Source: Pinibacter soli
GTDB taxonomy: Bacteria > Bacteroidota > Bacteroidia > Chitinophagales > Chitinophagaceae
DNA: 64,000 nucleotides
Reading direction: 5' to 3'
Assembly (NCBI RefSeq): GCF_029961145.1
Contig: NZ_JASBRG010000001.1
Span: 1 to 64,000, forward strand
Every line of letters starts with the position of its first letter. Position 1 is the first letter of the stretch. Made by a program: the position numbers and the translations under genes. Below, in pieces: positions 1 through 64,000 of the stretch. The notes below the pieces were generated by a model. That model saw only the letters and a program-made list of their open reading frames with translations, made no database searches and was not told the DNA's origin.

Positions 1-115
1 GAACGATAAACTATAATCCTTCTGGGTCCTTTTTAGATTACCACTCTTTGTTGCTTTCATTGTATAAGTCAACTTTTGTGTCAACTTATTTCAGGACGAG
101 GCAAGTCCTAAAATA

Positions 116-150
116 AAAAAGTCCGTTGAGAATCACTCAACGGACTTTTT
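116..150 (-). terminator. Strong bidirectional intrinsic terminator
   Basis: A perfect 15-bp stem (AAAAAGTCCGTTGAG, 116-130, pairing with 136-150) has a 5-base loop and A/T tracts on both sides. It lies downstream of the DUF1573 gene and would end the minus-strand glycan-utilisation transcript; it would work equally well for a plus-strand transcript. A close relative of the same hairpin occurs at 13921-13947. Confidence 0.8.
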
Positions 151-363
151 CAGCCCTCCTCACTGGACAATTTTCGAACCGGTTTATTGCAACTACATTG
201 TTATTGGTTGGCAACATACTTCGGTTCGACCCTGACGATTGAACCAATGCTAATACAGGTTCATTATGGTTGCTCTAATCAAAAGCAGTGACACAGATGT
301 TGCATAAGACCCAAAATCGCAATGTCATGCCGGCGAAGTAAACATCTTCTTAAATTATTGCAG
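151..363. other. Intergenic, nothing recognised
   Basis: Between the terminator and the DUF1573 stop codon I see no ORF, tRNA or clear repeat. Bases 1-115 are equally featureless. Confidence 0.5.
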
Positions 364-1119
364 CTAATTGGCGATTGAGGCTTTCCGTTTGTTACTATTC
401 AACACTTTTATATCCAACGATTCTTTTGATTGTTTACCGTTAATCGTCGGGTATAAGCTCAACAATACATCATTCTTTGTGTCAGGCATGGTGAAAGTAA
501 ATGTCATTACACTTCTTTGTTTCGGTTTTAATTTGCCCGGGTTGGTAAATTTTAAGCCGGGATTTTTTCCTTTTGCAGTGAAGGTCAGGTTGATTGATTT
601 GCTTGTATTATTTGCATAATGCAATTGCATTTGTTGGGTTTCTCCCGGCTTCATATAACCGAATGCCATCACTTTCAATCTGAGATAGATCCCGTTGCCG
701 AAGTTGTAAGGATAATCTTCTTCCACCGGATGTTCCGCAGGTGTTACATTTCCCTGTACCCAAATGCGATTATAGTCTTGACTATTGTTGCTATACACAA
801 TGATCTCTTTGGAAAAAAAACCGGATTTGTATTCGGGGTCGAAGGTGATGACAACGCGTCCTTTCTCTCCCGGTTTCACAGGGTCTTTGGAAATAATTTT
901 GCCTATGCATCCGCAGTCGCTTCGAATATCATTGATAACCACAGGTGTTTTGCCGTTGTTCTTAAACACAAATGCATGCGTCACTTTTCCGTTTTTTTCA
1001 AGCACAGTTCCGAATTCATGCGTACGTTCTTCAAAACTGATAACTGAAGAAGGCGTTTGCGCATGCAGGCATTGAACAAACAGAAAAACACTTATAAAAA
1101 TTGAACAGCAAAGCTTCAT
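364..1119 (-). CDS. DUF1573 domain exported protein
   Basis: This is a 251-residue protein with an N-terminal signal peptide of about 20 residues ending at CLHAQ. Residues 30-125 match the DUF1573 type: an FGTV motif, 'FKNNGKTPVVINDIRSDCGC', then a PGEKG turn. DUF1573 domains are immunoglobulin-like modules common in exported Bacteroidetes proteins and their role is mostly unknown. The second half (about 140-240) looks like another beta-sandwich. It follows the discoidin lipoprotein by 79 bases on the same strand, so it may be the last gene of the glycan operon, but the spacer is an inverted repeat and it could be transcribed separately. Family call is fairly firm; function unknown. Confidence 0.8.
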   Translation of the reverse strand: MKLCCSIFISVFLFVQCLHAQTPSSVISFEERTHEFGTVLEKNGKVTHAFVFKNNGKTPVVINDIRSDCGCIGKIISKDPVKPGEKGRVVITFDPEYKSGFFSKEIIVYSNNSQDYNRIWVQGNVTPAEHPVEEDYPYNFGNGIYLRLKVMAFGYMKPGETQQMQLHYANNTSKSINLTFTAKGKNPGLKFTNPGKLKPKQRSVMTFTFTMPDTKNDVLLSLYPTINGKQSKESLDIKVLNSNKRKASIAN

Positions 1120-1131
1120 AGAAAGTTGTGA

Positions 1132-1198
1132 GTAATGAGTTTTGAGTAATGGGTTTGAGTAGTGAGTAACTCAAAACTCACTACTCAAAACTCATTAC
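1132..1198. repeat. Heptad-word inverted repeat spacer (TGAGTAA type)
   Basis: The gap between the DUF1573 and discoidin-lipoprotein genes is made of 7-base words (TGAGTAA, TGAGTTT and their complements CTCAAAA, CTCATTA). Bases 1132-1147 are a perfect 16-bp inverted repeat of 1183-1198, and an inner arm 1154-1167 pairs with 1176-1189. The outer arm ends one base before the stop codon of the upstream gene. Confidence 0.85.
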
Positions 1199-2227
1199 CT
1201 ATTGAGCATACACATCAAACTCCACTACTCTATAGTTTTGAGTATTGGTAGATGTTGGGTAAGATAGTTTCAATCTCACATACCTGGCCTGAATCGCCTG
1301 ATAAAACAAGATGTAATTATAGCTCGATGCATATGTAAGATTGGCTTTTAACGGCGCACCGATGTAGTCATAGTTAATACCATCGTTACTCAGGTACACA
1401 CCTATCTGTGAAGGCACATAAGTAGCGGAGTTAGCCGTATACAAACGTATGCCTGTTACATTTTTAGATGCCTGCATATCCACATCGATTTGACCCGGTG
1501 ATGCGGACCATCTTGAGTAGGTTGTTAAAGAAGCATCCGTAACGCTGCCGGTTGTTGTCAACGCGGGCGAAAAAGATGCGACCCACGATGTACGTGGTGT
1601 TATCAACGCACCTATCACATCACTTGTAGTAGCTAAGTATTTTATTCTTCTTTGCTCAACGTTTGCTACAACGTATGTTATTTGTGTGGTGGTGTTGTCT
1701 GTTATTTTACCTGCGCTATTGTTTGATAACGTTGTCAGTTTTATAGGGGCCATGTACGCCACACCGGTCATCGCTCCCAAATTAGCAGGATCGGTAGGAA
1801 TCGTAATTGAGTCCGTAGACATGGTATTGCCTTTGGCAATGTGTGCAAGTAATCCGTCCGTTTTTAATATACCGGCCGGAAACGGCAAGTAATTTGTGTT
1901 ATGCGCAGCATTGTATGCACTGATCAATGATGTATCCAATACGGCACTAATCGTAGCGTCAGCCGTTGTAGCCTTTGTTGCAAGCACCGGAAATTGTATG
2001 TTAGCCGGTAGCGTTGATGACAGGTTTACCAAGCCGCTGCCGGCAGTATTTGGAATGTTTACCAAACTATAATTCAATGAATTTTGCGGTGCATTTCCCG
2101 GGCTTGTGATATTGGTGAAGAATTTTGTTTCTGTGTCACCCTTCACATCGTAGTTTGTTTCTTTGGTACATGATGCCATCACCAAACCTGACATGATACA
2201 AGCGGCAAAATATTTTCTGTTTAACAT
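1199..2227 (-). CDS. DUF1735 and discoidin-like surface lipoprotein
   Basis: From the ATG at 2227 this is a 342-residue lipoprotein; the signal peptide ends in a lipobox (GLVMASC). Residues about 30-180 form a DUF1735 (BT_3987 N-terminal type) domain, with repeated 'SAYNAAHNTNYLPFP'-like features also seen in the next gene. The C-terminal 140 residues resemble an F5/8 type C (discoidin) carbohydrate-binding sandwich: 'SRWSASPGQIDVDMQ' and 'YVRLKLSYP'. In homologous loci such proteins sit on the cell surface and hold glycans for the SusC/D transporter. An upstream in-frame ATG (2269) would put 14 extra residues before the signal peptide and overlap the neighbour, so I prefer 2227. Confidence 0.8.
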   Translation of the reverse strand: MLNRKYFAACIMSGLVMASCTKETNYDVKGDTETKFFTNITSPGNAPQNSLNYSLVNIPNTAGSGLVNLSSTLPANIQFPVLATKATTADATISAVLDTSLISAYNAAHNTNYLPFPAGILKTDGLLAHIAKGNTMSTDSITIPTDPANLGAMTGVAYMAPIKLTTLSNNSAGKITDNTTTQITYVVANVEQRRIKYLATTSDVIGALITPRTSWVASFSPALTTTGSVTDASLTTYSRWSASPGQIDVDMQASKNVTGIRLYTANSATYVPSQIGVYLSNDGINYDYIGAPLKANLTYASSYNYILFYQAIQARYVRLKLSYPTSTNTQNYRVVEFDVYAQ

Positions 2228-2256
2228 GTTTGCAGTTTTTGAATTTGATGATAGAA

Positions 2257-3561
2257 TTATTGGCTGCATTTATTCAATGCATCGTTGGTCCATATTACAT
2301 ACTGGGATTTATCGGCAAGTGTCAGCTTATCATCACCCAAAGCATTCGGATCCCAATATACTTTTGTCCAGTCCATATCATACTTAGCCCCTGTTGCTGT
2401 TGCGGCATTGTGGAATATACTTCCGGCGCCTTCGTTCAATTTCCAATACGCCAGCAAACCGTTTGATCCCGGATCAGCACCGCAAAGGTTCAGCTTGATT
2501 TCGCTTGCAGTTAAAGCACGATTCCATACGCGGCACTCGCCAATCCTGCCATTCACGTATTGTTTAGTATCATAACCTCCCCATACTTGTCCGAAGGTCA
2601 TACGGGAAAATTCCAATACCATGGAGCCGGTTACTTCTGCCTGTTTTACACCATCTACATACATGGTGCACTTGTTGCCGTCATACGCTAAGGATATCAT
2701 GTACCATTGATTGGCATTGAAGTTATACGCGTATGCGCTACCTAGCGAACCTATCAATTGCAAAGAGTTGTTCGGGCTTCCTAATTCTGCGTAGCGCAAA
2801 CCAATATCGGAACTCTCCATTTGATTTTGCCAATGCACCAATGTTTGTATCGGTTGCGGGTTGGTATTACCATCGCCTGTACGATAAGCATAAATAAGGT
2901 TCTTGATCTCCAATGTAAAGTTTGGTAGCAATACAGGGTTTGCTGGATCGAACAACGCGGAGGCATTGAAGCGACCACGTGTGCCGGGTGTGCCTGTGGT
3001 GCCTGCGTTTGAGTTGTTCATAGATACTGCATTGAAGCTGTATATCCTTGCTATTCTTAAGAAGATGGTTCTTGAAGATTCAAGCACGGTTGCATTTCCG
3101 CCGGTAACGGTTCTAATACTTAAAGGAATTAAGTAAGAACGACCGTCCAGTAATGGTGCAGTAGAAATTACTTTCACTGTTACCGCTGATGACACAGATG
3201 AACCCACTTTGATTACTGTTGTCAAATTGGATATATCGATGGCTGCAGCCGGCGCAGCAAAGTATGTTGTGTTATGTTCTTTATTGTATATGGCAACAGC
3301 CGCTGTATCCAATGCAAACGTAACAGTTGTATTAGCTGTTGTTTTGTAAGTGGATGTTGCGGTAACCGAGTATTGAGACGGTGTATTTTCCACCGCAAAT
3401 TTTACGATGGGGCTTACTTCCGTACCGGTAGCAAGTATCACGGGTTGTCCGAAATCACCTCCGACTCCGGCCGTTTTTTTGGTACAATTAGAAAGGGTCA
3501 GCAACATGCAAGCTAACAGCAAGATGTTTGTGCCCAAGGATTTTTTTATATTGATATTCAT
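2257..3561 (-). CDS. DUF1735 and LamG-like surface lipoprotein
   Basis: A 434-residue lipoprotein with lipobox LTLSNC at about residue 26. The N-terminal half carries a DUF1735 domain ('FALDTAAVAIYNKEHNTTYF'). Residues about 195-375 are a concanavalin A/LamG-like fold, seen from 'MYVDGVKQAEVTGSM', 'GRIGECRVWNRALTASEI' and 'LLAYWKLNEGAG'. The same pairing (DUF1735 plus LamG next to a GH18) is known from the BT3983-BT3987 locus of B. thetaiotaomicron; the role in surface glycan binding is inferred from that. It lies 24 bases after the GH18 gene, so very likely in the same transcript. Confidence 0.83.
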   Translation of the reverse strand: MNINIKKSLGTNILLLACMLLTLSNCTKKTAGVGGDFGQPVILATGTEVSPIVKFAVENTPSQYSVTATSTYKTTANTTVTFALDTAAVAIYNKEHNTTYFAAPAAAIDISNLTTVIKVGSSVSSAVTVKVISTAPLLDGRSYLIPLSIRTVTGGNATVLESSRTIFLRIARIYSFNAVSMNNSNAGTTGTPGTRGRFNASALFDPANPVLLPNFTLEIKNLIYAYRTGDGNTNPQPIQTLVHWQNQMESSDIGLRYAELGSPNNSLQLIGSLGSAYAYNFNANQWYMISLAYDGNKCTMYVDGVKQAEVTGSMVLEFSRMTFGQVWGGYDTKQYVNGRIGECRVWNRALTASEIKLNLCGADPGSNGLLAYWKLNEGAGSIFHNAATATGAKYDMDWTKVYWDPNALGDDKLTLADKSQYVIWTNDALNKCSQ

Positions 3562-3585
3562 ATACCGTTTTTTTGATATTAAGTA

Positions 3586-4611
3586 TTAATGAGCTGCCGG
3601 ATTTACGATCTGAATACATCTTCTTACGTTGTAATACGGCCCCATGCTCGAGTAATAATCACGATCGAAATAAAATGCACCGAAACCGGCTTTCTTTCCT
3701 TGTGTAGGACTCCAACGTGCCATACCTTCCATCGAATACATTTGTGTGCCGTCTGTTGTTAGCGTATTGCCGTTAGCTTCCGTAAAAGGAGTACCGCCAT
3801 TGGCAGAAAAATCACCAAAGTTTTCCTGCACAATAAATTTTCCCGGAGGAATTGCTGCGGCATTACTATTGTAATAGTTCTGAAGGTTGGTTGCATTTTG
3901 TACGCCGCCCGTTCCTTGTGAATATGCCTGGCGAACAAAGTAACTTGCATATTGCCCTGTTGCAGCAGGAGGATTAGATGAATAGAAATCGATACACAAC
4001 AACTTACTTGGATCTTTGCCCATCGCCCCGAAAGATTGGCCCACGTATTTTATCAGGATCACAAAATTGTTGGAAGTGGTCCACACGCCTGACGATGGTT
4101 CATAGTCAAAGTCAACTCCGTCGATGTTGTTATTATTTACCTGGTCAATTACGTATTGGCCATACGCTACTATGGACGCGCTGTCTTTTATAGCCACGGT
4201 ATCACCCGGTGCACGTACAAACTTCGATATGTTGCTTGCATCCATGTGCGCTACAAAGCGGGTGCCTTTCTTTTCTCTGCAATACTGCATATCGGAAAGC
4301 GCAAGTGGTTGCCAGTCTTTTGTGGGAATCCCCATCCACAGGTTTACTATGTCCAAACTATCGGGAAGTCCCATAATGCGCTCTCCCCAGGAGGCGGATT
4401 CTTTATTACCGGTAGCTCCCGCAATGGGTGCATACGCCGCATAATAGCCATAGAACATCTGGTGATTTGTTTGCTTGTATGCCTTTAAATTGGCATAGTA
4501 TTGATCGTCGTAAGTGAAAGGCTTTTGTATATCCAAAGCCTTGGTGTCTTTATTGCAAGCCGTTACCGAAAGCAGCAATAGTGACAATATGAAGAATGAA
4601 AATATTTTCAT
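3586..4611 (-). CDS. GH18 family glycosidase lipoprotein (endo-beta-N-acetylglucosaminidase-like)
   Basis: From the ATG at 4611 this is 341 residues, with signal peptide and lipobox LLSVTAC. The GH18 catalytic signature DGxDxDxE is intact: 'NIDGVDFDYEP' at about residue 165, where the final Glu is the general acid. GH18 enzymes of this size in SusC/D loci include endo-beta-N-acetylglucosaminidases that cut the chitobiose core of N-glycans; chitinase-type activity cannot be excluded from sequence alone. The listed longer frame (ATG 4680) overlaps the SusD gene and lacks a leading signal peptide, so 4611 is preferred. It lies 25 bases after susD and forms the enzymatic part of the locus. Confidence 0.85.
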   Translation of the reverse strand: MKIFSFFILSLLLLSVTACNKDTKALDIQKPFTYDDQYYANLKAYKQTNHQMFYGYYAAYAPIAGATGNKESASWGERIMGLPDSLDIVNLWMGIPTKDWQPLALSDMQYCREKKGTRFVAHMDASNISKFVRAPGDTVAIKDSASIVAYGQYVIDQVNNNNIDGVDFDYEPSSGVWTTSNNFVILIKYVGQSFGAMGKDPSKLLCIDFYSSNPPAATGQYASYFVRQAYSQGTGGVQNATNLQNYYNSNAAAIPPGKFIVQENFGDFSANGGTPFTEANGNTLTTDGTQMYSMEGMARWSPTQGKKAGFGAFYFDRDYYSSMGPYYNVRRCIQIVNPAAH

Positions 4612-4636
4612 AACAATTCGTTTTGTATGCAATTGA

Positions 4637-6256
4637 TTATTTTTTATCCCACCACAATTTTGTTCCGCCGCCGTCTGCACCGCCTAAAAGGCTTACACCG
4701 GTTTTTACTCCAGCAGCATTGTTGTTATATTCCGATTGCGGAAAAGGAATGCGACGTACCTGGGTTGCGGTATTAATGGTACCATTGCTGTTATTGGCAA
4801 CAACGGGCAGTAGTTTAGGATAACCGGTACGACGGAATTCTGCCCAACCTTCCGGCCCGTCGGGATAAAGCGCTAACCATTTTTGCGTGATGATCCTTTC
4901 CAGATTTGTTTCAAAAACATCGCTTGCATTCCATGCAATTTTAATGGTGCTCGGTGCAGTAATGTTGTTGCCTGATTGTCCGCTGTTGTCCGTAAATGCT
5001 GCGGGCAATGCTGTATTGTTTGCTGCATATGCAGCGGCATCTGTAGCTTGCAGGCCGTTCTCTGCAAATGATGCAGCGATACCCTGATTGTAAAAATCCT
5101 GTGCAATACCGCCCATGTTCCATCCGCGCAGTGCACCTTCTGCTCTTAAGAAATAAGATTCCGCAGCCGTCATCCAAACAATCGGTGTGGTACCCATGTT
5201 CATGTTTAAGCTTGAAATATTGGTGCCCGTGTAGGGTGTCCATGTAGTGGTAACGATACCCTGGCGCACGCCGTGATAGTTTCCGTCGGCCGCTTTGGTA
5301 AAGTAAGCAGGTCTGCGCGGGTCCGCATATCCGTTCATGAATGCATCCATTGATGCGCTCATGCGTGCCTCTCCGGCATTAAATGAATACGCAATTTCAT
5401 ACAACGGATGATAGTAGTTGATGAGGCTGTGTTGTATAACGGCCCTATCGTTTGTGCTTGTAATAACACCGTAAGGATTGGCAATTGATTTTTCTGCTTC
5501 GGCTTGCGCCAATGCTGCATTTGCATATACTACGCGCATTGCCAAACGCAAGCGAAGTGTGTTGGCAAATTTTATCCATGCGGCCACGTTACCGCCATAA
5601 ATAAAATCGTAGCTTTTAAGCAATGTTGCAGAAGGATTGCCTTGCGCAAAAGGCGTCAACACATTGATAGCTGAATCCAATTCATTAAAGAATTTTGTAT
5701 ACACATCCTGCAATGAACTGTAGTTATTTTGCAAAGAACCGCTTTGGTAGTTGTTGTAAGGAATGGGCCCGTAAGCATCTGCTACGCGATGCATGGCTTC
5801 CACTTTTACGATAGTTGCCATCGCTGTTATTTCCGGCAGGCCATCTGCAGTTGCAGCCGTTTTAACGGATTGCCATGCCGGCATTATAGACGCAAATCCG
5901 GATGTGAATGTTCTTTCTATCCATGACTGAATAAAATAGTAGGAACCGTTGTGTACCCCACCGTACCATGTACCGGTAGGCGCTATATAATTGGAATACA
6001 CATCGCTTGTTAAACCTTGTGCTACCTGGTAATCGCTGGAAAGATTAGAACCGTCTTTAAACAATACCACGTTGCGCTGCATTTGAGCAAAAAAGGTACC
6101 CGTTTTTAAATTATCGGTGGCCATCATCTCTTCTGTTGCCTCGTTTGGATTGGTATTGTATTCCGAAAAATTCTTGGTACAGCCGGCACATAATATCATT
6201 AACAATACACCCGAAAGTGTACGATATTTTTTAAAAATTGTTTTATCTGTTATCAT
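4637..6256 (-). CDS. SusD/RagB-like nutrient-binding lipoprotein
   Basis: A 539-residue protein with signal peptide and lipobox (MILCAGC), then the 'EYNTNPNEATEE' start typical of the SusD-like_2 branch. The helical TPR-like fold is suggested by regular helices over residues 60-400. The C-terminal 'ERIITQKWLALYPDGPEGWAEFRRTGYP' region (split here) contains the conserved EGW-EFRR type signature. SusD proteins form the hinged lid on the SusC channel and bind the glycan at the outer face. It is 22 bases from the susC stop codon, forming the expected susC-susD pair. Confidence 0.93.
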   Translation of the reverse strand: MITDKTIFKKYRTLSGVLLMILCAGCTKNFSEYNTNPNEATEEMMATDNLKTGTFFAQMQRNVVLFKDGSNLSSDYQVAQGLTSDVYSNYIAPTGTWYGGVHNGSYYFIQSWIERTFTSGFASIMPAWQSVKTAATADGLPEITAMATIVKVEAMHRVADAYGPIPYNNYQSGSLQNNYSSLQDVYTKFFNELDSAINVLTPFAQGNPSATLLKSYDFIYGGNVAAWIKFANTLRLRLAMRVVYANAALAQAEAEKSIANPYGVITSTNDRAVIQHSLINYYHPLYEIAYSFNAGEARMSASMDAFMNGYADPRRPAYFTKAADGNYHGVRQGIVTTTWTPYTGTNISSLNMNMGTTPIVWMTAAESYFLRAEGALRGWNMGGIAQDFYNQGIAASFAENGLQATDAAAYAANNTALPAAFTDNSGQSGNNITAPSTIKIAWNASDVFETNLERIITQKWLALYPDGPEGWAEFRRTGYPKLLPVVANNSNGTINTATQVRRIPFPQSEYNNNAAGVKTGVSLLGGADGGGTKLWWDKK

Positions 6257-6278
6257 AATAAAGATAATTGTCGAATGA

Positions 6279-9200
6279 TCAGAAATTAAGTTTTACAGAG
6301 AACCCATATGAGCGAAGGCTCGGCATCATGAAATAGTCGATACCCTGGAAATACGTTTGCGTATTCGCCGTTAATTCAGGATCGAACGGAGCTTTGTTGT
6401 ACAACATAAGCAGGTTGCGTCCGATAAATGATACGTTTGCTCCTTTTAAAAAGCTGGTCCATTTTGTTACCGGGAAGTCATATCCCAATACCAACTCTGC
6501 TAAACGAACGTTCGTAGCATCATAAGTGTACATAGATGCAATACCCCCTGTAGCGCCTGCACCAATAGTTGAATAATAATCTTTAGCGGGCACTTTATAT
6601 CCGTTCAACATTGCTCCGCCCGCATCACGTGCATCTGCGGAAGCTTTTGAAACACCGAACGCATCCATAATAGCTTGTGTGTTGGATACAACAATTCCGC
6701 CTACACGTGCCGTGAACAGGAAGTTCAGGTTGATGCCCTTATATTTTAAGTCGTTTCCCCAACCCACATTGTACAGTGGATTGTTGTTGCCTGCATACAC
6801 AAATTTGTTAGGCTCTGCAATTACTTTTTGAGAACCTGGGTCCACATAATATGCGCCGTGCTCATCTACCCTTAATGTATTTACATAAATATCTCCCATG
6901 GAGCCGCCTTCTTTCAACACCATTTTATAACTACCGGTACCACTCATATCCAATTCATGCAATGATGTTACCTGGCCCGTGAGAGGATTTGTCCAACCCG
7001 GCAATAGTTCTACGACTTTGTTTCTGTTGAGAGAATAGTTTACATACGTGCTCCAATTCAAGTGATTGAATTTTGTGGAGTATCTTACTGTTGCTTCCAG
7101 GCCTTTATTGTCTATACGGCCGCCGTTTACAATAACACTTTCAGAACCTGATGTAGAGCTTAGCGAAGGCTCAAAGTATTGATTGAAGGTACGTGAACTG
7201 TATGCTGTCGCATCAATCTTTAAAGCACCCTTGAACAATACCACATTCAAACCGACTTCCAATGATTTTGTCAACTCGGGTTTCAAATCAGGATTTGGCA
7301 AACGTATTTGTGTTCTGGGGTAACCGCCTGCCAGTGCGTACGTAGGAATGGTTAAGAATGGATCAGGTTCATTACCTACTGCGGAATAAGAAGTACGCAA
7401 TTTCAAATAGTTCAACACATCGGATTTAATAGGCAACAGGTCCGTTAATATGCCTGAAAGCCCGACGGATGGATAAAAGAATGATTGACTGGTTGACTCT
7501 GCCAATGTAGATGCCCAGTCGTTACGCGCCGTTACATCCAGATAGATTTTGCTTTTATAACCCAGTTGCGCACTTGCAAAAACGGATTGTTTTTGTTTGT
7601 GGTAGCCAGTTTGAGAAACGTCTGTAAGTGATCTGTCAACGTTCGCATAGGAGTACAAATTTGCAACGCCCAATAATTTACCGCCGTACAGGTCCTGGTT
7701 ATATTGTACATCTTCAATTGATGCACCTATGTTGGCAGTTAAATTGAAGTGGTTTGAAATAGCTTTATTGATGTTCAACAATACATCACCATAGATCTGA
7801 CGAGTGTCCAGGTTGTTGAGTGAGTAGTACCCGTTGTTCGATGCAAATAGCGTATTGGTGGATGCGGCGAACTTCTTCTCATTTTTTTCATTGTCTTTAT
7901 CCATCTTAGCACGAGCGGAAATGTTCATCCAGCTATTGATGTTGTATTTAAGCGACAACGAAGTCATGTAGCGTTCTTTTTTGTTTTGAAAAAGATCGCG
8001 TTGGGTTACCCAATAAGGGTTCTGCATCGTTAAACCATTGTCACCGTAGGGCCAGAACTGCGTCATCATGTTCCTTGAAGGGTCATATCTTTCAAAAGCT
8101 TTTACTCTGTTGAAATCATCCCCCGGAGGGAACAGGTACACTGCCACCAAGGGGTTGAAGTATTGACCCTGAGAAATCATGTTTTGCTCGTTCACCAATC
8201 CTGTCATAAAACTGACATCCATGGTTAGTTTATCGTTCAGGAAAGTAGTGGTATTACGCGCCGTGAAGTTTGTTCTTCCATAATTGTTATTCGGAACGAT
8301 GCCGTGGGATGTTACGTTGCCCAACGAAACGTAAGTTTGACTTCTATCCGATCCTGCTGACAATGTTACACCCGTGGTAGTATTCATGCCTGTCTGAAAA
8401 AAATCTGCAGGTTCGTAACTTGAAGGAGTGTTCAATTTATCACCCCAACTGTAATAGCTTCCCACGTCAGATTGTCCGTAAGTATTTTGAAACTTAGGCA
8501 ACAACAGCGGATTGGAGAACATAGTAGAATTGGAAACACTAATAGCCATCCTGTTTTTCGTTCCCTTTTTAGTGGTGATCATGATAACGCCGTTGGCGGC
8601 CGCGCTACCGTACAATGCAGCAGCAGAAGGACCGCTTAGCACTGAAATACTTTCTATATCATCGGAGTTTAGGTTTGATACAAAGTCACCTGTTTGGCCG
8701 GCACCGGAGAAGATGTCTTCTGCCTGACCTCTCACATTGTTGGGCATAGGAATACCATCAATAACATACAGGGCATTATTGTTTCCACTGATGGATTTTA
8801 CACCGCGCATTACAACACGTGAAGAGCTACCCGTACCTGCGGAAGAGGCGTTGATGGTTGCTCCCGCAATTTTACCTGCAAGGCTATTTACAAAATTTGC
8901 ATCTTTTACTTTCGTTACTTCATCGCCAGCTAGTTCCTGTACGTTGTAAGAAACGGCCCTGGCTTGCTTTTTAATGCCTAAAGCTGTTACCACGACACCT
9001 TCTATCTCCTTCTCGGCACTCTTCAATACTATGGTAATAGATGTGCGGCCGTCGATAGGTACTTCCTGTGTTGCATAACCTACGTAGCTTATTACCAATA
9101 TTTGATTCGGCTCTGCATTGATCGTAAAGCTGCCATCGTTTTTTGTAAAAGTTGCGGCACCCTGCTTATTTTTAATCGCAACGGTCGCTCCTTCCAAAGG

Positions 9201-9707
9201 CGTTTTCTCCGCGTTGGTAACAACGCCCGTTATCTTTATTAATGCAATTGCCGGCGGCGGTAATGTGGCGGCATTATTCACCGTAGAAACATTTTTTTCT
9301 TTCAGGAAGATCGTGCGATCGTTGATCTCATAGTTTACCGGTTGGTCCTTGAATAAAAGCTCCAGGAAGTTGTCGAGCTTTGCATTCGTTACCGATAAAG
9401 TTACCGGCTTTGCATCGCGCAAAAGTCCTTTGTTGGCAAACACCGTGTAGCCTGTTTGTTTTTCTATTATAGTAAACACTTTGGTAAGCTCTACATCCTT
9501 ACCAGAAAATGTAATGGTTTGGGAAAAAACATTTGCGTTCGCTTTCAGCAAACCCAATCCCAAAAAAAGAATAATCAATTTCATAATAAACAGCGTTTTG
9601 GTGAGTAACCGCTGCATCCGGGGTAATCTTCGCTGCAATAAAGCCGGTGGCTTTACGTCAATTAAAAATTCCCCTGCGCCCCGATTACAAAGAGCAGTTT
9701 TTTGCAT
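6279..9707 (-). CDS. SusC/RagA TonB-dependent transporter with STN domain
   Basis: An 1142-residue outer-membrane glycan importer. Order of domains: signal region to about residue 62 (ATG at 9707 keeps an 'MQKTAL' leader common in Chitinophagaceae SusC; ATGs at residues 31 and 42 are alternatives), STN domain at 64-140 ('ITFSGKDVELTKVFTIIE'), carboxypeptidase-regulatory-like beta domain at 155-235 ('GVVTNAEKTPLEGATVAI'), plug domain at about 240-360, then the 22-strand barrel. The STN domain is what contacts FecR-type anti-sigma factors, so the transporter probably also acts as the sensor for the fecI/fecR pair just upstream. The protein is complete. Confidence 0.95.
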   Translation of the reverse strand: MQKTALCNRGAGEFLIDVKPPALLQRRLPRMQRLLTKTLFIMKLIILFLGLGLLKANANVFSQTITFSGKDVELTKVFTIIEKQTGYTVFANKGLLRDAKPVTLSVTNAKLDNFLELLFKDQPVNYEINDRTIFLKEKNVSTVNNAATLPPPAIALIKITGVVTNAEKTPLEGATVAIKNKQGAATFTKNDGSFTINAEPNQILVISYVGYATQEVPIDGRTSITIVLKSAEKEIEGVVVTALGIKKQARAVSYNVQELAGDEVTKVKDANFVNSLAGKIAGATINASSAGTGSSSRVVMRGVKSISGNNNALYVIDGIPMPNNVRGQAEDIFSGAGQTGDFVSNLNSDDIESISVLSGPSAAALYGSAAANGVIMITTKKGTKNRMAISVSNSTMFSNPLLLPKFQNTYGQSDVGSYYSWGDKLNTPSSYEPADFFQTGMNTTTGVTLSAGSDRSQTYVSLGNVTSHGIVPNNNYGRTNFTARNTTTFLNDKLTMDVSFMTGLVNEQNMISQGQYFNPLVAVYLFPPGDDFNRVKAFERYDPSRNMMTQFWPYGDNGLTMQNPYWVTQRDLFQNKKERYMTSLSLKYNINSWMNISARAKMDKDNEKNEKKFAASTNTLFASNNGYYSLNNLDTRQIYGDVLLNINKAISNHFNLTANIGASIEDVQYNQDLYGGKLLGVANLYSYANVDRSLTDVSQTGYHKQKQSVFASAQLGYKSKIYLDVTARNDWASTLAESTSQSFFYPSVGLSGILTDLLPIKSDVLNYLKLRTSYSAVGNEPDPFLTIPTYALAGGYPRTQIRLPNPDLKPELTKSLEVGLNVVLFKGALKIDATAYSSRTFNQYFEPSLSSTSGSESVIVNGGRIDNKGLEATVRYSTKFNHLNWSTYVNYSLNRNKVVELLPGWTNPLTGQVTSLHELDMSGTGSYKMVLKEGGSMGDIYVNTLRVDEHGAYYVDPGSQKVIAEPNKFVYAGNNNPLYNVGWGNDLKYKGINLNFLFTARVGGIVVSNTQAIMDAFGVSKASADARDAGGAMLNGYKVPAKDYYSTIGAGATGGIASMYTYDATNVRLAELVLGYDFPVTKWTSFLKGANVSFIGRNLLMLYNKAPFDPELTANTQTYFQGIDYFMMPSLRSYGFSVKLNF

Positions 9708-9773
9708 AACTTAACGTGTGGTTTGGTTAATAAATACAGTTTTAGTCGACTAGCTTATGACCTGAACCATTCA

Positions 9774-9797
9774 CCGTCGGGATTGCCGTCCCGGCGG
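9774..9797 (-). promoter_or_regulatory. GC-rich hairpin in the susC leader
   Basis: A 9-bp stem (CCGTCGGGA with TCCCGGCGG, one G-T pair) with a 6-base loop lies between fecR and susC. On the minus strand it has no T tract after it, so it looks like a leader structure rather than a terminator. Its role is unknown. Confidence 0.35.
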
Positions 9798-9855
9798 CTT
9801 TTGTACAGATCAGCCTTTTTTGTTGTGTATTGTTTGTGAGTTAAAACGATTTTAA

Positions 9856-11043
9856 TTAAGGCATAACTATCAGCTTGCGCCCTTCTATCCGGAAATGTAC
9901 TTTGGAAATGCGTAAACCTTGCAATACTTCCGACAAGCTTAAATTTTTCTGCATCTTTCCAATGAACTCTATGGAAGGCACTCCTTTTTCATAAACGACG
10001 TCGATATCGTACCAGCGCTCCAATTGCCTCATCACTTGCTCAAGCGTGGCATCGTTAAAATCAAACACGCCATTTTTCCATGCCATCACTTTATCTGTAT
10101 CCACATCTTTGTTTAGGCTCATGTGCGCATTGCCTGATACCTGCGCTTGCTGGCCTGGTTTTAATAATATTTTTTCATCTCCGTTGCTGACGCGTACGGA
10201 ACCTTCCAACAATGTTGTTTTTAAACTTTCTTCATTTTGATAAGCATTAATGTTGAAGTGTGTGCCCAATACATCAACCTCTGTTTTATCATTCACTGTT
10301 ACGTGAAACGGCATGGAGGTATTCTTAGCTACTTCAAAATATACTTCACCGGTCATCTCTACGTTGCGGATATTGCCTGAAAACGTTGTCGGGTAACGCA
10401 ATGATGACGCGGCATTCAGCCACACTTTAGTGCCATCAGGTAACATAATTTGAAATTGCCTGCCTTTAGGTGTTGTTACCGAATTGTATGCAACGTTGCT
10501 TGCTTCTGTTGCATTGGTGGCATACTTTAATTGTCCGTTTGCCAAAGAAACTTTGGCTCCGTTTTGATCGGCTATAACTCCGTTTCCCAGGCTGTCCAGT
10601 ACCATTTTACTGCCATCGCTCAATGTTAGGATGGCCCCGTTTTTACCGGGTGCTATATCTGTTTTGGCAACGACCTGTGTTGCTGTTTTTTCCTGCTGAG
10701 GTTGTTGATGATTGAGTTGGAAGTAAACTCCGGTTGCACCCAGCAGTACGATCAATACTGCAGCGTAACGCAACCAGGATTTGCGGAAAAGTTGAACAAC
10801 GGGTGATGATGTTTTTGCAGAATGTGCCAATATATAAGGCAACTTGCTTTCCAGGCGTGCAATGATCGCGGGATCAATCTTATCGATGGAAACGGGCGTT
10901 TGCAGTTGTTGCATGATCAGTTCCGCCGCTGTGGGGTCCTGTTCGTGGGTGCCGAGCCAGTCTATTAAAATTTGGGCATCGCCGGGGGACAGTTTCCCTG
11001 CTAACAATTGCCTGAATAAACCGGCATATTGATCGGAAGTCAT
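9856..11043 (-). CDS. FecR family anti-sigma factor
   Basis: From the ATG at 11043 this is 395 residues; a GTG two codons upstream is the alternative. The N-terminal cytoplasmic part (about 1-85) would bind the sigma factor, a single membrane helix follows at about 88-106 ('YAAVLIVLLGATGVYF'), then the periplasmic FecR domain ('VTTPKGRQFQIMLPDGTKVW', 'SLRYPTTFSGNIRNVEMTGE') and the C-terminal DUF4974 domain ('FNDATLEQVMRQLERWYDI'). It receives the signal from the STN domain of SusC and controls the sigma factor. It lies 80 bases after that gene. Confidence 0.93.
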   Translation of the reverse strand: MTSDQYAGLFRQLLAGKLSPGDAQILIDWLGTHEQDPTAAELIMQQLQTPVSIDKIDPAIIARLESKLPYILAHSAKTSSPVVQLFRKSWLRYAAVLIVLLGATGVYFQLNHQQPQQEKTATQVVAKTDIAPGKNGAILTLSDGSKMVLDSLGNGVIADQNGAKVSLANGQLKYATNATEASNVAYNSVTTPKGRQFQIMLPDGTKVWLNAASSLRYPTTFSGNIRNVEMTGEVYFEVAKNTSMPFHVTVNDKTEVDVLGTHFNINAYQNEESLKTTLLEGSVRVSNGDEKILLKPGQQAQVSGNAHMSLNKDVDTDKVMAWKNGVFDFNDATLEQVMRQLERWYDIDVVYEKGVPSIEFIGKMQKNLSLSEVLQGLRISKVHFRIEGRKLIVMP

Positions 11044-11123
11044 TTTCACGCTCGTTAGATTTGTTGTAACCGGGAACGGTCGAACAATGAAAATGGGGGG
11101 ATACCCGAAAAAAAAAATTACAA

Positions 11124-11831
11124 TTATTTATTATGAAGTTGTTCGGCGATTATCAAAACCAATGACAATGCGCCGTCGGCGCTCCGGCTGAGTATATATT
11201 TTTTGATGGACCTGGTAGTGGTTGCCAAATACTCCTTTACGGTCTGCGGCGAGATTCCCATTTTTTCCGCTGCCTGTTTATAGGTGTACCCTTCTTCTTT
11301 TACGAACTGGTAAACCTTCTTTTGTTGGGGAGAAAGATGCTCCAATGCAGCATTTAAGAGTTTCCTGGATTCATGAAAACTAACTGCTTCTTCTATATGC
11401 AAATAGTTTTGATCGGCAGCCTCCATAAATTTTTCAAACAATTTACGGTCGTGTTTAAGCCTTCTGAAATGGTCGTGCGCAAGGTTCTTCGCTATGCGGT
11501 ACATGTAGCCGGTAAAATTTTCCGCAATGCCGATACTTTGTCTTTTTTGCCAGATCCGTGTAAAAAGTTCCTGCACCATCTCTTCTGCTGTTTCCTGATC
11601 GTGTATCATTCCGAGCAAGTTTACATACAATCGCGGGCTGTAATGCTTATAGAGCGAAGTAAAGGCAACTTCGTTACCTTCCTGCATTTGTTGTACAAGC
11701 AAAGACTCGTTATGTAAGAATTCGGACAAGCGATGGAAATTTGTCCTACAAATAACAGTGAAATTTTCATTTTCTCCCAAAAAAATCAACAAACGGCAAG
11801 TCCTTTGCAATTTACGGGTACTATTGGTCAT
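11124..11831 (-). CDS. ECF RNA polymerase sigma-70 factor (FecI-like)
   Basis: Region 2 is seen in 'LYKHYSPRLYVNLLGMIHD' and the -10 binding helix 'ETAEEMVQELFTRIWQKRQ'. Region 4 is seen in 'LSPQQKKVYQFVKEEGYTY' and 'AEKMGISPQTVKEYLATT'. This Bacteroidetes ECF group is normally 180-200 residues. The listed ATG (11831) gives 235 and adds about 40 residues unlike the family. A TTG at 11729 ('LSEFLHNESLL') would give the usual length, so the true start is uncertain. It heads the minus-strand glycan locus and probably activates it once FecR is released. Confidence 0.88.
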   Translation of the reverse strand: MTNSTRKLQRTCRLLIFLGENENFTVICRTNFHRLSEFLHNESLLVQQMQEGNEVAFTSLYKHYSPRLYVNLLGMIHDQETAEEMVQELFTRIWQKRQSIGIAENFTGYMYRIAKNLAHDHFRRLKHDRKLFEKFMEAADQNYLHIEEAVSFHESRKLLNAALEHLSPQQKKVYQFVKEEGYTYKQAAEKMGISPQTVKEYLATTTRSIKKYILSRSADGALSLVLIIAEQLHNK

Positions 11832-11892
11832 TTAGAAGGTCAAAATTACAAGTCAATGTGCTGCCGGTAAGTCCTGATGTTTCTACAACCAC

Positions 11893-12033
11893 GCTGTTCG
11901 ACATGTTCCGCAGGACATGTCGAAGAAAAGATAACAACGGATTTTTAAATCCCAAATCAACCGATTATTTGTACAGGATGTAACATCCATTTTATCTGTC
12001 GTTCGAGATGTCCTGCGGAACATCTCGAACAGC
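11893..12033. repeat. 141-bp multi-hairpin repeat element, copy 1
   Basis: The element contains four hairpins. H1 is 11897-11924 (TTCGACATGT stem, 8-base loop). H2 is 11939-11952. H3 is 11976-11988 (GGATGT-A-ACATCC). H4 is 12001-12030. H4 is nearly the reverse complement of H1, including the loop (TCCGCAGG against CCTGCGGA), so the whole unit can also fold into one long hairpin. GCTGTTCG and CGAACAGC mark its ends. A second copy in the same orientation is at 13401-13541. The layout resembles REPINs, doublets of inverted REP hairpins. Confidence 0.85.
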
Positions 12034-12118
12034 ATTGATTATAAATGGCACAAACGTTTGCGTATTATTTATTGTTTGTGTTAGTTTATTTTTCAGGCTT
12101 ACTTAATATTCTATTTAA

Positions 12119-13351
12119 ATGGAGCAATATAAAAATAATAGTCGTCGCAAATTTTTACAATCACTTTCCGTTTTAAGCGGAGCCACCATAGCTGGCAGCT
12201 TGTTGCCCGATACTTTGCATGCAGAGTCTACTCTTTTGAAACCTGCGAACCCTTTGGCTGGACATGTATTTACCGCTACACCATATTTACAACATCCTAC
12301 GCCAGATTCTATGGTAGTGATGTTTATTACCAACCTTCCATCTTATAGCTGGGTAGAATATGGGGAAACAGATGCGCTCGGTCAAAAAGCGCAAAGCGTT
12401 ACAAACGGGCTGGTAGATGCCTATACCCGTATTAACCGGATCAGGTTGAACAAGTTGAAACCAGGTACAAAATATTATTACCGGGTGGTATCAAAAGAAA
12501 TTACTTATTTAAATCCTTACAGCTTAAGCTACAAAAGCACACTTCAAAGCGATGTTTTATCCTTTACCACCCCGTTGGAACATCCGGAGGCCATGACCTG
12601 CCTGATAATGAATGATCTTCATGACAAACCGGAGTCTATTCCGCATCTCATGAAATTAAACGGGGGCAATTCTTACGATTTCGTTTTCTTTAATGGTGAT
12701 GTTTTCAATTGGCAGGTTGATGAACAACAAATAGTAGACCATATGCTGCAACCCTGCATCAGCACCTTTGCGAGTGAAAAGCCTTTCCTGTATGTAAGGG
12801 GCAATCATGAAACAAGAGGTCAATTCAGACGGGAATTGCATCATTACTTTTGTAATCCGCAAGGCAATCAATACTATACTTTTACCTGGGGGCCTGTTCA
12901 CTTTACTGTGTTGGATACAGGTGAAGACAAAACAGATGATCACAGGGAATATTCCGGGATTGTTGATTTCGATGCTTATAGAGAACAACAACAACAATGG
13001 CTGAATGAAGTATTTCAAAGCCGGGCTTTTAAAAAAGCTCCATTTAAAGTGGTGCTAATGCATATACCACCTTTTTATTCAGGTGACTGGCATGGCACCA
13101 TGCATTGCCGCGAACTGTTCAATCCGCTGTTTAATAAACATCATATTGATATGTGCATCAGCGGTCATACGCATACATATGGCGTTCATGCGCCGGAAAA
13201 AGGGCAGCACCAATACCCGGTTATAATTGGCGGTGGCCCTAAAGAAGGAACACGCACCCTGATTAAGTTACAAGCCGAAGCCAGAAACTTACGATTGACC
13301 ATGCTGGATGATAGCGGAAAGGAAGTAGGAAATTATACCGTGTCAAAATAA
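12119..13351 (+). CDS. Tat-exported calcineurin-like metallophosphoesterase
   Basis: A 410-residue protein with a twin-arginine signal (NSRRKFLQ at about 7-14). A fibronectin III-like N-terminal domain, as in purple acid phosphatases, runs from about 45 to 145 ('NKLKPGTKYYYRVV'). The metallophosphoesterase core has all its motifs: NDLHD at about 163, FNGD at about 184, GNHE at about 226, LMHIPPF near 315 and SGHTHTYG near 350. Substrate is not deducible; a phosphomonoester is likely. It stands alone, has its own terminator, and is flanked on both sides by direct copies of the 141-bp element. Confidence 0.9.
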   Translation: MEQYKNNSRRKFLQSLSVLSGATIAGSLLPDTLHAESTLLKPANPLAGHVFTATPYLQHPTPDSMVVMFITNLPSYSWVEYGETDALGQKAQSVTNGLVDAYTRINRIRLNKLKPGTKYYYRVVSKEITYLNPYSLSYKSTLQSDVLSFTTPLEHPEAMTCLIMNDLHDKPESIPHLMKLNGGNSYDFVFFNGDVFNWQVDEQQIVDHMLQPCISTFASEKPFLYVRGNHETRGQFRRELHHYFCNPQGNQYYTFTWGPVHFTVLDTGEDKTDDHREYSGIVDFDAYREQQQQWLNEVFQSRAFKKAPFKVVLMHIPPFYSGDWHGTMHCRELFNPLFNKHHIDMCISGHTHTYGVHAPEKGQHQYPVIIGGGPKEGTRTLIKLQAEARNLRLTMLDDSGKEVGNYTVSK

Positions 13352-13353
13352 AA

Positions 13354-13388
13354 AAAAGTGTGACCCTGTTTAATGGGGCCACACTTTT
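13354..13388 (+). terminator. Terminator of the metallophosphoesterase gene
   Basis: AAAAGTGTG (13354-13362) pairs with CACACTTTT (13380-13388), with inner CCC-GGG pairs. It starts three bases after the stop codon. Confidence 0.8.
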
Positions 13389-13400
13389 CCACGCTTCCAC

Positions 13401-13541
13401 GCTCTTCGACATGTTCCGCAGGACATGTCGAAGAAATGATAACAAGGAATTTTTAATTCCTTAGTTCAACCGATTATTTGTACAGGATGTAACATCCATT
13501 TTATCGCTGTTCGAGATGTTCTGGGGAATATCTCGAACAGC
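13401..13541. repeat. 141-bp multi-hairpin repeat element, copy 2
   Basis: It has the same length, orientation and hairpin order as the copy at 11893-12033. H1 (13405-13432) and H3 (13485-13497) are identical to copy 1. H2 is changed in both arms so pairing is kept and extended (AAGGAATT with AATTCCTT, 13444-13462). H4 (13505-13542) has a longer stem (CGCTGTTCGAGAT type). The reading frame of the small membrane protein gene runs into it. Confidence 0.85.
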
Positions 13542-13834
13542 GCGATAAATAAATGGGGCACAAATATTCCAATTATTCCAAGAACCAAAACCGAGCCGCC
13601 ACGAAATGGATATGAAGCCATTACACCAAATATACACGCGGCGAATACAATTGCCCCAACTATTGAAAACAATAGAACGTGTTTTTTAAATATTGCTATC
13701 AAGGTTGATAAAATGGCTATAATAGCAACATATTCAGCCGTAAAAACTCGTAAAGATACACTCCATTCTACACCTCTTGAATATATAAGCCCCATTCTAT
13801 GTGCTATATAATTCATCAATTCATATCCAACCAC
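13466..13834 (-). CDS. Small integral membrane protein, unknown
   Basis: A 122-residue frame with about four hydrophobic segments: 'VFTAEYVAIIAILSTLIAIF', 'LLFSIVGAIVFAACIFGVMA', 'SVLVLGIIGIFVPHLFIALF', plus a weaker N-terminal one. I do not recognise a family. The last 20 or so codons lie inside copy 2 of the 141-bp element, so the C-terminus (FPRTSRTAIKWMLHPVQIIG) is supplied by the repeat and the original gene may have been longer. The hydrophobic pattern argues for a real gene; no neighbour explains it. Confidence 0.45.
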   Translation of the reverse strand: MVGYELMNYIAHRMGLIYSRGVEWSVSLRVFTAEYVAIIAILSTLIAIFKKHVLLFSIVGAIVFAACIFGVMASYPFRGGSVLVLGIIGIFVPHLFIALFEIFPRTSRTAIKWMLHPVQIIG

Positions 13835-13920
13835 ATAAAAAATAATTGAAAGAGAGGAACAATAAAATTGTAATGGCCTACTTTAATTTTTTTCATATGC
13901 GCTATAATTAAAAATAAAAA

Positions 13921-13947
13921 AGTCCGTCGAGAATTGCTCGTCGGACT
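13921..13947 (-). terminator. Terminator-like hairpin related to 116-150
   Basis: AGTCCGTCGAG pairs with CTCGTCGGACT (one mismatch). The minus strand continues into a T-rich run. It is a second terminator after the one closing tRNA-Pro, and matches the hairpin at 116-150 in sequence. Confidence 0.6.
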
Positions 13948-13980
13948 GTTCCTTTAATTTTTTGCTTGCCTAAAGCAACT

Positions 13981-14004
13981 AAAAAAGCCAGCATCTCTGC
14001 TGGC
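13981..14004 (-). terminator. Terminator of tRNA-Pro
   Basis: A 7-bp perfect stem (GCCAGCA, 13987-13993, with 13998-14004) and a 4-base loop are followed on the minus strand by six T residues. It lies 17 bases after the tRNA 3' end. Confidence 0.8.
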
Positions 14005-14021
14005 CTTGTTACTTTTTTCCG

Positions 14022-14095
14022 TCGGGGTGGCAGGATTCGAACCTACGACCTCCACATCCCAAATGTGGCGCGATACCGGGCTACGCTACACCCCG
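14022..14095 (-). tRNA. tRNA-Pro (UGG anticodon)
   Basis: A 74-base cloverleaf on the minus strand: acceptor stem CGGGGTG/CACCCCG, discriminator A, anticodon stem CCACA/TGTGG enclosing loop TTTGGGA (anticodon TGG), and T-arm GTAGG-TTCGAAT-CCTGC. CCA is not encoded. The only tRNA found in the window. Confidence 0.97.
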
Positions 14096-14262
14096 ATTGA
14101 TTAATTTTAGCAGTTACTATCCTTAATCGTGGGGTGCAAAAGTAGGGATTTTGCCCAATACAAAACAAACATTTTTCGAAAAAAATTTCACCCTGCTAAA
14201 GAACTCCGTTTCAAATGCTTATCTGGCGTGAGATATAAAAAGAAATAAAATGTGTCAGAAAA
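14096..14262. other. tRNA-Pro upstream region
   Basis: No gene seen. It carries the presumed tRNA promoter on the minus strand; I could not fix its -33/-7 elements. Confidence 0.3.
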
Positions 14263-14344
14263 TTGAAAATTGAAAGTTGGCCTCCCTCAAACTTTCCACT
14301 CCATAATCTTTACACAATTTCAACTTTCAACTTTCAATTTTCAA
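14263..14344. repeat. Heptad-word inverted repeat spacer (AATTGAA type)
   Basis: The spacer next to the metG stop codon has arm TTGAAAATTGAAAGTTG (14263-14279), a perfect 17-bp inverted repeat of 14328-14344. Words repeat every 7 bases. The core between the arms (14280-14320) is unrelated sequence. Confidence 0.85.
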
Positions 14345-14350
14345 CTTCCC

Positions 14351-16498
14351 CTAGCTCACTCCTGAGCCAGCATTAATGACATTCTCAGGTTTTACAAAGT
14401 GTAATTTTCCGGAAGTGTCTTCTGCCATTAATATCATACCGTTGCTTTCGATGCCACGCATTTTTCTCGGCGCAAGATTGGCTACAACAACCACTTGTTT
14501 GTCGATGATCTCTTCTGGCTTAAAATGCATTGCAATGCCGCTAACAATTGTTCTCGTTTCAAAACCAAGATCAACGCTTAACTTCAAAAGCTTATCGGCT
14601 TTTTCAACTTTTTCTGCGGCCACAATGGTTCCTACTTTCAAATCGATCTTTGCGAAGTCATCATATACAATCTCCGCTTTAAGCGCAGGTGCAGGTTTCT
14701 CCACTGGCACTTCCTCTGCTTTCGCCGCGCCGTTTGCTGCGGCTTTGTTTTCTGCCGTTGCTTTGGCTAATCCTGCCTGCAATTTTTCTACCTGGGCCTT
14801 TACTTCATCATCTTCTATTTTTCTAAACAAAATTTCAGGCGCACGCAAGGTATAGCCCACACTCAGCAATTTCATTTTGCCTGCATTTTCCCAATCCAGC
14901 ATCTTGTCTACCACCTTCATCATGTGCAGCATTTTTTGTGCTGTATTTGGCAAAAATGGATTGATAAGGATTGCAAGGTTTGCGCATAACTGTAAACTAA
15001 CATGCAAACAGTTGTCAATCTGTTTCTGCAACTCGGGTTGTTCAGCCAGTTTTTTTTCAACTTTCCATGGCTCTTTTTCCTGCAAATATTTATTGCCGAC
15101 GCGGGCCAGGTTGATTACTTCAAAAAGAGCGTCTCTGAATTTATAGTCTTCAATAAGCGATTCTACTTTCTGTTTTATCCTTATAATTTCATCGCCTGCA
15201 AACTTGTCTTTTTCATCAAAAACATCTGCATGCAGCGGTGGCACTTTTCCACCACACAGCTTGTGCATCAGCACGAAGGTTCTGTTTACAAAATTGCCGA
15301 ATATACTCGCCAGTTCACTGTTGCTTGCATCCTGAAAACCCTTCCATGTAAACTCACTGTCTTTAGACTCCGGAGCAATTTGTGTAAGGTAATAGCGCAA
15401 TACATCCACCATTTGAGGACCGCCGTTTTCTTTCTTCACAAAATCATCAATGTAATCCTGCATTTCAAGTTTCCAGTTACGGCTGGTGCTCATCTTATCC
15501 CCCTCCAGGTTCAGGAACTCATTTGCCGGCACATTATCAGGTAAAATGTTGCCATGCAGTTTCAGCATCACAGGGAAAATAATACAGTGGAAAACGATGT
15601 TATCCTTTCCAATGAAATGAACCAGTTTCGTGTCTTTATCGTTCCAGTATGGTGTCCAATCTTTACCATTATCAATCGCCCATTGTTTTGTTGCGCTGAT
15701 GTACCCAATAGGTGCGTCAAACCACACATACAACACTTTTCCTTCAGCGCCTTCTACGGGTACTTTGATGCCCCAGTCTAGGTCACGGGTTACGGCACGA
15801 GGCTGCAAACCTCCGTCTATCCAGCTTTTGCACTGCCCTACCACGCTGGCCCGCCAGTCTTCTTTGTGATCCTGCAGTATCCATTTGCTTAAAAATTCTT
15901 CGTGACGGTTCAATGGCAGATACCAGTGAGTGGTTAATTTTTTAACAGGCGGCTGTCCGCTTAAAGTACTCACAGGATTGATTAGTTCGTCGGGGCTCAG
16001 AGCAGTTCCACATCTTTCGCACTGATCGCCATAAGCGCTTTCGTAGCCGCAATTGGGACAGGTTCCTTTTATATAACGGTCGGCCAAAAAAGTTTTAGCC
16101 TGTTCGTCATAATATTGTTCAGTTTCTTTTGTTTCCAATTCGCCGGCGTTGTTTAACGCAGTAAAAAACTCCCGTGAAGTTTCGTGATGCAAAGGAGAAC
16201 TTGTGCGGTGATATATGTCAAATGAAATACTGAGGTCAGCAAAATTTTGTTTGATCAGCTCATGATATTTGTCGATGATTGCCTGCGGCGTTGTGTTTTC
16301 TTTCATCGCCTGTATGGGAATTGCCGTTCCATGCTCGTCGCTACCGCATACAAACGCCACATCGCGTTTTTGCGCACGCAGGTAACGCACATAAATATCC
16401 GCAGGCAGGTAAGCGCCGGCCAGGTGTCCCACATGTTTCAATCCGTTCGCGTACGGCAAAGCTGCCGTGATCAAATATCTTTTAGGTTGTGTCATCAT
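14351..16498 (-). CDS. metG: Methionyl-tRNA synthetase
   Basis: A 715-residue class I synthetase that charges tRNA-Met. The HIGH-type motif is 'PYANGLKHVGHLAG' near residue 15, the zinc knuckle has CPNCG and CERCG at about 145-160, and the KMSKS motif reads KMSTS near 336. The C-terminal 105 residues ('IDLKVGTIVAAEKVEKADKL') are the EMAP-II-like tRNA-binding domain that supports dimerisation. An alanine-rich linker (about 580-605) joins the two. Full length for the long bacterial form. Two adjacent ATGs (16498, 16495) are possible starts. Confidence 0.97.
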   Translation of the reverse strand: MMTQPKRYLITAALPYANGLKHVGHLAGAYLPADIYVRYLRAQKRDVAFVCGSDEHGTAIPIQAMKENTTPQAIIDKYHELIKQNFADLSISFDIYHRTSSPLHHETSREFFTALNNAGELETKETEQYYDEQAKTFLADRYIKGTCPNCGYESAYGDQCERCGTALSPDELINPVSTLSGQPPVKKLTTHWYLPLNRHEEFLSKWILQDHKEDWRASVVGQCKSWIDGGLQPRAVTRDLDWGIKVPVEGAEGKVLYVWFDAPIGYISATKQWAIDNGKDWTPYWNDKDTKLVHFIGKDNIVFHCIIFPVMLKLHGNILPDNVPANEFLNLEGDKMSTSRNWKLEMQDYIDDFVKKENGGPQMVDVLRYYLTQIAPESKDSEFTWKGFQDASNSELASIFGNFVNRTFVLMHKLCGGKVPPLHADVFDEKDKFAGDEIIRIKQKVESLIEDYKFRDALFEVINLARVGNKYLQEKEPWKVEKKLAEQPELQKQIDNCLHVSLQLCANLAILINPFLPNTAQKMLHMMKVVDKMLDWENAGKMKLLSVGYTLRAPEILFRKIEDDEVKAQVEKLQAGLAKATAENKAAANGAAKAEEVPVEKPAPALKAEIVYDDFAKIDLKVGTIVAAEKVEKADKLLKLSVDLGFETRTIVSGIAMHFKPEEIIDKQVVVVANLAPRKMRGIESNGMILMAEDTSGKLHFVKPENVINAGSGVS

Positions 16499-16546
16499 AT
16501 TCGTTTTTTGAAGAAAGCCCTGCTTTCAGTTATCTGCAAAAATACT

Positions 16547-16704
16547 AATTGAATTATTGAATTACTTAATTATTGAAAAGGCGCAGATGGCGGAAGGTAG
16601 CCAGTTCATTTTCAAATTCTTCCGCCTGCCATCGGATGATCGATCCGGCGGGAACCTGACGGGCAGGAAATTGCCACATTTTCAAATTAATATATCTTTA
16701 AATA
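16547..16704. repeat. metG-ldcA divergent spacer with octad words
   Basis: Bases 16547-16575 are built of 8-base ATTGAATT/ATTACTTA words, with no matching second arm. Next come a short imperfect inverted repeat (GATGGCGGAAG near 16587 with CTTCCGCC near 16617) and a GGCGGGAACCTGACGGGCAGG stretch (split at 20). It must hold promoters for both genes. Confidence 0.4.
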
Positions 16705-17730
16705 ATGAACCGTAAAAACTTCCTTTCTTCTACCATACTGGCTTCGGGAACCCTTTTTGGCTTCGCCAAATCACCGGCAGTCGAGCCTGCGGAAACGGGA
16801 AAACCAATGATCATTCCGCCATATCTAAAACCGGGTGACGTAATCGGAATTACCAGTCCTGCCGGATTTATTACTGCGGATGAAATTAAACCTGCCATTC
16901 AACAAATGGAAAATTGGGGATTTAAGGTAAAGGTCGGTCAAACTATAGGAAAAAGAGATTTTACATTCGGCGGTACCGACGCTGAACGGGCAAATGATTT
17001 GCAGGAAATGATGGACGACAACTCCATTAAAGCGATCATGTGTGCCAGGGGCGGCTACGGAATGGTAAGGATAATTGACAACCTAAACTTCAGCAATTTT
17101 AAATCAAATCCAAAATGGATCATCGGCTTCAGTGACATTACCGTTATGCATTCACAACTGAGTCACATGGGCATTGCTTCTGTTCATTCAAAAATGTGCA
17201 ATAGCTTTCCGGATAATTTTGCGACAGCAGAACCTATTCAAATTGACACTATCTTATCAATTTCAAAAGCATTGAAGGGTGAGAAGATGCGTTATGAAAT
17301 CACACCAAACGAAAAGAATGTTGTTGGCATTGCAGAAGGAGTGCTTGTAGGAGGCAATTTAAAAACTATTGAAAGTTTAGCAGGATCCGCCTCAGATATT
17401 AAGACGGAGGGAAAAATATTATTTGTGGAAGATACAGGCGAATATTTATATAGTATTGACAGAATGTTTTGGAACCTCAAAAGGACCGGCAAACTAAATA
17501 ATCTTGCCGGGCTTATTGTTGGCGGTTTTAAAATTAAACCGGATGATCCGGGTGAAGCGTTTGGAAAAACTGTGCAGGAAATTGTAACGGAAAAAATAGC
17601 AGCGTTTAATTATCCCGTTTGCTTTGATTTTCCTGTTGGTCACCAAAAAAATAATTTCGCGTTAAAGTGCGGAATTAAACACAGATTAGAAATTGGCAGC
17701 GTTCGATGTTCATTACAGGAATTAAACTAA
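16705..17730 (+). CDS. LD-carboxypeptidase (peptidase family S66)
   Basis: A 341-residue serine peptidase related to LdcA and MccF, which trims the terminal D-Ala from L,D-linked muropeptides during peptidoglycan recycling; some relatives detoxify microcin-type compounds. The motif series is complete: 'KPGDVIGITSPAG', 'ARGGYGMVRIID', nucleophile Ser in IIGFSDIT (about 143), Glu in FVEDTGEYLY (about 243) and His in FPVGHQKNNFAL (about 313). An N-terminal hydrophobic stretch with basic residues (MNRKNFLSSTILASGTLFGF) suggests export or membrane anchoring. Confidence 0.9.
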   Translation: MNRKNFLSSTILASGTLFGFAKSPAVEPAETGKPMIIPPYLKPGDVIGITSPAGFITADEIKPAIQQMENWGFKVKVGQTIGKRDFTFGGTDAERANDLQEMMDDNSIKAIMCARGGYGMVRIIDNLNFSNFKSNPKWIIGFSDITVMHSQLSHMGIASVHSKMCNSFPDNFATAEPIQIDTILSISKALKGEKMRYEITPNEKNVVGIAEGVLVGGNLKTIESLAGSASDIKTEGKILFVEDTGEYLYSIDRMFWNLKRTGKLNNLAGLIVGGFKIKPDDPGEAFGKTVQEIVTEKIAAFNYPVCFDFPVGHQKNNFALKCGIKHRLEIGSVRCSLQELN

Positions 17731-17828
17731 AAAGAGACTTCGTGCAACAGCCCCATAACCTAACAATAGAACCAACACAATAACAAGTCACAGTAGCTTG
17801 TGAGATAAATAATTTCAGGGAAAAATTA

Positions 17829-17990
17829 TTATGCCGCCTTTCTTTTTGTCTTTTTCATAAAGGACAATTTATTATTTAATAGGGACGACCTCACTACATC
17901 AAGCAACACAGCAAACAGTCTGCCGCTCTCTTGATGGCTACCTTTTAATAAAATCCTTTTAATAAAATTTATTGTCCTTTTTAAAGACAA
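17829..17990 (-). pseudogene. Possible small or remnant ORF without ATG
   Basis: A minus-strand frame is open from 18035 to the stop at 17829-17831. From a TTG at 17990 it would encode 53 residues: LSLKRTINFIKRILLKGSHQ, then ESGRLFAVLLDVVRSSLLNN, then KLSFMKKTKRKAA. The middle (GSHQESGRLFAVLLDVVRSS) loosely recalls the C-terminal end of IS66-like transposases, but this is only an impression. The upstream part is made of the direct repeat ATTTTATTAAAAGG (two copies at 17942-17969), so low complexity alone may explain the open frame. Confidence 0.25.
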
Positions 17991-18022
17991 CAGTTTTAAA
18001 TGCGTATATACTTTTGCTATGC

Positions 18023-18091
18023 ATTTGAAACAACCTTATCCAATGCAAATTTGAAACAAACCTTATCCAATGTAAAAAAACCGTTTCAAAT
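18023..18091. promoter_or_regulatory. Tandem operator-like repeats in the AraC leader
   Basis: Two head-to-tail copies of ATTTGAAACAA(A)CCTTATCC followed by AATGyAA occupy 18023-18048 and 18049-18075, differing by one inserted A and one base. An inverted half site GTTTCAAAT follows at 18083-18091. Tandem near-identical 26-27 base units in a long leader suggest regulator binding or a recent duplication. Confidence 0.5.
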
Positions 18092-18186
18092 AATCTATCC
18101 TTGAAAAGACAAGCATCCTAATAGACTTGTTAAACCTACATGCGGTGTGACATTAATCAAATAATCAGCACCTATTCTATGAAAAG

Positions 18187-18216
18187 CGGAGGGCCTCATG
18201 CGCCTCCGTTTTTTTT
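18187..18216 (+). terminator. Orphan intrinsic terminator in the AraC leader
   Basis: CGGAGG (18187-18192) pairs with CCTCCG (18203-18208) and is followed by eight T residues. No protein gene ends just upstream (the LD-carboxypeptidase stop is 450 bases away), so it could close a small RNA or attenuate a leader transcript. From here to 18628 I see no gene or clear repeat. Confidence 0.65.
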
Positions 18217-18628
18217 GCATTTCCATACAATAACTGAAAGCAGCTATTCTTGCATTCACTCCATTATTCAATTAGCCTTTAATAAAATTTCATCACAGAA
18301 ACTGGTTATTCAGTTTTCCAACATTTTCGTCGCTTAAACACAACCTTTCTACTAGTTATCACATCTTAATCCGGATAAAACATTTTGAAGTCTTAATTGG
18401 ATAAACCCAGACTCAAAATCACCACATTCGAAAACAGGCCAGTCCCATTTGGCAAATCAGATACTTACCACTGACAATAATTTTATATCTGATAACAAAA
18501 CTGTTCTTACACCACGATGAAAATAATGGAAAGCATAATCATGCCTTTAAGAATTTAGGCCTGTCGTGTATTTCTTCAAAATAGGCGCCTTACTGACATT
18601 TACCTTAAATATCTTAATAAGCATTACT

Positions 18629-19744
18629 ATGAAAATTCAATTTAGAAAAGACGACATAAGCAATAGATGGCTGAGTGACGTGGTTAGTCGTATGAACGAG
18701 ACGTTAAATACGCATATAATCATAGAAAACAATCGAATGATCTTTCCTCCTGACATTGCAGAGGGCACTTGTTCATACCATAAATTGTCGGCAGACGTAG
18801 AAATCTCCATTGTTGATTTAACTACAAAATCACCTTTAGTATTCGAACGTCTTGCAACAAAAAATGATCTGTTTTACACAATGCATATTAATTGCAGTCC
18901 GCATCCTGTTGATCACTTTGTAAATGGCAAAAAACACAAAATTGGAGGCACTGCGAATTCTGGTATTTACTGGTCATCATCAGACGTTCCATTTGCATTT
19001 AAAATTGAGCCAGATAAAAAATTTCAGGCAGTTTTTATATGCATTTCAAAGGAATATCTGCAAAGTATACTTTGGGATTCGGACTCTCCTATCGGTGTGT
19101 GCACAATAAAAAATAAAATGGAAAGGGTATGTGTACTAAAAGCCAATGGAGACTATGAATGCGATCTCGACAAAGGGATCGAAAGATGTATCATCAACAA
19201 GGACGAACATATTATTGCAAGCAGTTTATATTGTTCTCTCGGCACAGCCAAATATAATCTTGTTCAGGAAATCATCAGGTTTGATAAAGACAGCACCGTT
19301 CCGGAAAAAATAGTTATAAAAGGAGACGTATTGAAGATCCTCGCACTGTTTATTAAAAAAGTAGCATCAGAAAAAAAGAAGCAATCAGAAAACAAAATGC
19401 AATTTGGCGACGCTGCGAGGATCATGACGATTAAAAAAACTATCGATGAGGGAGCACATTTTAAACATTTTTCATTGGAGGAACTTGCCAGACTTGTAGG
19501 CATGAGTAAGACAAAAATGAAGGTTAAGTTTAAAGAAATCGTAGGAACAAGTGTTTACAAATATTATATCGACATACGCATGCAACGTGCGAAGGACATG
19601 CTATACAGTAATCCCCGCTCTATTACAACGCTTGCTTACGAAATGGGTTTTAAAACAGTGAGCCACTTCTCACAATTATATAAAAAATACCATGGTATCA
19701 ATCCTAATTCCATCATTGTAGAAAACAGGAAAAACTACTTTTAG
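18629..19744 (+). CDS. AraC-family transcriptional regulator
   Basis: From the ATG at 18629 this is 371 residues. An earlier ATG (18566) would add a hydrophobic 21-residue lead not expected in a cytoplasmic regulator. The C-terminal 100 residues are the double helix-turn-helix: 'SLEELARLVGMSKTKMKVKF' for the first and 'ITTLAYEMGFKTVSHFSQLY' for the second, ending in the usual 'YHGINPNS'. The N-terminal 250 residues would be the sensory domain; I recognise no known ligand fold. It stands alone behind a leader of about 900 bases holding tandem repeats and an orphan terminator. Target genes unknown. Confidence 0.85.
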   Translation: MKIQFRKDDISNRWLSDVVSRMNETLNTHIIIENNRMIFPPDIAEGTCSYHKLSADVEISIVDLTTKSPLVFERLATKNDLFYTMHINCSPHPVDHFVNGKKHKIGGTANSGIYWSSSDVPFAFKIEPDKKFQAVFICISKEYLQSILWDSDSPIGVCTIKNKMERVCVLKANGDYECDLDKGIERCIINKDEHIIASSLYCSLGTAKYNLVQEIIRFDKDSTVPEKIVIKGDVLKILALFIKKVASEKKKQSENKMQFGDAARIMTIKKTIDEGAHFKHFSLEELARLVGMSKTKMKVKFKEIVGTSVYKYYIDIRMQRAKDMLYSNPRSITTLAYEMGFKTVSHFSQLYKKYHGINPNSIIVENRKNYF

Positions 19745-19760
19745 AGTCAAAGTTAAATAT

Positions 19761-19837
19761 TGAGAGTTGTTCGTTTTTTATTATTGGTAGTTGCCAGCTT
19801 TTATGGCGCTGCTTAAAATGAAATCTGACAACTCTCA
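19761..19837. repeat. Inverted repeat after the AraC gene
   Basis: TGAGAGTTGT (19761-19770) and ACAACTCTCA (19828-19837) are a perfect 10-bp inverted repeat in the AraC-fadN spacer, followed by TCAA-rich words. It is a shorter member of the spacer family. Confidence 0.55.
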
Positions 19838-19987
19838 ACTTCAATTCCTACCCTTCCACTTTCAAACCTCAACTTCGCAACGCTACTTTTCGTTTATTAA
19901 TTTTTGTTTGTTTTTTTCAAATCCTTTATTAAATTTATTTAATTTCGATAAATTAGTTGTTTAACTAACCTTTTTCAATTCCATTGC

Positions 19988-20014
19988 ATTTTCAATTTTC
20001 AACTTTCAATTTTT
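19988..20014. repeat. Single heptad-word arm upstream of the fadN-like gene
   Basis: Words of 7 bases (TTTTCAA, CTTTCAA) run up to 12 bases before the ATG at 20027. The same words form the arms at 14328-14344 and 53687-53712. No second arm is seen here. Confidence 0.6.
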
Positions 20015-20026
20015 AATTAAAAAAGT

Positions 20027-22405
20027 ATGAAACGTACGATCAAAAAAGTTGCCGTATTAGGAAGTGGTGTTATGGGTTCGCGTATTGCTTGTCATTTCGC
20101 AGGTATCGGCGTGCAGGTTTTGTTGCTTGATATTGTACCCAAAGATGCTGCGGATAGTTCAGACAGGAAATTGAGAAATAAGATAGTTGATGATGCGCTT
20201 GCTGCTACTTTGAAAAGCAATCCTTCTCCAGTTTACACCAGGGATGCGATCAAAAAAATAACCACCGGAAATTTTGATGACAACATGAAAGACATCGCCG
20301 GTTGCGATTGGATCATCGAGGTGGTGGTAGAAAGACTTGACGTTAAAAAAATCGTATTCGAAAAAGTGGAGCAGTTCCGTAAGCCGGGTACTTTGATCAC
20401 TTCAAATACATCAGGCATACCTATTCATTTAATGACCGAAGGCAGAAGCGACGACTTTAAAGCACATTTTTGCGGGTCGCACTTCTTCAATCCTCCTCGA
20501 TATTTAAGACTGCTGGAAATTATTCCAACGCCGCACACTTCACCTGAGGTAGTTGATTTCCTCATGCAATATGGAGATCTGTACTTAGGAAAAACAACTG
20601 TTCTTTGTAAAGACACCCCAGCTTTTATTGCCAATAGAATTGGGGTGTATGGCATCATGGCCATCTTTAAGCTGGTTGAAAAAATGGGCTTGAGTATTGA
20701 CGAGATTGATGCATTGACAGGGCCAATTATCGGTCGTCCAAAATCAGCAACTTTCCGCACCGCAGACGTGGTGGGCATTGATACGCTTGTAAAAGTAGCA
20801 AACGGCGTTGCAGAAAATTGCCCGAATGATGAGCAAAAGGATACATTTAAAATTCCTGCGTGGCTGGATAAAGTTGTAGCCCACAACTGGCTGGGCGATA
20901 AAACGGGACAGGGATTTTTCAAGAAAACAAAAGGCGGTAGTGGTGAAAAAGAAATATTGGTATTGAATCTTTCTACACTTGAATATGAGGCCCGCAAGAA
21001 ACCAAAATTTGCAACCGTAGAAGCAGCAAAACCAATCGACGATCTTAAAACAAGATTGAAAGCATTGGTTAGCGGAAATGATAAAGCAGGTGAGTTTTAT
21101 AAACAGTTTCACTATGGTTTGTTCTCCTATATTTCTCATCGCATTCCGGAAATCAGCGATGAGCTTTACCGCATTGATGACGCTATGATGGCGGGCTTTG
21201 GCTGGGAGATCGGTGCATTTGAAAGTTGGGATGTTTTAGGCGTTGCCAAAACAGCGGAAGCAATGAAGGCCGGAGGATACACCGTAGCTCCATGGGTGGA
21301 AGAAATGTTGCAAAAAGGATTTTCATCTTTCTATAAAGTAGAAAATGGCAAGCGCCTGTACTATGATATTGAAAGCAAATCTTACAAGCCATTGCCAGGC
21401 GGAGAAGCATTCATAGTAATGAAGAATTACGAAAACCAAACTGTATGGAAAAACAGTGCCTGCCGCACTTATAATTTAGGTGGCGATGTACTTGGACTTG
21501 AATGGAACACCAAACTAGGAACGATTGGTGGTGAAGTATTGGAAGGCATTCAAAAATCGATAGCACTTGCTGAGGAAAAATATAAGGGCCTCGTAATTGC
21601 TAACGATGCTCCGAATTTTTCTGCGGGTGCAAATGTAGGTATGATATTCATGTTTGCCATTGAGCAGGAATATGATGAACTGGATATGGCGATACGCATG
21701 TTCCAGAACACAATGATGCGTGCACGGTATTCTTCGGTACCGGTCGTAGTGGCACCGCATGCATTAGCACTCGGCGGTGCATGCGAACTGAGTCTCCACA
21801 GCGATAAAGTTTGTGCTGCCGCAGAAACATATATTGGCCTGGTGGAACTTGGAGTTGGACTTATTCCCGGTGGTGGCGGTACAAAAGAGTTTGCGCTTCG
21901 CGCAGCAGACGAAATGCATGAAGATGAGCCAGAAACCATTACTTTAAAGAATCGATTCTTAACTATTGCAACGGCAAAAGTAGCTACGTCAGCCGCCGAA
22001 GCGTTTGATATGGGCATTCTGCGAAAAGGTCATGATGAGATTGTAATGAATCCCGGAAGAAGAATTGCCGATGCAAAAAACAGTGTGATAGAAATTTTCG
22101 ATCGCGGCTATACAACACCTGCTCAACGTACTGATGTGAAAGTCCTTGGCCGTTCTGCGTTGGGTGCATTGTATGCAGGAATCAACGGAATGTGGCGTGC
22201 CAACTATGCAACCGATCATGATGTAGTGGTTGCAAAAAAACTCGCTTACGTGATGTGTGGCGGAGACCTTAGTGAACAAACTCTTGTTAGCGAACAATAT
22301 TTGCTTGATCTCGAGCGTGAAGCTTTCCTTAGCCTTACCGGTGAAAAGAAAACACTCGAGAGGATACAGAGCGTGTTGAAGGGAGGAAAGCCGGTGAGGA
22401 ACTAG
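20027..22405 (+). CDS. Fused 3-hydroxyacyl-CoA dehydrogenase / enoyl-CoA hydratase
   Basis: A 792-residue bifunctional beta-oxidation enzyme with the dehydrogenase first, the order found in Bacillus FadN rather than E. coli FadB. The N-terminal Rossmann site is 'VAVLGSGVMGSRIACHFAG'. The NAD domain runs to about 190 and the helical dehydrogenase domains to about 420. The crotonase-like domain covers about 490-720, with oxyanion-hole stretches 'ANDAPNFSAGANVGM' and 'LALGGACELSLHSD'. It oxidises fatty acyl-CoA intermediates in the cytoplasm. Thiolase and acyl-CoA dehydrogenase genes often follow it in relatives, but here the gene ends in a strong terminator and stands alone. Confidence 0.93.
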   Translation: MKRTIKKVAVLGSGVMGSRIACHFAGIGVQVLLLDIVPKDAADSSDRKLRNKIVDDALAATLKSNPSPVYTRDAIKKITTGNFDDNMKDIAGCDWIIEVVVERLDVKKIVFEKVEQFRKPGTLITSNTSGIPIHLMTEGRSDDFKAHFCGSHFFNPPRYLRLLEIIPTPHTSPEVVDFLMQYGDLYLGKTTVLCKDTPAFIANRIGVYGIMAIFKLVEKMGLSIDEIDALTGPIIGRPKSATFRTADVVGIDTLVKVANGVAENCPNDEQKDTFKIPAWLDKVVAHNWLGDKTGQGFFKKTKGGSGEKEILVLNLSTLEYEARKKPKFATVEAAKPIDDLKTRLKALVSGNDKAGEFYKQFHYGLFSYISHRIPEISDELYRIDDAMMAGFGWEIGAFESWDVLGVAKTAEAMKAGGYTVAPWVEEMLQKGFSSFYKVENGKRLYYDIESKSYKPLPGGEAFIVMKNYENQTVWKNSACRTYNLGGDVLGLEWNTKLGTIGGEVLEGIQKSIALAEEKYKGLVIANDAPNFSAGANVGMIFMFAIEQEYDELDMAIRMFQNTMMRARYSSVPVVVAPHALALGGACELSLHSDKVCAAAETYIGLVELGVGLIPGGGGTKEFALRAADEMHEDEPETITLKNRFLTIATAKVATSAAEAFDMGILRKGHDEIVMNPGRRIADAKNSVIEIFDRGYTTPAQRTDVKVLGRSALGALYAGINGMWRANYATDHDVVVAKKLAYVMCGGDLSEQTLVSEQYLLDLEREAFLSLTGEKKTLERIQSVLKGGKPVRN

Positions 22406-22406
22406 A

Positions 22407-22436
22407 AATAATTGAATAACTGAATAACTGAATAAG
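22407..22436. repeat. Single octad-word arm (AATAACTG type)
   Basis: Four 8-base words (AATAATTG, AATAACTG twice, AATAAG) begin just after the fadN-like stop codon and run to the terminator. The same word occurs at 43993, 48017 and 49837. Confidence 0.65.
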
Positions 22437-22460
22437 AAAGCCCCGTAAACACGGGGCTTT
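22437..22460. terminator. Bidirectional terminator between convergent genes
   Basis: AAAGCCCCGT (22437-22446) and ACGGGGCTTT (22451-22460) form a perfect 10-bp stem with a 4-base loop. It serves both the fadN-like gene and the repeat adhesin gene. Confidence 0.85.
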
Positions 22461-22490
22461 GCTTTGCTTATGAAAATTTACAACCAAAAT

Positions 22491-25400
22491 TTATTGGAAC
22501 AGCACTTTCGTCACTGTTGTAACACCTGTTGAAGTATTGTATACTCTCAACACATAGATGCCGGGACGAATGTTTCCTCTTTCATATTTTAAAGTAGCAG
22601 TTTGAATATTCACTTCCTGTTTAGTAAATACACATTGACCCGCTACATTGTAAAGAGATAATTGATAGTTCTGCGTTTTCTTTCCTGTAATGCTTACATT
22701 AAATTCTGTTGTTACAGGGTTTGGCATTACCACAATGTTATCCTTATCTTCTTTTTTAATGGTTATCTTATTGGTGAATGTTGAATTTCCATTTGCCTCC
22801 ACCACTCTTACTCTATAGTTGCTTACCGAAGCACTCGTCCCTTTGTCAACAAATGCATATCTGCTGGAAGCGTTTGTGTTTTTTGCGCTTGCAGTTGCGA
22901 TAGCTATATAATTGTCGCTACCAAATACGCTTCTTTCAATAATATAGTTCTGTACGTTCGTTTCGCTATTTGCAACCCAGCTCAACTGATTACCCTGATC
23001 GTTTTGTTTACCTGACAGCGTTACTTTCATGGAGAGTACACCGTTGCAATCTCCTGTTACATTGAAATATGCCAGCTTGGTTAAACAACCGCTGTTTACC
23101 GACATTTTGCTAACGTACACACCTGCTTCATCAGGCATCAGTGCGGGCATATGCAATTTGGTGCCGGTGCCTACAAGCGTACTGTCTGTATTGGTGTTGA
23201 TCTTGTACCATTCGAATGTTGCATTTGCAACAGTATCTACACTTAATATCACATCTTTATAGAAACAGTTTGCAGATGCAGTTACGATCGAGTTTGCCAA
23301 AGGCAGTATGTTGACGTCGTTCAATGTAGCGTTACCACAAGCATCTACCGCACGTAAACGAACAAGTGAATATTCTACGCCATTGTTAAAAGTAAACACA
23401 GGGTTGCTTTGCGGTGGTGCCACAATAGAAGGGAATTCAGGAGAGCTTCCGATTACTTCGTAGGTAAATGGCCCGATTCCTCCTTTTGGTGATGCGCCTA
23501 CGCTAAAACTGTTGTTATCGCACTGATATGCAGCAGACTGCGCCAGGCTTGGATACGCGTAAGGCGCTACTGTTACTGTATCATATACATGTCCTGTACA
23601 ACCAGAGATTGCATACTCCAAAATGTAACTTGCAGGCTCTATATCAACAAATTGAAATCCATTTCCCGTTGTGATCGAATAATTGATCGTAGTAGCTGTT
23701 CCATTTTTGGAAATGATTGTTGGTGTTGCTGTTCCCAGGTTTGATGACGTTGTAATATTGATTAATGCTGCGCCATTTTCCCATTGCGCCGTTGGGCATT
23801 TGGACTGGAAAGTAATGTTACGGTTTACATAACTTGTTACCGGCGTTATTTTCGCAGTGTCCGCAACGCTGCATTTATCACTTCCGATAATTGTGTATTG
23901 TTTGTTATTATCCAAACCAGGCAAATTGTTCAGCATAACTGTTTTGCTGGTAGATGTTTGAGTGGTTACAACATCACCATATGGATCATACACTGTAACT
24001 GTATATGGAGACGAGCCTGACCCAAATACCACTTTGATATTTGTTGCACCTATTGCGCAGGATTGTGCGGCAGACAATGAGATGCTTATAGGGTTCGGCT
24101 GCATACTAAAGCAACGCTTGATTGTGGTATCATAACATCCATCTTTAATCATGATACAATAGTCTCCGTACGGAATTGCCGTAAACGTACCAGTTGTATT
24201 TTGTGTTCCAAACTGATTACCATTCTTATCATACAAGGTGTAAGTAGGATTAGTAAGATTGGTTTGTCCCGTGATCTTCACATCCATGGATGCACAACCT
24301 TTGGTAATATTTACGTTTTGATTTACAGACAGCATCGGATGTGCTGCTGCAAAATAACGCGTCATTGATGTATCATAACATGGGTCGTTCTGAATTTTCA
24401 CACTATAAGAGCCATAGGGTATATTGGTGAAATCACCTGTGGCTGAAGTTCCAACCTGGTTGCCATTTGCATCATACAGGGTATATGTAGGGTTTGTAAG
24501 ATTCGACGAGCCGGAAATAGCAGCATCAAATCCTGTACAGCCCTGGTTGTTTAATGTATATTGTCCTGCGCTTGGCAACAGCCTACTCGCAGTGAAACAC
24601 GTTTGCATGGTGGTATCGTAACAGGAAGGATCGTTTTTCAACAGCACACAATACTTACCATAAGGAATGCCGGTGAAAATACCTGTTGTGTTTGTTGTAC
24701 CAACCTGGTTGCCATTTGCATCTACCAATGTATACACCGGATTGTTCACTGAAGTACTACCTGTGATCTTAACATCAAATGTTGCGCATAATCTGGTAAG
24801 TGTGTACGTACCCATTGCCGGCACAGGACGGCTTTGCGTAAAGCACTGCATCATTGTGGTATCGTAACAACCCGGATCATTTTTTATTTTGATACAATAA
24901 GAACCGTAAGGCACATTATCAAACACCCCTGTAGCATTACAATCGCCTACCTGGTTGCCATTTCCATCATACAAGCAGAATGTAGGATTGTTCAGGTTTG
25001 TAGCACCGCTGAGGACAACTTTAAATCCGCTACATGTCAAATTGGAAATCGTATAGTTTCCTTTAGTCATTGGGTTTCTCGCTACGGTAACTTCATTCAC
25101 TAACGTAGTGTCGTAACAAGTAGCATCATTCTTAATCTTGATGTAATAATGACCATAAGGCACGTTGGTAAACTTACCGGTCGTATTACAATCCCCAACC
25201 TGATTTCCACCGTCATCATACAAACAATACAATGGGTTTGTCAAATTGGTTGTTCCTGTAATAGTAAGCGTAAAGCCATTACAATCTTTATTTGAAATAC
25301 CGTAGCTTCCTACTGTTGGCTTCTTTCTTTTTCCTGACACAGCAATATACATTGTGGTATCGTAACAGCTTGCACTGTTTGTTACTTTTATTTTGTAATC

Positions 25401-26909
25401 ACCGTAAGGCATGTTATCAAAAGTAGGCGTAGTAAGGCATGTACCAATTTGATTGCCATTCAAATCCACAAGGCAATAAAGAGGATTACTCAAATTATTG
25501 CCGGAAGCTGTTGCAGAGAACGTTGTACACTTCTGATTGCTGATTGTTGCATTCGCATTTACACTTGGCTGTGTGGGCGCTTGTGCAAACTGCAACGTGA
25601 TGGTTGTGTCATAACATGCATCTTTAATTTTAATAGAATATGATCCGTATGGAATGGCAGTGAACGCACCCGTGGTATTGTTTGCAACCTGTGTTCCATT
25701 TTTATCATACAAATAAAATTGAGGACTTGATAAGCTAGATTGACCAGTTACAGTCGCATCGAATGTAGAACACTGTTTTCCGCTCACACTCACCGTTGCA
25801 TTTACTGAAGGCTTTATTGGCGTTGCAGTAAAAGTGCGTGTGATAGTTGTATCAAAACATGCGTCGTAGGCCGTTACTTTATACGTTCCGTAATCAAGGC
25901 CGGCAAATGTTCCGGTTGTATTACTCGCTATTTGTTGATTTGAGCTGTTGTATAGTTTGTATTGTGTAGGTGATGTGAAATTAACCTGTCCGGTCACTTG
26001 TGCCGTAAACGTTTTACAAGTTGGTGTTGTAGTAACATTAGCAGCCAGGGATGGAATCAGATTGTTTGTCCAGTTGATCGTCTGAATGTTTCCGCAAGGA
26101 TCTTTTACAACAATAACTGCACTTCTTTTATTTGCCAAATGAAATGAAAAACCCGGAGAGTTAACAAACGTCGTGTCTCCTTTTGATAAAGTATAGCCAA
26201 ACCTAAATCCACTAAACAGTGTACCTGATCCGCTTGTGTTTCCTTTGTTGTCTTTAAGACCAATTGCAACGTTTACCAGGTCACAACCGGCATTAGTAAT
26301 GGATTGACTATCGATCCACCAATCGTAGTTAAGAATGGTGATACGTCTTGTTTGCTTACCGCCGCAGGAATCCTGCAATTGTACTACATACTCTCCGCTT
26401 AACAGATTTGTAAAGTTACCAGATGTATTTGTTACTCCTACAGAAGAAGGAGAAGGCGCTATGATGCTATAAATAAACGGCGTTCTGCCATTCACAGCTC
26501 CTGTTACAGAAATGGTGCCATCACTTCCGTTTTTACATGTCACATCTGTTTTAGACAATGCAAAGCGAGGATCGCTATAGCTTCCTGATACAACTACGTT
26601 GGCAACCGTAATTTCACATCCCTTAACAATGTCTTTTACATAGACAGTATAGGTACCTGCTGATAGACCAGTTAATAAACGGGATGATGTATAAGAGGTT
26701 GTTACAGGCCCGTCGACTCTATAGTTATAATTGTTGCTTCCACCTGTTGCTGTTATTTCAATAGAACCTGTGGCCGTGCATCGTGATTCTGTGGTTACTG
26801 TGGTGGCCTTCAGACTAGAACATTCTTGGGAGAATGTCAACTGAACTAAGACCAGTTGGATAATAAGCGGCAGGGCCAGCTTAATTAAAGGGTAGAGTTT
26901 TATCTTCAT
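22491..26909 (-). CDS. Large repeat adhesin-like protein, T9SS cargo
   Basis: A 1472-residue exported protein with a signal peptide (to about residue 27, 'QLTFSQ'). Two SprB/PKD-like beta domains cover about 30-285. Eight tandem units of about 73-77 residues then run from about 288 to 940. Each carries the pattern P-x-Y-x-L-x-D-x-N-G-N-Q-x-G, T-G-x-F, P-Y-G-x-Y-x-I-K-I and C-Y-D-T-T, with paired cysteines. The last 80 residues are a type A type IX secretion sorting domain ('VMPNPVTTEFNVSI', ending VTKVLFQ), so it should be carried across the outer membrane and anchored. Function unknown; adhesion or gliding support is a guess. Confidence 0.85.
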   Translation of the reverse strand: MKIKLYPLIKLALPLIIQLVLVQLTFSQECSSLKATTVTTESRCTATGSIEITATGGSNNYNYRVDGPVTTSYTSSRLLTGLSAGTYTVYVKDIVKGCEITVANVVVSGSYSDPRFALSKTDVTCKNGSDGTISVTGAVNGRTPFIYSIIAPSPSSVGVTNTSGNFTNLLSGEYVVQLQDSCGGKQTRRITILNYDWWIDSQSITNAGCDLVNVAIGLKDNKGNTSGSGTLFSGFRFGYTLSKGDTTFVNSPGFSFHLANKRSAVIVVKDPCGNIQTINWTNNLIPSLAANVTTTPTCKTFTAQVTGQVNFTSPTQYKLYNSSNQQIASNTTGTFAGLDYGTYKVTAYDACFDTTITRTFTATPIKPSVNATVSVSGKQCSTFDATVTGQSSLSSPQFYLYDKNGTQVANNTTGAFTAIPYGSYSIKIKDACYDTTITLQFAQAPTQPSVNANATISNQKCTTFSATASGNNLSNPLYCLVDLNGNQIGTCLTTPTFDNMPYGDYKIKVTNSASCYDTTMYIAVSGKRKKPTVGSYGISNKDCNGFTLTITGTTNLTNPLYCLYDDGGNQVGDCNTTGKFTNVPYGHYYIKIKNDATCYDTTLVNEVTVARNPMTKGNYTISNLTCSGFKVVLSGATNLNNPTFCLYDGNGNQVGDCNATGVFDNVPYGSYCIKIKNDPGCYDTTMMQCFTQSRPVPAMGTYTLTRLCATFDVKITGSTSVNNPVYTLVDANGNQVGTTNTTGIFTGIPYGKYCVLLKNDPSCYDTTMQTCFTASRLLPSAGQYTLNNQGCTGFDAAISGSSNLTNPTYTLYDANGNQVGTSATGDFTNIPYGSYSVKIQNDPCYDTSMTRYFAAAHPMLSVNQNVNITKGCASMDVKITGQTNLTNPTYTLYDKNGNQFGTQNTTGTFTAIPYGDYCIMIKDGCYDTTIKRCFSMQPNPISISLSAAQSCAIGATNIKVVFGSGSSPYTVTVYDPYGDVVTTQTSTSKTVMLNNLPGLDNNKQYTIIGSDKCSVADTAKITPVTSYVNRNITFQSKCPTAQWENGAALINITTSSNLGTATPTIISKNGTATTINYSITTGNGFQFVDIEPASYILEYAISGCTGHVYDTVTVAPYAYPSLAQSAAYQCDNNSFSVGASPKGGIGPFTYEVIGSSPEFPSIVAPPQSNPVFTFNNGVEYSLVRLRAVDACGNATLNDVNILPLANSIVTASANCFYKDVILSVDTVANATFEWYKINTNTDSTLVGTGTKLHMPALMPDEAGVYVSKMSVNSGCLTKLAYFNVTGDCNGVLSMKVTLSGKQNDQGNQLSWVANSETNVQNYIIERSVFGSDNYIAIATASAKNTNASSRYAFVDKGTSASVSNYRVRVVEANGNSTFTNKITIKKEDKDNIVVMPNPVTTEFNVSITGKKTQNYQLSLYNVAGQCVFTKQEVNIQTATLKYERGNIRPGIYVLRVYNTSTGVTTVTKVLFQ

Positions 26910-27183
26910 AGGTACACGGATTTGTGAAACGGATATGGATACGACACTACAAAATAAGCCACTTCCAGCGTGTTTTACAAGCGTAAAAATGATTAGGGCA
27001 AAAGTGCGCGAACGGTGGTAAATCTACGACGAGGGTTTTTACTCGCCGTTTGTAGAAACACTTAGCCATTTTTCAGCATAACCAATTAGATTTGTTGTGA
27101 GTTATGATAATAAGTTCTGAGGTTGAAGCTGGAAATTCAGAAAGGTTAATTATTTGTAACTCCCACTCAAAACTCAAAACCCA
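26910..27183. other. Divergent promoter region
   Basis: It lies between the repeat adhesin gene and the zinc protease gene. I see a loose inverted repeat near 27023-27055 (TCTAC ... GTAGA with inner CGAG-CTCG), and ACTCAAA words (27164-27180) just before the protease ATG. No gene found. Confidence 0.4.
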
Positions 27184-27849
27184 ATGGGAGAAGCTTATCT
27201 TGATCATCAATCAGAATTGTTAACTATTCACTCAAGGTTATTTTTTTATGGTGATGCCGCAAGCGAAATTCTTACAATTCAGTTGGCACAAGACATTCAA
27301 CAACAGTGGAACGAGTTCCACAAAATAGTTGTTGTAAAGAAAAAGGTCTTCTCATTCGAGCTTCGCATCGAAGGCTTTTACAAACCCTATCTCACGCCTG
27401 AGGAAGTTTGGTACAATGATGACCCGAGGAATAATTATTTCCGCATTGAAGAATACTCCAACCAGGATATTTCATTTGTGGATGGCATCGGCAGCAACAC
27501 TGGTTATTTCAAGCTCGCCAACATACTTGATCATTCCACAACCGCTGCTCACGAGTATGGACATACGCTTGGTTTACTGCATCCCGTTCAATTGGATATA
27601 AGAGGAAAAGGCGCTCCGGGAATCATGTACCCCCGCGGCACCATTTGCGATCCGATGTATCAATGGAATCCAGCGGCCGCGCCGGCCACGCCGGGAGGAA
27701 CGCTAAATCCTGTTCATAGAAAAGTGCTTCAAAGTGATGTCGACAATCTTCAACTACCTAAACTTTCCTTTAGAGACGACAGAGCCATAGTGGGTGAATT
27801 TACGAGTGTCTTTCATGAAAAGCACGGAGGCGCAATTAAGAATGAATAA
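27184..27849 (+). CDS. Putative matrixin-like zinc metalloprotease
   Basis: A 221-residue protein with the long metzincin zinc motif HEYGHTLGLLH at about 122-132 and a following Met-turn candidate GIMYP at about 146-150. No signal peptide is visible from the ATG at 27184, which is odd for a metzincin; export by another route or a cytoplasmic role are both possible. The final codons (AIKNE then stop) lie in the first arm of the following inverted repeat. I do not recognise a closer family. Its neighbour is an ABC exporter gene pair on the same strand. Confidence 0.7.
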   Translation: MGEAYLDHQSELLTIHSRLFFYGDAASEILTIQLAQDIQQQWNEFHKIVVVKKKVFSFELRIEGFYKPYLTPEEVWYNDDPRNNYFRIEEYSNQDISFVDGIGSNTGYFKLANILDHSTTAAHEYGHTLGLLHPVQLDIRGKGAPGIMYPRGTICDPMYQWNPAAAPATPGGTLNPVHRKVLQSDVDNLQLPKLSFRDDRAIVGEFTSVFHEKHGGAIKNE

Positions 27850-27984
27850 TTAATAATGAATAATTAATAGGGCATCATTCTTTGTCAGTTACTCCACCTT
27901 CTGTAATATTCTTTTTGCTTTAAAAAATTATAGACTTACATTTAATCATGCTGCAACTCTATTAATTATTCATTATTAATTATT
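27845..27984. repeat. Inverted repeat spacer, 24-bp perfect arms (TAATTAATAA type)
   Basis: 27845-27868 is a perfect inverted repeat of 27961-27984. The first arm overlaps the stop codon of the protease gene and the second ends 12 bases before the GTG start of the ABC ATPase gene. The 92-base core is unrelated to the arms. Confidence 0.9.
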
Positions 27985-27996
27985 AATTAAAATACC

Positions 27997-28887
27997 GTGA
28001 TCCTTTCTATTCAAAACATTTCAAAATCGTATGGAAACATCAAGGCGTTGAATGGCGTTTCATTTGAAGTGCCACAAGGTGCTATATTTGGTGTACTGGG
28101 CCCAAATGGAAGTGGTAAAACTACTTTGTTAAGCATTGTTGTTGATGTACTTAAAGCAGACAATGGCAGCTTTCTGTGGTTCGGCCAGCCGGGCTCTCCG
28201 GATACACGCAAGAAAATTGGCACATTGCTGGAAACACCTAATTTCTATCATTATCTCTCTGCATTTAATAATTTGAAAATTACGAACAGCATCAGCAGCC
28301 GTGGTAATATTAGTGACATAAACCTTGTGCTGGAAAAAGTAAAGTTGCAGGAAAGAAAGGACAGCCGTTTCAGCACATACAGCCTTGGCATGAAACAAAG
28401 GCTTGCTATTGCAGGCGCATTGCTAGGATCACCACAAGTGCTGGTGCTTGACGAACCTACTAACGGGCTCGATCCTGTAGGTATTGCAGAAATAAGAGAT
28501 TTGATCAAAGAACTCAGCCTTGCGGGACATACCATTATCATGGCAAGCCATCTTTTGGACGAAGTGGAAAAAGTTTGTACCCATGTAGCCATTTTGAAAA
28601 AAGGAACATTGCTTATGACCGGAGCTGTAGATGATGTACTGATAGACAATGACATAGTTGAAATAAGCGCAAGCGACAACGATAGTTTAGTAAATATTTT
28701 ACGATCATATAACGGATATGATCAGGTTATTTTAGAAAAAGGTTTTGTGCAAATTCATTTGCCGAAAGGCTCTGCCCGCCCGGAGGAAATAAATGCATTT
28801 TGCTTTAGCAAAGGAATAACCCTGAATCATCTTGTTATTAAAAAGAAAAGACTCGAGGCGAAATTTTTTGAACTAACAAACAACTGA
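27997..28887 (+). CDS. ABC transporter ATP-binding protein
   Basis: A 296-residue ATPase with GTG as start codon. Walker A GPNGSGKTT at about 36-44, signature SLGMKQR near 129 and Walker B VLVLDEP near 148, followed by the switch His in MASHLLDEVE. The C-terminal 80 residues resemble the extension of multidrug/antibiotic ABC-2 type ATPases. It drives the integral membrane partner encoded 178 bases downstream. Substrate unknown. Confidence 0.93.
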   Translation: MILSIQNISKSYGNIKALNGVSFEVPQGAIFGVLGPNGSGKTTLLSIVVDVLKADNGSFLWFGQPGSPDTRKKIGTLLETPNFYHYLSAFNNLKITNSISSRGNISDINLVLEKVKLQERKDSRFSTYSLGMKQRLAIAGALLGSPQVLVLDEPTNGLDPVGIAEIRDLIKELSLAGHTIIMASHLLDEVEKVCTHVAILKKGTLLMTGAVDDVLIDNDIVEISASDNDSLVNILRSYNGYDQVILEKGFVQIHLPKGSARPEEINAFCFSKGITLNHLVIKKKRLEAKFFELTNN

Positions 28888-28889
28888 AA

Positions 28890-29037
28890 AATTAAGAATT
28901 AGGAATTAAGAATTGTTGGTGATTGAAAGCTCTGCCACGAATGTAGCCTCCCGGATTTGCAAAAATTTTGAGTGTCACTATCTGTAATGAATGCTACACC
29001 GGACGAATTCTTAATTCTTAATTCCTAATTCTTAATT
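28890..29037. repeat. Inverted repeat spacer, 25-bp perfect arms (GAATTAG type)
   Basis: 28890-28914 is a perfect inverted repeat of 29013-29037, with 7-base words (AATTAAG, AATTAGG). It fills the space between the two subunit genes of one ABC transporter. The second arm is identical over 25 bases to 48094-48118 at the rsmH 3' end. Confidence 0.92.
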
Positions 29038-29065
29038 GAATTCCTAACCTCTAACAACCACACAT

Positions 29066-29881
29066 ATGTTGAATCTCATTAAAACAGAATGGCTGAAGAT
29101 CAAGAACTACCCTGCATTCTGGTGGATCATTTGTATCACGGCACTCTCTTACCCAGGCATTAACTATACCTTCCTTAGTATTTATCATAAGATCACTGCT
29201 CAGAATTCCATGCAGAGCCAAATTGTAAAAGCGTTGGTGGGTAATCCTTTTTCTTTCCCCGAAGCATGGCACACTGTTGCTTTTTTTTCATCGCTGTTTA
29301 TTTTCATCCCCGCCATTGTAGTGATCATGCTTATTACCAATGAGTACACTTACAAAACGAACCGTCAAAATATTATCGATGGTTGGAGCAGGCAACAGTT
29401 TATGTGGAGTAAATTCATTAGTGTAGTTATCATTACACTGATTGTTTCTGTTATTTATTTTGTTGTTAGTCTTATTATTGGTTCTACAAATACTGACAAC
29501 ATTACTGCCAGCAAGTGGGATCAATTTTATTATGTGCTGCTATTTGCCTTTCAAACATTTGCCCAACTTTCCATTGCTTTTTTGATCGGCTTACTTGTTC
29601 GCAAATCTTTTATTGCGCTTGCGATTTTCATTTTTTACTTTATCATTCTCGAACCAATATTAGTAGGTGTATTGAAATATAAAGCAAACGATATTGGTCG
29701 CTTTTTACCGCTTGAAATTTCCGATCGCCTGATTCCCATTCCCGCATTTATGGGAAAGATTGATGCAGAAACTTATAAGGCGTCACTCGCGGCCATTCAA
29801 TCGCATATCTTTTTAACGCTAATCGGATTGATGATCACGTGGAGTTTGAGTTTGTTTGTGTACATGAGACGTGATTTGTAA
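29066..29881 (+). CDS. ABC-2 type transporter permease
   Basis: A 271-residue integral membrane protein with about six helices: roughly 18-38, 72-95, 120-142, 158-180, 187-205 and 243-263. It starts with the 'MLNLIKTEWLKIKNYPAFW' type N-terminus usual for these subunits. It pairs with the ATPase encoded upstream to form an exporter. Substrate unknown. The stop codon abuts an inverted repeat. Confidence 0.88.
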   Translation: MLNLIKTEWLKIKNYPAFWWIICITALSYPGINYTFLSIYHKITAQNSMQSQIVKALVGNPFSFPEAWHTVAFFSSLFIFIPAIVVIMLITNEYTYKTNRQNIIDGWSRQQFMWSKFISVVIITLIVSVIYFVVSLIIGSTNTDNITASKWDQFYYVLLFAFQTFAQLSIAFLIGLLVRKSFIALAIFIFYFIILEPILVGVLKYKANDIGRFLPLEISDRLIPIPAFMGKIDAETYKASLAAIQSHIFLTLIGLMITWSLSLFVYMRRDL

Positions 29882-30017
29882 TTAATAATTAATAAAGAAT
29901 AATTAACAAGGCCACATTCAGTAACGAATGTGGCCTTATGGTTTCTTAAAATACCGGAACGTCTCTAACCAACTATGCTGCCACACCTATTAATTATTCT
30001 TTATTAATTATTAATTA
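29879..30017. repeat. Inverted repeat spacer, 28-bp perfect arms
   Basis: 29879-29906 is a perfect 28-bp inverted repeat of 29990-30017. The first arm includes the permease stop codon region and the second supplies the stop codon and last residues (LINN) of the convergent epimerase gene. A further perfect 12-bp hairpin is nested inside (29908-29937). Confidence 0.92.
29908..29937. terminator. Hairpin nested in the convergent spacer
   Basis: AAGGCCACATTC and GAATGTGGCCTT form a perfect 12-bp stem with a 6-base loop. Its position between convergent genes fits a terminator, but T tracts are weak on both sides. Confidence 0.6.
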
Positions 30018-30966
30018 AATCGGCAATCGCTTTCTCCACGTCCGGAAATATAAACTGAAATCCTGCCCTCCTCAATTTATCGTTGGTTACGGTAGCGCTT
30101 TTCAATACCTCAATGCTCATCTCACCAATGGCGATCTTTAGTATAAAAGAGGGGACATAAATAGGTATATAAAATTTGCCGCGTTGCTTAACAGCAAGTA
30201 TTTCGTTAAGCTTTTTGTTGCTTACGGGATGAGTTGCAACTGCATTGTAGACTCCTTGCATTTTATCGTCCTGTATTGCTTGCATGTATATTCTGCACAA
30301 GTCATCGATGTGAATCCAGCTGACTACCTGGTTGCCGGTTCCAAGTATAGCAGACAGCCCGAACTTCAAAGGTTTTTTGAATTCTTCGAGCGCCCCGCCT
30401 CCATTTGCCAACACAATACCGGTCCTCAATTTCACGAGACGGATATTCATCTTTTGTACAGGGTCGATACTCTGTTCCCATTGCACACATGTTTGCCCGA
30501 GAAAATCGCCATCGGCTTTGTCAGCTTCAACAAAGGGACTCATATTGGGGATCGAAGGATCCGGTCCGTACCAACCTATACCTGATGCGCTTAAAACCGC
30601 TTTTACATGATGAGTCCTTTCTTGCAGCGTCTTCACAATTAATTCTGAACTATGGGTTCTGCTGTCTACAATTTCTTTTTTTCTTTTCTCCGACCATCTT
30701 TTATCTGCTACACCTGCGCCGGCGAGGTGAATAATATAATCTGCTTTTTCAACTGCGCTACACTCAATTGTTTGCTCCTCGATGTTCCACTCTGCGAATG
30801 AAAGATTATGATAGCTGATTGATTGAGGATCCTCTAATTTGAAATTTTCCGAGGCTTCAATTTTATTTCGCGTAAGGATGATAACACTATGTCCGTTTTG
30901 CAATAATAATGATGTGAGTCTTTTTCCAATTAATCCGGTGCCGCCAGTAATGAGGATCGTTTCCAT
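30004..30966 (-). CDS. TIGR01777 family NAD-dependent epimerase-like protein (YfcH type)
   Basis: A 320-residue extended short-chain dehydrogenase-like protein. Dinucleotide site 'ITGGTGLIGKRLTSLL' at 6-21; 'LAGAGVADKRWSEKRKKEIV' is typical of the YfcH/SDR39U1 group; the C-terminus ('KLRRAGFQFIFPDVEKAI') is the DUF1731 tail. The substrate of this family is not known. It is convergent with the ABC permease, and its stop codon and last residues are encoded by the shared inverted repeat. Confidence 0.9.
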   Translation of the reverse strand: METILITGGTGLIGKRLTSLLLQNGHSVIILTRNKIEASENFKLEDPQSISYHNLSFAEWNIEEQTIECSAVEKADYIIHLAGAGVADKRWSEKRKKEIVDSRTHSSELIVKTLQERTHHVKAVLSASGIGWYGPDPSIPNMSPFVEADKADGDFLGQTCVQWEQSIDPVQKMNIRLVKLRTGIVLANGGGALEEFKKPLKFGLSAILGTGNQVVSWIHIDDLCRIYMQAIQDDKMQGVYNAVATHPVSNKKLNEILAVKQRGKFYIPIYVPSFILKIAIGEMSIEVLKSATVTNDKLRRAGFQFIFPDVEKAIADLINN

Positions 30967-31104
30967 CCGAGATGATTAAAAAGTGAGGGTAAAATAATAT
31001 TGAAAAGGTAAGATAATTTAAAGACTTTCTATTTTACGAACGAGATTTTCTTCTATATTTATACGATCTAAAACTTGCCCCAACGCCGATAAACCTATTA
31101 CCTT

Positions 31105-32238
31105 ATGACCCCCAGAAAGCTGTTTTTTTCTCTGCTATTACTATGTGGCTTCAACAGTATCTTTTGTCAAACCAGCGGAAAATTTTATGAAGTAGACAGC
31201 ATTACAAATCGTGTAAGATTATTCTTCAACAGCAACTACATTTTAGTCCCCAAAAAATGCGCAAACTTTGTACGCTTGACAAAAATTGATAGCAATGCAA
31301 ACTTCAACAGCGACTTTGTTGACTCTACTTTCGACAACAAAATATTGGGTAAGGGCCATTATTCAAATGGCATTAAGGACGGCTATTTTGAATTTTACTA
31401 TCCAAATGAAGTCTTGCAATGCAAAGGCTATTATTCAGAGAATGAACCTGTGGGCCAGTGGCTATTTTATTATCCTGACGGTAAACAGGAAAGAATATTA
31501 TCCTTTACAGAAACCGATACCTTATTAACTGATTATAACGATCCTTCCGGCAACCCGGTTGTTGTAAAGGGAAAAGGAAATTTTGTTGGGCAGGTCGCTT
31601 ATCCCGGGGGTTGGCCCAATCAATTTTTAGTGAGCAAAGGAAATATTGAAAATGGCAAACCAGAAGGCACCTGGACAACAGAGTTTCCCAACGGCCATGC
31701 TATTTCCAAAGAAGAATTTAAGGGAGGAAAATTTGTAAAAGGCATTTTGGAAGGTACCCCAAAAGAATCATCTGCTTATCATTTGAAAAATTCAAAGGCT
31801 ACTACATTTTTTTTAAATAACTACCTTGGGAGGCTGGAAGATTTTGTAGTAGATAGCTGCCACGATTATCTGAGCAGAAGAGTTACCGCTCCTACACAAT
31901 TTAAGTTCGACTATGGTAAATTTCAAGCAGACATGAGGTCGCGGCTTAATAAGAGTATTGATAAATTTTTAAGTGGAGCAGATAATTTAGAAGGGGCACA
32001 AACAACAAAATATTTAACGGTTGAGTTTACCGTTAATAAATCAGGCAAGGCAGAAGATTTCAAGATGAACGGCTTTTGGGGCAATGAGCTGTTCTACGAT
32101 ATTAAAGAATGTATTCAATTAAATACATCATTTCCTCCGGACATTGGTAAAATGTATTTTCACCTTAAAGTAGATTACTCAGGGGGAAATCAGTTTAGCT
32201 ACGGCTTTTCTCTTTCCCAGGATGCAAACCCACACTAA
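31105..32238 (+). CDS. Secreted MORN-variant repeat protein
   Basis: A 377-residue protein with a signal peptide to about residue 22 (IFCQT). The middle holds MORN-variant units ('GHYSNGIKDGYFEFYYPNE', 'GYYSENEPVGQWLFYYPDG', and a third, 'GKPEGTWTTEFPNG'). The last 90 residues ('TVEFTVNKSGKAEDFKMNGF') resemble a TonB C-terminal-like domain. Such proteins are common in Bacteroidetes and of unknown role. It stands alone, divergent from the epimerase gene. Confidence 0.7.
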   Translation: MTPRKLFFSLLLLCGFNSIFCQTSGKFYEVDSITNRVRLFFNSNYILVPKKCANFVRLTKIDSNANFNSDFVDSTFDNKILGKGHYSNGIKDGYFEFYYPNEVLQCKGYYSENEPVGQWLFYYPDGKQERILSFTETDTLLTDYNDPSGNPVVVKGKGNFVGQVAYPGGWPNQFLVSKGNIENGKPEGTWTTEFPNGHAISKEEFKGGKFVKGILEGTPKESSAYHLKNSKATTFFLNNYLGRLEDFVVDSCHDYLSRRVTAPTQFKFDYGKFQADMRSRLNKSIDKFLSGADNLEGAQTTKYLTVEFTVNKSGKAEDFKMNGFWGNELFYDIKECIQLNTSFPPDIGKMYFHLKVDYSGGNQFSYGFSLSQDANPH

Positions 32239-32304
32239 GGAAATTGCTTATTCGAAAACAAAAAACCGCGATACAAAGAACCTACTCAAATATTAAAAAA
32301 AGAA

Positions 32305-32328
32305 ATCCCCTTGAAAAATCAAGGGGAT
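32305..32328 (-). terminator. Terminator of the dcw cluster after ftsZ
   Basis: ATCCCCTTGA (32305-32314) and TCAAGGGGAT (32319-32328) form a perfect 10-bp stem with loop AAAA, followed on the minus strand by a T-rich run. It ends the ftsZ transcript 40 bases after the stop codon. Confidence 0.85.
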
Positions 32329-32367
32329 ACAACTAAAAACAAACATGGTAGCTAAGCGACCAATAAT

Positions 32368-34308
32368 TTAGTCGGGCTTGTTACCGTCCAAAAAAGTATT
32401 TATTGTGCTGATTTTTGCGTTATTATTTTCGTCAGACTTTACAGTGTAGTTGCTGTAAAAATTCTCTACCGGATTTGTGTTGTTGTAGAGTTCCAGGTTG
32501 CGGCGGATATATGCCGGCACAGTTTCGAACTCATTGTTTGGATCGGCTGAGTTTACGGTGAATGACAGATTACGTAGTTTCTGTATTCTCTCTGCCGCTC
32601 TGCGTCGCTGGTCCTCTGCTTCGTCCGGCATTGCCGGTTCCTCAACAAAAGAGTTATTGCTGGCAGTTGAATAAGTCTGTTCTGTACGCTGCACTTCCGC
32701 CGCAGGAACTTCATCCTTAATCACCAATTGCATGTCTAAAGAAGGTTCCTCTTCTTTTGGAACAGACGTTGCTTCCGGTTGCTGAGGGATGTTAGGCTTC
32801 GCGTAAGGCGCGGCCTGCGCTTTTGGCGCACCTTGGTCTGCCTTTGGTTCCGCATAAATATTGGATGGCTTGGCCAAGTATCCTCCAGACGCTGCAGACG
32901 CTGAAGAATTATTTTGAGTAGATTTCGACTGTTGTGATTGTGACAAGTTCTGTCCTGGCATCTCCGTTTTGGCTGGATGTGAATATACTAACTGAAAAAA
33001 CTCCGGACCATTTTCATCTGCCTCTTTTTTATCCACAGTATTTTTACTGTCGTTTTCGTCCGTAAAAAACACAACAGAACTCTTATTTGATGGGACTTCT
33101 ACGAGGGTTGGTTGAAGATCCTCTCTCAACTTTTCTGTTGGTTCTTCCGCCACAAAAGAGATGATACCGCTATCCATTTCATTTTCAGCCACTTCTTCCA
33201 CCCTCTCATCCAAGGGCAAGGAAAAAGACGTTGAAACGTATGCTTTCGGCTCTTCACGCTGAGGTTCGAGCTTCATGATGATCTTCTCTTCTCTTTTCGG
33301 TTGTTCCGGTATTTCCTTTTCTTCTGTTCTGTAAAAAGGATCTTTATATTCAAAACCAGTTGCAATCAGTGTGATGCCAATTTTTCTTTCCAGAGAATTG
33401 TCATAACCCAAACCAAGAATCACGTCCGTTTCTTCTCCGGCCTGGCTCAACAAATAATTCTGAATGATGTCCACTTCGTCCATTGTGAACTCGTGGTCAC
33501 CTTCTGCAGAGTTAATGTTGATCAATATCCATCTTGCACCTTTAATTTCATTGTCGTTCAGCAACGGAGAATTCAATGCTTCTTCAATTGCTTTCTGCGC
33601 ACGATTTTCACCTTCAACTGCAGCGTTACCCAAAATAGCAACACCACCGTTACGCATTACTGTGCATACGTCGGCAAAGTCAACGTTGATCTGCCCTGTA
33701 CTGTTGATCACGTCTGTGATACATTTTGCAGCTGTTGCCAAAACGTTGTCCGCTTTTGCGAATGCATCTTTCATTTTTAAGTTACCAAACTGATGACGCA
33801 ATTTATCATTGCTGATCACCAACAAAGTATCAACGTGGTTCTTCAAATGACTGATACCTTCTTCCGCCTGTAGTTGTCTTTTCTTTCCTTCGTAAGAGAA
33901 CGGTGTGGTTACTATGCCTACTGTCAATACACCGAGATCTTTACAGATCTTAGCAATGATAGGTGCCCCGCCTGTTCCTGTACCTCCGCCCATACCGGCA
34001 GTGATGAAGGCCATTTTGGTATTTACTTCCAATATGCGTTTTATCTCTTCTAAACTTTCTTCTGTTGCCTGCTTACCAATTTCAGGATTGGCGCCTGCAC
34101 CAAGCCCTTGAGTAAGATGCGGCCCCAGTTGTATTTTATTCGGCACATTGCTTTGTGAAATAGCCTGCGCATCAGTGTTACAAATAATAAAGTTCACGCC
34201 CTCAATACTTTGACTGAACATGTGATTAACAGCGTTGCTGCCACCACCACCCACACCTATCACCTTTAAGATAGATGATTTTTCCTTCGGTAGATCAAAG
34301 TGAATCAT
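32368..34308 (-). CDS. ftsZ: Cell division GTPase FtsZ with long C-terminal tail
   Basis: The tubulin-like GTPase forms the Z ring. The GTP-binding signature GGGTGTG is at about 108, after 'GVGGGGSNAVNHM' near residue 19. The globular core ends at about 325. The remaining 320 residues are an unusually long low-complexity tail rich in Pro, Gln and Glu. They end in conserved-looking segments ('AAERIQKLRNLSF', 'ETVPAYIRRNLELYNN') that probably bind membrane anchors such as FtsA. Long tails are usual in Bacteroidetes but this one roughly doubles the size of E. coli FtsZ. Last gene of the cluster. Confidence 0.97.
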   Translation of the reverse strand: MIHFDLPKEKSSILKVIGVGGGGSNAVNHMFSQSIEGVNFIICNTDAQAISQSNVPNKIQLGPHLTQGLGAGANPEIGKQATEESLEEIKRILEVNTKMAFITAGMGGGTGTGGAPIIAKICKDLGVLTVGIVTTPFSYEGKKRQLQAEEGISHLKNHVDTLLVISNDKLRHQFGNLKMKDAFAKADNVLATAAKCITDVINSTGQINVDFADVCTVMRNGGVAILGNAAVEGENRAQKAIEEALNSPLLNDNEIKGARWILININSAEGDHEFTMDEVDIIQNYLLSQAGEETDVILGLGYDNSLERKIGITLIATGFEYKDPFYRTEEKEIPEQPKREEKIIMKLEPQREEPKAYVSTSFSLPLDERVEEVAENEMDSGIISFVAEEPTEKLREDLQPTLVEVPSNKSSVVFFTDENDSKNTVDKKEADENGPEFFQLVYSHPAKTEMPGQNLSQSQQSKSTQNNSSASAASGGYLAKPSNIYAEPKADQGAPKAQAAPYAKPNIPQQPEATSVPKEEEPSLDMQLVIKDEVPAAEVQRTEQTYSTASNNSFVEEPAMPDEAEDQRRRAAERIQKLRNLSFTVNSADPNNEFETVPAYIRRNLELYNNTNPVENFYSNYTVKSDENNNAKISTINTFLDGNKPD

Positions 34309-34377
34309 AATTAATAAATTTCGCCAACACCGTAAATGCCGGCTGTGAATAAAATGGTTAGTTAGTATGAAACCCAG

Positions 34378-34461
34378 TTGTAAGTTTGGAGTTTTAAGTT
34401 ATAAGTGTTGGAAATGAACGAGCCAAAACTTATAACTTACTACTTCTAACTTAAAACTCTA
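34378..34461. repeat. Heptad-word spacer between ftsA and ftsZ (TAAGTTT type)
   Basis: First arm words TAAGTTT, GGAGTTT, TAAGTTA (34381 on); second arm ACTTATA, ACTTACT, ACTTCTA, ACTTAAA, ACTC. The second arm equals the inverse of the first with exactly two extra 7-base words inserted. The ftsA stop codon (34459-34461) lies at its end. Confidence 0.8.
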
Positions 34462-35856
34462 CAAAGCCTTATCTTCTTCTTCCTGGAACAGATCGATCAA
34501 ACTGTGTTTGAATTTGCCCCAGATATCTTTGAATCCTGAATTGCGATTGTTCATTTTATCTTTCTGAATAACCTGCTCTTGCTGCGGCTCTTCTTCGATT
34601 ACGATAGGAGCTGCTTTCACCGCTTCCAGTTTTTTCAAATTATCAGGAACAGGAATTTTCTTGAAATCTTTCTCGAATACTTTCAGATTGTTCTCGTAAT
34701 CGTTGTATCCTTTTAAAATCAGGCCAAGACATGTTGCGTACATTGGTTTTGCCAATTCTTCAATATGACCCGGAGCAAGATGTTCTGTAGGATAACCAAT
34801 GCGAGTATTTACGCCGGTTACATATTCCGTTAACTGAATTAAATGTTTCAATTGAGAGCCACCACCTGTTAACACAATCCCGCCATTCAGCACTCTGCTA
34901 TCCATACCAACTTGTTTCAAGTGATAGGTAACAAAATCCATGATCTCACTCATACGTGCCTGTATGATGTTTGCAAGATTCTTCACGCTGATCTCTTTCG
35001 GTGGCATACCGCGCAAGCCAGGAATAGTAATGAACGCGTTTGCTTTTGCTTCGTTTGCCAAAGCGCTACCAAACTGCACTTTCATTTGCTCTGCCTGTGT
35101 TTTCAAAACACCTAAGCCAGTTTTAATATCATTGGTAATGTTTTCACCACCGAACGGTATTACTGCCGTGTGTCTTAAAATACCATCGCAGAACACAGCA
35201 AGGTCAGTTGTACCACCGCCGATGTCAACAATGGCAACACCAGCTTCCATATCTTCATAACCCATTACTGCAGCAGCAGATGCCAGTGGTTGCAACACCA
35301 GATCTTTGGTGTGCAATCCGCTTTTTTCAACCGCACGGTTGATATTGCGAATCGCGTTTTTATCACCAGTGATGATGTGGAAATTTGCACCCACTTTTAC
35401 GCCACCGTACCCAATTGGGTTTGGAATATTTTGAAAATTGTCTACCGTAAATTCCTGTGGTATCACATCAATGATCTGATCACCTGCAGGGATATACGTT
35501 TTATATTGGTCAGCTACCAACTGATCGATTTCACGCTGACTGATTTCTTCGTTGTTGTCATGGCGAACGATGTCTCCACGGGTTTGCAAACTTTTAATGT
35601 GATGTCCGGCAATACCTACATACACTTCATTGATCTCTAAATTAGGATTGCTGGCATAACAATTTTCAAGTGCGGTACGAATGGCTTTGATGGTTTCATC
35701 AATGTTCAATACCTGCCCGTGCTTAACGCCATTAGAGTTGGCACGTCCGAAACCAAGGATCTCGAGCTTACCGAACTCATTTTTTCTTCCCGCAATGGCA
35801 GCTATTTTGGTAGTACCAATGTCGAGGCCGACAATAATGGGTTGTTCGTTGTTCAT
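34459..35856 (-). CDS. ftsA: Cell division protein FtsA
   Basis: From the ATG at 35856 this is 465 residues; the family begins 'QPIIVGLDIGTTKIAAIAG', so the longer frame (35967) overlapping ftsQ is rejected. Actin-like ATPase motifs: GLDIGTTK near 9, VDIGGGTTDL near 208 and GGIVLTGGGSQL near 340. The C-terminal amphipathic helix ('WGKFKHSLIDLFQEEE') is the membrane-targeting sequence. It tethers FtsZ to the inner membrane. The start is 46 bases after ftsQ. Confidence 0.96.
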   Translation of the reverse strand: MNNEQPIIVGLDIGTTKIAAIAGRKNEFGKLEILGFGRANSNGVKHGQVLNIDETIKAIRTALENCYASNPNLEINEVYVGIAGHHIKSLQTRGDIVRHDNNEEISQREIDQLVADQYKTYIPAGDQIIDVIPQEFTVDNFQNIPNPIGYGGVKVGANFHIITGDKNAIRNINRAVEKSGLHTKDLVLQPLASAAAVMGYEDMEAGVAIVDIGGGTTDLAVFCDGILRHTAVIPFGGENITNDIKTGLGVLKTQAEQMKVQFGSALANEAKANAFITIPGLRGMPPKEISVKNLANIIQARMSEIMDFVTYHLKQVGMDSRVLNGGIVLTGGGSQLKHLIQLTEYVTGVNTRIGYPTEHLAPGHIEELAKPMYATCLGLILKGYNDYENNLKVFEKDFKKIPVPDNLKKLEAVKAAPIVIEEEPQQEQVIQKDKMNNRNSGFKDIWGKFKHSLIDLFQEEEDKAL

Positions 35857-35902
35857 AAATATATGTTTGTTTATAGTTGTTACGTTTTTGAATATGGTGT
35901 TG

Positions 35903-36973
35903 TTATCGTCGTTGTCTGTTACTTCTTGCGGCACCAGCCCTTGTTTGTGTTGAAGGCTTTGGTGCATTGCTTCTTACATTGCCCGCCGTTGGCGCAACCG
36001 CATTTACTGCTTGCCCTGCAGGTGCACCTGCATTGCTGTCTGCATCAATCAGTGATAGCGTTGAATCGCTCAAAGTTTCAGGTTGCATTTGCTTCACCGG
36101 CGTTGTTGTTGTTGAAACACTATCGCTTCTCATTTGTCTTGCTGCCAGCAACATTTGCTGAATGTTTCTCAGGGCCTGCAGCGAATCGATTCTGTTATCC
36201 GCGCCACGTCTCATTCCTATCACTTGTTTTTCGTACTGCACGTTCACCGATTCATATTTGTTCAGTCCTACTTTCGGTAAAATGTTCCTATAAAAAATCA
36301 TCAACCTGTCAAACTTCGCTTCCACATTTTCACCGTTACCAAATATGATGACGTGGCTACCAACTGTTGGTACCATTTCGAATGTTCGATTTGGTGTGAT
36401 ATCCACTTGTGCAATTTGCGCCGTCCAGAACGAGTCTTTGGCAATAAACAAACTCACTTGTTTGATGTATTGCATCAGCGTGCTGTCTGCCTTACTTAGT
36501 TTCACCGCATCAGTCGGAAACCCTGTAAACACTGGTAACTTCACACTCATTTTAGGACTCAATGGCAATTTCGCAAAAGCGCTGTCGATGTAATATGAAT
36601 TTCCGTTCACCGCAAAAATTCTCGCTATCGGCTCACGCTCTTCTACTTTTACGTGCAGTATCGCTTTGTTATCAAAGAACAGTTCGGCGTCTTTTACCCA
36701 CAGATTTTTTTCCAGCGTCTCTTCTAATTTCCTTAAATCAAAGCCTGTGATGGCTCTACCTTTCACGCTTCTGTTTGGTGAAACAACATTCATTACATCT
36801 GTCTTGTCTACGAAATAATATTCACCAACTCCTCTTATATCAATTTCAATGCCTTTGCATTGTTCGTTATTCTTTTTACCAATTGCAGCTACCAACAATA
36901 CCACAACGCCACTCGCCATTGCTACCCAAAGCATGGCAGTTAAAACGCGTTTGATATTTATTTTCTTCGCCAT
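35903..36973 (-). CDS. ftsQ: Cell division protein FtsQ
   Basis: From the ATG at 36973 this is 356 residues: short basic cytoplasmic tail (AKKINIKR), one membrane helix at about 11-34, a POTRA-like domain ('CKGIEIDIRGVGEYYFVDKT'), then the FtsQ beta domain. The last 60 residues are low complexity, rich in Ala, Thr and Arg, and end RSNRQRR. FtsQ links the early ring to FtsL and the septal synthase. It is separated from murC by a 270-base gap with three hairpins, unlike the tight packing elsewhere in the cluster. Confidence 0.9.
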   Translation of the reverse strand: MAKKINIKRVLTAMLWVAMASGVVVLLVAAIGKKNNEQCKGIEIDIRGVGEYYFVDKTDVMNVVSPNRSVKGRAITGFDLRKLEETLEKNLWVKDAELFFDNKAILHVKVEEREPIARIFAVNGNSYYIDSAFAKLPLSPKMSVKLPVFTGFPTDAVKLSKADSTLMQYIKQVSLFIAKDSFWTAQIAQVDITPNRTFEMVPTVGSHVIIFGNGENVEAKFDRLMIFYRNILPKVGLNKYESVNVQYEKQVIGMRRGADNRIDSLQALRNIQQMLLAARQMRSDSVSTTTTPVKQMQPETLSDSTLSLIDADSNAGAPAGQAVNAVAPTAGNVRSNAPKPSTQTRAGAARSNRQRR

Positions 36974-37070
36974 AAATCTTACCCCAAGCCTCTCCAAAAT
37001 GAGAGCAGTCTCTAAGGGCGTAAAAGACTTTATTTAGTTCTAAATATTATTTCCTGATCGCTTTTAACAC

Positions 37071-37177
37071 AGACAAGGCAATGCCTTGTCTCAACTTTGG
37101 TGTCCCGCCCAACAGTCATTTTTACAATTATGGTCGACAGTTGGACGGGTACCTGTTGCACAGCAGCCCACTGTGCA
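37071..37177. repeat. Three-hairpin block between murC and ftsQ
   Basis: Hairpin 1 is the 21-bp palindrome AGACAAGGCAATGCCTTGTC plus T (37071-37091). Hairpin 2 pairs 37104-37117 (CCCGCCCAACAGTC) with 37136-37149 (12 of 14). Hairpin 3 pairs TGCACAG (37057 block, 37157-37163) with CTGTGCA (37171-37177). It is the only long structured gap inside the division cluster and may carry a promoter or processing site for ftsQAZ. Hairpin 1 recurs, with one change, inside queA. Confidence 0.6.
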
Positions 37178-37188
37178 GAATATTTTTC

Positions 37189-37267
37189 AGGAACTAGGAA
37201 TTAGGAGTTAGGAACTAGAAAAACCTGTAGCGCTCATCTATTTCTTAATTTCTAATTCCTAATTCCT
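37189..37267. repeat. Heptad-word spacer at the murC 3' end (GGAATTA type)
   Basis: Arm 1 (37189-37220) reads GGAACTA, GGAATTA, GGAGTTA, GGAACTA; arm 2 (37243-37267) reads TTCTTAA, TTTCTAA, TTCCTAA, TTCCT. 37196-37206 pairs perfectly with 37257-37267. Arm 2 encodes the last residues (GIRN) and stop codon of murC. Confidence 0.8.
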
Positions 37268-38615
37268 TTCCTATAGGTTCCACCAGTGCATCAATATCTC
37301 CTGCACCTGCAGTAATGATTACCTTACCACGCGGATCGACTTCTGATGCCCATTTTAAAAGATCTTCTTTGCTTAGCACTTGCTTGTGCTGGTTCTTCAT
37401 TTTGTTCAAAATCATTTCACTGCTTACTCCCGGTATTGGTAATTCCCTTGCCGGATAAATCGGAAGCAGTATCACTTCATCAGCTATATCAAGACTTTCG
37501 CCAAATGCATCCTGCAGGTCGTTTGTTCTGCTGTATAAATGCGGTTGAAAAACAACCACACATTTTTTATCAGGAAACAAACTTTTCGCACCGGTAAGCA
37601 ATGCTCTTAACTCTTCCGGATGGTGCGCATAATCGTCTATCAAAATTGTATCGGCATCTTTTCTGATATACTCGAATCTCCTCTTCACTCCTTTGAAAGA
37701 CGCGATTGCTGCTTTAATTTTTTCTTTTTCTATTCCCAGTTCGTACGCTACAGTGATTGCCGCGATTGAATTCTCTACGTTGTGTTGTCCACCCATATGC
37801 AATGTCAATCCTTCAATTCTATCGCCGTTGATCACTACGTCAAATGAATAACTGCCGTTATGCATTTGAATATTTTCCGGATAAACATCTGCTTTGTTGT
37901 CGCTTACACTGTAGCGAAGTTGTTTATCCGTGTTAAAATCTTTTTCTCTTGGCAAACCGTATTTGCTTATCAGCAAACCGCCAATCTTGATCTTTTCACT
38001 GAACTGAACGAATGTGTCTTGCAACGCTTCTTCAGTTCCGTATATATCCAAATGGTCGGCATCCATGGATGTGATGATCGCCACATCAGGACTTAATCTC
38101 AAAAAGCTTCTGTCGTATTCGTCTGCTTCTATCACACACACATTTCTTTGGTTGCTCCAAAAGTTTGTATTGTAGTTTACAGAAATACCACCTAGAAAAG
38201 CATTACAACCATAACCGCTGTCCCGTAGCAAATGCGCGACCATTGTGGTGGTAGTTGTTTTGCCGTGCGTTCCTGCTATACAAATATTAAAAGAGCCTTC
38301 GCTGATGATCTGCAACACCTCACTTCTCTTTCTCACTTCGTAACCATGTTGCTGATAGTACACCAATTCTGCATGTCCCTTCGGAATGGCCGGTGTGTAC
38401 ACTACCAGTTGTACATCTTTCGGAATGAGGTTCACGTCTTCAGTATAGTGAACCGCCATGCCGCTTTCTTCCAGTGCCTTCGTCAATGGTGTTGCCGTTT
38501 TATCATATCCGCTTACTTCAATCTGCTGAGAATGAAAATATCTTGCTATTGCGCTCATTCCTATGCCGCCGATACCGATGAAGTAAATTTTCTTTATATC
38601 CCTTAGTTGAATCAT
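37245..38615 (-). CDS. murC: UDP-N-acetylmuramate-L-alanine ligase
   Basis: A 456-residue cytoplasmic Mur ligase adding L-Ala to UDP-MurNAc. It has the N-terminal Rossmann domain ('IYFIGIGGIGMSAIARYFHS'), ATP loop GTHGKTTTT near 114, central-domain 'EADEYDRSFLRLSPD' and the C-terminal 'DDYAHHPEELRALL' motif. Full family length. The extreme C-terminus comes from the neighbouring repeat arm. It follows murG by 82 bases. Confidence 0.97.
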   Translation of the reverse strand: MIQLRDIKKIYFIGIGGIGMSAIARYFHSQQIEVSGYDKTATPLTKALEESGMAVHYTEDVNLIPKDVQLVVYTPAIPKGHAELVYYQQHGYEVRKRSEVLQIISEGSFNICIAGTHGKTTTTTMVAHLLRDSGYGCNAFLGGISVNYNTNFWSNQRNVCVIEADEYDRSFLRLSPDVAIITSMDADHLDIYGTEEALQDTFVQFSEKIKIGGLLISKYGLPREKDFNTDKQLRYSVSDNKADVYPENIQMHNGSYSFDVVINGDRIEGLTLHMGGQHNVENSIAAITVAYELGIEKEKIKAAIASFKGVKRRFEYIRKDADTILIDDYAHHPEELRALLTGAKSLFPDKKCVVVFQPHLYSRTNDLQDAFGESLDIADEVILLPIYPARELPIPGVSSEMILNKMKNQHKQVLSKEDLLKWASEVDPRGKVIITAGAGDIDALVEPIGKELGIRN

Positions 38616-38629
38616 TTCATTTTTTTTGA

Positions 38630-38708
38630 ACGCAGATCTTCATGATTGTCAAGATTATTATGATTAGAAAAATCATATTCAATCATGATAATCTGCGTCA
38701 TCTGCGTT
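38630..38708. repeat. Inverted repeat at the murG 3' end (GAACGCAGAT type)
   Basis: GAACGCAGAT near 38630 and ATCTGCGTTC near 38699 are outer inverted arms, with CATGATT/AATCATG inner pairs. The right arm encodes the last two residues (RR) and stop codon of murG. It contains the GCAGAT core also seen near 49794 and 56501. Confidence 0.7.
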
Positions 38709-39798
38709 CCATGTTCTCTAATATCGCCTTGGCGATGACCTCATCTGCATTCTTCACTCCCAAGTTGCCAATATTCGTTTTCAATTCATTTTGCAATTGT
38801 GCATCTTTTGCGAGATTCACTATTGCTTCTACCAGTTTGTCTTTAGCCTCGCTGTCTTTGATCATTATGCCGGCGTGTTTGGCAACCAGGTTCTGTGCAT
38901 TTACTGTTTGGTGATCTTCGGCTGCAAAGGGATAGGGTACGAATACAACCGGTTTTTTCACTACACACAATTCCGCGATCGCCATGGCACCGGCTCTTGA
39001 GATCACCACATCTGCCGCAGCAAATGCATATTCCATTTTGTTTATAAAGGTGTTGGACCAAACATTTTTATTATCGACTGCTACTTCTGCACCTCTTGCT
39101 GCATAAGGCTTTCCGGTTTGCCAGATCAACTGCAGCCCATTTTTTGCAAATGCTGCAATGCCGTTGTCAATGGCTGTGTTGATGCTTTGTGCTCCTAAAC
39201 TTCCACCAATTGAGAGCACTGTTGTTTTCGCAGGATCCAATCCGAAAAACTGAATACCTTCTTCACGTGTTACGGTTGAGTTGGCAATTGTCGCACGAAC
39301 AGGATTTCCAGTGATCATGATTTTTGCTGCAGGAAAAAATTTCTCCATTCCGTCACTTGCTACGAAAACTTTTGTTGCGTTTTTTCCGAGCATAATATTT
39401 GCCCTTCCGGCAAATGAATTTGACTCATGAATGAATGTTGGAATATTTTTCTGCTGTGCATATTTCAACACCGGAAAACTCGAATAACCACCAACGCCAA
39501 TAACGGCAGCCGGCTGAAACGAGTTAACGATCTTTCTAACCTGGAAAAAACTTTTGATCAGCTTAATCGGCAGCCCGATATTTTTTATCAAAGAACTTCT
39601 GTTGAATCCTGCAATGTCCAGCCCTTCTATTTTATAACCAGCCTCAGGCACTTTTTCCATTTCCATTTTCCCCTTCGCTCCTACAAACAATATCTCAATG
39701 GATGAATCTATTTTCTTCAATGCATTAGCGATCGCTATTGCGGGAAAAATATGTCCGCCTGTGCCGCCTCCTGCTATGATTATCTTTTTCAAATTCAA
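38698..39798 (-). CDS. murG: Undecaprenyl-PP-MurNAc-pentapeptide GlcNAc transferase
   Basis: A 366-residue GT28 enzyme that makes lipid II at the inner membrane. The glycine-rich loop is 'IAGGGTGGHIFPAIAIANAL'; donor-site motifs are SIGGSLGAQSIN (about 192) and 'ISRAGAMAIAELCVVKKP' (about 265). There is no ATG: the frame opens at a TTG (39798) or the next TTG (39792, giving xKKIIIAGGG as in relatives), directly after an in-frame TGA. Both TTGs lie inside or next to a heptad-word arm. The 3' end also lies in a repeat arm. Confidence 0.95.
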   Translation of the reverse strand: MNLKKIIIAGGGTGGHIFPAIAIANALKKIDSSIEILFVGAKGKMEMEKVPEAGYKIEGLDIAGFNRSSLIKNIGLPIKLIKSFFQVRKIVNSFQPAAVIGVGGYSSFPVLKYAQQKNIPTFIHESNSFAGRANIMLGKNATKVFVASDGMEKFFPAAKIMITGNPVRATIANSTVTREEGIQFFGLDPAKTTVLSIGGSLGAQSINTAIDNGIAAFAKNGLQLIWQTGKPYAARGAEVAVDNKNVWSNTFINKMEYAFAAADVVISRAGAMAIAELCVVKKPVVFVPYPFAAEDHQTVNAQNLVAKHAGIMIKDSEAKDKLVEAIVNLAKDAQLQNELKTNIGNLGVKNADEVIAKAILENMERR

Positions 39799-39918
39799 AA
39801 GTCAAAAGTTAAAAGTCAAAAACTGTGTCCGATGTACGGAGTACGATGTACGAATTTCTTCACAGCGTACCTTTCTTTTCTATCGGCAACTCACCCTGTT
39901 AATTCTTAATTATTAATT
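39790..39918. repeat. Heptad-word spacer between ftsW and murG (AAAAGTC type)
   Basis: Words AAAAGTC, AAAAGTT, AAAAGTC, AAAAACTG run over 39796-39824 and contain the murG TTG start. A GATGTACGGAGTAC-GATGTAC duplication follows. TTAATTC words (39899-39918) abut the ftsW stop codon. The two arms use different words, so they do not pair. Confidence 0.6.
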
Positions 39919-41156
39919 CCTGCTTGCTCTGCCTTTTCCACATTCCTCGCCACACTCAGTATAATCCCTATCGCCAGACAAGTGAACAAAAACGAACTAC
40001 CTCCCATGCTCACCAGCGGAAGTGTTACACCCGTTACCGGAAACAAATTCACATTCACCGCCATGTTAGCCAGTGCCTGTATCACCAAAGTGAAGCTCAG
40101 CCCTAACGACAGAAAGGCCCCAAATGCATAAGGGCATTTCCGGAAGATCTGTATGCTTCGGAATAGGAAAACCATGTACACAAATAAGATGAGTGCCCCT
40201 CCCACCAAACCGTATTCTTCTATGATGATCGCGTAAATAAAATCCGAATAAGGGTGTGGCAAAAAATTTCGCTGCTCACTATTTCCAGGGCCAAGGCCCA
40301 TTACACCACCTTTAGCAATGGCAATTTTTGCCTGGTTGATCTGGTAGTTATCATCATCGTCAATATCTTTTCCTCCGTACATGAAGTGTTCAACGCGACT
40401 TCTCCATGTGGTCACCCGTACAAACAGCTTTCCTATGCCATGTGCTTTCTCAGTCGAGGCGGAACTCGTCACTTCACTATTGCTACCATGGTGAAAAACT
40501 GCTGCCATTATAAGAATGATGATCGGTACCATTGCAATACCAATGATCAGCATCAGATGTTTCATGCTCACACGTCCAATGAACATCAGCAACATGCTTG
40601 TTGCACCAATCAGCAAAGCCGTTGAAAGGTTTGCCGGTGCAATCAGGATACACACAATACCAACGGGAATAACGATTGGTAAAAACCCTGTTTTGAAATC
40701 TTTGATCACATCCTGTTTCTTGCTCAACAATCGGCTCATGTACATGATGAGTGCAAGCTTCGCCAAATCAGATGTTTGAAATGTAAGGTTGATGATTGGC
40801 AGCTTGATCCATCGACTGCCTTTATTCAACTCCGTACCAAAGAACAATGTATATACGAGTAAGGGGATGGCAACAAGAAACAATATCCGCGCCACTTTGG
40901 AGTAAACGTTATAGTTTACCATGTGAGCGAAATATATGATGCCGATACCTATTGAAATAAAAACGATCTGCTTGAACAGGTACACCTCCGTGTTGCCTTT
41001 GTACATTTTATATGCAAGCGAACCCGTAGAGCTGTACACTACCAGCAGCGACACGAGGGCAAGCAGTATCACAATGGACCAAATCACTTTGTCTCCTTTG
41101 GTTCTGCTGCTTAACCCCTTGAAAGCATTTTGTTCTATGTCAGCAATGTTGTTCAT
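39906..41156 (-). CDS. ftsW: Septal peptidoglycan polymerase FtsW
   Basis: A 416-residue SEDS-family glycosyltransferase with about ten membrane helices and family motifs 'GGKDIDDDDNYQINQAKIAI' preceding 'GGVMGLGPGNSEQRNFLPH', 'YSDFIYAIIIEEYGLVGG' and the terminal 'GVTLPLVSMGGSSFLFTC'. It polymerises lipid II together with the FtsI transpeptidase. The N-terminus is cytoplasmic. It lies 70 bases after murD. Confidence 0.95.
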   Translation of the reverse strand: MNNIADIEQNAFKGLSSRTKGDKVIWSIVILLALVSLLVVYSSTGSLAYKMYKGNTEVYLFKQIVFISIGIGIIYFAHMVNYNVYSKVARILFLVAIPLLVYTLFFGTELNKGSRWIKLPIINLTFQTSDLAKLALIMYMSRLLSKKQDVIKDFKTGFLPIVIPVGIVCILIAPANLSTALLIGATSMLLMFIGRVSMKHLMLIIGIAMVPIIILIMAAVFHHGSNSEVTSSASTEKAHGIGKLFVRVTTWRSRVEHFMYGGKDIDDDDNYQINQAKIAIAKGGVMGLGPGNSEQRNFLPHPYSDFIYAIIIEEYGLVGGALILFVYMVFLFRSIQIFRKCPYAFGAFLSLGLSFTLVIQALANMAVNVNLFPVTGVTLPLVSMGGSSFLFTCLAIGIILSVARNVEKAEQAGINN

Positions 41157-41226
41157 TCTGTTCTTAAAGTGTTGCCTGTTTTAGTTACCGGTGGCCCCTA
41201 GCCAGTTGCCGGCACTTTGTGTAACC

Positions 41227-42567
41227 TTATAAATTCTTAACTGCGTCTTTGAATTGTTTTCCTCTGTCTTCGTAATTTTTAAACAAGTCGAAGCTTGCAC
41301 AAGCCGGGCTTAATAAAACCACATCTCCTTTGTTTGCCAAATGAAATGCTGTGTGCACTGCTTCTTCAGCACTTGATGTACTTGCTATTACGGCTACATC
41401 ATTTTTAAAAGCGTTCTGTATTTTCAAATTATCCAACCCCATGCACACGATCGCTTTTACTTTTTCTTTTATCAGGTCACGAATCGAATCATAATCGTTT
41501 CCTTTATCTACTCCACCCAAGATGAGGATGGTTGGTTTTTCCATGCTCTCCAAAGCGTACCATGTGCTGTTGATGTTGGTTGCTTTGCTATCGTTGATAA
41601 AATCCACTCCACGCACGGTTGCAACAAATTCCATTCTGTGCTCAAGTGCTTCGAATGACTGAATGGCGTCACGTATCTTTTCTTTTCTCAGGCCAATGGA
41701 TGAACCGGCCAGTCCTGCTGCCATAGTGTTGTATTGATTGTGTTTACCTTTCAATGCAAAATCATATACACTCATCTGCATTTTTTCTTCTTCCGTGGCT
41801 ATTACGACTTCTCCATCCTTAATGTAAGCGCCTTTTTTCAGTTCATTTCTCATAGTGAATGGTAATAAGTTAGATTTAATTGAAAAGTTGTTTATGTTCT
41901 GCATGGTTACTTCATCATCCGCACAATAGATAAATGTATCGCCCTGCTGTTGATTCATTATTATTCTGAACTTGCTGTCTATATAGTTCTGAAACTTATA
42001 ATCGTATCTATCTAAATGATCCTCCGTGATGTTCGTCAGCACTGCTACATCTGGTCTGAATGTTATAATATCATCCAGTTGAAAGCTGCTTATCTCTGCT
42101 ATGTACCACGGCTTCGGATCTTCCGCCACCTGCTTTGCAAACGAGTAACCAATGTTGCCCACCAACGCACAATCCAATCCAGCTGTTTTACAAATGTGGT
42201 AGATCAGCGATGTGGTGGTTGTTTTACCATTACTACCTGTTATGCCAATGATCTTGCTGTTTCCTTTATATCTGTATGCCAGTTCTATTTCACTTATTAC
42301 CTGTATTCCCTTTGCTCTTATCTTCTTCATCATTTCGTTCTTCTCAGGAATGCCGGGGCTCTTCATCACCTCATCTGCATTCAGAATTTTTTCTTCCGAA
42401 TGTTTCCCTTCTTCGAATTCTATCCGGTGTTGCTCCAGTTCTTTTTTGTAAACGTCTTTAATGCTGCCACCGTCGGATACGAACACAGCATACCCTTTCT
42501 GTTTTGCGAGGATGGCTGCGCCAATCCCGCTTTCACCCGCTCCGAGAATTACAATACGTTTGCTCAT
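41227..42567 (-). CDS. murD: UDP-N-acetylmuramoylalanine-D-glutamate ligase
   Basis: From the ATG at 42567 this is 446 residues ('SKRIVILGAGESGIGAAIL'); the longer frame from 42603 adds a family-foreign lead. ATP loop GSNGKTTTT near 113, central 'NITEDHLDRYD' and C-terminal 'ILGGVDKGNDY' and 'LSPACASFDLFKNYEDRG' are present. It adds D-Glu to UDP-MurNAc-Ala. It follows mraY by 143 bases. Confidence 0.96.
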   Translation of the reverse strand: MSKRIVILGAGESGIGAAILAKQKGYAVFVSDGGSIKDVYKKELEQHRIEFEEGKHSEEKILNADEVMKSPGIPEKNEMMKKIRAKGIQVISEIELAYRYKGNSKIIGITGSNGKTTTTSLIYHICKTAGLDCALVGNIGYSFAKQVAEDPKPWYIAEISSFQLDDIITFRPDVAVLTNITEDHLDRYDYKFQNYIDSKFRIIMNQQQGDTFIYCADDEVTMQNINNFSIKSNLLPFTMRNELKKGAYIKDGEVVIATEEEKMQMSVYDFALKGKHNQYNTMAAGLAGSSIGLRKEKIRDAIQSFEALEHRMEFVATVRGVDFINDSKATNINSTWYALESMEKPTILILGGVDKGNDYDSIRDLIKEKVKAIVCMGLDNLKIQNAFKNDVAVIASTSSAEEAVHTAFHLANKGDVVLLSPACASFDLFKNYEDRGKQFKDAVKNL

Positions 42568-42710
42568 AATTTGCTTTCCCAATTGGATTTTGGGGTTCTT
42601 CAAAAGAATGGATTTGTTAGTAACTGCACCTCAATGTCTTTTGATCGCCTTAGGGTGGTCATTCAAGAATAGGATTTTAAAACACTTGATCCGGTTTTTC
42701 AATGTTACTT

Positions 42711-43985
42711 CTAGCGGATCTTCAATGTTACAATTGAAAACACAACGCATAATATTGTTACTATCCAAAAACGGGTTACGATTTTACTTTCATGATAACC
42801 CAGCTTTTGATAATGGTGATGCAATGGACTCATTAAAAATATCCGTTTGCCTTCGCCATACTTCTTCTTGGTATATTTGAAATAGGAAACTTGTACTACT
42901 ACACTTATATTTTCTACTAAGAACACTCCACAAAAAATAGGTATCAACAATTCTTTTCGCACTATGATTGCCAGCGCTGCAATGATGCCTCCCAATGTTA
43001 AACTTCCTGTATCGCCCATGAACACTTGTGCAGGAAATGCATTGTACCAAAGGAATCCGATACATGCACCCACAAGCGCTCCGATGAAGATGGACAACTC
43101 ACCAAGGTTAGGAATGTACATGATGTTTAGATAATCGGCTAGCCTGAGGTTACCACTTGCATACGCAAACACGCCCAAACACACACCAATGATCGCCGAG
43201 ACGCCGGTAGCCAATCCATCAATTCCGTCTGTTAAATTCGCGCCGTTGGAAACTGCTACTACGATAAAGATTATCAGAGCTATATACAGAACCCATGTAA
43301 AACTTCTCAATGCCGGTGGTAACAATTTCGCGTAGTTGAACTCGTGGCTTTTTACAAACGGAATGGTTGTTACCGGATCTTTCGCCTCTACAAAATGTCT
43401 TTGTACATTGTCAAACTTTACAGTTTTCACATCTTTAACACCAGTGATGTCACCGGTATATTCCCGCCAAACTTTTACGTTTTCGTTAAACAACAGCGTG
43501 CTGGCAATGATAACACTCAAACCAACCTGACCAAAGATCTTGAACCAACCCGCTAAACCATCTTTATCACCTTTTTTATAAGGAACGCCTTGTTGTTGTG
43601 CAATGCGTTTTGCCCTTAGTTTTAAATAGTCATCTATGAAACCAATTATTCCTAACCAAATAGTGCTGAGGATCATCAGCCTTACATAAGCCTTGTGCAA
43701 ATCCGCCAATAATAATGTTGGGATTAAAATGGCAAGAATGATGATGATACCGCCCATTGTTGGCGTTCCTTTTTTCTGTTGTTCGCCCGCAAGACCGAGG
43801 TCGCGAACTGTTTCACCAACTTGTTTACGACGCAAATAGTTGATGAGTGATTTTCCAAACACCGTCGTAATTACCAGGGACAAGATGATGGCCAGCAAAA
43901 CACGAAATGTGATAAACTGGAACAATTGTCCTCCGGGAATTTTCCACCCTTCAGATTTAAACCATTCAAATAATTGATAGAGCAT
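42711..43985 (-). CDS. mraY: Phospho-MurNAc-pentapeptide transferase
   Basis: A 424-residue polytopic enzyme that makes lipid I. Catalytic stretches are '[20 protein letters not shown]', '[18 protein letters not shown]' and '[17 protein letters not shown]', plus '[10 protein letters not shown]'. It is about 60 residues longer than E. coli MraY because of an insert at about 170-222 ('[20 protein letters not shown]'); I believe such an insert is usual in Bacteroidetes. murF does not intervene between murE and mraY. Confidence 0.96.
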
Positions 43986-43992
43986 TTATAAT

Positions 43993-44084
43993 GACTGAAT
44001 AATTGAATAACTGAATAACTGAGTTTGTCGCCGAATACCAGGACTCTCCGTTTTTTACTTTTACTTTTTTACTTTTTACTTTCC
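43993..44084. repeat. Octad and heptad word spacer between mraY and murE
   Basis: 43993-44022 consists of 8-base words (ACTGAATA, ATTGAATA). 44051-44084 consists of TTTTTAC words running into the murE stop region. The two word types differ, so there is no long pairing. Confidence 0.6.
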
Positions 44085-45542
44085 AAACAACTCGAACATT
44101 TCCATTAGCACTTCTTTGTCATCAAAATGATGTTTTACACCATTTATTTCCTGGTACTTCTCATGGCCCTTTCCTGCTATGAGAATGATATCTTCCGGCT
44201 TCGCCAAACTCAATGCTGTTTTGATCGCTTCCTTTCTATCTACTATTGAAATAAATTTTCTTTTTGCCGCAGTGTTCAATCCTTCTTCCATTTGTTTGAT
44301 GATCTCGTTGGGATCTTCGCTTCTCGGATTGTCCGACGTAAAGATCACCCTGTCGCTGTAGTCACATGCTTCCTGCCCCATCACCGGACGTTTCGCCGTA
44401 TCTCTGTCTCCGCCGCATCCAACAACAGTTATAATTTGCTCGTGACCTTTTCTCAATTTTTGAATGGTTGTCAACACGTTCACCAAAGCATCCGGAGTGT
44501 GCGCATAGTCAACAATTCCGATTATTCTTTCTTTTGGTGACACGATATAGTCGAACCTTCCTTCTGCACCGCTCAATACGCTCAGGCATCTCAGCACTTC
44601 ATGTTTGTCTTCATGCAAACAAATCGCAGCGCCATAAACAGCGAGCAAATTGTAAGCATTGAATTCGCCGATCAATCTGAAATGCACTTCCTGCTCATCG
44701 ATGATCATCACCAAACCCAGCAAACCATTTTCAAGGATCTTGCCTTTGAAATCTGCCAACGTGCGCAGGCTGTAGAAATACTTCTGTGCGTTGGTATTCT
44801 GCAACATCACAGAACCATTCTTATCATCCTGGTTTGAAACAGCGAATGCATTTGTTGGCAATCCGTCAAAGAACGATTTCTTTACGCGCAGGTATTCTGC
44901 AAATGTTTTGTGATAGTCCAGGTGATCGTGCGTGATGTTGCTAAAAATGCCTCCGGCAAATTCCAACCCGCTGATCCTATGCTGGTCTATCGCATGCGAA
45001 CTCACTTCCATGAATGCATGTGTACAACCCGCATCTACCATTTTTTTCAGTAATGCATTTACACTGATCGCATCCGGCGTGGTATGTGTTGATGCCAACA
45101 CTTCACCGCCTATCTGGTTTTGAACAGTGCTCAGCAAACCTGTTTTGTATCCCAACGCTGTAAAGAGCTTGTACAACAATGTAGCGATGGTAGTTTTTCC
45201 GTTTGTGCCCGTAACACCTACCAGTACTAGCTTTTCAGAAGGCTGTCCATAAAAATTATGAGACATGTTACCTGCTGCCACACCACTGTTTTCTACCTGC
45301 ACATAAGTAATACCTTCTTTCAAGCTCAGCGGAAACTGCTCACAAATGATAGCAGTCGCGCCTTTTTCAATTGCTGTATCTATATATTGATGTCCATCTA
45401 CATGAACACCTTTGATCGCTATGAATGCCGAACCTTCGCTTATCTTACGCGAATCGATCTGCAGGTCGTTTACATTTACCTGCATATTTCCCTGCACCGA
45501 GCGAAGGCTAACCTTGTATAATATATCCTGCAATAATGCCAT
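44076..45542 (-). CDS. murE: UDP-MurNAc-tripeptide synthetase (meso-DAP type)
   Basis: A 488-residue Mur ligase adding the third residue of the stem peptide. ATP loop GTNGKTT near 111, 'FSNITHDHLDYHKTFAEY' near 205, and DNPRSEDP near 405. The DNPR motif marks enzymes using meso-diaminopimelate, the usual Bacteroidetes diamino acid. Its ATG overlaps the ftsI stop codon (TAATG), indicating translational coupling. Confidence 0.97.
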   Translation of the reverse strand: MALLQDILYKVSLRSVQGNMQVNVNDLQIDSRKISEGSAFIAIKGVHVDGHQYIDTAIEKGATAIICEQFPLSLKEGITYVQVENSGVAAGNMSHNFYGQPSEKLVLVGVTGTNGKTTIATLLYKLFTALGYKTGLLSTVQNQIGGEVLASTHTTPDAISVNALLKKMVDAGCTHAFMEVSSHAIDQHRISGLEFAGGIFSNITHDHLDYHKTFAEYLRVKKSFFDGLPTNAFAVSNQDDKNGSVMLQNTNAQKYFYSLRTLADFKGKILENGLLGLVMIIDEQEVHFRLIGEFNAYNLLAVYGAAICLHEDKHEVLRCLSVLSGAEGRFDYIVSPKERIIGIVDYAHTPDALVNVLTTIQKLRKGHEQIITVVGCGGDRDTAKRPVMGQEACDYSDRVIFTSDNPRSEDPNEIIKQMEEGLNTAAKRKFISIVDRKEAIKTALSLAKPEDIILIAGKGHEKYQEINGVKHHFDDKEVLMEMFELFGK

Positions 45543-47650
45543 TAACTCAATTCTATTATTACTGTTGATCCTTTGGCAACGGGCGTTCCGGCGTCCTGCG
45601 ATTGTGCCGTTACTTTCCCTCTACCTTTTGTAATTACTTTTATTTTCATATTCTCCAGCAGATACAATGCATCCTTCAACCCCATTCCTTTTACATTCGG
45701 CATTATATTTTTCTGCACAGGCCTGGCTGTTAGTACAGAGCGGTTGTCGTTTGTTGCAACCGATGTGTAGTCAATTCTTTTTACTGAGTCCACGTAAGGC
45801 AGTTTCAGTGTTCGCATTACACATTTCACTTCATCAGTATTGCCAGCTCCGTTGAAAGCAGAACTGTCTTTCCTGATCGCGCTCATTGTGATATTGAAAG
45901 AACTTTTGTCTACATTCATCGCGTACAACTTGTCGGCAACTTCTTTAAACACGGGCCCTGCTACTGATGCGCCGTAAAACTTTTTCGCAAACGGTTTATT
46001 TTTTATCACCACTATACAAGTGTATTTCGGATTGTTTGCCGGAAAATATCCTGCAAATGATGACTGATAAATTCTGTCTGCATAACCACGACTGCCATTT
46101 GCAACGAGCGCCGTTCCTGTTTTACCCGCCGCTCTATAATATGGTGACTGCAAGCCTTTACCTGTTCCTTCCAACATCACTCCTTCAAGGCAAGACTTCA
46201 ATTGTCTTAATGTTTGTTCGCTGCAAATTTTTTCTTCCAACACCACCGGCTGATTTTCCTTTACCGTAATTCCATCTTTCTGGAAGGAATTAACGAGATA
46301 AGGTTTCATCATTTTTCCATTGTTCGCCACCGCGTTATACAACATCAATGTTTGCAGCGGGCTCACCAGCACCTCGTATCCAAAAGCCATCCATGGCAGC
46401 GATGTAGCACTCCATGTTCTTGACTTCGGCGTTTTGATCACAGGACTTGTTTCTCCTATGAGATCAACTCCTGTTAGCTGGTTCAGCCTTAATCTTTTTA
46501 AATGATTGATGAACTGCTCAGGATTTTTGGTATAGTAAGTTGTTGCCAGCTTAGCCATTCCCACATTTGAACTTTCTTCAAATGCCTCCTTGATGGTTAC
46601 ATCATATTTCCCGTGTTTTTCACTGTCAAAGACCGTTCTGCGCCCGTATTGCCATTTGCCACCTTCCAAATTCACGTGTGTACTTAATGTCGCGTATTTA
46701 TCTTCCAGCACTGAAAGCATTGTTGCCAGCTTGAAAGTAGAACCGGGTTCTGTTGCCCGCAGCCCGTAATTCAGATCTTCCCAGTAATTACCCTCAGGTG
46801 TTCTTCCAAGATTGGCGATTGCTTTTATCTTTCCTGTCGCCACTTCCATCACCATGCAGGTTCCATGCTCACATTCATTTTCGATCATCATCTTCAGCAA
46901 AGCATTCTCTGCTATGTCCTGTATGGTTACGTCGATGGTCGTTGTTACATCTTTTCCGTTTTCCGCATCTACTTCATAACCTTCAACGGGTACGGCTACA
47001 CCACCTGCAATGAATCTTACGAGCTTCTTTCCACTTTCCCCTTTCAGCAAACTGTCGTAAGTTCTTTCCAATCCCACGTTTTGTGCATTTTCACGAGCCA
47101 GGCCGATCGTTCTGTTTGCCAGCAATCCAAAAGGATTTAATCTTTTAGATTGTACATCCGGAATGAATCCGCTCTTGTTTCTTCCGAGTTTCACGAGTGG
47201 AAAATCACGCAGCTGTTTGTATTCTTCAAACGAAATATTCTTCTTTAATAAAAAAAACCTATTCTTATCTCTGTATCCTTTCTGCAACATCTTTTTATAA
47301 TCTTCCGTTGAAGCATCTTTAAAAAGGCCTGCTAAAGACAAACTAAGCGAATCCAGATTTTCATTGAATCTCTTACCTCCTTTTTCACGCAATCCTTCTG
47401 CACCAAAGTCTATGTAAATGTTGAAGTAAGGAATTGAGGTGCTCAACATGCTGCCGTCTTCACTATAGATCGTTCCTCTTTCTGCTTCAAGGTTTACAAT
47501 TTTTGTGTGTAAACTATCGCTCTTACTTCTCCAATAATGCCCTTCCACATTCTGAATGTAAAAAGCGCGGCCAATTACAGCTATGCCCAGGAATACAACT
47601 CCCAGGAAACTTAAATACACCCGCCATAGTATGTCGCGTTTTACCTCCAT
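45542..47650 (-). CDS. ftsI: Septal transpeptidase (class B PBP) with PASTA domain
   Basis: A 702-residue penicillin-binding protein with an N-terminal membrane helix at about 12-30, a dimerisation domain, and a transpeptidase domain with all three motifs: active-site Ser in GSTFKLAT near 296, SSN near 356 and KTGT near 508. The C-terminal 65 residues form one PASTA domain ('NVKGMGLKDALYLLENMKIK'), absent from E. coli FtsI but common outside Proteobacteria. It crosslinks septal peptidoglycan with FtsW. It overlaps murE by one base and follows ftsL by 4. Confidence 0.95.
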   Translation of the reverse strand: MEVKRDILWRVYLSFLGVVFLGIAVIGRAFYIQNVEGHYWRSKSDSLHTKIVNLEAERGTIYSEDGSMLSTSIPYFNIYIDFGAEGLREKGGKRFNENLDSLSLSLAGLFKDASTEDYKKMLQKGYRDKNRFFLLKKNISFEEYKQLRDFPLVKLGRNKSGFIPDVQSKRLNPFGLLANRTIGLARENAQNVGLERTYDSLLKGESGKKLVRFIAGGVAVPVEGYEVDAENGKDVTTTIDVTIQDIAENALLKMMIENECEHGTCMVMEVATGKIKAIANLGRTPEGNYWEDLNYGLRATEPGSTFKLATMLSVLEDKYATLSTHVNLEGGKWQYGRRTVFDSEKHGKYDVTIKEAFEESSNVGMAKLATTYYTKNPEQFINHLKRLRLNQLTGVDLIGETSPVIKTPKSRTWSATSLPWMAFGYEVLVSPLQTLMLYNAVANNGKMMKPYLVNSFQKDGITVKENQPVVLEEKICSEQTLRQLKSCLEGVMLEGTGKGLQSPYYRAAGKTGTALVANGSRGYADRIYQSSFAGYFPANNPKYTCIVVIKNKPFAKKFYGASVAGPVFKEVADKLYAMNVDKSSFNITMSAIRKDSSAFNGAGNTDEVKCVMRTLKLPYVDSVKRIDYTSVATNDNRSVLTARPVQKNIMPNVKGMGLKDALYLLENMKIKVITKGRGKVTAQSQDAGTPVAKGSTVIIELS

Positions 47651-47654
47651 AAAA

Positions 47655-48014
47655 TCAGTCGTCCTTTTGTGTTGAACTATCTGCGAGTATCACCGGCGGA
47701 GTTGACAATTCTTTTAATCCCAATGGCTCAACCGCTTTTGATAATTCACTTTGCTTGCTGCGAAACATCACTTCACTTTTCAGTGTTTTGAATTCAAATT
47801 GCAGCTCCTTTAAATCCTTGTTCGTTTTGTTTATTTCCTTAATCGTTTTGTCCGAATAGTGTCCGTTGTATATATAAATGATCGCCAGCACACTTAGAAA
47901 AAGAAAAAAAGGAATGTTCTTGACCACCCACGCATACTTGAACCATCTGCGCCAGGAGGCTTTTTTCTGTTTAACTTCAGGTTCCTTAGTATCGTTTTCT
48001 ACAACCTCGCTCAT
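47655..48014 (-). CDS. ftsL: FtsL-like division protein
   Basis: A 119-residue bitopic protein: basic cytoplasmic tail, one membrane helix at about 33-50 ('IPFFLFLSVLAIIYIYNG'), then a coiled coil ('IKEINKTNKDLKELQFEFKT') and short tail. Size, topology and place between rsmH and ftsI support FtsL although sequence conservation is low. It would form a complex with FtsQ and a DivIC/FtsB-like protein. Confidence 0.85.
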   Translation of the reverse strand: MSEVVENDTKEPEVKQKKASWRRWFKYAWVVKNIPFFLFLSVLAIIYIYNGHYSDKTIKEINKTNKDLKELQFEFKTLKSEVMFRSKQSELSKAVEPLGLKELSTPPVILADSSTQKDD

Positions 48015-48016
48015 TT

Positions 48017-48118
48017 AATAACTGATTAACTGAATAACTGATGTCTCCGATTTTTGGTGGCCTATATTTTATTTACATTTCCCACACTCAAACAATTCTT
48101 AATTCCTAATTCTTAATT
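48017..48118. repeat. Word-repeat spacer between ftsL and rsmH
   Basis: 48017-48042 has 8-base AATAACTG/ATTAACTG words. 48094-48118 has 7-base AATTCTT/AATTCCT words and is identical over 25 bases to 29013-29037. The second block encodes the last residues (AIKN) and stop codon of rsmH. Confidence 0.8.
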
Positions 48119-49071
48119 GCGTCTACTCGCTCCGCCACTCTCAACTTCGCACTTCTCGATCTCGAATTCCTCTTCATCTCTTCATCTGTTGGAAGGATCG
48201 GCTTTTTAGTGGTTGGCTTCATCAAGCTTTCAATCTTCTTACTTTCAAACGGATGCTCTTCTTCTTCCTCAAATGTGCCTTTCTTAAAAAAGCTTTTCAC
48301 AATCCTATCTTCCAAAGAGTGAAATGTTATGATCGCTGCTCGTCCACCTGGCTTCAAGACTGTCGGCAGTTGCTCCAACATTTCCTTCAGCGCACCAAAC
48401 TCATCGTTCACTTCTATCCGCAATGCCTGGAAGACCTGCGCGAAATATTTGTTTGGATTTCCTTTTACCACTCCTTGCAAAGCGTTTTTAAAGTTGTGGA
48501 TCGTTTTAAGCGAAACCGCTTTTCTTATTTCTACAATTTTTTTCGCCAGCGTTTTTGAATTGGTTACTTCACCGTATTGTTCAAACAGCTTGTGCAATTG
48601 CGATTCGCTGTAAGTATTTACAATATCGAAAGCCGTTGTCGTTTGTCGCTGATCCATTCGCATATCAAGGTCCGCATCGTAACGGATAGAAAAACCTCTT
48701 TCTGCTTCATCAAACTGATGGCTGCTCACGCCAAGATCCGCCAACACTCCATCGACCTGTGTTATTTTATGCAAACGCAGAAATCGTTGTATGTGACGAA
48801 AATTGTGTGGTACGAAAATCACACGCTCATCGTCGGGCAAATTCTTTTTCGCATCGGCGTCCTGGTCAAAAGCGATCAGCTTTCCTTCCGGACCAAGTTT
48901 TGACAAAATTCCTCTTGAGTGGCCCCCGCCCCCAAAAGTGCAATCCACATATATGCCATCCGCTTTTATTACAAGATTATCCAACACCTCGTTGTATAGT
49001 ACGGGTATGTGATAATCGCTGCCAGCGTGTTGCGCATCATCTCCGGCCGTTTCTTTTTTATCTTTCTTCAT
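48106..49071 (-). CDS. rsmH: 16S rRNA m4C1402 methyltransferase
   Basis: From the ATG at 49071 this is 321 residues; a GTG one codon upstream is the alternative. SAM site 'VDCTFGGGGHSRGILSKL', 'GVLADLGVSSHQFDEAERGF' and 'ITFHSLEDRIVKSFFKKGTF' are all present. It methylates C1402 in 16S rRNA. The last residues (IKN) and stop codon come from the adjoining repeat block. It follows mraZ by 26 bases. Confidence 0.96.
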   Translation of the reverse strand: MKKDKKETAGDDAQHAGSDYHIPVLYNEVLDNLVIKADGIYVDCTFGGGGHSRGILSKLGPEGKLIAFDQDADAKKNLPDDERVIFVPHNFRHIQRFLRLHKITQVDGVLADLGVSSHQFDEAERGFSIRYDADLDMRMDQRQTTTAFDIVNTYSESQLHKLFEQYGEVTNSKTLAKKIVEIRKAVSLKTIHNFKNALQGVVKGNPNKYFAQVFQALRIEVNDEFGALKEMLEQLPTVLKPGGRAAIITFHSLEDRIVKSFFKKGTFEEEEEHPFESKKIESLMKPTTKKPILPTDEEMKRNSRSRSAKLRVAERVDAIKN

Positions 49072-49097
49072 CACTACTTTTTTAAATGCTTAAAGAA

Positions 49098-49562
49098 TTA
49101 GCTTTTTGCCGGAGGTGGCGGTGCCATTACTTGTTGCGCCAGGCTACTGAATGCATCAGGCGAAACGGTGTCAAAGAACTGCTGATATTTGTTTTTGTCC
49201 CAGATCTCAATTTTATCGAAGGCCGCGACCAACACAATGTCCTTTTCCAATTCCGCATGTGCCTTAAGGTTTGGCGGCAACAACAACCTTCCTGCACTAT
49301 CCAACTCCAAAGTCGTGGCTCCGTTTAAAAAATACCTGCGGAATTCACGTACCTTCGGATCAAAATCATTCAGCTTGCGTAACTCATCATATACTGGTTC
49401 CCAACTCTTCATCGGGTACAATGTCAAGCACTTTTCAAATCCCCTGTTTATGACAAAACGGCCATCATCTTCTTCTGGCAACTGCTTTTTAAAGCCAGCC
49501 GGAAGGAGAAAGCGACCTTTTGCGTCCAATGTAGCCTCATATTCACCTAGAAATCCGTTCAT
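49098..49562 (-). CDS. mraZ: Transcriptional regulator MraZ
   Basis: A 154-residue AbrB-like regulator with two MraZ repeats: 'LGEYEATLDAKGRFLLPAGF' at about 4-23 and 'TTLELDSAGRLLLPPNLKAH' at about 80-100. In characterised bacteria MraZ represses its own dcw operon. Direct repeats fitting an operator lie just upstream (49595-49620). First gene of the cluster. Confidence 0.95.
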   Translation of the reverse strand: MNGFLGEYEATLDAKGRFLLPAGFKKQLPEEDDGRFVINRGFEKCLTLYPMKSWEPVYDELRKLNDFDPKVREFRRYFLNGATTLELDSAGRLLLPPNLKAHAELEKDIVLVAAFDKIEIWDKNKYQQFFDTVSPDAFSSLAQQVMAPPPPAKS

Positions 49563-49594
49563 TTACAGGAATTTGACACAACTCAAACATTTAT

Positions 49595-49620
49595 TACCAC
49601 AAAATAACACTTTTTCCCAC
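49595..49620 (-). promoter_or_regulatory. Putative MraZ operator (three 10-bp-spaced boxes)
   Basis: On the minus strand GTGGGA (49615-49620), GTGTTA (49605-49610) and GTGGTA (49595-49600) are direct repeats at exact 10-base intervals, 33-58 bases before the mraZ ATG. Known MraZ sites are direct GTGGG/TGGGN-type boxes separated by short spacers. Two boxes are degenerate. Confidence 0.6.
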
Positions 49621-49836
49621 TTTTAATAGAAATTTTGATTTCATAATTTTTTCCACATGCCCAAAATGGGCTCAAACGCAATGCAGATAAGCGATTAAAG
49701 GGTGGGAAGTGACATTAAAAACACTAAAATGTGAATTACGTGTGAATATTCGGTGAATTACGGAGAGGAAATTGTGAATAACTGAAGAAGCGAGCACGCA
49801 GATGACGCTGATTAAACTGATTTACATGGATCTTTT
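49621..49836. other. mraZ-queA divergent region
   Basis: This should hold the dcw promoter and perhaps that of queA. 49792-49830 carries the dispersed GCACGCAGATGAC motif also present at 56497-56540. No gene seen. Confidence 0.4.
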
Positions 49837-49915
49837 AATAACTGAATAACCGAAAGCTTATGTTCAGTCAACCTCTTTAACTTTGACGATTCAGTTATTC
49901 AATTATTCAGTTATT
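49837..49915. repeat. Octad-word inverted repeat spacer before queA (AATAACTG type)
   Basis: AATAACTGAATAA (49837-49849) is a perfect 13-bp inverted repeat of 49903-49915; the second arm has four 8-base words. It ends 5 bases before the queA ATG, in a divergent promoter region, so it is not a terminator. Confidence 0.85.
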
Positions 49916-49920
49916 ACAGC

Positions 49921-51177
49921 ATGCACCCTGAAAAATTATCTATCAACGACTATACATATACGCTTCCCGAAGAGCGAATCGCGAGGTTTCCATTGCAGGA
50001 AAGGGATGCTTCCAAGCTTTTGGTGTATAAAAGTGGGAAAATCGAGCAATCAACCTATAGCAATATTTCATCATTTGTTCCGGAAAATAGTTTGCTCGTT
50101 TTCAATAACACCAAAGTGGTGGAGGCAAGAATTCTTTTTCAAAAACCTACAGGTGGCATCATTGAAATTTTTTGCCTGGAGCCATCTGATATTTACCCGG
50201 ACCTCACGACTGCAATGTTGCAGAAAAATAAAGTGCAGTGGAAATGTTTGATTGGCGGTGCGAGCAAATGGAAACATGGGCAGATCCTGGAGAAATCGCT
50301 TTCGCATAATCCCGCCGATAATGGAGACAAAGCAATGCCTTGTCTGTATGCAAAAATGATCGAACGTTTGCCTGATTGCTTTATGCTGGAACTTTCGTGG
50401 GAGCCGGCATCATTGAGTTTTGCAGAAGTGCTGCACACATTTGGCATCATTCCTATTCCGCCTTATTTAAAAAGAGAAACGACTGCAGACGATAGCAGCA
50501 CTTACCAAACTATTTATGCGGAACATGATGGTTCGGTAGCTGCGCCTACTGCGGGTCTGCATTTTACTCCTGCGATTTTTGATGCATTGAAAGAAAAAAA
50601 TGTTGAACATACTTTTGTTACGCTGCACGTTGGTGCCGGTACATTCAAACCTGTAAAAGCAGAACGTATGCAGGATCACGAGATGCATGCGGAGTTTATT
50701 GACGTCGATAAAGCAACGATTCAAAAACTAATAGATTTTCATTCAAACATTTTTGCAGTCGGTACCACTTCTCTGCGAACGCTTGAAAGTCTTTACTGGA
50801 TGGGCGTTAAAGCATTGATGCATTCTGATACCAATATGCATGAACTTGAAATTCATCAGTGGGATGTATACGGTGAAGCGTTGCAACAAATGAATGTAAC
50901 GCTTATCGACTCAATGATTGCATTACTGCAATGGATGCACAAAAATAATCTCGAAAAGATTTTATGCAAAACGCAAATCCTCATTGCGCCTGGTTATTGT
51001 TTTAAAGTGATCAAAGGATTGGTTACTAATTTTCATCAACCGCAATCTACTTTGTTGTTGTTGGTCGCTGCGTTGATTGGTGAGGATTGGAGAAAAGTTT
51101 ATGATTATGCGTTGGAGAATGATTTTAGATTTTTGAGTTATGGAGATGGCAGTTTGCTGTTCAATTCTCAGGTATAA
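49921..51177 (+). CDS. queA: tRNA preQ1(34) S-adenosylmethionine ribosyltransferase-isomerase
   Basis: A 418-residue enzyme of the queuosine pathway, turning preQ1 in tRNA into epoxyqueuosine. Motifs: 'YTLPEERIARFPLQERDASK', 'LLVFNNTKVVEARI', 'YAEHDGSVAAPTAGLHFT', 'LHVGAGTFKPV' and 'NFHQPQSTLLLLVAAL'. It is 60-70 residues longer than E. coli or Bacillus QueA; part of the excess lies around residues 120-160, where the DNA carries a 21-bp palindrome (50325-50345) encoding GDKAMPCL. Transcribed away from mraZ. Confidence 0.93.
   Translation: MHPEKLSINDYTYTLPEERIARFPLQERDASKLLVYKSGKIEQSTYSNISSFVPENSLLVFNNTKVVEARILFQKPTGGIIEIFCLEPSDIYPDLTTAMLQKNKVQWKCLIGGASKWKHGQILEKSLSHNPADNGDKAMPCLYAKMIERLPDCFMLELSWEPASLSFAEVLHTFGIIPIPPYLKRETTADDSSTYQTIYAEHDGSVAAPTAGLHFTPAIFDALKEKNVEHTFVTLHVGAGTFKPVKAERMQDHEMHAEFIDVDKATIQKLIDFHSNIFAVGTTSLRTLESLYWMGVKALMHSDTNMHELEIHQWDVYGEALQQMNVTLIDSMIALLQWMHKNNLEKILCKTQILIAPGYCFKVIKGLVTNFHQPQSTLLLLVAALIGEDWRKVYDYALENDFRFLSYGDGSLLFNSQV
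50325..50345. repeat. 21-bp palindrome inside queA
   Basis: AGACAAAGCAATGCCTTGTC plus T differs by one base from the perfect palindrome at 37071-37091. Here it is read through in frame within queA. Confidence 0.6.
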
Positions 51178-51203
51178 AATCAGGTCCGATAAACAATGGT
51201 GCG

Positions 51204-51383
51204 CGTCATTGCGAGCCTCCTGCAAAGAATGAATGACCTCTTTAACCAGGCGGCTTTGCATATCAAGAAACGGGGCGAAGCAATCTCCGGTACACCATTT
51301 GAGATTGCTTCGCCCTGCTCGCTGTTTGCTCATCTTGATTTTTGTATTTCGAACATTCTTTCTCCGCAGGGCTCGCAATGACG
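51204..51383. repeat. 180-bp nested palindromic element
   Basis: Outer arms: CGTCATTGCGAGCC (51204-51217) and GGCTCGCAATGACG (51370-51383). Inner arms: GGGCGAAGCAATCTC (51273-51287) and GAGATTGCTTCGCCC (51301-51315), with a 13-base central loop. The stretch between arms also aligns loosely (CTGC, AAAGAATG, ATCAAGA). The CGTCATTGCGAGC and GCGAAGCAATCTC words are familiar from non-autonomous palindromic repeats of many bacterial genomes. It lies between convergent queA and the histidine kinase gene. Confidence 0.85.
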
Positions 51384-51442
51384 TTAGGCTCGCGGAAAAA
51401 AGAAGAATACTCCATTGTTCAACGATTCAATGAATTCGTTAA

Positions 51443-52810
51443 TTACACTTCCTCTTCCACCACCTCCTCTTTCGTCTGCAACGGCAACTCTATCGTAAAC
51501 ACTGTGCCTTTACCAAGCACGCTATCTACCTTGATCTTTCCATTGTGCGCATCGATGATCGTTTTAACGTAGCTAAGGCCAAGCCCAAAACCCTTTACAT
51601 TATGGACGTTGCCCGTGTGAGCACGATAGAATTTTTCGAAAATCTTTTTCAGCGATTCTTTGCTCATACCAATACCGTTGTCTTCAATTTTGATTTGCAA
51701 CGACTCGCCTACAATGGTCGTGCTCACGCGTAATATCAAGTTGTCTTTTGAATACTTAACCGCGTTATCAATAAGATTAGAGATAAGATTTGTTATATGT
51801 ACTTCATCACCGTAAACAAGATCGTTGGTGGCATTTAGATTCATGAAAGCCTGACCATTTTTATCCTGTAATTGCAAGTTGAAATTATCTATTACATGTC
51901 CGATCACATCGTGTACATGAAGTGATTTTCTGTTTAGCTTTATTTCCTGCCTGTCCATGAGAGCTGCCTGCAAAATGGTTTCCACCTGCTTATTCATGCG
52001 ACGGTTCTCTTCTTTAATAATGTCGCTGAAGTATTGCATCTTCTCTCGGCTTTGCATCACCTTTTCATTTTTCAACGCATCAACGGCGAGCGAAATTGTC
52101 GCAAGCGGCGTTTTAAACTCGTGCGTCATGTTGTTGATAAAATCGTTTTTGATCTCACCCAAATTTTTCTGTCGCAACATGGTCCGAACGGTTATATAAA
52201 ATGTGCTAACGAGAATTAGTGTGAATAAAATCGAAGCCGGTAATATCCATCGTAGTTCCCGCCACGCCTGGTTTTTTATATCAGGAATAATCACCACCAA
52301 AAGTTCGTTTGAAACGGACTGCTGAAAATTTATATTGTCTGAGTTTTGAAGGAATGGGTAAAGGAAACGCTTGTTACGTATCGTGTCGTTCATTACCTCC
52401 ACAAACTTTTTTGATTTCAATTCCAAATTAAACAAACCCGCAGTGGACACAACGGCAAACTCAAATCGTGTGGATTTTAAACCAATTTTTTTAAAAGTAT
52501 TGTTGATCTTTTCATTGATCTCAAACTCAGTAAATTTCTCCGCAATGGTAGGCGGTTTCATCAACTCCTTCATCATCTGATCTGAAGGAAAAGAAAATGA
52601 TGGACGCAATCTTGAATTGCGCAGTGAAGGCAGTGTTCCCTTTTGCTCTGTAAGATCTGATGCCACCTGGCTGATCGCATCAATCACTTTACGATCGAGC
52701 TCTTCCTCTTTGTTCTCCATCATTGATCTGAACCAGGACACCTGGATGATAATGATTCCTGCAAGAGAAAGCGTGATCAGTAAAATTATAACGGGGAAAA
52801 TTTTCTTCAT
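51443..52810 (-). CDS. Membrane sensor histidine kinase, orphan
   Basis: A 455-residue kinase with membrane helices at about 5-27 and 190-212 enclosing a periplasmic sensor region with no recognised fold. The phosphoacceptor H-box is 'NNMTHEFKTPLATISLAVDA' (His near 231). The ATPase part has N-box 'LISNLIDNAVKYS', G1 DNGIGM and G2 GFGLGLSYVK, so it should be active. No response regulator lies beside it; in many Bacteroidetes relatives (RprX type) one does. Ends in a Glu/Val-rich tail (KEEVVEEEV). Confidence 0.92.
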   Translation of the reverse strand: MKKIFPVIILLITLSLAGIIIIQVSWFRSMMENKEEELDRKVIDAISQVASDLTEQKGTLPSLRNSRLRPSFSFPSDQMMKELMKPPTIAEKFTEFEINEKINNTFKKIGLKSTRFEFAVVSTAGLFNLELKSKKFVEVMNDTIRNKRFLYPFLQNSDNINFQQSVSNELLVVIIPDIKNQAWRELRWILPASILFTLILVSTFYITVRTMLRQKNLGEIKNDFINNMTHEFKTPLATISLAVDALKNEKVMQSREKMQYFSDIIKEENRRMNKQVETILQAALMDRQEIKLNRKSLHVHDVIGHVIDNFNLQLQDKNGQAFMNLNATNDLVYGDEVHITNLISNLIDNAVKYSKDNLILRVSTTIVGESLQIKIEDNGIGMSKESLKKIFEKFYRAHTGNVHNVKGFGLGLSYVKTIIDAHNGKIKVDSVLGKGTVFTIELPLQTKEEVVEEEV

Positions 52811-52898
52811 CTACAAAATTATTTATCAAATAAGTTTTGGAGCGACAATATAGCAAATTGCGGAGTGTTTTAACGAAGGTTTTGCAAAATAGGGCGCC

Positions 52899-53037
52899 AA
52901 ATTTGAAAATTTGAAGACTGTTTCCGTTTGGCTTATCAGCTTTGAACGAATCTCTTTGACTATTTGAGCGTTGGAATATTTCGGGAAGAAGTACCTGCAG
53001 CATTTTCAAATTTTCAAATCCTCAAATTTTCAAATTT
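52899..53037. repeat. Octad-word inverted repeat spacer (TTTGAAAA type)
   Basis: AAATTTGAAAATTTGA (52899-52914) is a perfect 16-bp inverted repeat of 53022-53037. A further TTTTCAAA block (53001-53019) is an extra partial second arm. It lies in the divergent region between the kinase and yqgE genes. Confidence 0.85.
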
Positions 53038-53077
53038 TGAATTTCGGATTCTTAAATTAATAGCTTAATTTGATAGT

Positions 53078-53629
53078 ATGATTGAACCCGCACCAGGCAT
53101 ATTATTAGTAGCCGATCCATTTTTAAAGGATCCTAACTTCATGCGAACAGTGGTGCTGTTATGCGAGCACCGTGATGAAGGCAGTTTTGGTTTTGTTATT
53201 AACCGTTTTTACGAATATAAGCTCAACGAATTGATCAATAATGCCGATGGCCTCGAAATACCCGTGTATTATGGCGGCCCGGTACAAATGGATACCATTC
53301 ATTTTCTCCATCAATATCCCAACGAGATCGAAGGCAGTATGATGGTAAGCGAAGGTATTTACTGGGGCGGCGATTTTGCCAGTGTGTTGGAACTATTGCG
53401 CAATGGAGAAATCAGTGCGAACAAGATCAGATTTTTCGTTGGCTATTCAGGCTGGGGAGAGGGTCAGCTGGACGGGGAGATTAAAGAGAAATCATGGCTC
53501 ACCGTTGAAGCCACGCGTAATATTGTGTTCCACAACGATACAAACGAAATCTGGAAAGATTCTCTGCGACATATGGGCGGCAAGTATGAGATAATGATCA
53601 ACTTTCCAATAGACCCGCAGTTAAATTGA
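53078..53629 (+). CDS. YqgE/AlgH (UPF0301) family protein
   Basis: A 183-residue cytoplasmic protein of the UPF0301 family: 'GILLVADPFLKDPNFMRTVV', 'LLCEHRDEGSFGFVINR', 'YYGGPVQ', 'FFVGYSGWGEGQLDGEI' and 'SWLTVEA'. The biochemical role of the family is not settled; AlgH in Pseudomonas was once linked to alginate regulation. Length is normal. Single gene, stop codon followed directly by a heptad spacer. Confidence 0.93.
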   Translation: MIEPAPGILLVADPFLKDPNFMRTVVLLCEHRDEGSFGFVINRFYEYKLNELINNADGLEIPVYYGGPVQMDTIHFLHQYPNEIEGSMMVSEGIYWGGDFASVLELLRNGEISANKIRFFVGYSGWGEGQLDGEIKEKSWLTVEATRNIVFHNDTNEIWKDSLRHMGGKYEIMINFPIDPQLN

Positions 53630-53632
53630 AAA

Positions 53633-53712
53633 TTGAAAGTTGAAAATTGAAAATGATGTTTTTTATGATGCACTAAGACACATAAGCATCATTTTCAATT
53701 TTCAACTTTCAA
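53633..53712. repeat. Heptad-word inverted repeat spacer, 26-bp perfect arms
   Basis: 53633-53658 is a perfect 26-bp inverted repeat of 53687-53712 (AATTGAA and AGTTGAA words, ending in AATGATG). It fills the gap between the convergent yqgE and NCS2 genes, with a 28-base core. It shares words with 14263-14344. Confidence 0.92.
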
Positions 53713-53719
53713 CTTTCAA

Positions 53720-55045
53720 TTATCTCAAAAACAGACTTATCAAAAACAACGCCGTCAACACATACATCACCGGTGAAATCTGGCGGTAACGGCCACTTAA
53801 TATTTTCAGGAACACATAGGAAAGCATTCCGAATACGATACCTTCTGCAATGCTGTAAGTATAAGGCATCATAACGATCGCGAGAAATGCCGGCACCGCT
53901 TCTGTGATGTCGGAGAAATCAATTTCTTTTACCGCACTCATCATCAACATTCCTACAATAATCAAAGCAGGAGCTGTTGCAGCAGCAGGAATGGCCATGA
54001 ATACCGGAGCAAAAAATAAAGAAAGAAAAAACATGCAGGCCACTGTAAACGCCGTTAAACCCGTTTTACCTCCTGAAGCTATACCGCTGGCGCTTTCAAC
54101 GTAAGCCGCTACCACACTGGTTCCCAGCAATGCACCGGAAGTAGTTCCAATAGCATCAGCCAGCAATGCTTTTTTGGCAACGGGAATTTTTCCGTCTTTA
54201 TCGAGGAGTCCCGCTTTGCTGCACAATCCGATCAACGTTCCTACAGTATCAAAAAGATTTACCATCAGGAGCGTAAATAAAATCACCAACATATCAACGG
54301 TAAAGATCTTATCGAACTCCAGTTTAAAAAATGTGGCAGAGATAGAAGGCGGTAAACTTATGAAATGACCATTTGCCGGAAGTTTGGTGATGCCTAACGG
54401 AATGCCGATAATTGCAGCAACAACGATTCCGATCAACAATGCGGCATTCACATTTTTTGACATGAACACTGCACTTACCAGCAGACCAATAACAGCAATG
54501 ATGGGCCCTGCAGACTTTACATCTCCCAGTTTTACAATAACGCCATCTAAATTATTGTGGCCGATATGCTGCATGCCCGTTTCCACAATGCCGGCATTTA
54601 CCATTCCTATTAACGCAATGAATAATCCAATGCCAACTGAAATTGCATGTTTCAAATTGATGGGAATACTGTTGATAATCGCTTCCCGCACTTTGAACAG
54701 TGAAAGCAGTATAAACAAAACGCCTTCGAGAAAAACGGCAGTGAGCGCAAATTGCCAGGTGTAGCCCATTCCCAATACAATGGTGTAGGCGAAAAATGCA
54801 TTTAAACCCATACCTGGTGCCAGTGCGATAGGAAGCTTTGCATACAAAGCCATTACCAATGTTCCTACTATTGCGGCTAATGCTGTTGATACAATTTGTG
54901 CTTCGAAAGGCATTCCGGCTTTTGAAAGAATTACTGGATTTACAACCAGTATGTAAGCCATGGTTGAAAAGGTAGTGAGCCCCGCAAGAACCTCTTTTTT
55001 TACAGTGGTATTGTTTTCTTTTAAACGGAAAAAGGATGCCAGCAT
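53720..55045 (-). CDS. NCS2 family purine permease (AzgA-like)
   Basis: From the ATG at 55045 this is 441 residues ('LASFFRLKENNTTVKKEVLA'), as in relatives. A longer frame (55141) would read through the spacer repeat. About 13 membrane segments; typical stretches are 'TMAYILVVNPVILSKAGMP', 'APGMGLNAFFAYTIV' and 'TSVVAAYVESASGIASGGKT'. Members import adenine, hypoxanthine or guanine with protons; the exact base is not deducible. It follows the MacB-like permease gene on the same strand. Confidence 0.93.
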   Translation of the reverse strand: MLASFFRLKENNTTVKKEVLAGLTTFSTMAYILVVNPVILSKAGMPFEAQIVSTALAAIVGTLVMALYAKLPIALAPGMGLNAFFAYTIVLGMGYTWQFALTAVFLEGVLFILLSLFKVREAIINSIPINLKHAISVGIGLFIALIGMVNAGIVETGMQHIGHNNLDGVIVKLGDVKSAGPIIAVIGLLVSAVFMSKNVNAALLIGIVVAAIIGIPLGITKLPANGHFISLPPSISATFFKLEFDKIFTVDMLVILFTLLMVNLFDTVGTLIGLCSKAGLLDKDGKIPVAKKALLADAIGTTSGALLGTSVVAAYVESASGIASGGKTGLTAFTVACMFFLSLFFAPVFMAIPAAATAPALIIVGMLMMSAVKEIDFSDITEAVPAFLAIVMMPYTYSIAEGIVFGMLSYVFLKILSGRYRQISPVMYVLTALFLISLFLR

Positions 55046-55048
55046 TAC

Positions 55049-55076
55049 AATTTGGAAATTTGAAGATTTGAAAATT
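55049..55076. repeat. Single octad-word arm before the NCS2 gene
   Basis: AATTTGGA, AATTTGAA, GATTTGAA words lie 3 bases before the start codon. The same words occur at 52899 and 61700. No matching second arm. Confidence 0.55.
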
Positions 55077-55164
55077 AATAAATTGACAGGTGCGGCATTT
55101 GTCGTTGGTTGCTTTTTTGCGGGATTAAGAACCATTAGCATTAAGGTCGGTAAATTGTCGGTTC

Positions 55165-56439
55165 TTATTCATATCTCAGGGCCTCGATCGGGTTTAGTCT
55201 TGAGGCTTTAAATGCAGGGTAGAGGCCGGCCAATAATCCAACTACACTACAAATCAGCACGCCTAATGCAACCCACACCCATGGAATAACAAAGCCGGTG
55301 CCCATTAGTACACTGACTATGTTTCCAAGCAATACACCGATGATAATTCCAAAAAAAGCTCCGAGCAGACTGATAATGATAGATTCAAAAAGGAACTGCT
55401 GTCTTACATTGCGTTGCTTGCCTCCTATGGCTTTGATCAAACCTACTTCTTTTGTGCGTTCGGTCACTGCCACGAGCATAATGTTCATCAATCCGATCGC
55501 TGCACCTATGAGGGTTATAAATCCAATTACCACGGCTGCTCCCGTAAGCCACCCCAATTGCTTCATTAGCATTTCAACGAAGCTGTCACTTTTATCGATC
55601 AAAAAATTATCATCGTCTTGAACGCTTACTTTTCTAATGGCCCTGAATGTACCGTCCGCTTCGCCAATGGCAACATCCATGCTGCTCACATCATTGACTT
55701 TCACTCCTATTGAAAAAGAAGCATTGGTTCCCGTATTGAAAAAACGACGCACATTTTTGTAAGAAGTTATGATGAGGTTGTCAAGACTCATCCCAAACGT
55801 CGATCCTTTTGATTGCAAGGTTCCAATCACACGATAAGAAATGCCGTTTATGCTGATTACTTTGTCAACGGCCAGATCATTATTACCTTTGAATAGTTTG
55901 TCTAGAATATCCTTTCCGATGATGCACACATTCCTTGCGGACGTTACATCAAGCGTATTTATGTTACGCCCTGCAGCAAGATCGTAGCCATTCATATCTA
56001 CATAGTTTTCATCGCCTCCGTTTATGCGCACGGTAGGATTCGTTTTCAGGCTGCCATAGTTCACAATATTGTTTCCGCCACCTCCGATAGAAATGCTCAC
56101 TTCGGAAGGATATTTATACATTTCCTTGAATGCTTCTGCTTCCAGGATGTTGATTGTTTTGTTTGCGTTGGACGTTTTGAGTTTCCTGCTTTTCCTGCTT
56201 TGCATTTTTACGCTTGGCCTTCCAAACTGAACGTTCACCTGCCTGTAGCGGATGGTAAATCCGTTGGCACCCATTGAAGAAAAGCTCTCCTGAAATTTTT
56301 GCGCAATGGCTTGAATGGCAGTGTTGATACCTATTAACGCAGCGATCCCCAGAGCAATTATGGCAACTGTAATTGAGGTGCGAAGAAAATTGCTTCTGAT
56401 TGTGCGAAACGACAGCGAAAAGGTATCAGTCAACTTCAT
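55165..56439 (-). CDS. MacB-like ABC transporter permease
   Basis: A 424-residue protein with the MacB/FtsX layout: membrane helix at about 20-42, a large periplasmic MacB-PCD domain at 43-290, then three C-terminal helices ('VIGFITLIGAAIGLMNIMLV', 'LLGAFFGIIIGVLLGNIVSV', 'VALGVLICSVVGLLAGLYPA') and the terminal 'KASRLNPIEALRYE' signature. These work in mechanotransmission or lipoprotein/peptide export with a separate ATPase, which is not encoded nearby. Substrate unknown. Confidence 0.9.
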   Translation of the reverse strand: MKLTDTFSLSFRTIRSNFLRTSITVAIIALGIAALIGINTAIQAIAQKFQESFSSMGANGFTIRYRQVNVQFGRPSVKMQSRKSRKLKTSNANKTINILEAEAFKEMYKYPSEVSISIGGGGNNIVNYGSLKTNPTVRINGGDENYVDMNGYDLAAGRNINTLDVTSARNVCIIGKDILDKLFKGNNDLAVDKVISINGISYRVIGTLQSKGSTFGMSLDNLIITSYKNVRRFFNTGTNASFSIGVKVNDVSSMDVAIGEADGTFRAIRKVSVQDDDNFLIDKSDSFVEMLMKQLGWLTGAAVVIGFITLIGAAIGLMNIMLVAVTERTKEVGLIKAIGGKQRNVRQQFLFESIIISLLGAFFGIIIGVLLGNIVSVLMGTGFVIPWVWVALGVLICSVVGLLAGLYPAFKASRLNPIEALRYE

Positions 56440-56826
56440 AGGTCTAAAATAAGAAATGATTTATAGATCAAAGAATTGCGAGATGAAATTTCGGAAGAGA
56501 GCACGCAGATGACACGGATTGGACTGATTTGCACTGATTTTTTCCTGTTAACTCGAACTTTCTATTTCAATTATAAAAGCGATGATTTTTTTAGTGCGAT
56601 CTCGTCAACAAATTGCCTGCAAAAGTTGTTGTTACAATAAATTGTTCGAGTGTTAAATAGACTTGATAAGTTGCTCGCCCTTTATAAAACAATGCAATAA
56701 AATCAGTTAGTAGAGACGTATCGAACTCGTCTCCCACACCCGCGAAACGAGCCTCCGCACCCATTGACTAAGCGTACCAAAAAATGTATTTTTATAGTAT
56801 TGAACCACCCATAAAACCTTATTATC
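56440..56826. other. Divergent intergenic region with dispersed motifs
   Basis: 56497-56540 carries the GCACGCAGATGAC motif (compare 49792-49830). At 56707-56731 a GTAGAGACG ... CGTCTC short inverted repeat is present. The rest shows no gene. Presumed promoters for the MacB-like permease and the T9SS cargo gene lie here. Confidence 0.45.
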
Positions 56827-58062
56827 ATGAGGTATAAAATTTTACTTACCACCATCTCGCTTGCTGCTTCCTTTCTTTCATTTTCACAACAAAAGAGCAA
56901 TTATGCTTATGTGATCACTTCTCCGGGTAATAACAAAACAGTTGGCTGGACAGAAGTTAAAATGATTGATCTTACCACCGGTCAATTGCTTCAAAATGTG
57001 TATGAAAGCAATATGAGTTATTCGCTTTTTGATGCGCGTTCAAAAAAATTATTGAAAGAATCTAACAAGGCAAGTGCATTAAATCAAACCGCGCCTTCCG
57101 CTGCAACGCCATTGATTCGAGAGCCGTTTGATACCTATAGCGCGGCTGCAGCTTATGATGCAAAACATCAAAGGCTTTATTATACACCGATGGGTATTAA
57201 CCAGCTTCGTTATATAGAGCCAAATACGGGTAAGATCTACTATTTCAATAATGAGACATTTGGTGTGGCAAAAGACCTGAATGATCTGCCAAATCATATC
57301 ACGAGAATGACATTTGACCCTAATGGAATTGGCTATGCGCTTTCAAACGACGGTAACCACTTCATCAGTTTTACAACTGATAAAAATCCTGTGATTACTG
57401 ATCTGGGATCAGTTTCAGATGCTGCGTCAAATAAAGATGTTTCAATCCACAGCCAGCAAACAAGCTGGGGTGGAGATATGGTGGCTGACAGAGTCGGCAA
57501 CCTGTATCTTATTTCCGCGCACCAGGCTTTGTTTAGAATAAATATCCAAACACAAGTGGCAACATACCTGGGAACAGTGACTGGTTTTCCTCAAAACTTT
57601 TCCAGCAACGGTGCCGCTGTGGATGATGATGGCAATCTTGTTGTAAGCAGTGCAAGTTCTACTGCAGGATATTATGTGGTAGATATTCCATCTCTCACCT
57701 GCAAGAGATATGGCTCCTGCGATTCCAGTTATGTAGGTTCGGATCTTGCAAACGGCAATTTCTTATTTGAGAATAAGAACCTGAAAAAAGTTGATAATAG
57801 TAAATTATCAGTGTATCCAAATCCAGTTGTGAATGGCCTTGTTTATACAAACTTCAACAATCTCCCGACAGGTAAATATTCTATTCAGTTGCTTGACCAA
57901 TCCGGGAAGCTATTGTCTCAAAAAACAGTTGATATAAAATTCGCTGGGCAAGTAGAGTCAATTGCAACAGGTTCACAGCTTTCGAGGGGTGAATATGTGG
58001 TGAAGGTTATGCCGGTTCAGGGAAGTAAGAATGTAACAGTTACAAAAATTTTAGTACAATAA
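56827..58062 (+). CDS. T9SS type A sorting domain protein, probable beta-propeller
   Basis: A 411-residue exported protein with signal peptide to about residue 20 (SFLSFSQQ). The body (about 25-315) has repeating blade-like units ('YYTPMGINQLRYIEPNTGKI', 'GGDMVADRVGNLYLISAHQA', 'AAVDDDGNLVVSSAS') suggesting a propeller. The last 75 residues are a type IX secretion sorting domain ('SVYPNPVVNGLVYTNF', ending VTKILVQ, much like the 1472-residue protein). Single gene with its own terminator. Function unknown. Confidence 0.82.
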   Translation: MRYKILLTTISLAASFLSFSQQKSNYAYVITSPGNNKTVGWTEVKMIDLTTGQLLQNVYESNMSYSLFDARSKKLLKESNKASALNQTAPSAATPLIREPFDTYSAAAAYDAKHQRLYYTPMGINQLRYIEPNTGKIYYFNNETFGVAKDLNDLPNHITRMTFDPNGIGYALSNDGNHFISFTTDKNPVITDLGSVSDAASNKDVSIHSQQTSWGGDMVADRVGNLYLISAHQALFRINIQTQVATYLGTVTGFPQNFSSNGAAVDDDGNLVVSSASSTAGYYVVDIPSLTCKRYGSCDSSYVGSDLANGNFLFENKNLKKVDNSKLSVYPNPVVNGLVYTNFNNLPTGKYSIQLLDQSGKLLSQKTVDIKFAGQVESIATGSQLSRGEYVVKVMPVQGSKNVTVTKILVQ

Positions 58063-58093
58063 ATTGTCTTTTTAGTGCAAATCGCACTAACGC

Positions 58094-58127
58094 AAAACGG
58101 CAGAAAGAATCAACCTTCTGCCGTTTT
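58094..58127 (+). terminator. Terminator of the T9SS cargo gene
   Basis: AAAACGGCAGAA (58094-58105) and TTCTGCCGTTTT (58116-58127) form a perfect 12-bp stem. Flanking A and T runs make it usable in both directions, so it may also end the convergent gene at 58159. Confidence 0.85.
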
Positions 58128-58158
58128 GTTTATAAAAATCTATCCTGGAATTCTTTGT

Positions 58159-58590
58159 TTACAACCTCTTCAACAACTGTCCAAATTTTTTGAGCTCAGC
58201 AACTTCCTGCGATGACAGCATTTCGTTGTTATCATATTTTGCTTTGAAAAAAAGCACCCTTTTGTGTTGCGGATATTTTGCCAAAATGTCCTCGATCATT
58301 TGTCCGTGCGTTTCATCTTTTTTTTCATAAAGAGGTGTAGGTGCTGGTGCTTCGGATTTGAAGCGGGTAGGCATTTTCTTAATCAGGGCCTCGAGTGTAG
58401 CCAGTTTAGCTGGCGATATTCCTTGTATCTTGGAAGCTTTGCCATGTAACCCTTCTAATTGCTTTTTACTCAAACTTCCACGCTTGATATACTGCTGATA
58501 CAAACTGATAACAAATGAAGAAATCGGATACGCAACAATGCATTCCTCCAACACTTCATTTACTATATCTATTTCCGGTTTTCTTATCAT
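58159..58590 (-). CDS. Conserved-looking hypothetical protein
   Basis: A 143-residue mostly helical protein, hydrophilic, with no signal peptide or membrane segment. Two helical parts ('VNEVLEECIVAYPISSFVIS' and 'EDILAKYPQHKRVLFFKAKY') flank a proline-rich linker near 80-90. I do not recognise it. It is downstream of nuoN on the same strand but the nuo terminator lies between them, so it is probably a separate transcript. Confidence 0.6.
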   Translation of the reverse strand: MIRKPEIDIVNEVLEECIVAYPISSFVISLYQQYIKRGSLSKKQLEGLHGKASKIQGISPAKLATLEALIKKMPTRFKSEAPAPTPLYEKKDETHGQMIEDILAKYPQHKRVLFFKAKYDNNEMLSSQEVAELKKFGQLLKRL

Positions 58591-58629
58591 TATTAGAGCA
58601 AATGTACCAACCTTTGATCGCTCAAAAAC

Positions 58630-58660
58630 AAAGCCGGTTAACTTTTTGCTAACCGGCTTT
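58630..58660 (-). terminator. Terminator of the complex I operon
   Basis: AAAGCCGGTTA (58630-58640) and TAACCGGCTTT (58650-58660) form a perfect 11-bp stem, followed on the minus strand by GTTTTTGAG. It is 24 bases after the nuoN stop codon. Confidence 0.85.
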
Positions 58661-58684
58661 ATTTCTATTATAATATCATTCTTT

Positions 58685-60073
58685 TTAGAAATACATTTGA
58701 TTCAGTAACAGTTGCGGGAACACACCCAGCAAGATCACAATACCTGCCAACACGATTAACACATATTTAAATGCCGGAGTAATAGTGGCAGTTTCAGCAT
58801 TTCCTGTTTTGAAATACATGGATTGTATCACACGGAAATAGTAATACACGCTCACCGCGGCACACAATACAGCAAAGATCACCAGCCAGAACTGAGTGCC
58901 ATTTTTAATCGCAGCAGCCAGCATGTAATATTTGGCAAAGAAGCCTGCTGTTAAAGGAATTCCAGCCAATGACAACAAGAAAATTGTATTTGTCGCGGCA
59001 AGTACCGGTTGCGATTTCCCCAAGCCATTGTAACCTTCGAAAGTATAGTCTTTCATTTTGATCAAAATAGCAAAAATGCCAATTGTCGCGAGGCTATATG
59101 CTGCTGCGTAAAGAATGATACCTTCTTTCGCAAAGTCGTTGAAACCGAACAAAGCAAACAACATGAACCCTGCCTGTGCTATTGACGAATAAGCGAGCAT
59201 GCGTTTAACACTTTGCTGAAATACAGCGGTAATATTTCCTATGAATAATGTCAATAAAATTGTAATGGAAATGATTGATTGCCATGCGCCTTTCATTTCG
59301 CCATATGCACCGTCAAACAAGCGAAGGAATGCCACAAAAATAGCAGCCTTTACAATGGTCGCCATGAATGAAGTGAACACAGAAGGAGCACCATCATATA
59401 CGTCTGGTGTCCAAAAGTGAAAAGGAGCTGCCGATACTTTAAAGGCCATTGAGATGAACAACAATAGCAAACCTGAAACCAACCAAACGTTCAATGGTGC
59501 ATCAGCGGCACCGGTAACAAGTGGAGCAATGCCTTTCAACATGAAGCTTCCAGTTGCACCGAAGATCAGCGTGATCCCCATCAACATGATACCTGTAGAG
59601 AAAGAACCCATCAGGAAGTATTTCAAAGATGCCTCATTGCTTTTCAGGTTGCGTTTGTCTGCACCTGTCAAAATGTACAGCGGGATAGAAATGATTTCAA
59701 TACCGATGAACAACAACAACAAACTATTGAATGATGTTACGATTGCAACACCGCACAAGATGAAAAATATAAGAGCGAAATATTCCGCTACATACACGCC
59801 CACTTTTTCAACGTCACGACCAGACAGTAAAAAGTAAATTAGAGTGGATGCAAATGCAATGCTGTTGAACAACAAGCCGTATTTTTCAAAGCTCATCATT
59901 CCCTTTGTGTTGATATGAAATAGCTGGTAGCCGCAACCTTCGGCCATGTTTAGACCAAGCAAAACAATAAGCCCGACAATTGCGACATTGCGTATAGCAG
60001 AAGTATTTTTAGTCAATACTCCGCTGTACATCATAACAACTCCCAGGATAGCAGAAATAATAATCGCGTTCAT
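58685..60073 (-). CDS. nuoN: NADH-quinone oxidoreductase subunit N
   Basis: A 462-residue antiporter-like membrane subunit of complex I with about 14 helices. Characteristic stretches: 'EASLKYFLMGSFSTGIMLMG', 'KVSAAPFHFWTPDVYDGAPS', 'SVKRMLAYSSIAQAGFMLFA' and 'LAGIPLTAGFFAKYYML'. The conserved Lys in the KVSAAPFH helix and Glu in the GIEIISIPLY helix of the proton path are present. Last gene of the nuo operon. Confidence 0.96.
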   Translation of the reverse strand: MNAIIISAILGVVMMYSGVLTKNTSAIRNVAIVGLIVLLGLNMAEGCGYQLFHINTKGMMSFEKYGLLFNSIAFASTLIYFLLSGRDVEKVGVYVAEYFALIFFILCGVAIVTSFNSLLLLFIGIEIISIPLYILTGADKRNLKSNEASLKYFLMGSFSTGIMLMGITLIFGATGSFMLKGIAPLVTGAADAPLNVWLVSGLLLLFISMAFKVSAAPFHFWTPDVYDGAPSVFTSFMATIVKAAIFVAFLRLFDGAYGEMKGAWQSIISITILLTLFIGNITAVFQQSVKRMLAYSSIAQAGFMLFALFGFNDFAKEGIILYAAAYSLATIGIFAILIKMKDYTFEGYNGLGKSQPVLAATNTIFLLSLAGIPLTAGFFAKYYMLAAAIKNGTQFWLVIFAVLCAAVSVYYYFRVIQSMYFKTGNAETATITPAFKYVLIVLAGIVILLGVFPQLLLNQMYF

Positions 60074-60088
60074 AATATTGATAACTTG

Positions 60089-60190
60089 AAGTCAAAATTC
60101 AAAAGTCAAAATTCAAAAAACCTACACGATGCTTTGATAGAATTTTGATGTCAGCTCTTGATTTTTTACTTTTTACTTTTTAATTTTTAC
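60089..60190. repeat. Heptad-word spacer between nuoM and nuoN
   Basis: Arm 1 has GTCAAAA/TTCAAAA words (60090-60118); arm 2 has TTTTTAC/TTTTTAA words (60162-60190). The arms are inverted with the same 7-base spacing but C to A changes break the pairing, so this may be a decayed pair. Confidence 0.6.
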
Positions 60191-60194
60191 TTGT

Positions 60195-61661
60195 TTATTT
60201 ACCCATTGTCAGTGTCATCTTGCTCAGTAACACATCTACCAATTCATTCGTCACACCAAGCATTGGTTTTGGATATACTCCGAATAACAATATCGCTCCA
60301 ACAATAATCACCAGTGAAACTTTTACAGAGAAACTGATATCTGTTGTCTGAGCCGTAACAGCACTTGTTTCGCCAAATAAAACTTTCTGCAGCATCTTCA
60401 ATGTGTAGACAGCGGCAAGAATTATTGTGAGTGCCGCACACACAGTAAACGCAACATTGAAGCTGGTAACAGTTGACGCAAATACACCGTTGAACATCAT
60501 GAACTCACCAATAAATGCGTTGGTAAGTGGCAGTGCTATATTTGCAAAGGCAACAATTACTAACAGTATTGCAAGGCCCGGTGCTTTTTGTGCAATCCCG
60601 CCCAGCTGAGACATCTTTCTTGTTCCGAATTTCTGCTCAATCGCATTTACCACAATCCACATTCCGATGATGTTGATACCGTGGTTAAACATCTGGATCA
60701 TTACACCTTGCATACCGCTTTTTGTAGTTGCGAATAATGCGACAACCATCAAGCCGATATGCGCGATCGATGAATACGCCACTAAACGTTTCAAATCGTC
60801 CTGTTGCATTGCAACAAGAGACGCGTATATCATGCCGATGATCGCCATCCATGTGATGGTATCACCATATTGATAAAAACTTATTGGCAATACAGGAGCC
60901 ACCCAGCGGATCACACCGAACACACCCATTTTCACCATCACACCGCTCAGTATCATCGTAACTGCTGTTGGTGATTGTTCGTAAGTATCGGGCTGCCATG
61001 TATGAAAAGGAACCAAAGGCATTTTGATGGCAAATGCGACAAACATCAACCAGAACATCAACGCGTCTTTGGAAGAAGTCAATTTGATGTTGTAGAATGC
61101 TTTGATATCAAAGTTCTGACCTGCATGGAAATACAAATAGATCAATGCAGTCAGCATTAATAGTGAACCTACAAATGTGTACACGAAAAATTTGAAAGTA
61201 ACCTGTATTCTTCGTTCGCCGCCCCAATGAGAACATAGGAAGTAAACCGGGATCAGCGCCAATTCCCAGAAGAAGTAGAATAACAATGCGTCCATGGCCA
61301 TGAACACGCCCATCAAACCGGCTTGCGTTAATAACATAAGCGCATAGAATCTGTTTGAATCTTCATAGCGATTGCCTGATGTTGCCGCAAAAACAATTGG
61401 GAAAGACAATGCGGTAAGTAAAGTCAATACTTTACCCATTCCATCTATCTCCATATGAAAACGGCTGTTCAAAGCAGGAAGCCATTCTTTATTTACAATT
61501 AAATATTCGCTTCCATTGGCGCATGTCATGCCATATAGCGCTACAGCTAACGTTACAATACTTGACAGCAACGCCAGCGTCTTCACACTATTTTCGTTCT
61601 TCACTGCAAACAGTGCAAGCCCGCTAAATAAAGGAATGAGTAATAATAATACAGGAACCAT
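60195..61661 (-). CDS. nuoM: NADH-quinone oxidoreductase subunit M
   Basis: A 488-residue proton-pumping subunit. Motifs: 'FFWELALIPVYFLCSHWGGE' (Glu of the half-channel), 'KMPLVPFHTWQPDTYEQSPT', 'LKRLVAYSSIAHIGLMVVAL' and 'ALPLTNAFIGEFMMFNGVF'. Full length. It sits between nuoL and nuoN as in standard nuo operons. Confidence 0.96.
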   Translation of the reverse strand: MVPVLLLLIPLFSGLALFAVKNENSVKTLALLSSIVTLAVALYGMTCANGSEYLIVNKEWLPALNSRFHMEIDGMGKVLTLLTALSFPIVFAATSGNRYEDSNRFYALMLLTQAGLMGVFMAMDALLFYFFWELALIPVYFLCSHWGGERRIQVTFKFFVYTFVGSLLMLTALIYLYFHAGQNFDIKAFYNIKLTSSKDALMFWLMFVAFAIKMPLVPFHTWQPDTYEQSPTAVTMILSGVMVKMGVFGVIRWVAPVLPISFYQYGDTITWMAIIGMIYASLVAMQQDDLKRLVAYSSIAHIGLMVVALFATTKSGMQGVMIQMFNHGINIIGMWIVVNAIEQKFGTRKMSQLGGIAQKAPGLAILLVIVAFANIALPLTNAFIGEFMMFNGVFASTVTSFNVAFTVCAALTIILAAVYTLKMLQKVLFGETSAVTAQTTDISFSVKVSLVIIVGAILLFGVYPKPMLGVTNELVDVLLSKMTLTMGK

Positions 61662-61699
61662 AATTATATTTTCAAATTCAAACAGGTAATTAATTATCG

Positions 61700-61792
61700 A
61701 TTTGAAAATTTGAAGATTTGAAAATTCTGACGATCGGACTTCTCTTTTTAACTCAACGTGTCGAGCTTAATAACATTTTCAAATTTTCAAAT
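61700..61792. repeat. Octad-word inverted repeat spacer between nuoL and nuoM
   Basis: ATTTGAAAATTTGAA (61700-61714) is a perfect 15-bp inverted repeat of 61778-61792, with a further ATTTTCAAATT copy at 61799-61809. It shares its word with 52899-53037. Confidence 0.85.
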
Positions 61793-61816
61793 CACCACAT
61801 TTTCAAATTGTCGTTG

Positions 61817-63703
61817 TTACTTTTTAAAAAAGAACTGCATCACAAAGAACAACACAATACCAATGATCATGAACAACACATAGCTTCCAACTTGTCCGCT
61901 TTGTAGCAAACGTAATTGGCGGCTGCCGTACTGCACACTTCTTCCCACACCGTTTATTATCCAGTCAACCAGTTTTTCTAATACATTGTTGCAGAATCTG
62001 CCCAAACCATACACAGGTTTTACAATGATGGCATCATATAATTCATCGATGTACCATTTGTTGGCCAATACTTTTCCAAAACCCTGAGGGTCTTCAACAT
62101 CTGCTTTCTTAGCAAATTTTGACCAAGCTGTAACAACTACGATAACGATCAATAATGTAGATATACCAGTTAGCATCCATTCTGTGTTATGTTCCAATGG
62201 ATGGTTCCCCAATACTTTCTTAGACTCAGCGAAGATTGGAGAAAGGAAATTATCCAAAGCGTGTGCATCTGGTTTTATGAATTCAGGAATGCCAACATAA
62301 CCGCCTGCAAATGCCAGTACAGCCAAAATGATCAATGGAATGGTAATCGCTGCAGGACTTTCATGCAAGTGATGCTCCTGGTCATGTGTACCGCGGAAAG
62401 AACCTTTGAAAGTAGTCGCATACAAGCGGAACATATAAAATGCAGTAAGCAATGCGCCAAACAGGCCAATGCAGTACATTACAGGACTTTCACTGAATGT
62501 ATGCGCCAATATTTCGTCCTTTGAAAAGAAGCCTGAAAAACCAGGAATACCAGCAATTGCCAAACATCCGATCAGGAATGTGATGTGCGTTACAGGCATG
62601 TATTTTCCTAAACCACCCATTTTACGAATGTCCTGTTCGCCACCCATCGCGTGGATAACACTACCAGAACCAAGGAACAACAAGGCTTTGAAGAAAGCGT
62701 GTGTCATTACATGGAAAACCGCACCTGTGTAAGCTCCTACTCCAAGGGCAAGGAACATATAACCCAGTTGACTTACGGTAGAATATGCCAATACTTTTTT
62801 AATATCGTTTTGCTTTAATGCTATTGTTGCAGCAAATACAGCTGTTGCTAAACCAATAACTGCCACTATATGCATCGTAACATGCGCATGAGAATACAAT
62901 ATGTTACTACGGGCAATCATATAAATACCTGCCGTAACCATCGTTGCAGCGTGGATGAGTGCAGATACAGGAGTAGGACCCGCCATCGCGTCCGGTAACC
63001 ATGTGTATAAAGGTATCTGTGCACTTTTACCGGTAGCACCAACAAACAACAGTAATGTGATAACTACCAGATCAGTTGTGCTGAACTTATTTAAGCTTGA
63101 GAAAACATCGGTATAGTTTACCGATCCGACTTTTGAAATGATCCAGAAGATAGCGATCAAAAAGCCAAGGTCGCCAATACGGTTCATGATGAACGCTTTG
63201 TTCGCGGCATTTGTATAAGGAATGCTTTTGAACCAGTAACCGATCAGCAAGTAAGAACATAAACCTACGCCTTCCCAACCGATGAACATGATCACATAGT
63301 TTGCGCCCAACACCAGCAAAAGCATAGAGAACACAAACAAGTTGAGGTAAGCGAAATATCTTGCGAAGTGCTGGCTCTCTTCTTCATGCATGTAAGAGGT
63401 AGAGTAAAGATGTATCAGAAAACCAACGCCGGTAATGATAAGAAGGAATAAAGAAGAAAGCTGGTCGACCTGGAACGCAAACGGGATGGCAAATTTTCCA
63501 AGATTGATGAATTCAAAGTAGCTCACAACACCTGTGTGTCCGGCTTTAACATCAAAGAACACAATAAGGCTCACAATGAAAGACGCCAGGATGCTGCCAC
63601 TGCCAATGATTCCCACCAATGATTTGTTTAGATAGTTTCTACACAAACCATTTAACAAAAATCCTACGAGCGGAAATAGTGGTACTAAGTAAATTAAGTT
63701 CAT
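61817..63703 (-). CDS. nuoL: NADH-quinone oxidoreductase subunit L
   Basis: A 628-residue subunit, the distal proton pump of complex I. Motifs: 'FIGWEGVGLCSYLLIGYWF', 'KSAQIPLYTWLPDAMAGPTP', 'VSALIHAATMVTAGIYMIAR' and 'IAGIPGFSGFFSKDEILAHT'. The C-terminal part carries the long lateral helix and a final membrane anchor ('YVLFMIIGIVLFFVMQFFFK'). Complete. Confidence 0.97.
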   Translation of the reverse strand: MNLIYLVPLFPLVGFLLNGLCRNYLNKSLVGIIGSGSILASFIVSLIVFFDVKAGHTGVVSYFEFINLGKFAIPFAFQVDQLSSLFLLIITGVGFLIHLYSTSYMHEEESQHFARYFAYLNLFVFSMLLLVLGANYVIMFIGWEGVGLCSYLLIGYWFKSIPYTNAANKAFIMNRIGDLGFLIAIFWIISKVGSVNYTDVFSSLNKFSTTDLVVITLLLFVGATGKSAQIPLYTWLPDAMAGPTPVSALIHAATMVTAGIYMIARSNILYSHAHVTMHIVAVIGLATAVFAATIALKQNDIKKVLAYSTVSQLGYMFLALGVGAYTGAVFHVMTHAFFKALLFLGSGSVIHAMGGEQDIRKMGGLGKYMPVTHITFLIGCLAIAGIPGFSGFFSKDEILAHTFSESPVMYCIGLFGALLTAFYMFRLYATTFKGSFRGTHDQEHHLHESPAAITIPLIILAVLAFAGGYVGIPEFIKPDAHALDNFLSPIFAESKKVLGNHPLEHNTEWMLTGISTLLIVIVVVTAWSKFAKKADVEDPQGFGKVLANKWYIDELYDAIIVKPVYGLGRFCNNVLEKLVDWIINGVGRSVQYGSRQLRLLQSGQVGSYVLFMIIGIVLFFVMQFFFKK

Positions 63704-63717
63704 ACTATAAAAAGTCT

Positions 63718-63803
63718 AAAAAGAAAAAATTAAAAAGAAAAACAACTCGGCATTCTCGCCTGTCTGTACCTTTTATTTTTTACTTTTTATTTTTTAGTTT
63801 TTA
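63718..63803. repeat. A/T word spacer between nuoK and nuoL
   Basis: AAAAAGAAAAAATTAAAAAG (63718 on) faces TTTTATTTTTTACTTTTTAT (63771 on). Roughly inverted low-complexity arms with 7-8 base spacing; the second runs into the nuoK stop codon. Confidence 0.5.
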
Positions 63804-64000
63804 AGTCTGTTTAAGAAATTAACGTCTACAGAATGCGTATTTCTGTACATCATCACTATAATCGCCAATCCCACACTTACTTCTGCTGCTGCAACCACCA
63901 TGATAAAAAATACAAACAACTGTCCATCGATACCCGATGTTACTGCTTTTGCAGGATTCGCCAGATAGGCCATGTGAAACATTTTTGAAAATGCCACCAG
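63794..64000 (-). CDS. nuoK: NADH-quinone oxidoreductase subunit K, 5' part beyond window
   Basis: This is the C-terminal 68 residues of a roughly 100-residue subunit. '[20 protein letters not shown]' and '[11 protein letters not shown]' are the third helix signature. The frame stays open to the window edge (Leu-Val before 'AFSKMFHM'), so the GTG at 63997 is an internal Val, not the start. The Glu in the AAAEV segment is the conserved proton-channel residue. The remaining nuo genes should lie to the right. Confidence 0.93.

Follow-up and report, generated by a model that had tools for sequence, protein, structure and literature searches.

Matched inverted arms built of 7–8 base words bound 336 of 999 intergenic spacers in the analysed genome (G000) and its congeners G001 and G002, a sample of 1.66 Mb. 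Such arms had been noticed in an initial annotation of the window, the whole 64-kb stretch of DNA that was analysed, and the observation is confirmed as real and genome-wide. Arm pairing lies far above chance, changes on one arm are mirrored on the other, loops are found inverted, one matched pair can be replaced by another, and a wobble signature of the RNA type is missing. The cassettes point to an active copying process at the DNA level rather than to an RNA signal. On balance, we lean towards the view that they are foldback-like intergenic DNA cassettes in which template switching or strand exchange, mediated by hairpins, homogenises the arms and flips the loops.

Spacers of 30–500 nt were scanned, shorter and longer ones being left out; in G000 the scan covered C1:1-464000. 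Gene calling followed a longest-ORF rule, which leaves 5' ends rough. Inverted repeats were scored +1/–2, and the cassette excess was counted at a score of at least 14 against dinucleotide shuffles. A best inverted repeat at this threshold occurs in 74 of 253 spacers of G000 (0.3 in shuffled spacers), in 88/246 of G001 (0.1) and in 62/221 of G002 (0.1). Although the arm words are mostly A/T rich, these shuffles refute chance inverted repeats in A/T-rich spacers, an explanation that we regard as virtually impossible. The 7–8 base periodicity is likewise borne out, with an arm autocorrelation of 0.541 at lag 7 (0.334 when shuffled), 0.437 at lag 8 and 0.539 at lag 14. The median loop measures 57 nt, and the G-rich strand lies on the left arm in 255 of 336 cassettes (36 balanced, 45 C-rich). 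As the initial annotation had claimed, armed spacers occur between divergent (44/161), convergent (81/154) and co-directional genes (211/684). Across all word families, the median distance of the outer arm edge is 5 nt to gene 3' ends and 39 nt to 5' ends. A GC-rich minority of pairs with GTAG ends resembles REP pairs. Among the sampled genera, arms are patchy, their density being high in G000–G002 and G022 and nil in G003, G004, G008, G009 and G019.

The cassettes of the window are given below, with strands for individual arms; loops and whole cassettes are unstranded.

27841–27870 (+): left arm of core spacer 1, TAATTAAT/AATGAAT words; overlaps the stop of ORF 27184–27849
27871–27958: loop of core spacer 1, 88 nt
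27959–27988 (–): right arm of core spacer 1; arms 30 nt, 97% match
28890–28914 (+): left arm of core spacer 2, AATTAAG/AATTAGG heptamers
29013–29037 (–): right arm of core spacer 2; arms 25 nt, 100%
29879–29906 (+): left arm of core spacer 3, TAATTAAT words; contains the stop codon of permease ORF 29066–29881
29907–29989: loop of core spacer 3; contains a 12-bp hairpin, 29908–29919/29926–29937
29990–30017 (–): right arm of core spacer 3; arms 28 nt, 100%
1132–1198: cassette, GAGTAAT/GAGTTTT words; arms 1132–1156/1174–1198
14263–14344: cassette, ATTGAAA words; folds as a 17-bp stem
19760–19838: weak cassette, GTTGAGA words; arms 19760–19770/19828–19838; score 11
34376–34458: cassette between the FtsA and FtsZ genes, AAGTTAT words; arms 34376–34411/34423–34458
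37189–37267: cassette, ATTAGGA words; arms 37189–37219/37237–37267
38630–38698: short cassette, GCAGATNTTCATGATT words; score 13
49836–49916: cassette in a divergent spacer, TAACTGAA words; arms 49836–49849/49903–49916
52899–53037: cassette in a divergent spacer, ATTTGAAA words; arms 52899–52914/53022–53037
53624–53721: cassette in a convergent spacer, ATTGAAA words; arms 53624–53658/53687–53721, 35 nt
60089–60192: cassette, AAAAGTC/AAAATTC words; imperfect arms
61700–61808: cassette, ATTTGAAA words; arms 61700–61726/61782–61808
63717–63803: cassette, AAAAAGA/AAAAAGT words; imperfect arms

The inverted arms that enclose the three core gaps are confirmed. The other loci of the initial annotation are present, their arms located by best ungapped match, 19761–19837 being weak. 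At 53633–53712 the arms are indeed paired but measure 35 nt instead of 26, and 60089 and 63718, described as single or mismatched arms, each have paired though imperfect arms. The cassette at 14263–14344 is absent from the spacer scan because its spacer exceeds 500 nt. A genome search with the loop of core spacer 1 matched its own place only. The right arm of the 37189–37267 cassette runs into the end of Mur ligase ORF 37245–38615.

Comparison with the congeners reveals different words at some of the syntenic spacers. At core spacer 1, both arms consist of AATTAGG/AATTAAG words in G001 and G002, and at core spacer 3 G001 has identical words and G002 has ATTGAAA words on both arms. The FtsA/FtsZ spacer of G001 carries GTTGAGA words on both arms, and the G001 counterpart of 49836–49916 carries GCACACGGATGACAC words, again on both. 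At 53624–53721 the arms are identical in type in both congeners and the loops differ. The 61700–61808 cassette is matched in G001, and its right side alone remains in G002. Spacers syntenic to the weak cassette at 19760–19838 are strongly armed in both congeners (scores 34 and 24).

Between G001 and G002, 136 syntenic spacers are armed in at least one species, spacers above 550 nt including margins being left out. Armed in one species only are 56, some of which contain a pair just below threshold. Among the 80 armed in both, 55 have the same words, 23 a different matched pair and two a one-arm difference; that both arms switch together is in part a consequence of requiring matched arms in both species. 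The claim that the structure is kept while the sequence drifts is upheld by these different word pairs at syntenic spacers (23/80). When the word family switches, the loop is replaced too in 22 of 23 cases, so these events are replacements and not in-place drift. Recognisable loop homology is missing from 40 of 80 armed spacers, compared with 8 of 142 unarmed ones (p=2.7e-14). In same-word cassettes, arm identity between congeners is 91.8%, a value biased upward by the selection of same-word pairs, as compared with 71.9% at fourfold sites (every second of 208 orthologues, proteins above 900 aa left out).

Around conserved loops, the arms change together. In 34 such cassettes, 44 of 913 columns are altered on both arms, where 8 are expected, an excess favoured by the requirement of detected arms in both species; 30 of the 44 are Watson-Crick in each species. 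At locus 149 of G001:C4 both arms are altered at the same positions to different letters, and hot word positions may contribute part of the excess. Locus 115 of G001:C4 shows a whole-word mirrored swap, in which AAGTAAAAAGTC has given way to AAGTCAAAAGTA in either arm; the loops of this locus (13 nt) match by eye but were scored as not homologous because they are short. At locus 70 the word type has changed around a homologous loop.

Moreover, loops are inverted in five of the 39 same-word cassettes with recognisable loops, as opposed to 0/134 forward-matching unarmed spacers (p=4.7e-4), a control that is favoured because a strong forward match blocks an inversion call. A loop between inverted repeats is thereby reversed between relatives, as in small inversions attributed to hairpins. 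Three inversions are clear (30/31, 22/26 and 42/50 aligned bases in reverse), and two are weaker, with 15/15 and 17/20 aligned bases over part of the loop. At locus k=60 of G001, 29/29 aligned bases match in each arm. When partners were exchanged among the 55 loci, a mean of 0.34 inversions resulted, and never five in 200 rounds. Two more candidates (k=161 and k=282) fall below the final inversion rule.

Of the explanations offered by the initial annotation, the best fit is homogenisation of the arms at the DNA level, given the mirrored arm changes around conserved loops and the loop inversions. The unit would comprise a word-array arm, a short loop and an inverted copy of the arm. During replication, the arms could fold together in single-stranded or cruciform DNA, and intramolecular template switching or strand exchange would copy one arm onto the other, sometimes leaving the loop inverted. 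Slippage by 7- or 8-base units would alter the words along one arm, and the other arm would mirror the change. Since a change on one arm is mirrored on its partner, sequence could drift while pairing persists. As the enzymatic route we infer template switching.

The main rival, possible but doubtful in our judgement, is a mobile element with several families. It would involve MITE- or REPIN-like miniature elements, each with a word-built terminal inverted repeat and a transposase acting in trans, whose loops diverge after insertion. The cassettes do possess terminal inverted repeats, as MITEs do. Their arms form dispersed families of stereotyped sequence, and arms of constant word order recur, such as GAAAATTGAAAGTTGAAAAT in 14 of 205 cassettes from the three genomes with orthologues counted apart. 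Arms that recur across loci require some dispersal, for which in-place copying alone is insufficient. Mobility would also account for the replacement of one matched pair by another at the same congener spacer, for the fixed arm polarity (255/336), for a common diverged layout seen by eye in TAATTAAT-family loops and for GC-rich REP-like pairs in the same niche. One whole cassette (k=138, G000/G002) occurs in one of the two species and is missing from the other. With 40 of 226 first-look candidates scored, three of 21 searched loops have near-full-length genomic relatives at 74–88%: k=261 at two places (74–77%), k=32 over 48 of its 53 nt (85%) and k=7, which is GC-rich (88%).

However, the other 18 of these 21 loops have no near-full-length relative among the scored candidates, and a comparison of 171 loops found no recurrence beyond short pieces. 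Transposition of arms together with their loop was set aside on these grounds and seems unlikely. Only 12 clean indels were found in 429 spacer comparisons, four with an inverted pair and one comprising a whole cassette. At these indels no consistent target-site duplication was seen by eye, TA/AATT ends included, and some ends show short direct matches that deletion would explain equally well. The mobile-element reading leaves loop inversion and mirrored in-place changes unexplained. The palindromic element family proposed in the initial annotation is partly right: it agrees with the dispersed, recurring arms and less well with the loops searched and with the indels, one of which comprises a whole cassette.

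Searches for driver genes covered Y1_Tnp and reverse transcriptase. PF01797 matches are found in 19 of 23 genomes; their counts do not track arm density, and a RAYT-type transposase was rejected as the driver. Of the 11 Y1_Tnp loci inspected within 250 nt, none is bracketed by a matching pair of word arms. In six, the best inverted pair is a GC-rich palindrome, lying across the gene in three and on one flank in three; a word-like cassette accompanies locus L169, and a single word array lies on one side of L166. A reverse transcriptase as arm writer was discarded, as no RVT_1 match was found in G000 or G001.

An RNA-level role, in which long hairpins serve for transcript termination, insulation or processing (RNase III sites, for instance) and are kept by selection on RNA pairing, is highly unlikely. 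Predicted RNA stems are very stable (z-scores of –2.8 to –10.2 for 11 window cassettes), convergent spacers are armed more often than the others (81/154 vs 255/845, p=1.5e-7), and the outer arm edge lies close to gene 3' ends (median 5 nt). Yet sense-strand arm mismatches in co-directional spacers comprise 124 G.U and 120 A.C (p=0.85), and without a G.U excess RNA pairing is not what is preserved. This missing wobble bias, with no added tolerance of G.U on the transcribed strand, counts against RNA-level selection. Divergent spacers are armed almost as often as co-directional ones (44/161 and 211/684), occurrence among genera is patchy, and several loops already contain short terminator-like hairpins, such as 29908–29937. 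The suggestion that RNA structures bound each cistron finds no support here. Import from relatives of spacers carrying other cassettes, by homologous recombination through the flanking genes, would explain switched cassettes with loops found nowhere else in the genome, but it only shifts the question to the donor and leaves inversions and mirrored changes around a kept loop unexplained; we consider it extremely unlikely.

Returning to hairpin-mediated copying, SbcCD is known to take part in palindrome processing, and quasipalindrome template switching copies between hairpin arms. SbcD scores over the cut-off in 4 of 23 sampled genomes and in 60 of 158 genomes of the order, and in none of the sampled arm-rich ones (G000–G002, G022 and G029). 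Armed spacers number 1 of 92 in the four SbcD genomes and 20 of 327 in 16 genera without SbcD (p=0.057, kinship not corrected); seven of these 16 show no arms either. A link between SbcD absence and arms is suggestive only, and loss of this hairpin nuclease may permit arm copying. A dedicated DNA-synthesis or recombination process that writes matched arrays at spacer ends and replaces their words by others, and has spread in lineages without the SbcCD nuclease, is a rather improbable extension. If true, the spacers of such a bacterial genome would be hairpins under continual reconstruction. Whether SbcCD has a part in shaping spacers is testable in genera with and without it.

To our knowledge, hairpin-mediated copying and inversion in bacteria have mostly been studied one site at a time, and template switching is known as a single-site mutation mechanism rather than a genome-wide spacer architecture. 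The 336 cassettes of three congeners offer a natural, replicated record of both processes. Foldback transposons, which are eukaryotic and far larger, have inverted ends of short tandem sub-repeats and variable middles; in our cassettes, by contrast, neither a transposase nor a consistent target duplication was found. Our non-exhaustive search of the literature on heptamer repeats, Chitinophaga repeats and loop inversion found no description of paired word arms.

Processing of quasipalindromes and palindromes, with hairpin formation in lagging-strand DNA, is treated in PMC7999016. REPINs are REP doublets moved by RAYT transposases, the doublet being the replicating unit, according to PMC3116915. 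Like the cassettes, they are intergenic inverted pairs with a less conserved spacer, compensatory changes and predicted single-stranded DNA hairpins, and both form an inverted doublet able to fold. Unlike REPs, described there as short palindromes tied to specific RAYTs, the arms are tandem 7–8-mer arrays of many classes per genome with mostly unique loops, and the inspected Y1_Tnp genes are not flanked by such arms on both sides. In chloroplast small inversions, repeats of 11–24 bp bound segments of 5–50 bp that flip between relatives (PMC12928735, citing Kim and Lee 2005). The likeness lies in the short inverted repeats around a flipping segment; word-built arm families, occupancy of about one third of spacers and word replacement set our cassettes apart from that description.

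The arms are also relevant to the heptamer repeats known from Bacteroidetes, Cyanobacteria and Beggiatoaceae, for which an explanation is lacking. PMC4679880 (MacGregor 2015) describes TAACTGA heptamer direct repeats, patchy across these groups; its main genome has 169 direct-repeat sets, for the most part close to start codons, and one indirect repeat, and the repeats are interpreted as possible post-transcriptional sites. The word TAACTGA, the intergenic location and the 7-base unit are shared with that account, whereas the cassettes differ in their inverted matched pairs, in the number of word families, in the concerted change of arms and in the inversion of loops. This suggests that heptamer repeats, at least here, represent one arm of a DNA hairpin and not protein-binding or translation signals. 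In place of direct sets close upstream of starts we find inverted pairs, though single TAACTGAA arrays occur; in the window, tandem direct arrays of this word lie at 22407, 43993, 48017 and 49837.

The three consecutive gaps singled out in the initial annotation are each enclosed by inverted arms of 7–8 base words, which together with the loop between them form a cassette:

27845–27984, core spacer 1: inverted arms of 30 nt (97%)
28890–29037, core spacer 2: inverted arms of 25 nt (100%)
29879–30017, core spacer 3: inverted arms of 28 nt (100%)

The remaining loci named there, 14263 included, were likewise found in the sequence. Dinucleotide shuffling upheld the arms as exceeding chance. In 464 kb of the 5.9 Mb genome holding the window (G000; the window is C1:1–64000), 74 of 253 spacers reached an inverted-repeat score (+1/−2) of at least 14 versus 0.3 when shuffled, and the congeners G002 and G001 gave 62 of 221 and 88 of 246 versus 0.1 each. 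An ABC permease query returned a match (L035) of 92% identity in ‘Chitinophagaceae bacterium 26-R-25’. Counting spacers with a score of at least 14 and a loop of at least 10, 336 of 999 are armed over five segments (1.66 Mb), with a median arm of 29 nt and a median loop of 57 nt.

Arm periodicity at 7 and 8 was confirmed, lag 7 being the best in 146 of 286 arms of at least 22 nt. Read from outer to inner end, 50% of arms of this length carry stop codons in all three frames, compared with 18% on the opposite strand and 21% in shuffles. The outer arm edge is at a median distance of 5 nt from the gene 3′ end (373 ends, of which 35% fall at the stop codon or within it) and of 39 nt from the gene 5′ end. 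Arms occur in 81 of 154 convergent, 44 of 161 divergent and 211 of 684 co-directional spacers. Word families are many (TAATTAAT, AATTAAG/AATTAGG, ATTGAAA, ATTTGAAA, TAACTGAA, AAAAGTC, GAGTAAT, AAGTTAT, GTTGTTA, GTTGAGA, GTAGCCA, GTACGAT, AACGCCT and the longer types GCAGATTTTCATGATT and GATGACACTGATT). A minority of cassettes are REP-pair-like, GC-rich palindromes with GTAG ends. The window holds two copies of a separate GC-rich palindrome family (ATGTTCCGCAGGACATGTCGAA and others), at 11893–12033 and 13403–13434; the loop of this family recurs at 88% identity. Nested cassettes were seen in G001 (spacers k=104 and k=284), the inner and enclosing pairs coming from different word families; at k=104 the 7-base register appears by eye to run unbroken across both. 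Within the window, cassettes at 34376, 37189 and 38630 lie between or beside the FtsZ, FtsA and Mur ligase genes (Pfam) of one cluster (32368–38615), so cassette turnover is tolerated even there.

Comparing G001 with G002 (genes 91.1% identical in nucleotides, fourfold sites 71.9%, from half of the orthologues) reveals how the arms change. Both species have arms at 80 syntenic spacers: the word family is unchanged at 55, another matched pair is present at 23 and a single arm differs at two; 56 more are armed in a single species. In core spacer 1, the words of both arms are of the TAATTAAT type in G000 and of the AATTAGG type in the two congeners. In core spacer 3, G000 and G001 carry TAATTAAT words on both arms, and G002 carries ATTGAAA words on both. 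The loop is non-homologous in 22 of the 23 switched cassettes, whereas unarmed spacers are homologous in 134 of 142. The loop at 29907–29989 and its syntenic counterparts retain a hairpin resembling a terminator (GCCACATTC..GAATGTGGC and variants), which in G002 outlasts the change of arm word family.

Compensatory arm change, for which a check had been proposed, was found. In 34 cassettes with conserved loops (913 columns; 78 left-arm and 93 right-arm differences), 44 columns differ on both arms versus 8 expected, and 30 of these are Watson–Crick in each species. At locus 70, where the loop is homologous, both arms went from AATTAAT words to AATTAAG/AATTAGG. At locus 115 of G001:C4, both arms show an exchange of position between two words (AAGTAAAAAGTC to AAGTCAAAAGTA); the loops there, 13 nt long and alike by eye, are too short for the homology threshold, which places this locus outside the 34. 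Locus 149 has identical positions altered to different letters on both arms, so hot positions contribute to the double changes, a caution for reading them as mirrored.

Moreover, loops invert. The 55 same-family cassettes comprise 34 forward-homologous, five inverted and 16 unrecognisable loops, whereas the unarmed spacers, with their 134 forward matches, yielded no inversions (Fisher p=4.7e-4). Shuffling loop partners among the 55 loci gave a mean of 0.34 inversions and a maximum of 3 in 200 rounds. Three inversions are clear (reverse-matching bases 30/31 at G001 k=60, 42/50 at k=255 and 22/26 at k=88); the others, loci 89 and 157 of G001:C4, have only 15 and 20 aligned columns. At k=60 each arm is identical between the two species across 29 aligned bases.

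Paired arms, flipped loops and mirrored word changes would be explained most simply if the arms folded on each other while the DNA is replicated and one arm was then copied from the other, or strands were exchanged; we lean slightly towards such a DNA-level hairpin origin. Cassettes would then work similarly to quasipalindrome template switching. They would also work similarly to the loop inversions of chloroplast genomes, where small inversions occur between inverted repeats of 11–24 bp (PMC12928735); hairpin formation by palindromes in lagging-strand DNA is described in PMC7999016. The hairpin account lacks an explanation for the arrival of arm families at new spacers and for family replacement with a new loop, so either some step of mobility or an import from relatives has to be added to it.

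Arms recur across loci, loops hardly: among 171 loops compared, only 15–30 nt pieces recur within a genome. For 18 of 21 loops searched, no near-full-length relative was found elsewhere in the genome among the 40 of 226 first-look candidates scored, a limit by which fainter relatives may be missed. The loop of k=261 (TAATTAAT) has two relatives (77% and 74%), that of k=32 (TAACTGAA) one (85% over 48 of 53 nt) and that of the GC-rich palindrome k=7 one (88%); one half of the core spacer 3 loop has two (81–83%). By eye, the loops of TAATTAAT cassettes all begin with GGGCNGCATTC and finish with ACACC. In 40 kb from each of 20 other genera, arms are patchy (G022 7/19, G029 4/20, G005 2/24, G006 2/22, others 0 or 1).

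SbcD is a component of a nuclease that cuts DNA hairpins. Of 23 genomes, only 4 have SbcD above the cut-off and none of these is arm-rich; 1 of 92 spacers is armed in SbcD genomes versus 20 of 327 in genera without it (p=0.057, uncorrected for kinship). This fits a permissive role of SbcD absence, but seven arm-free genera likewise have no SbcD, which counts against it. The suggestion that the cassettes are RNA structures was not borne out. Predicted RNA folding energies are strong, as expected of any DNA of this kind. Selection on RNA predicts more G.U than A.C among transcribed-strand mismatches; co-directional spacers gave 124 versus 120 (p=0.85), so pairing is kept at the DNA level or by a strand-indifferent process. 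As for candidate drivers, no reverse transcriptase match was found in G000 or G001, and RAYT-type (Y1_Tnp) genes had word arms on both sides in none of 11 loci inspected, with GC-rich palindromes at six. These palindromes (CCCTGAAAGGG, GCCCGAAGGGC and others) lie across the gene at L165, L153 and L148 and on one flank at L144, L150 and L151, and with the Y1_Tnp genes are apparently Bacteroidota REP systems.

The cassettes look like REPINs (PMC3116915) but differ from them in that word arms are not palindromic halves and do not flank the RAYT-type genes inspected. TAACTGA repeats of Beggiatoaceae, Cyanobacteria and Bacteroidetes share one word with the cassettes; PMC4679880 reports them as direct repeats that, in the principal genome of that study, are mostly close to start codons, whereas cassettes are inverted pairs. 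Literature searches on heptamer repeats, Chitinophaga repeats and loop inversion turned up no account of word arms that are paired and change together.

A 47-nt hairpin (CCCGCCTGCC...GGGCAGG) inside a word array shows clean presence/absence between congeners (spacers G001:C8 k=129 and G000 k=51) and is apparently a small insertion with no visible target duplication. In the spacer syntenic to G000 k=141, a TTTTTAC arm has 19 units in G001, one in G000 and two in G002, the expansion in G001 being a sign of slippage by word units.
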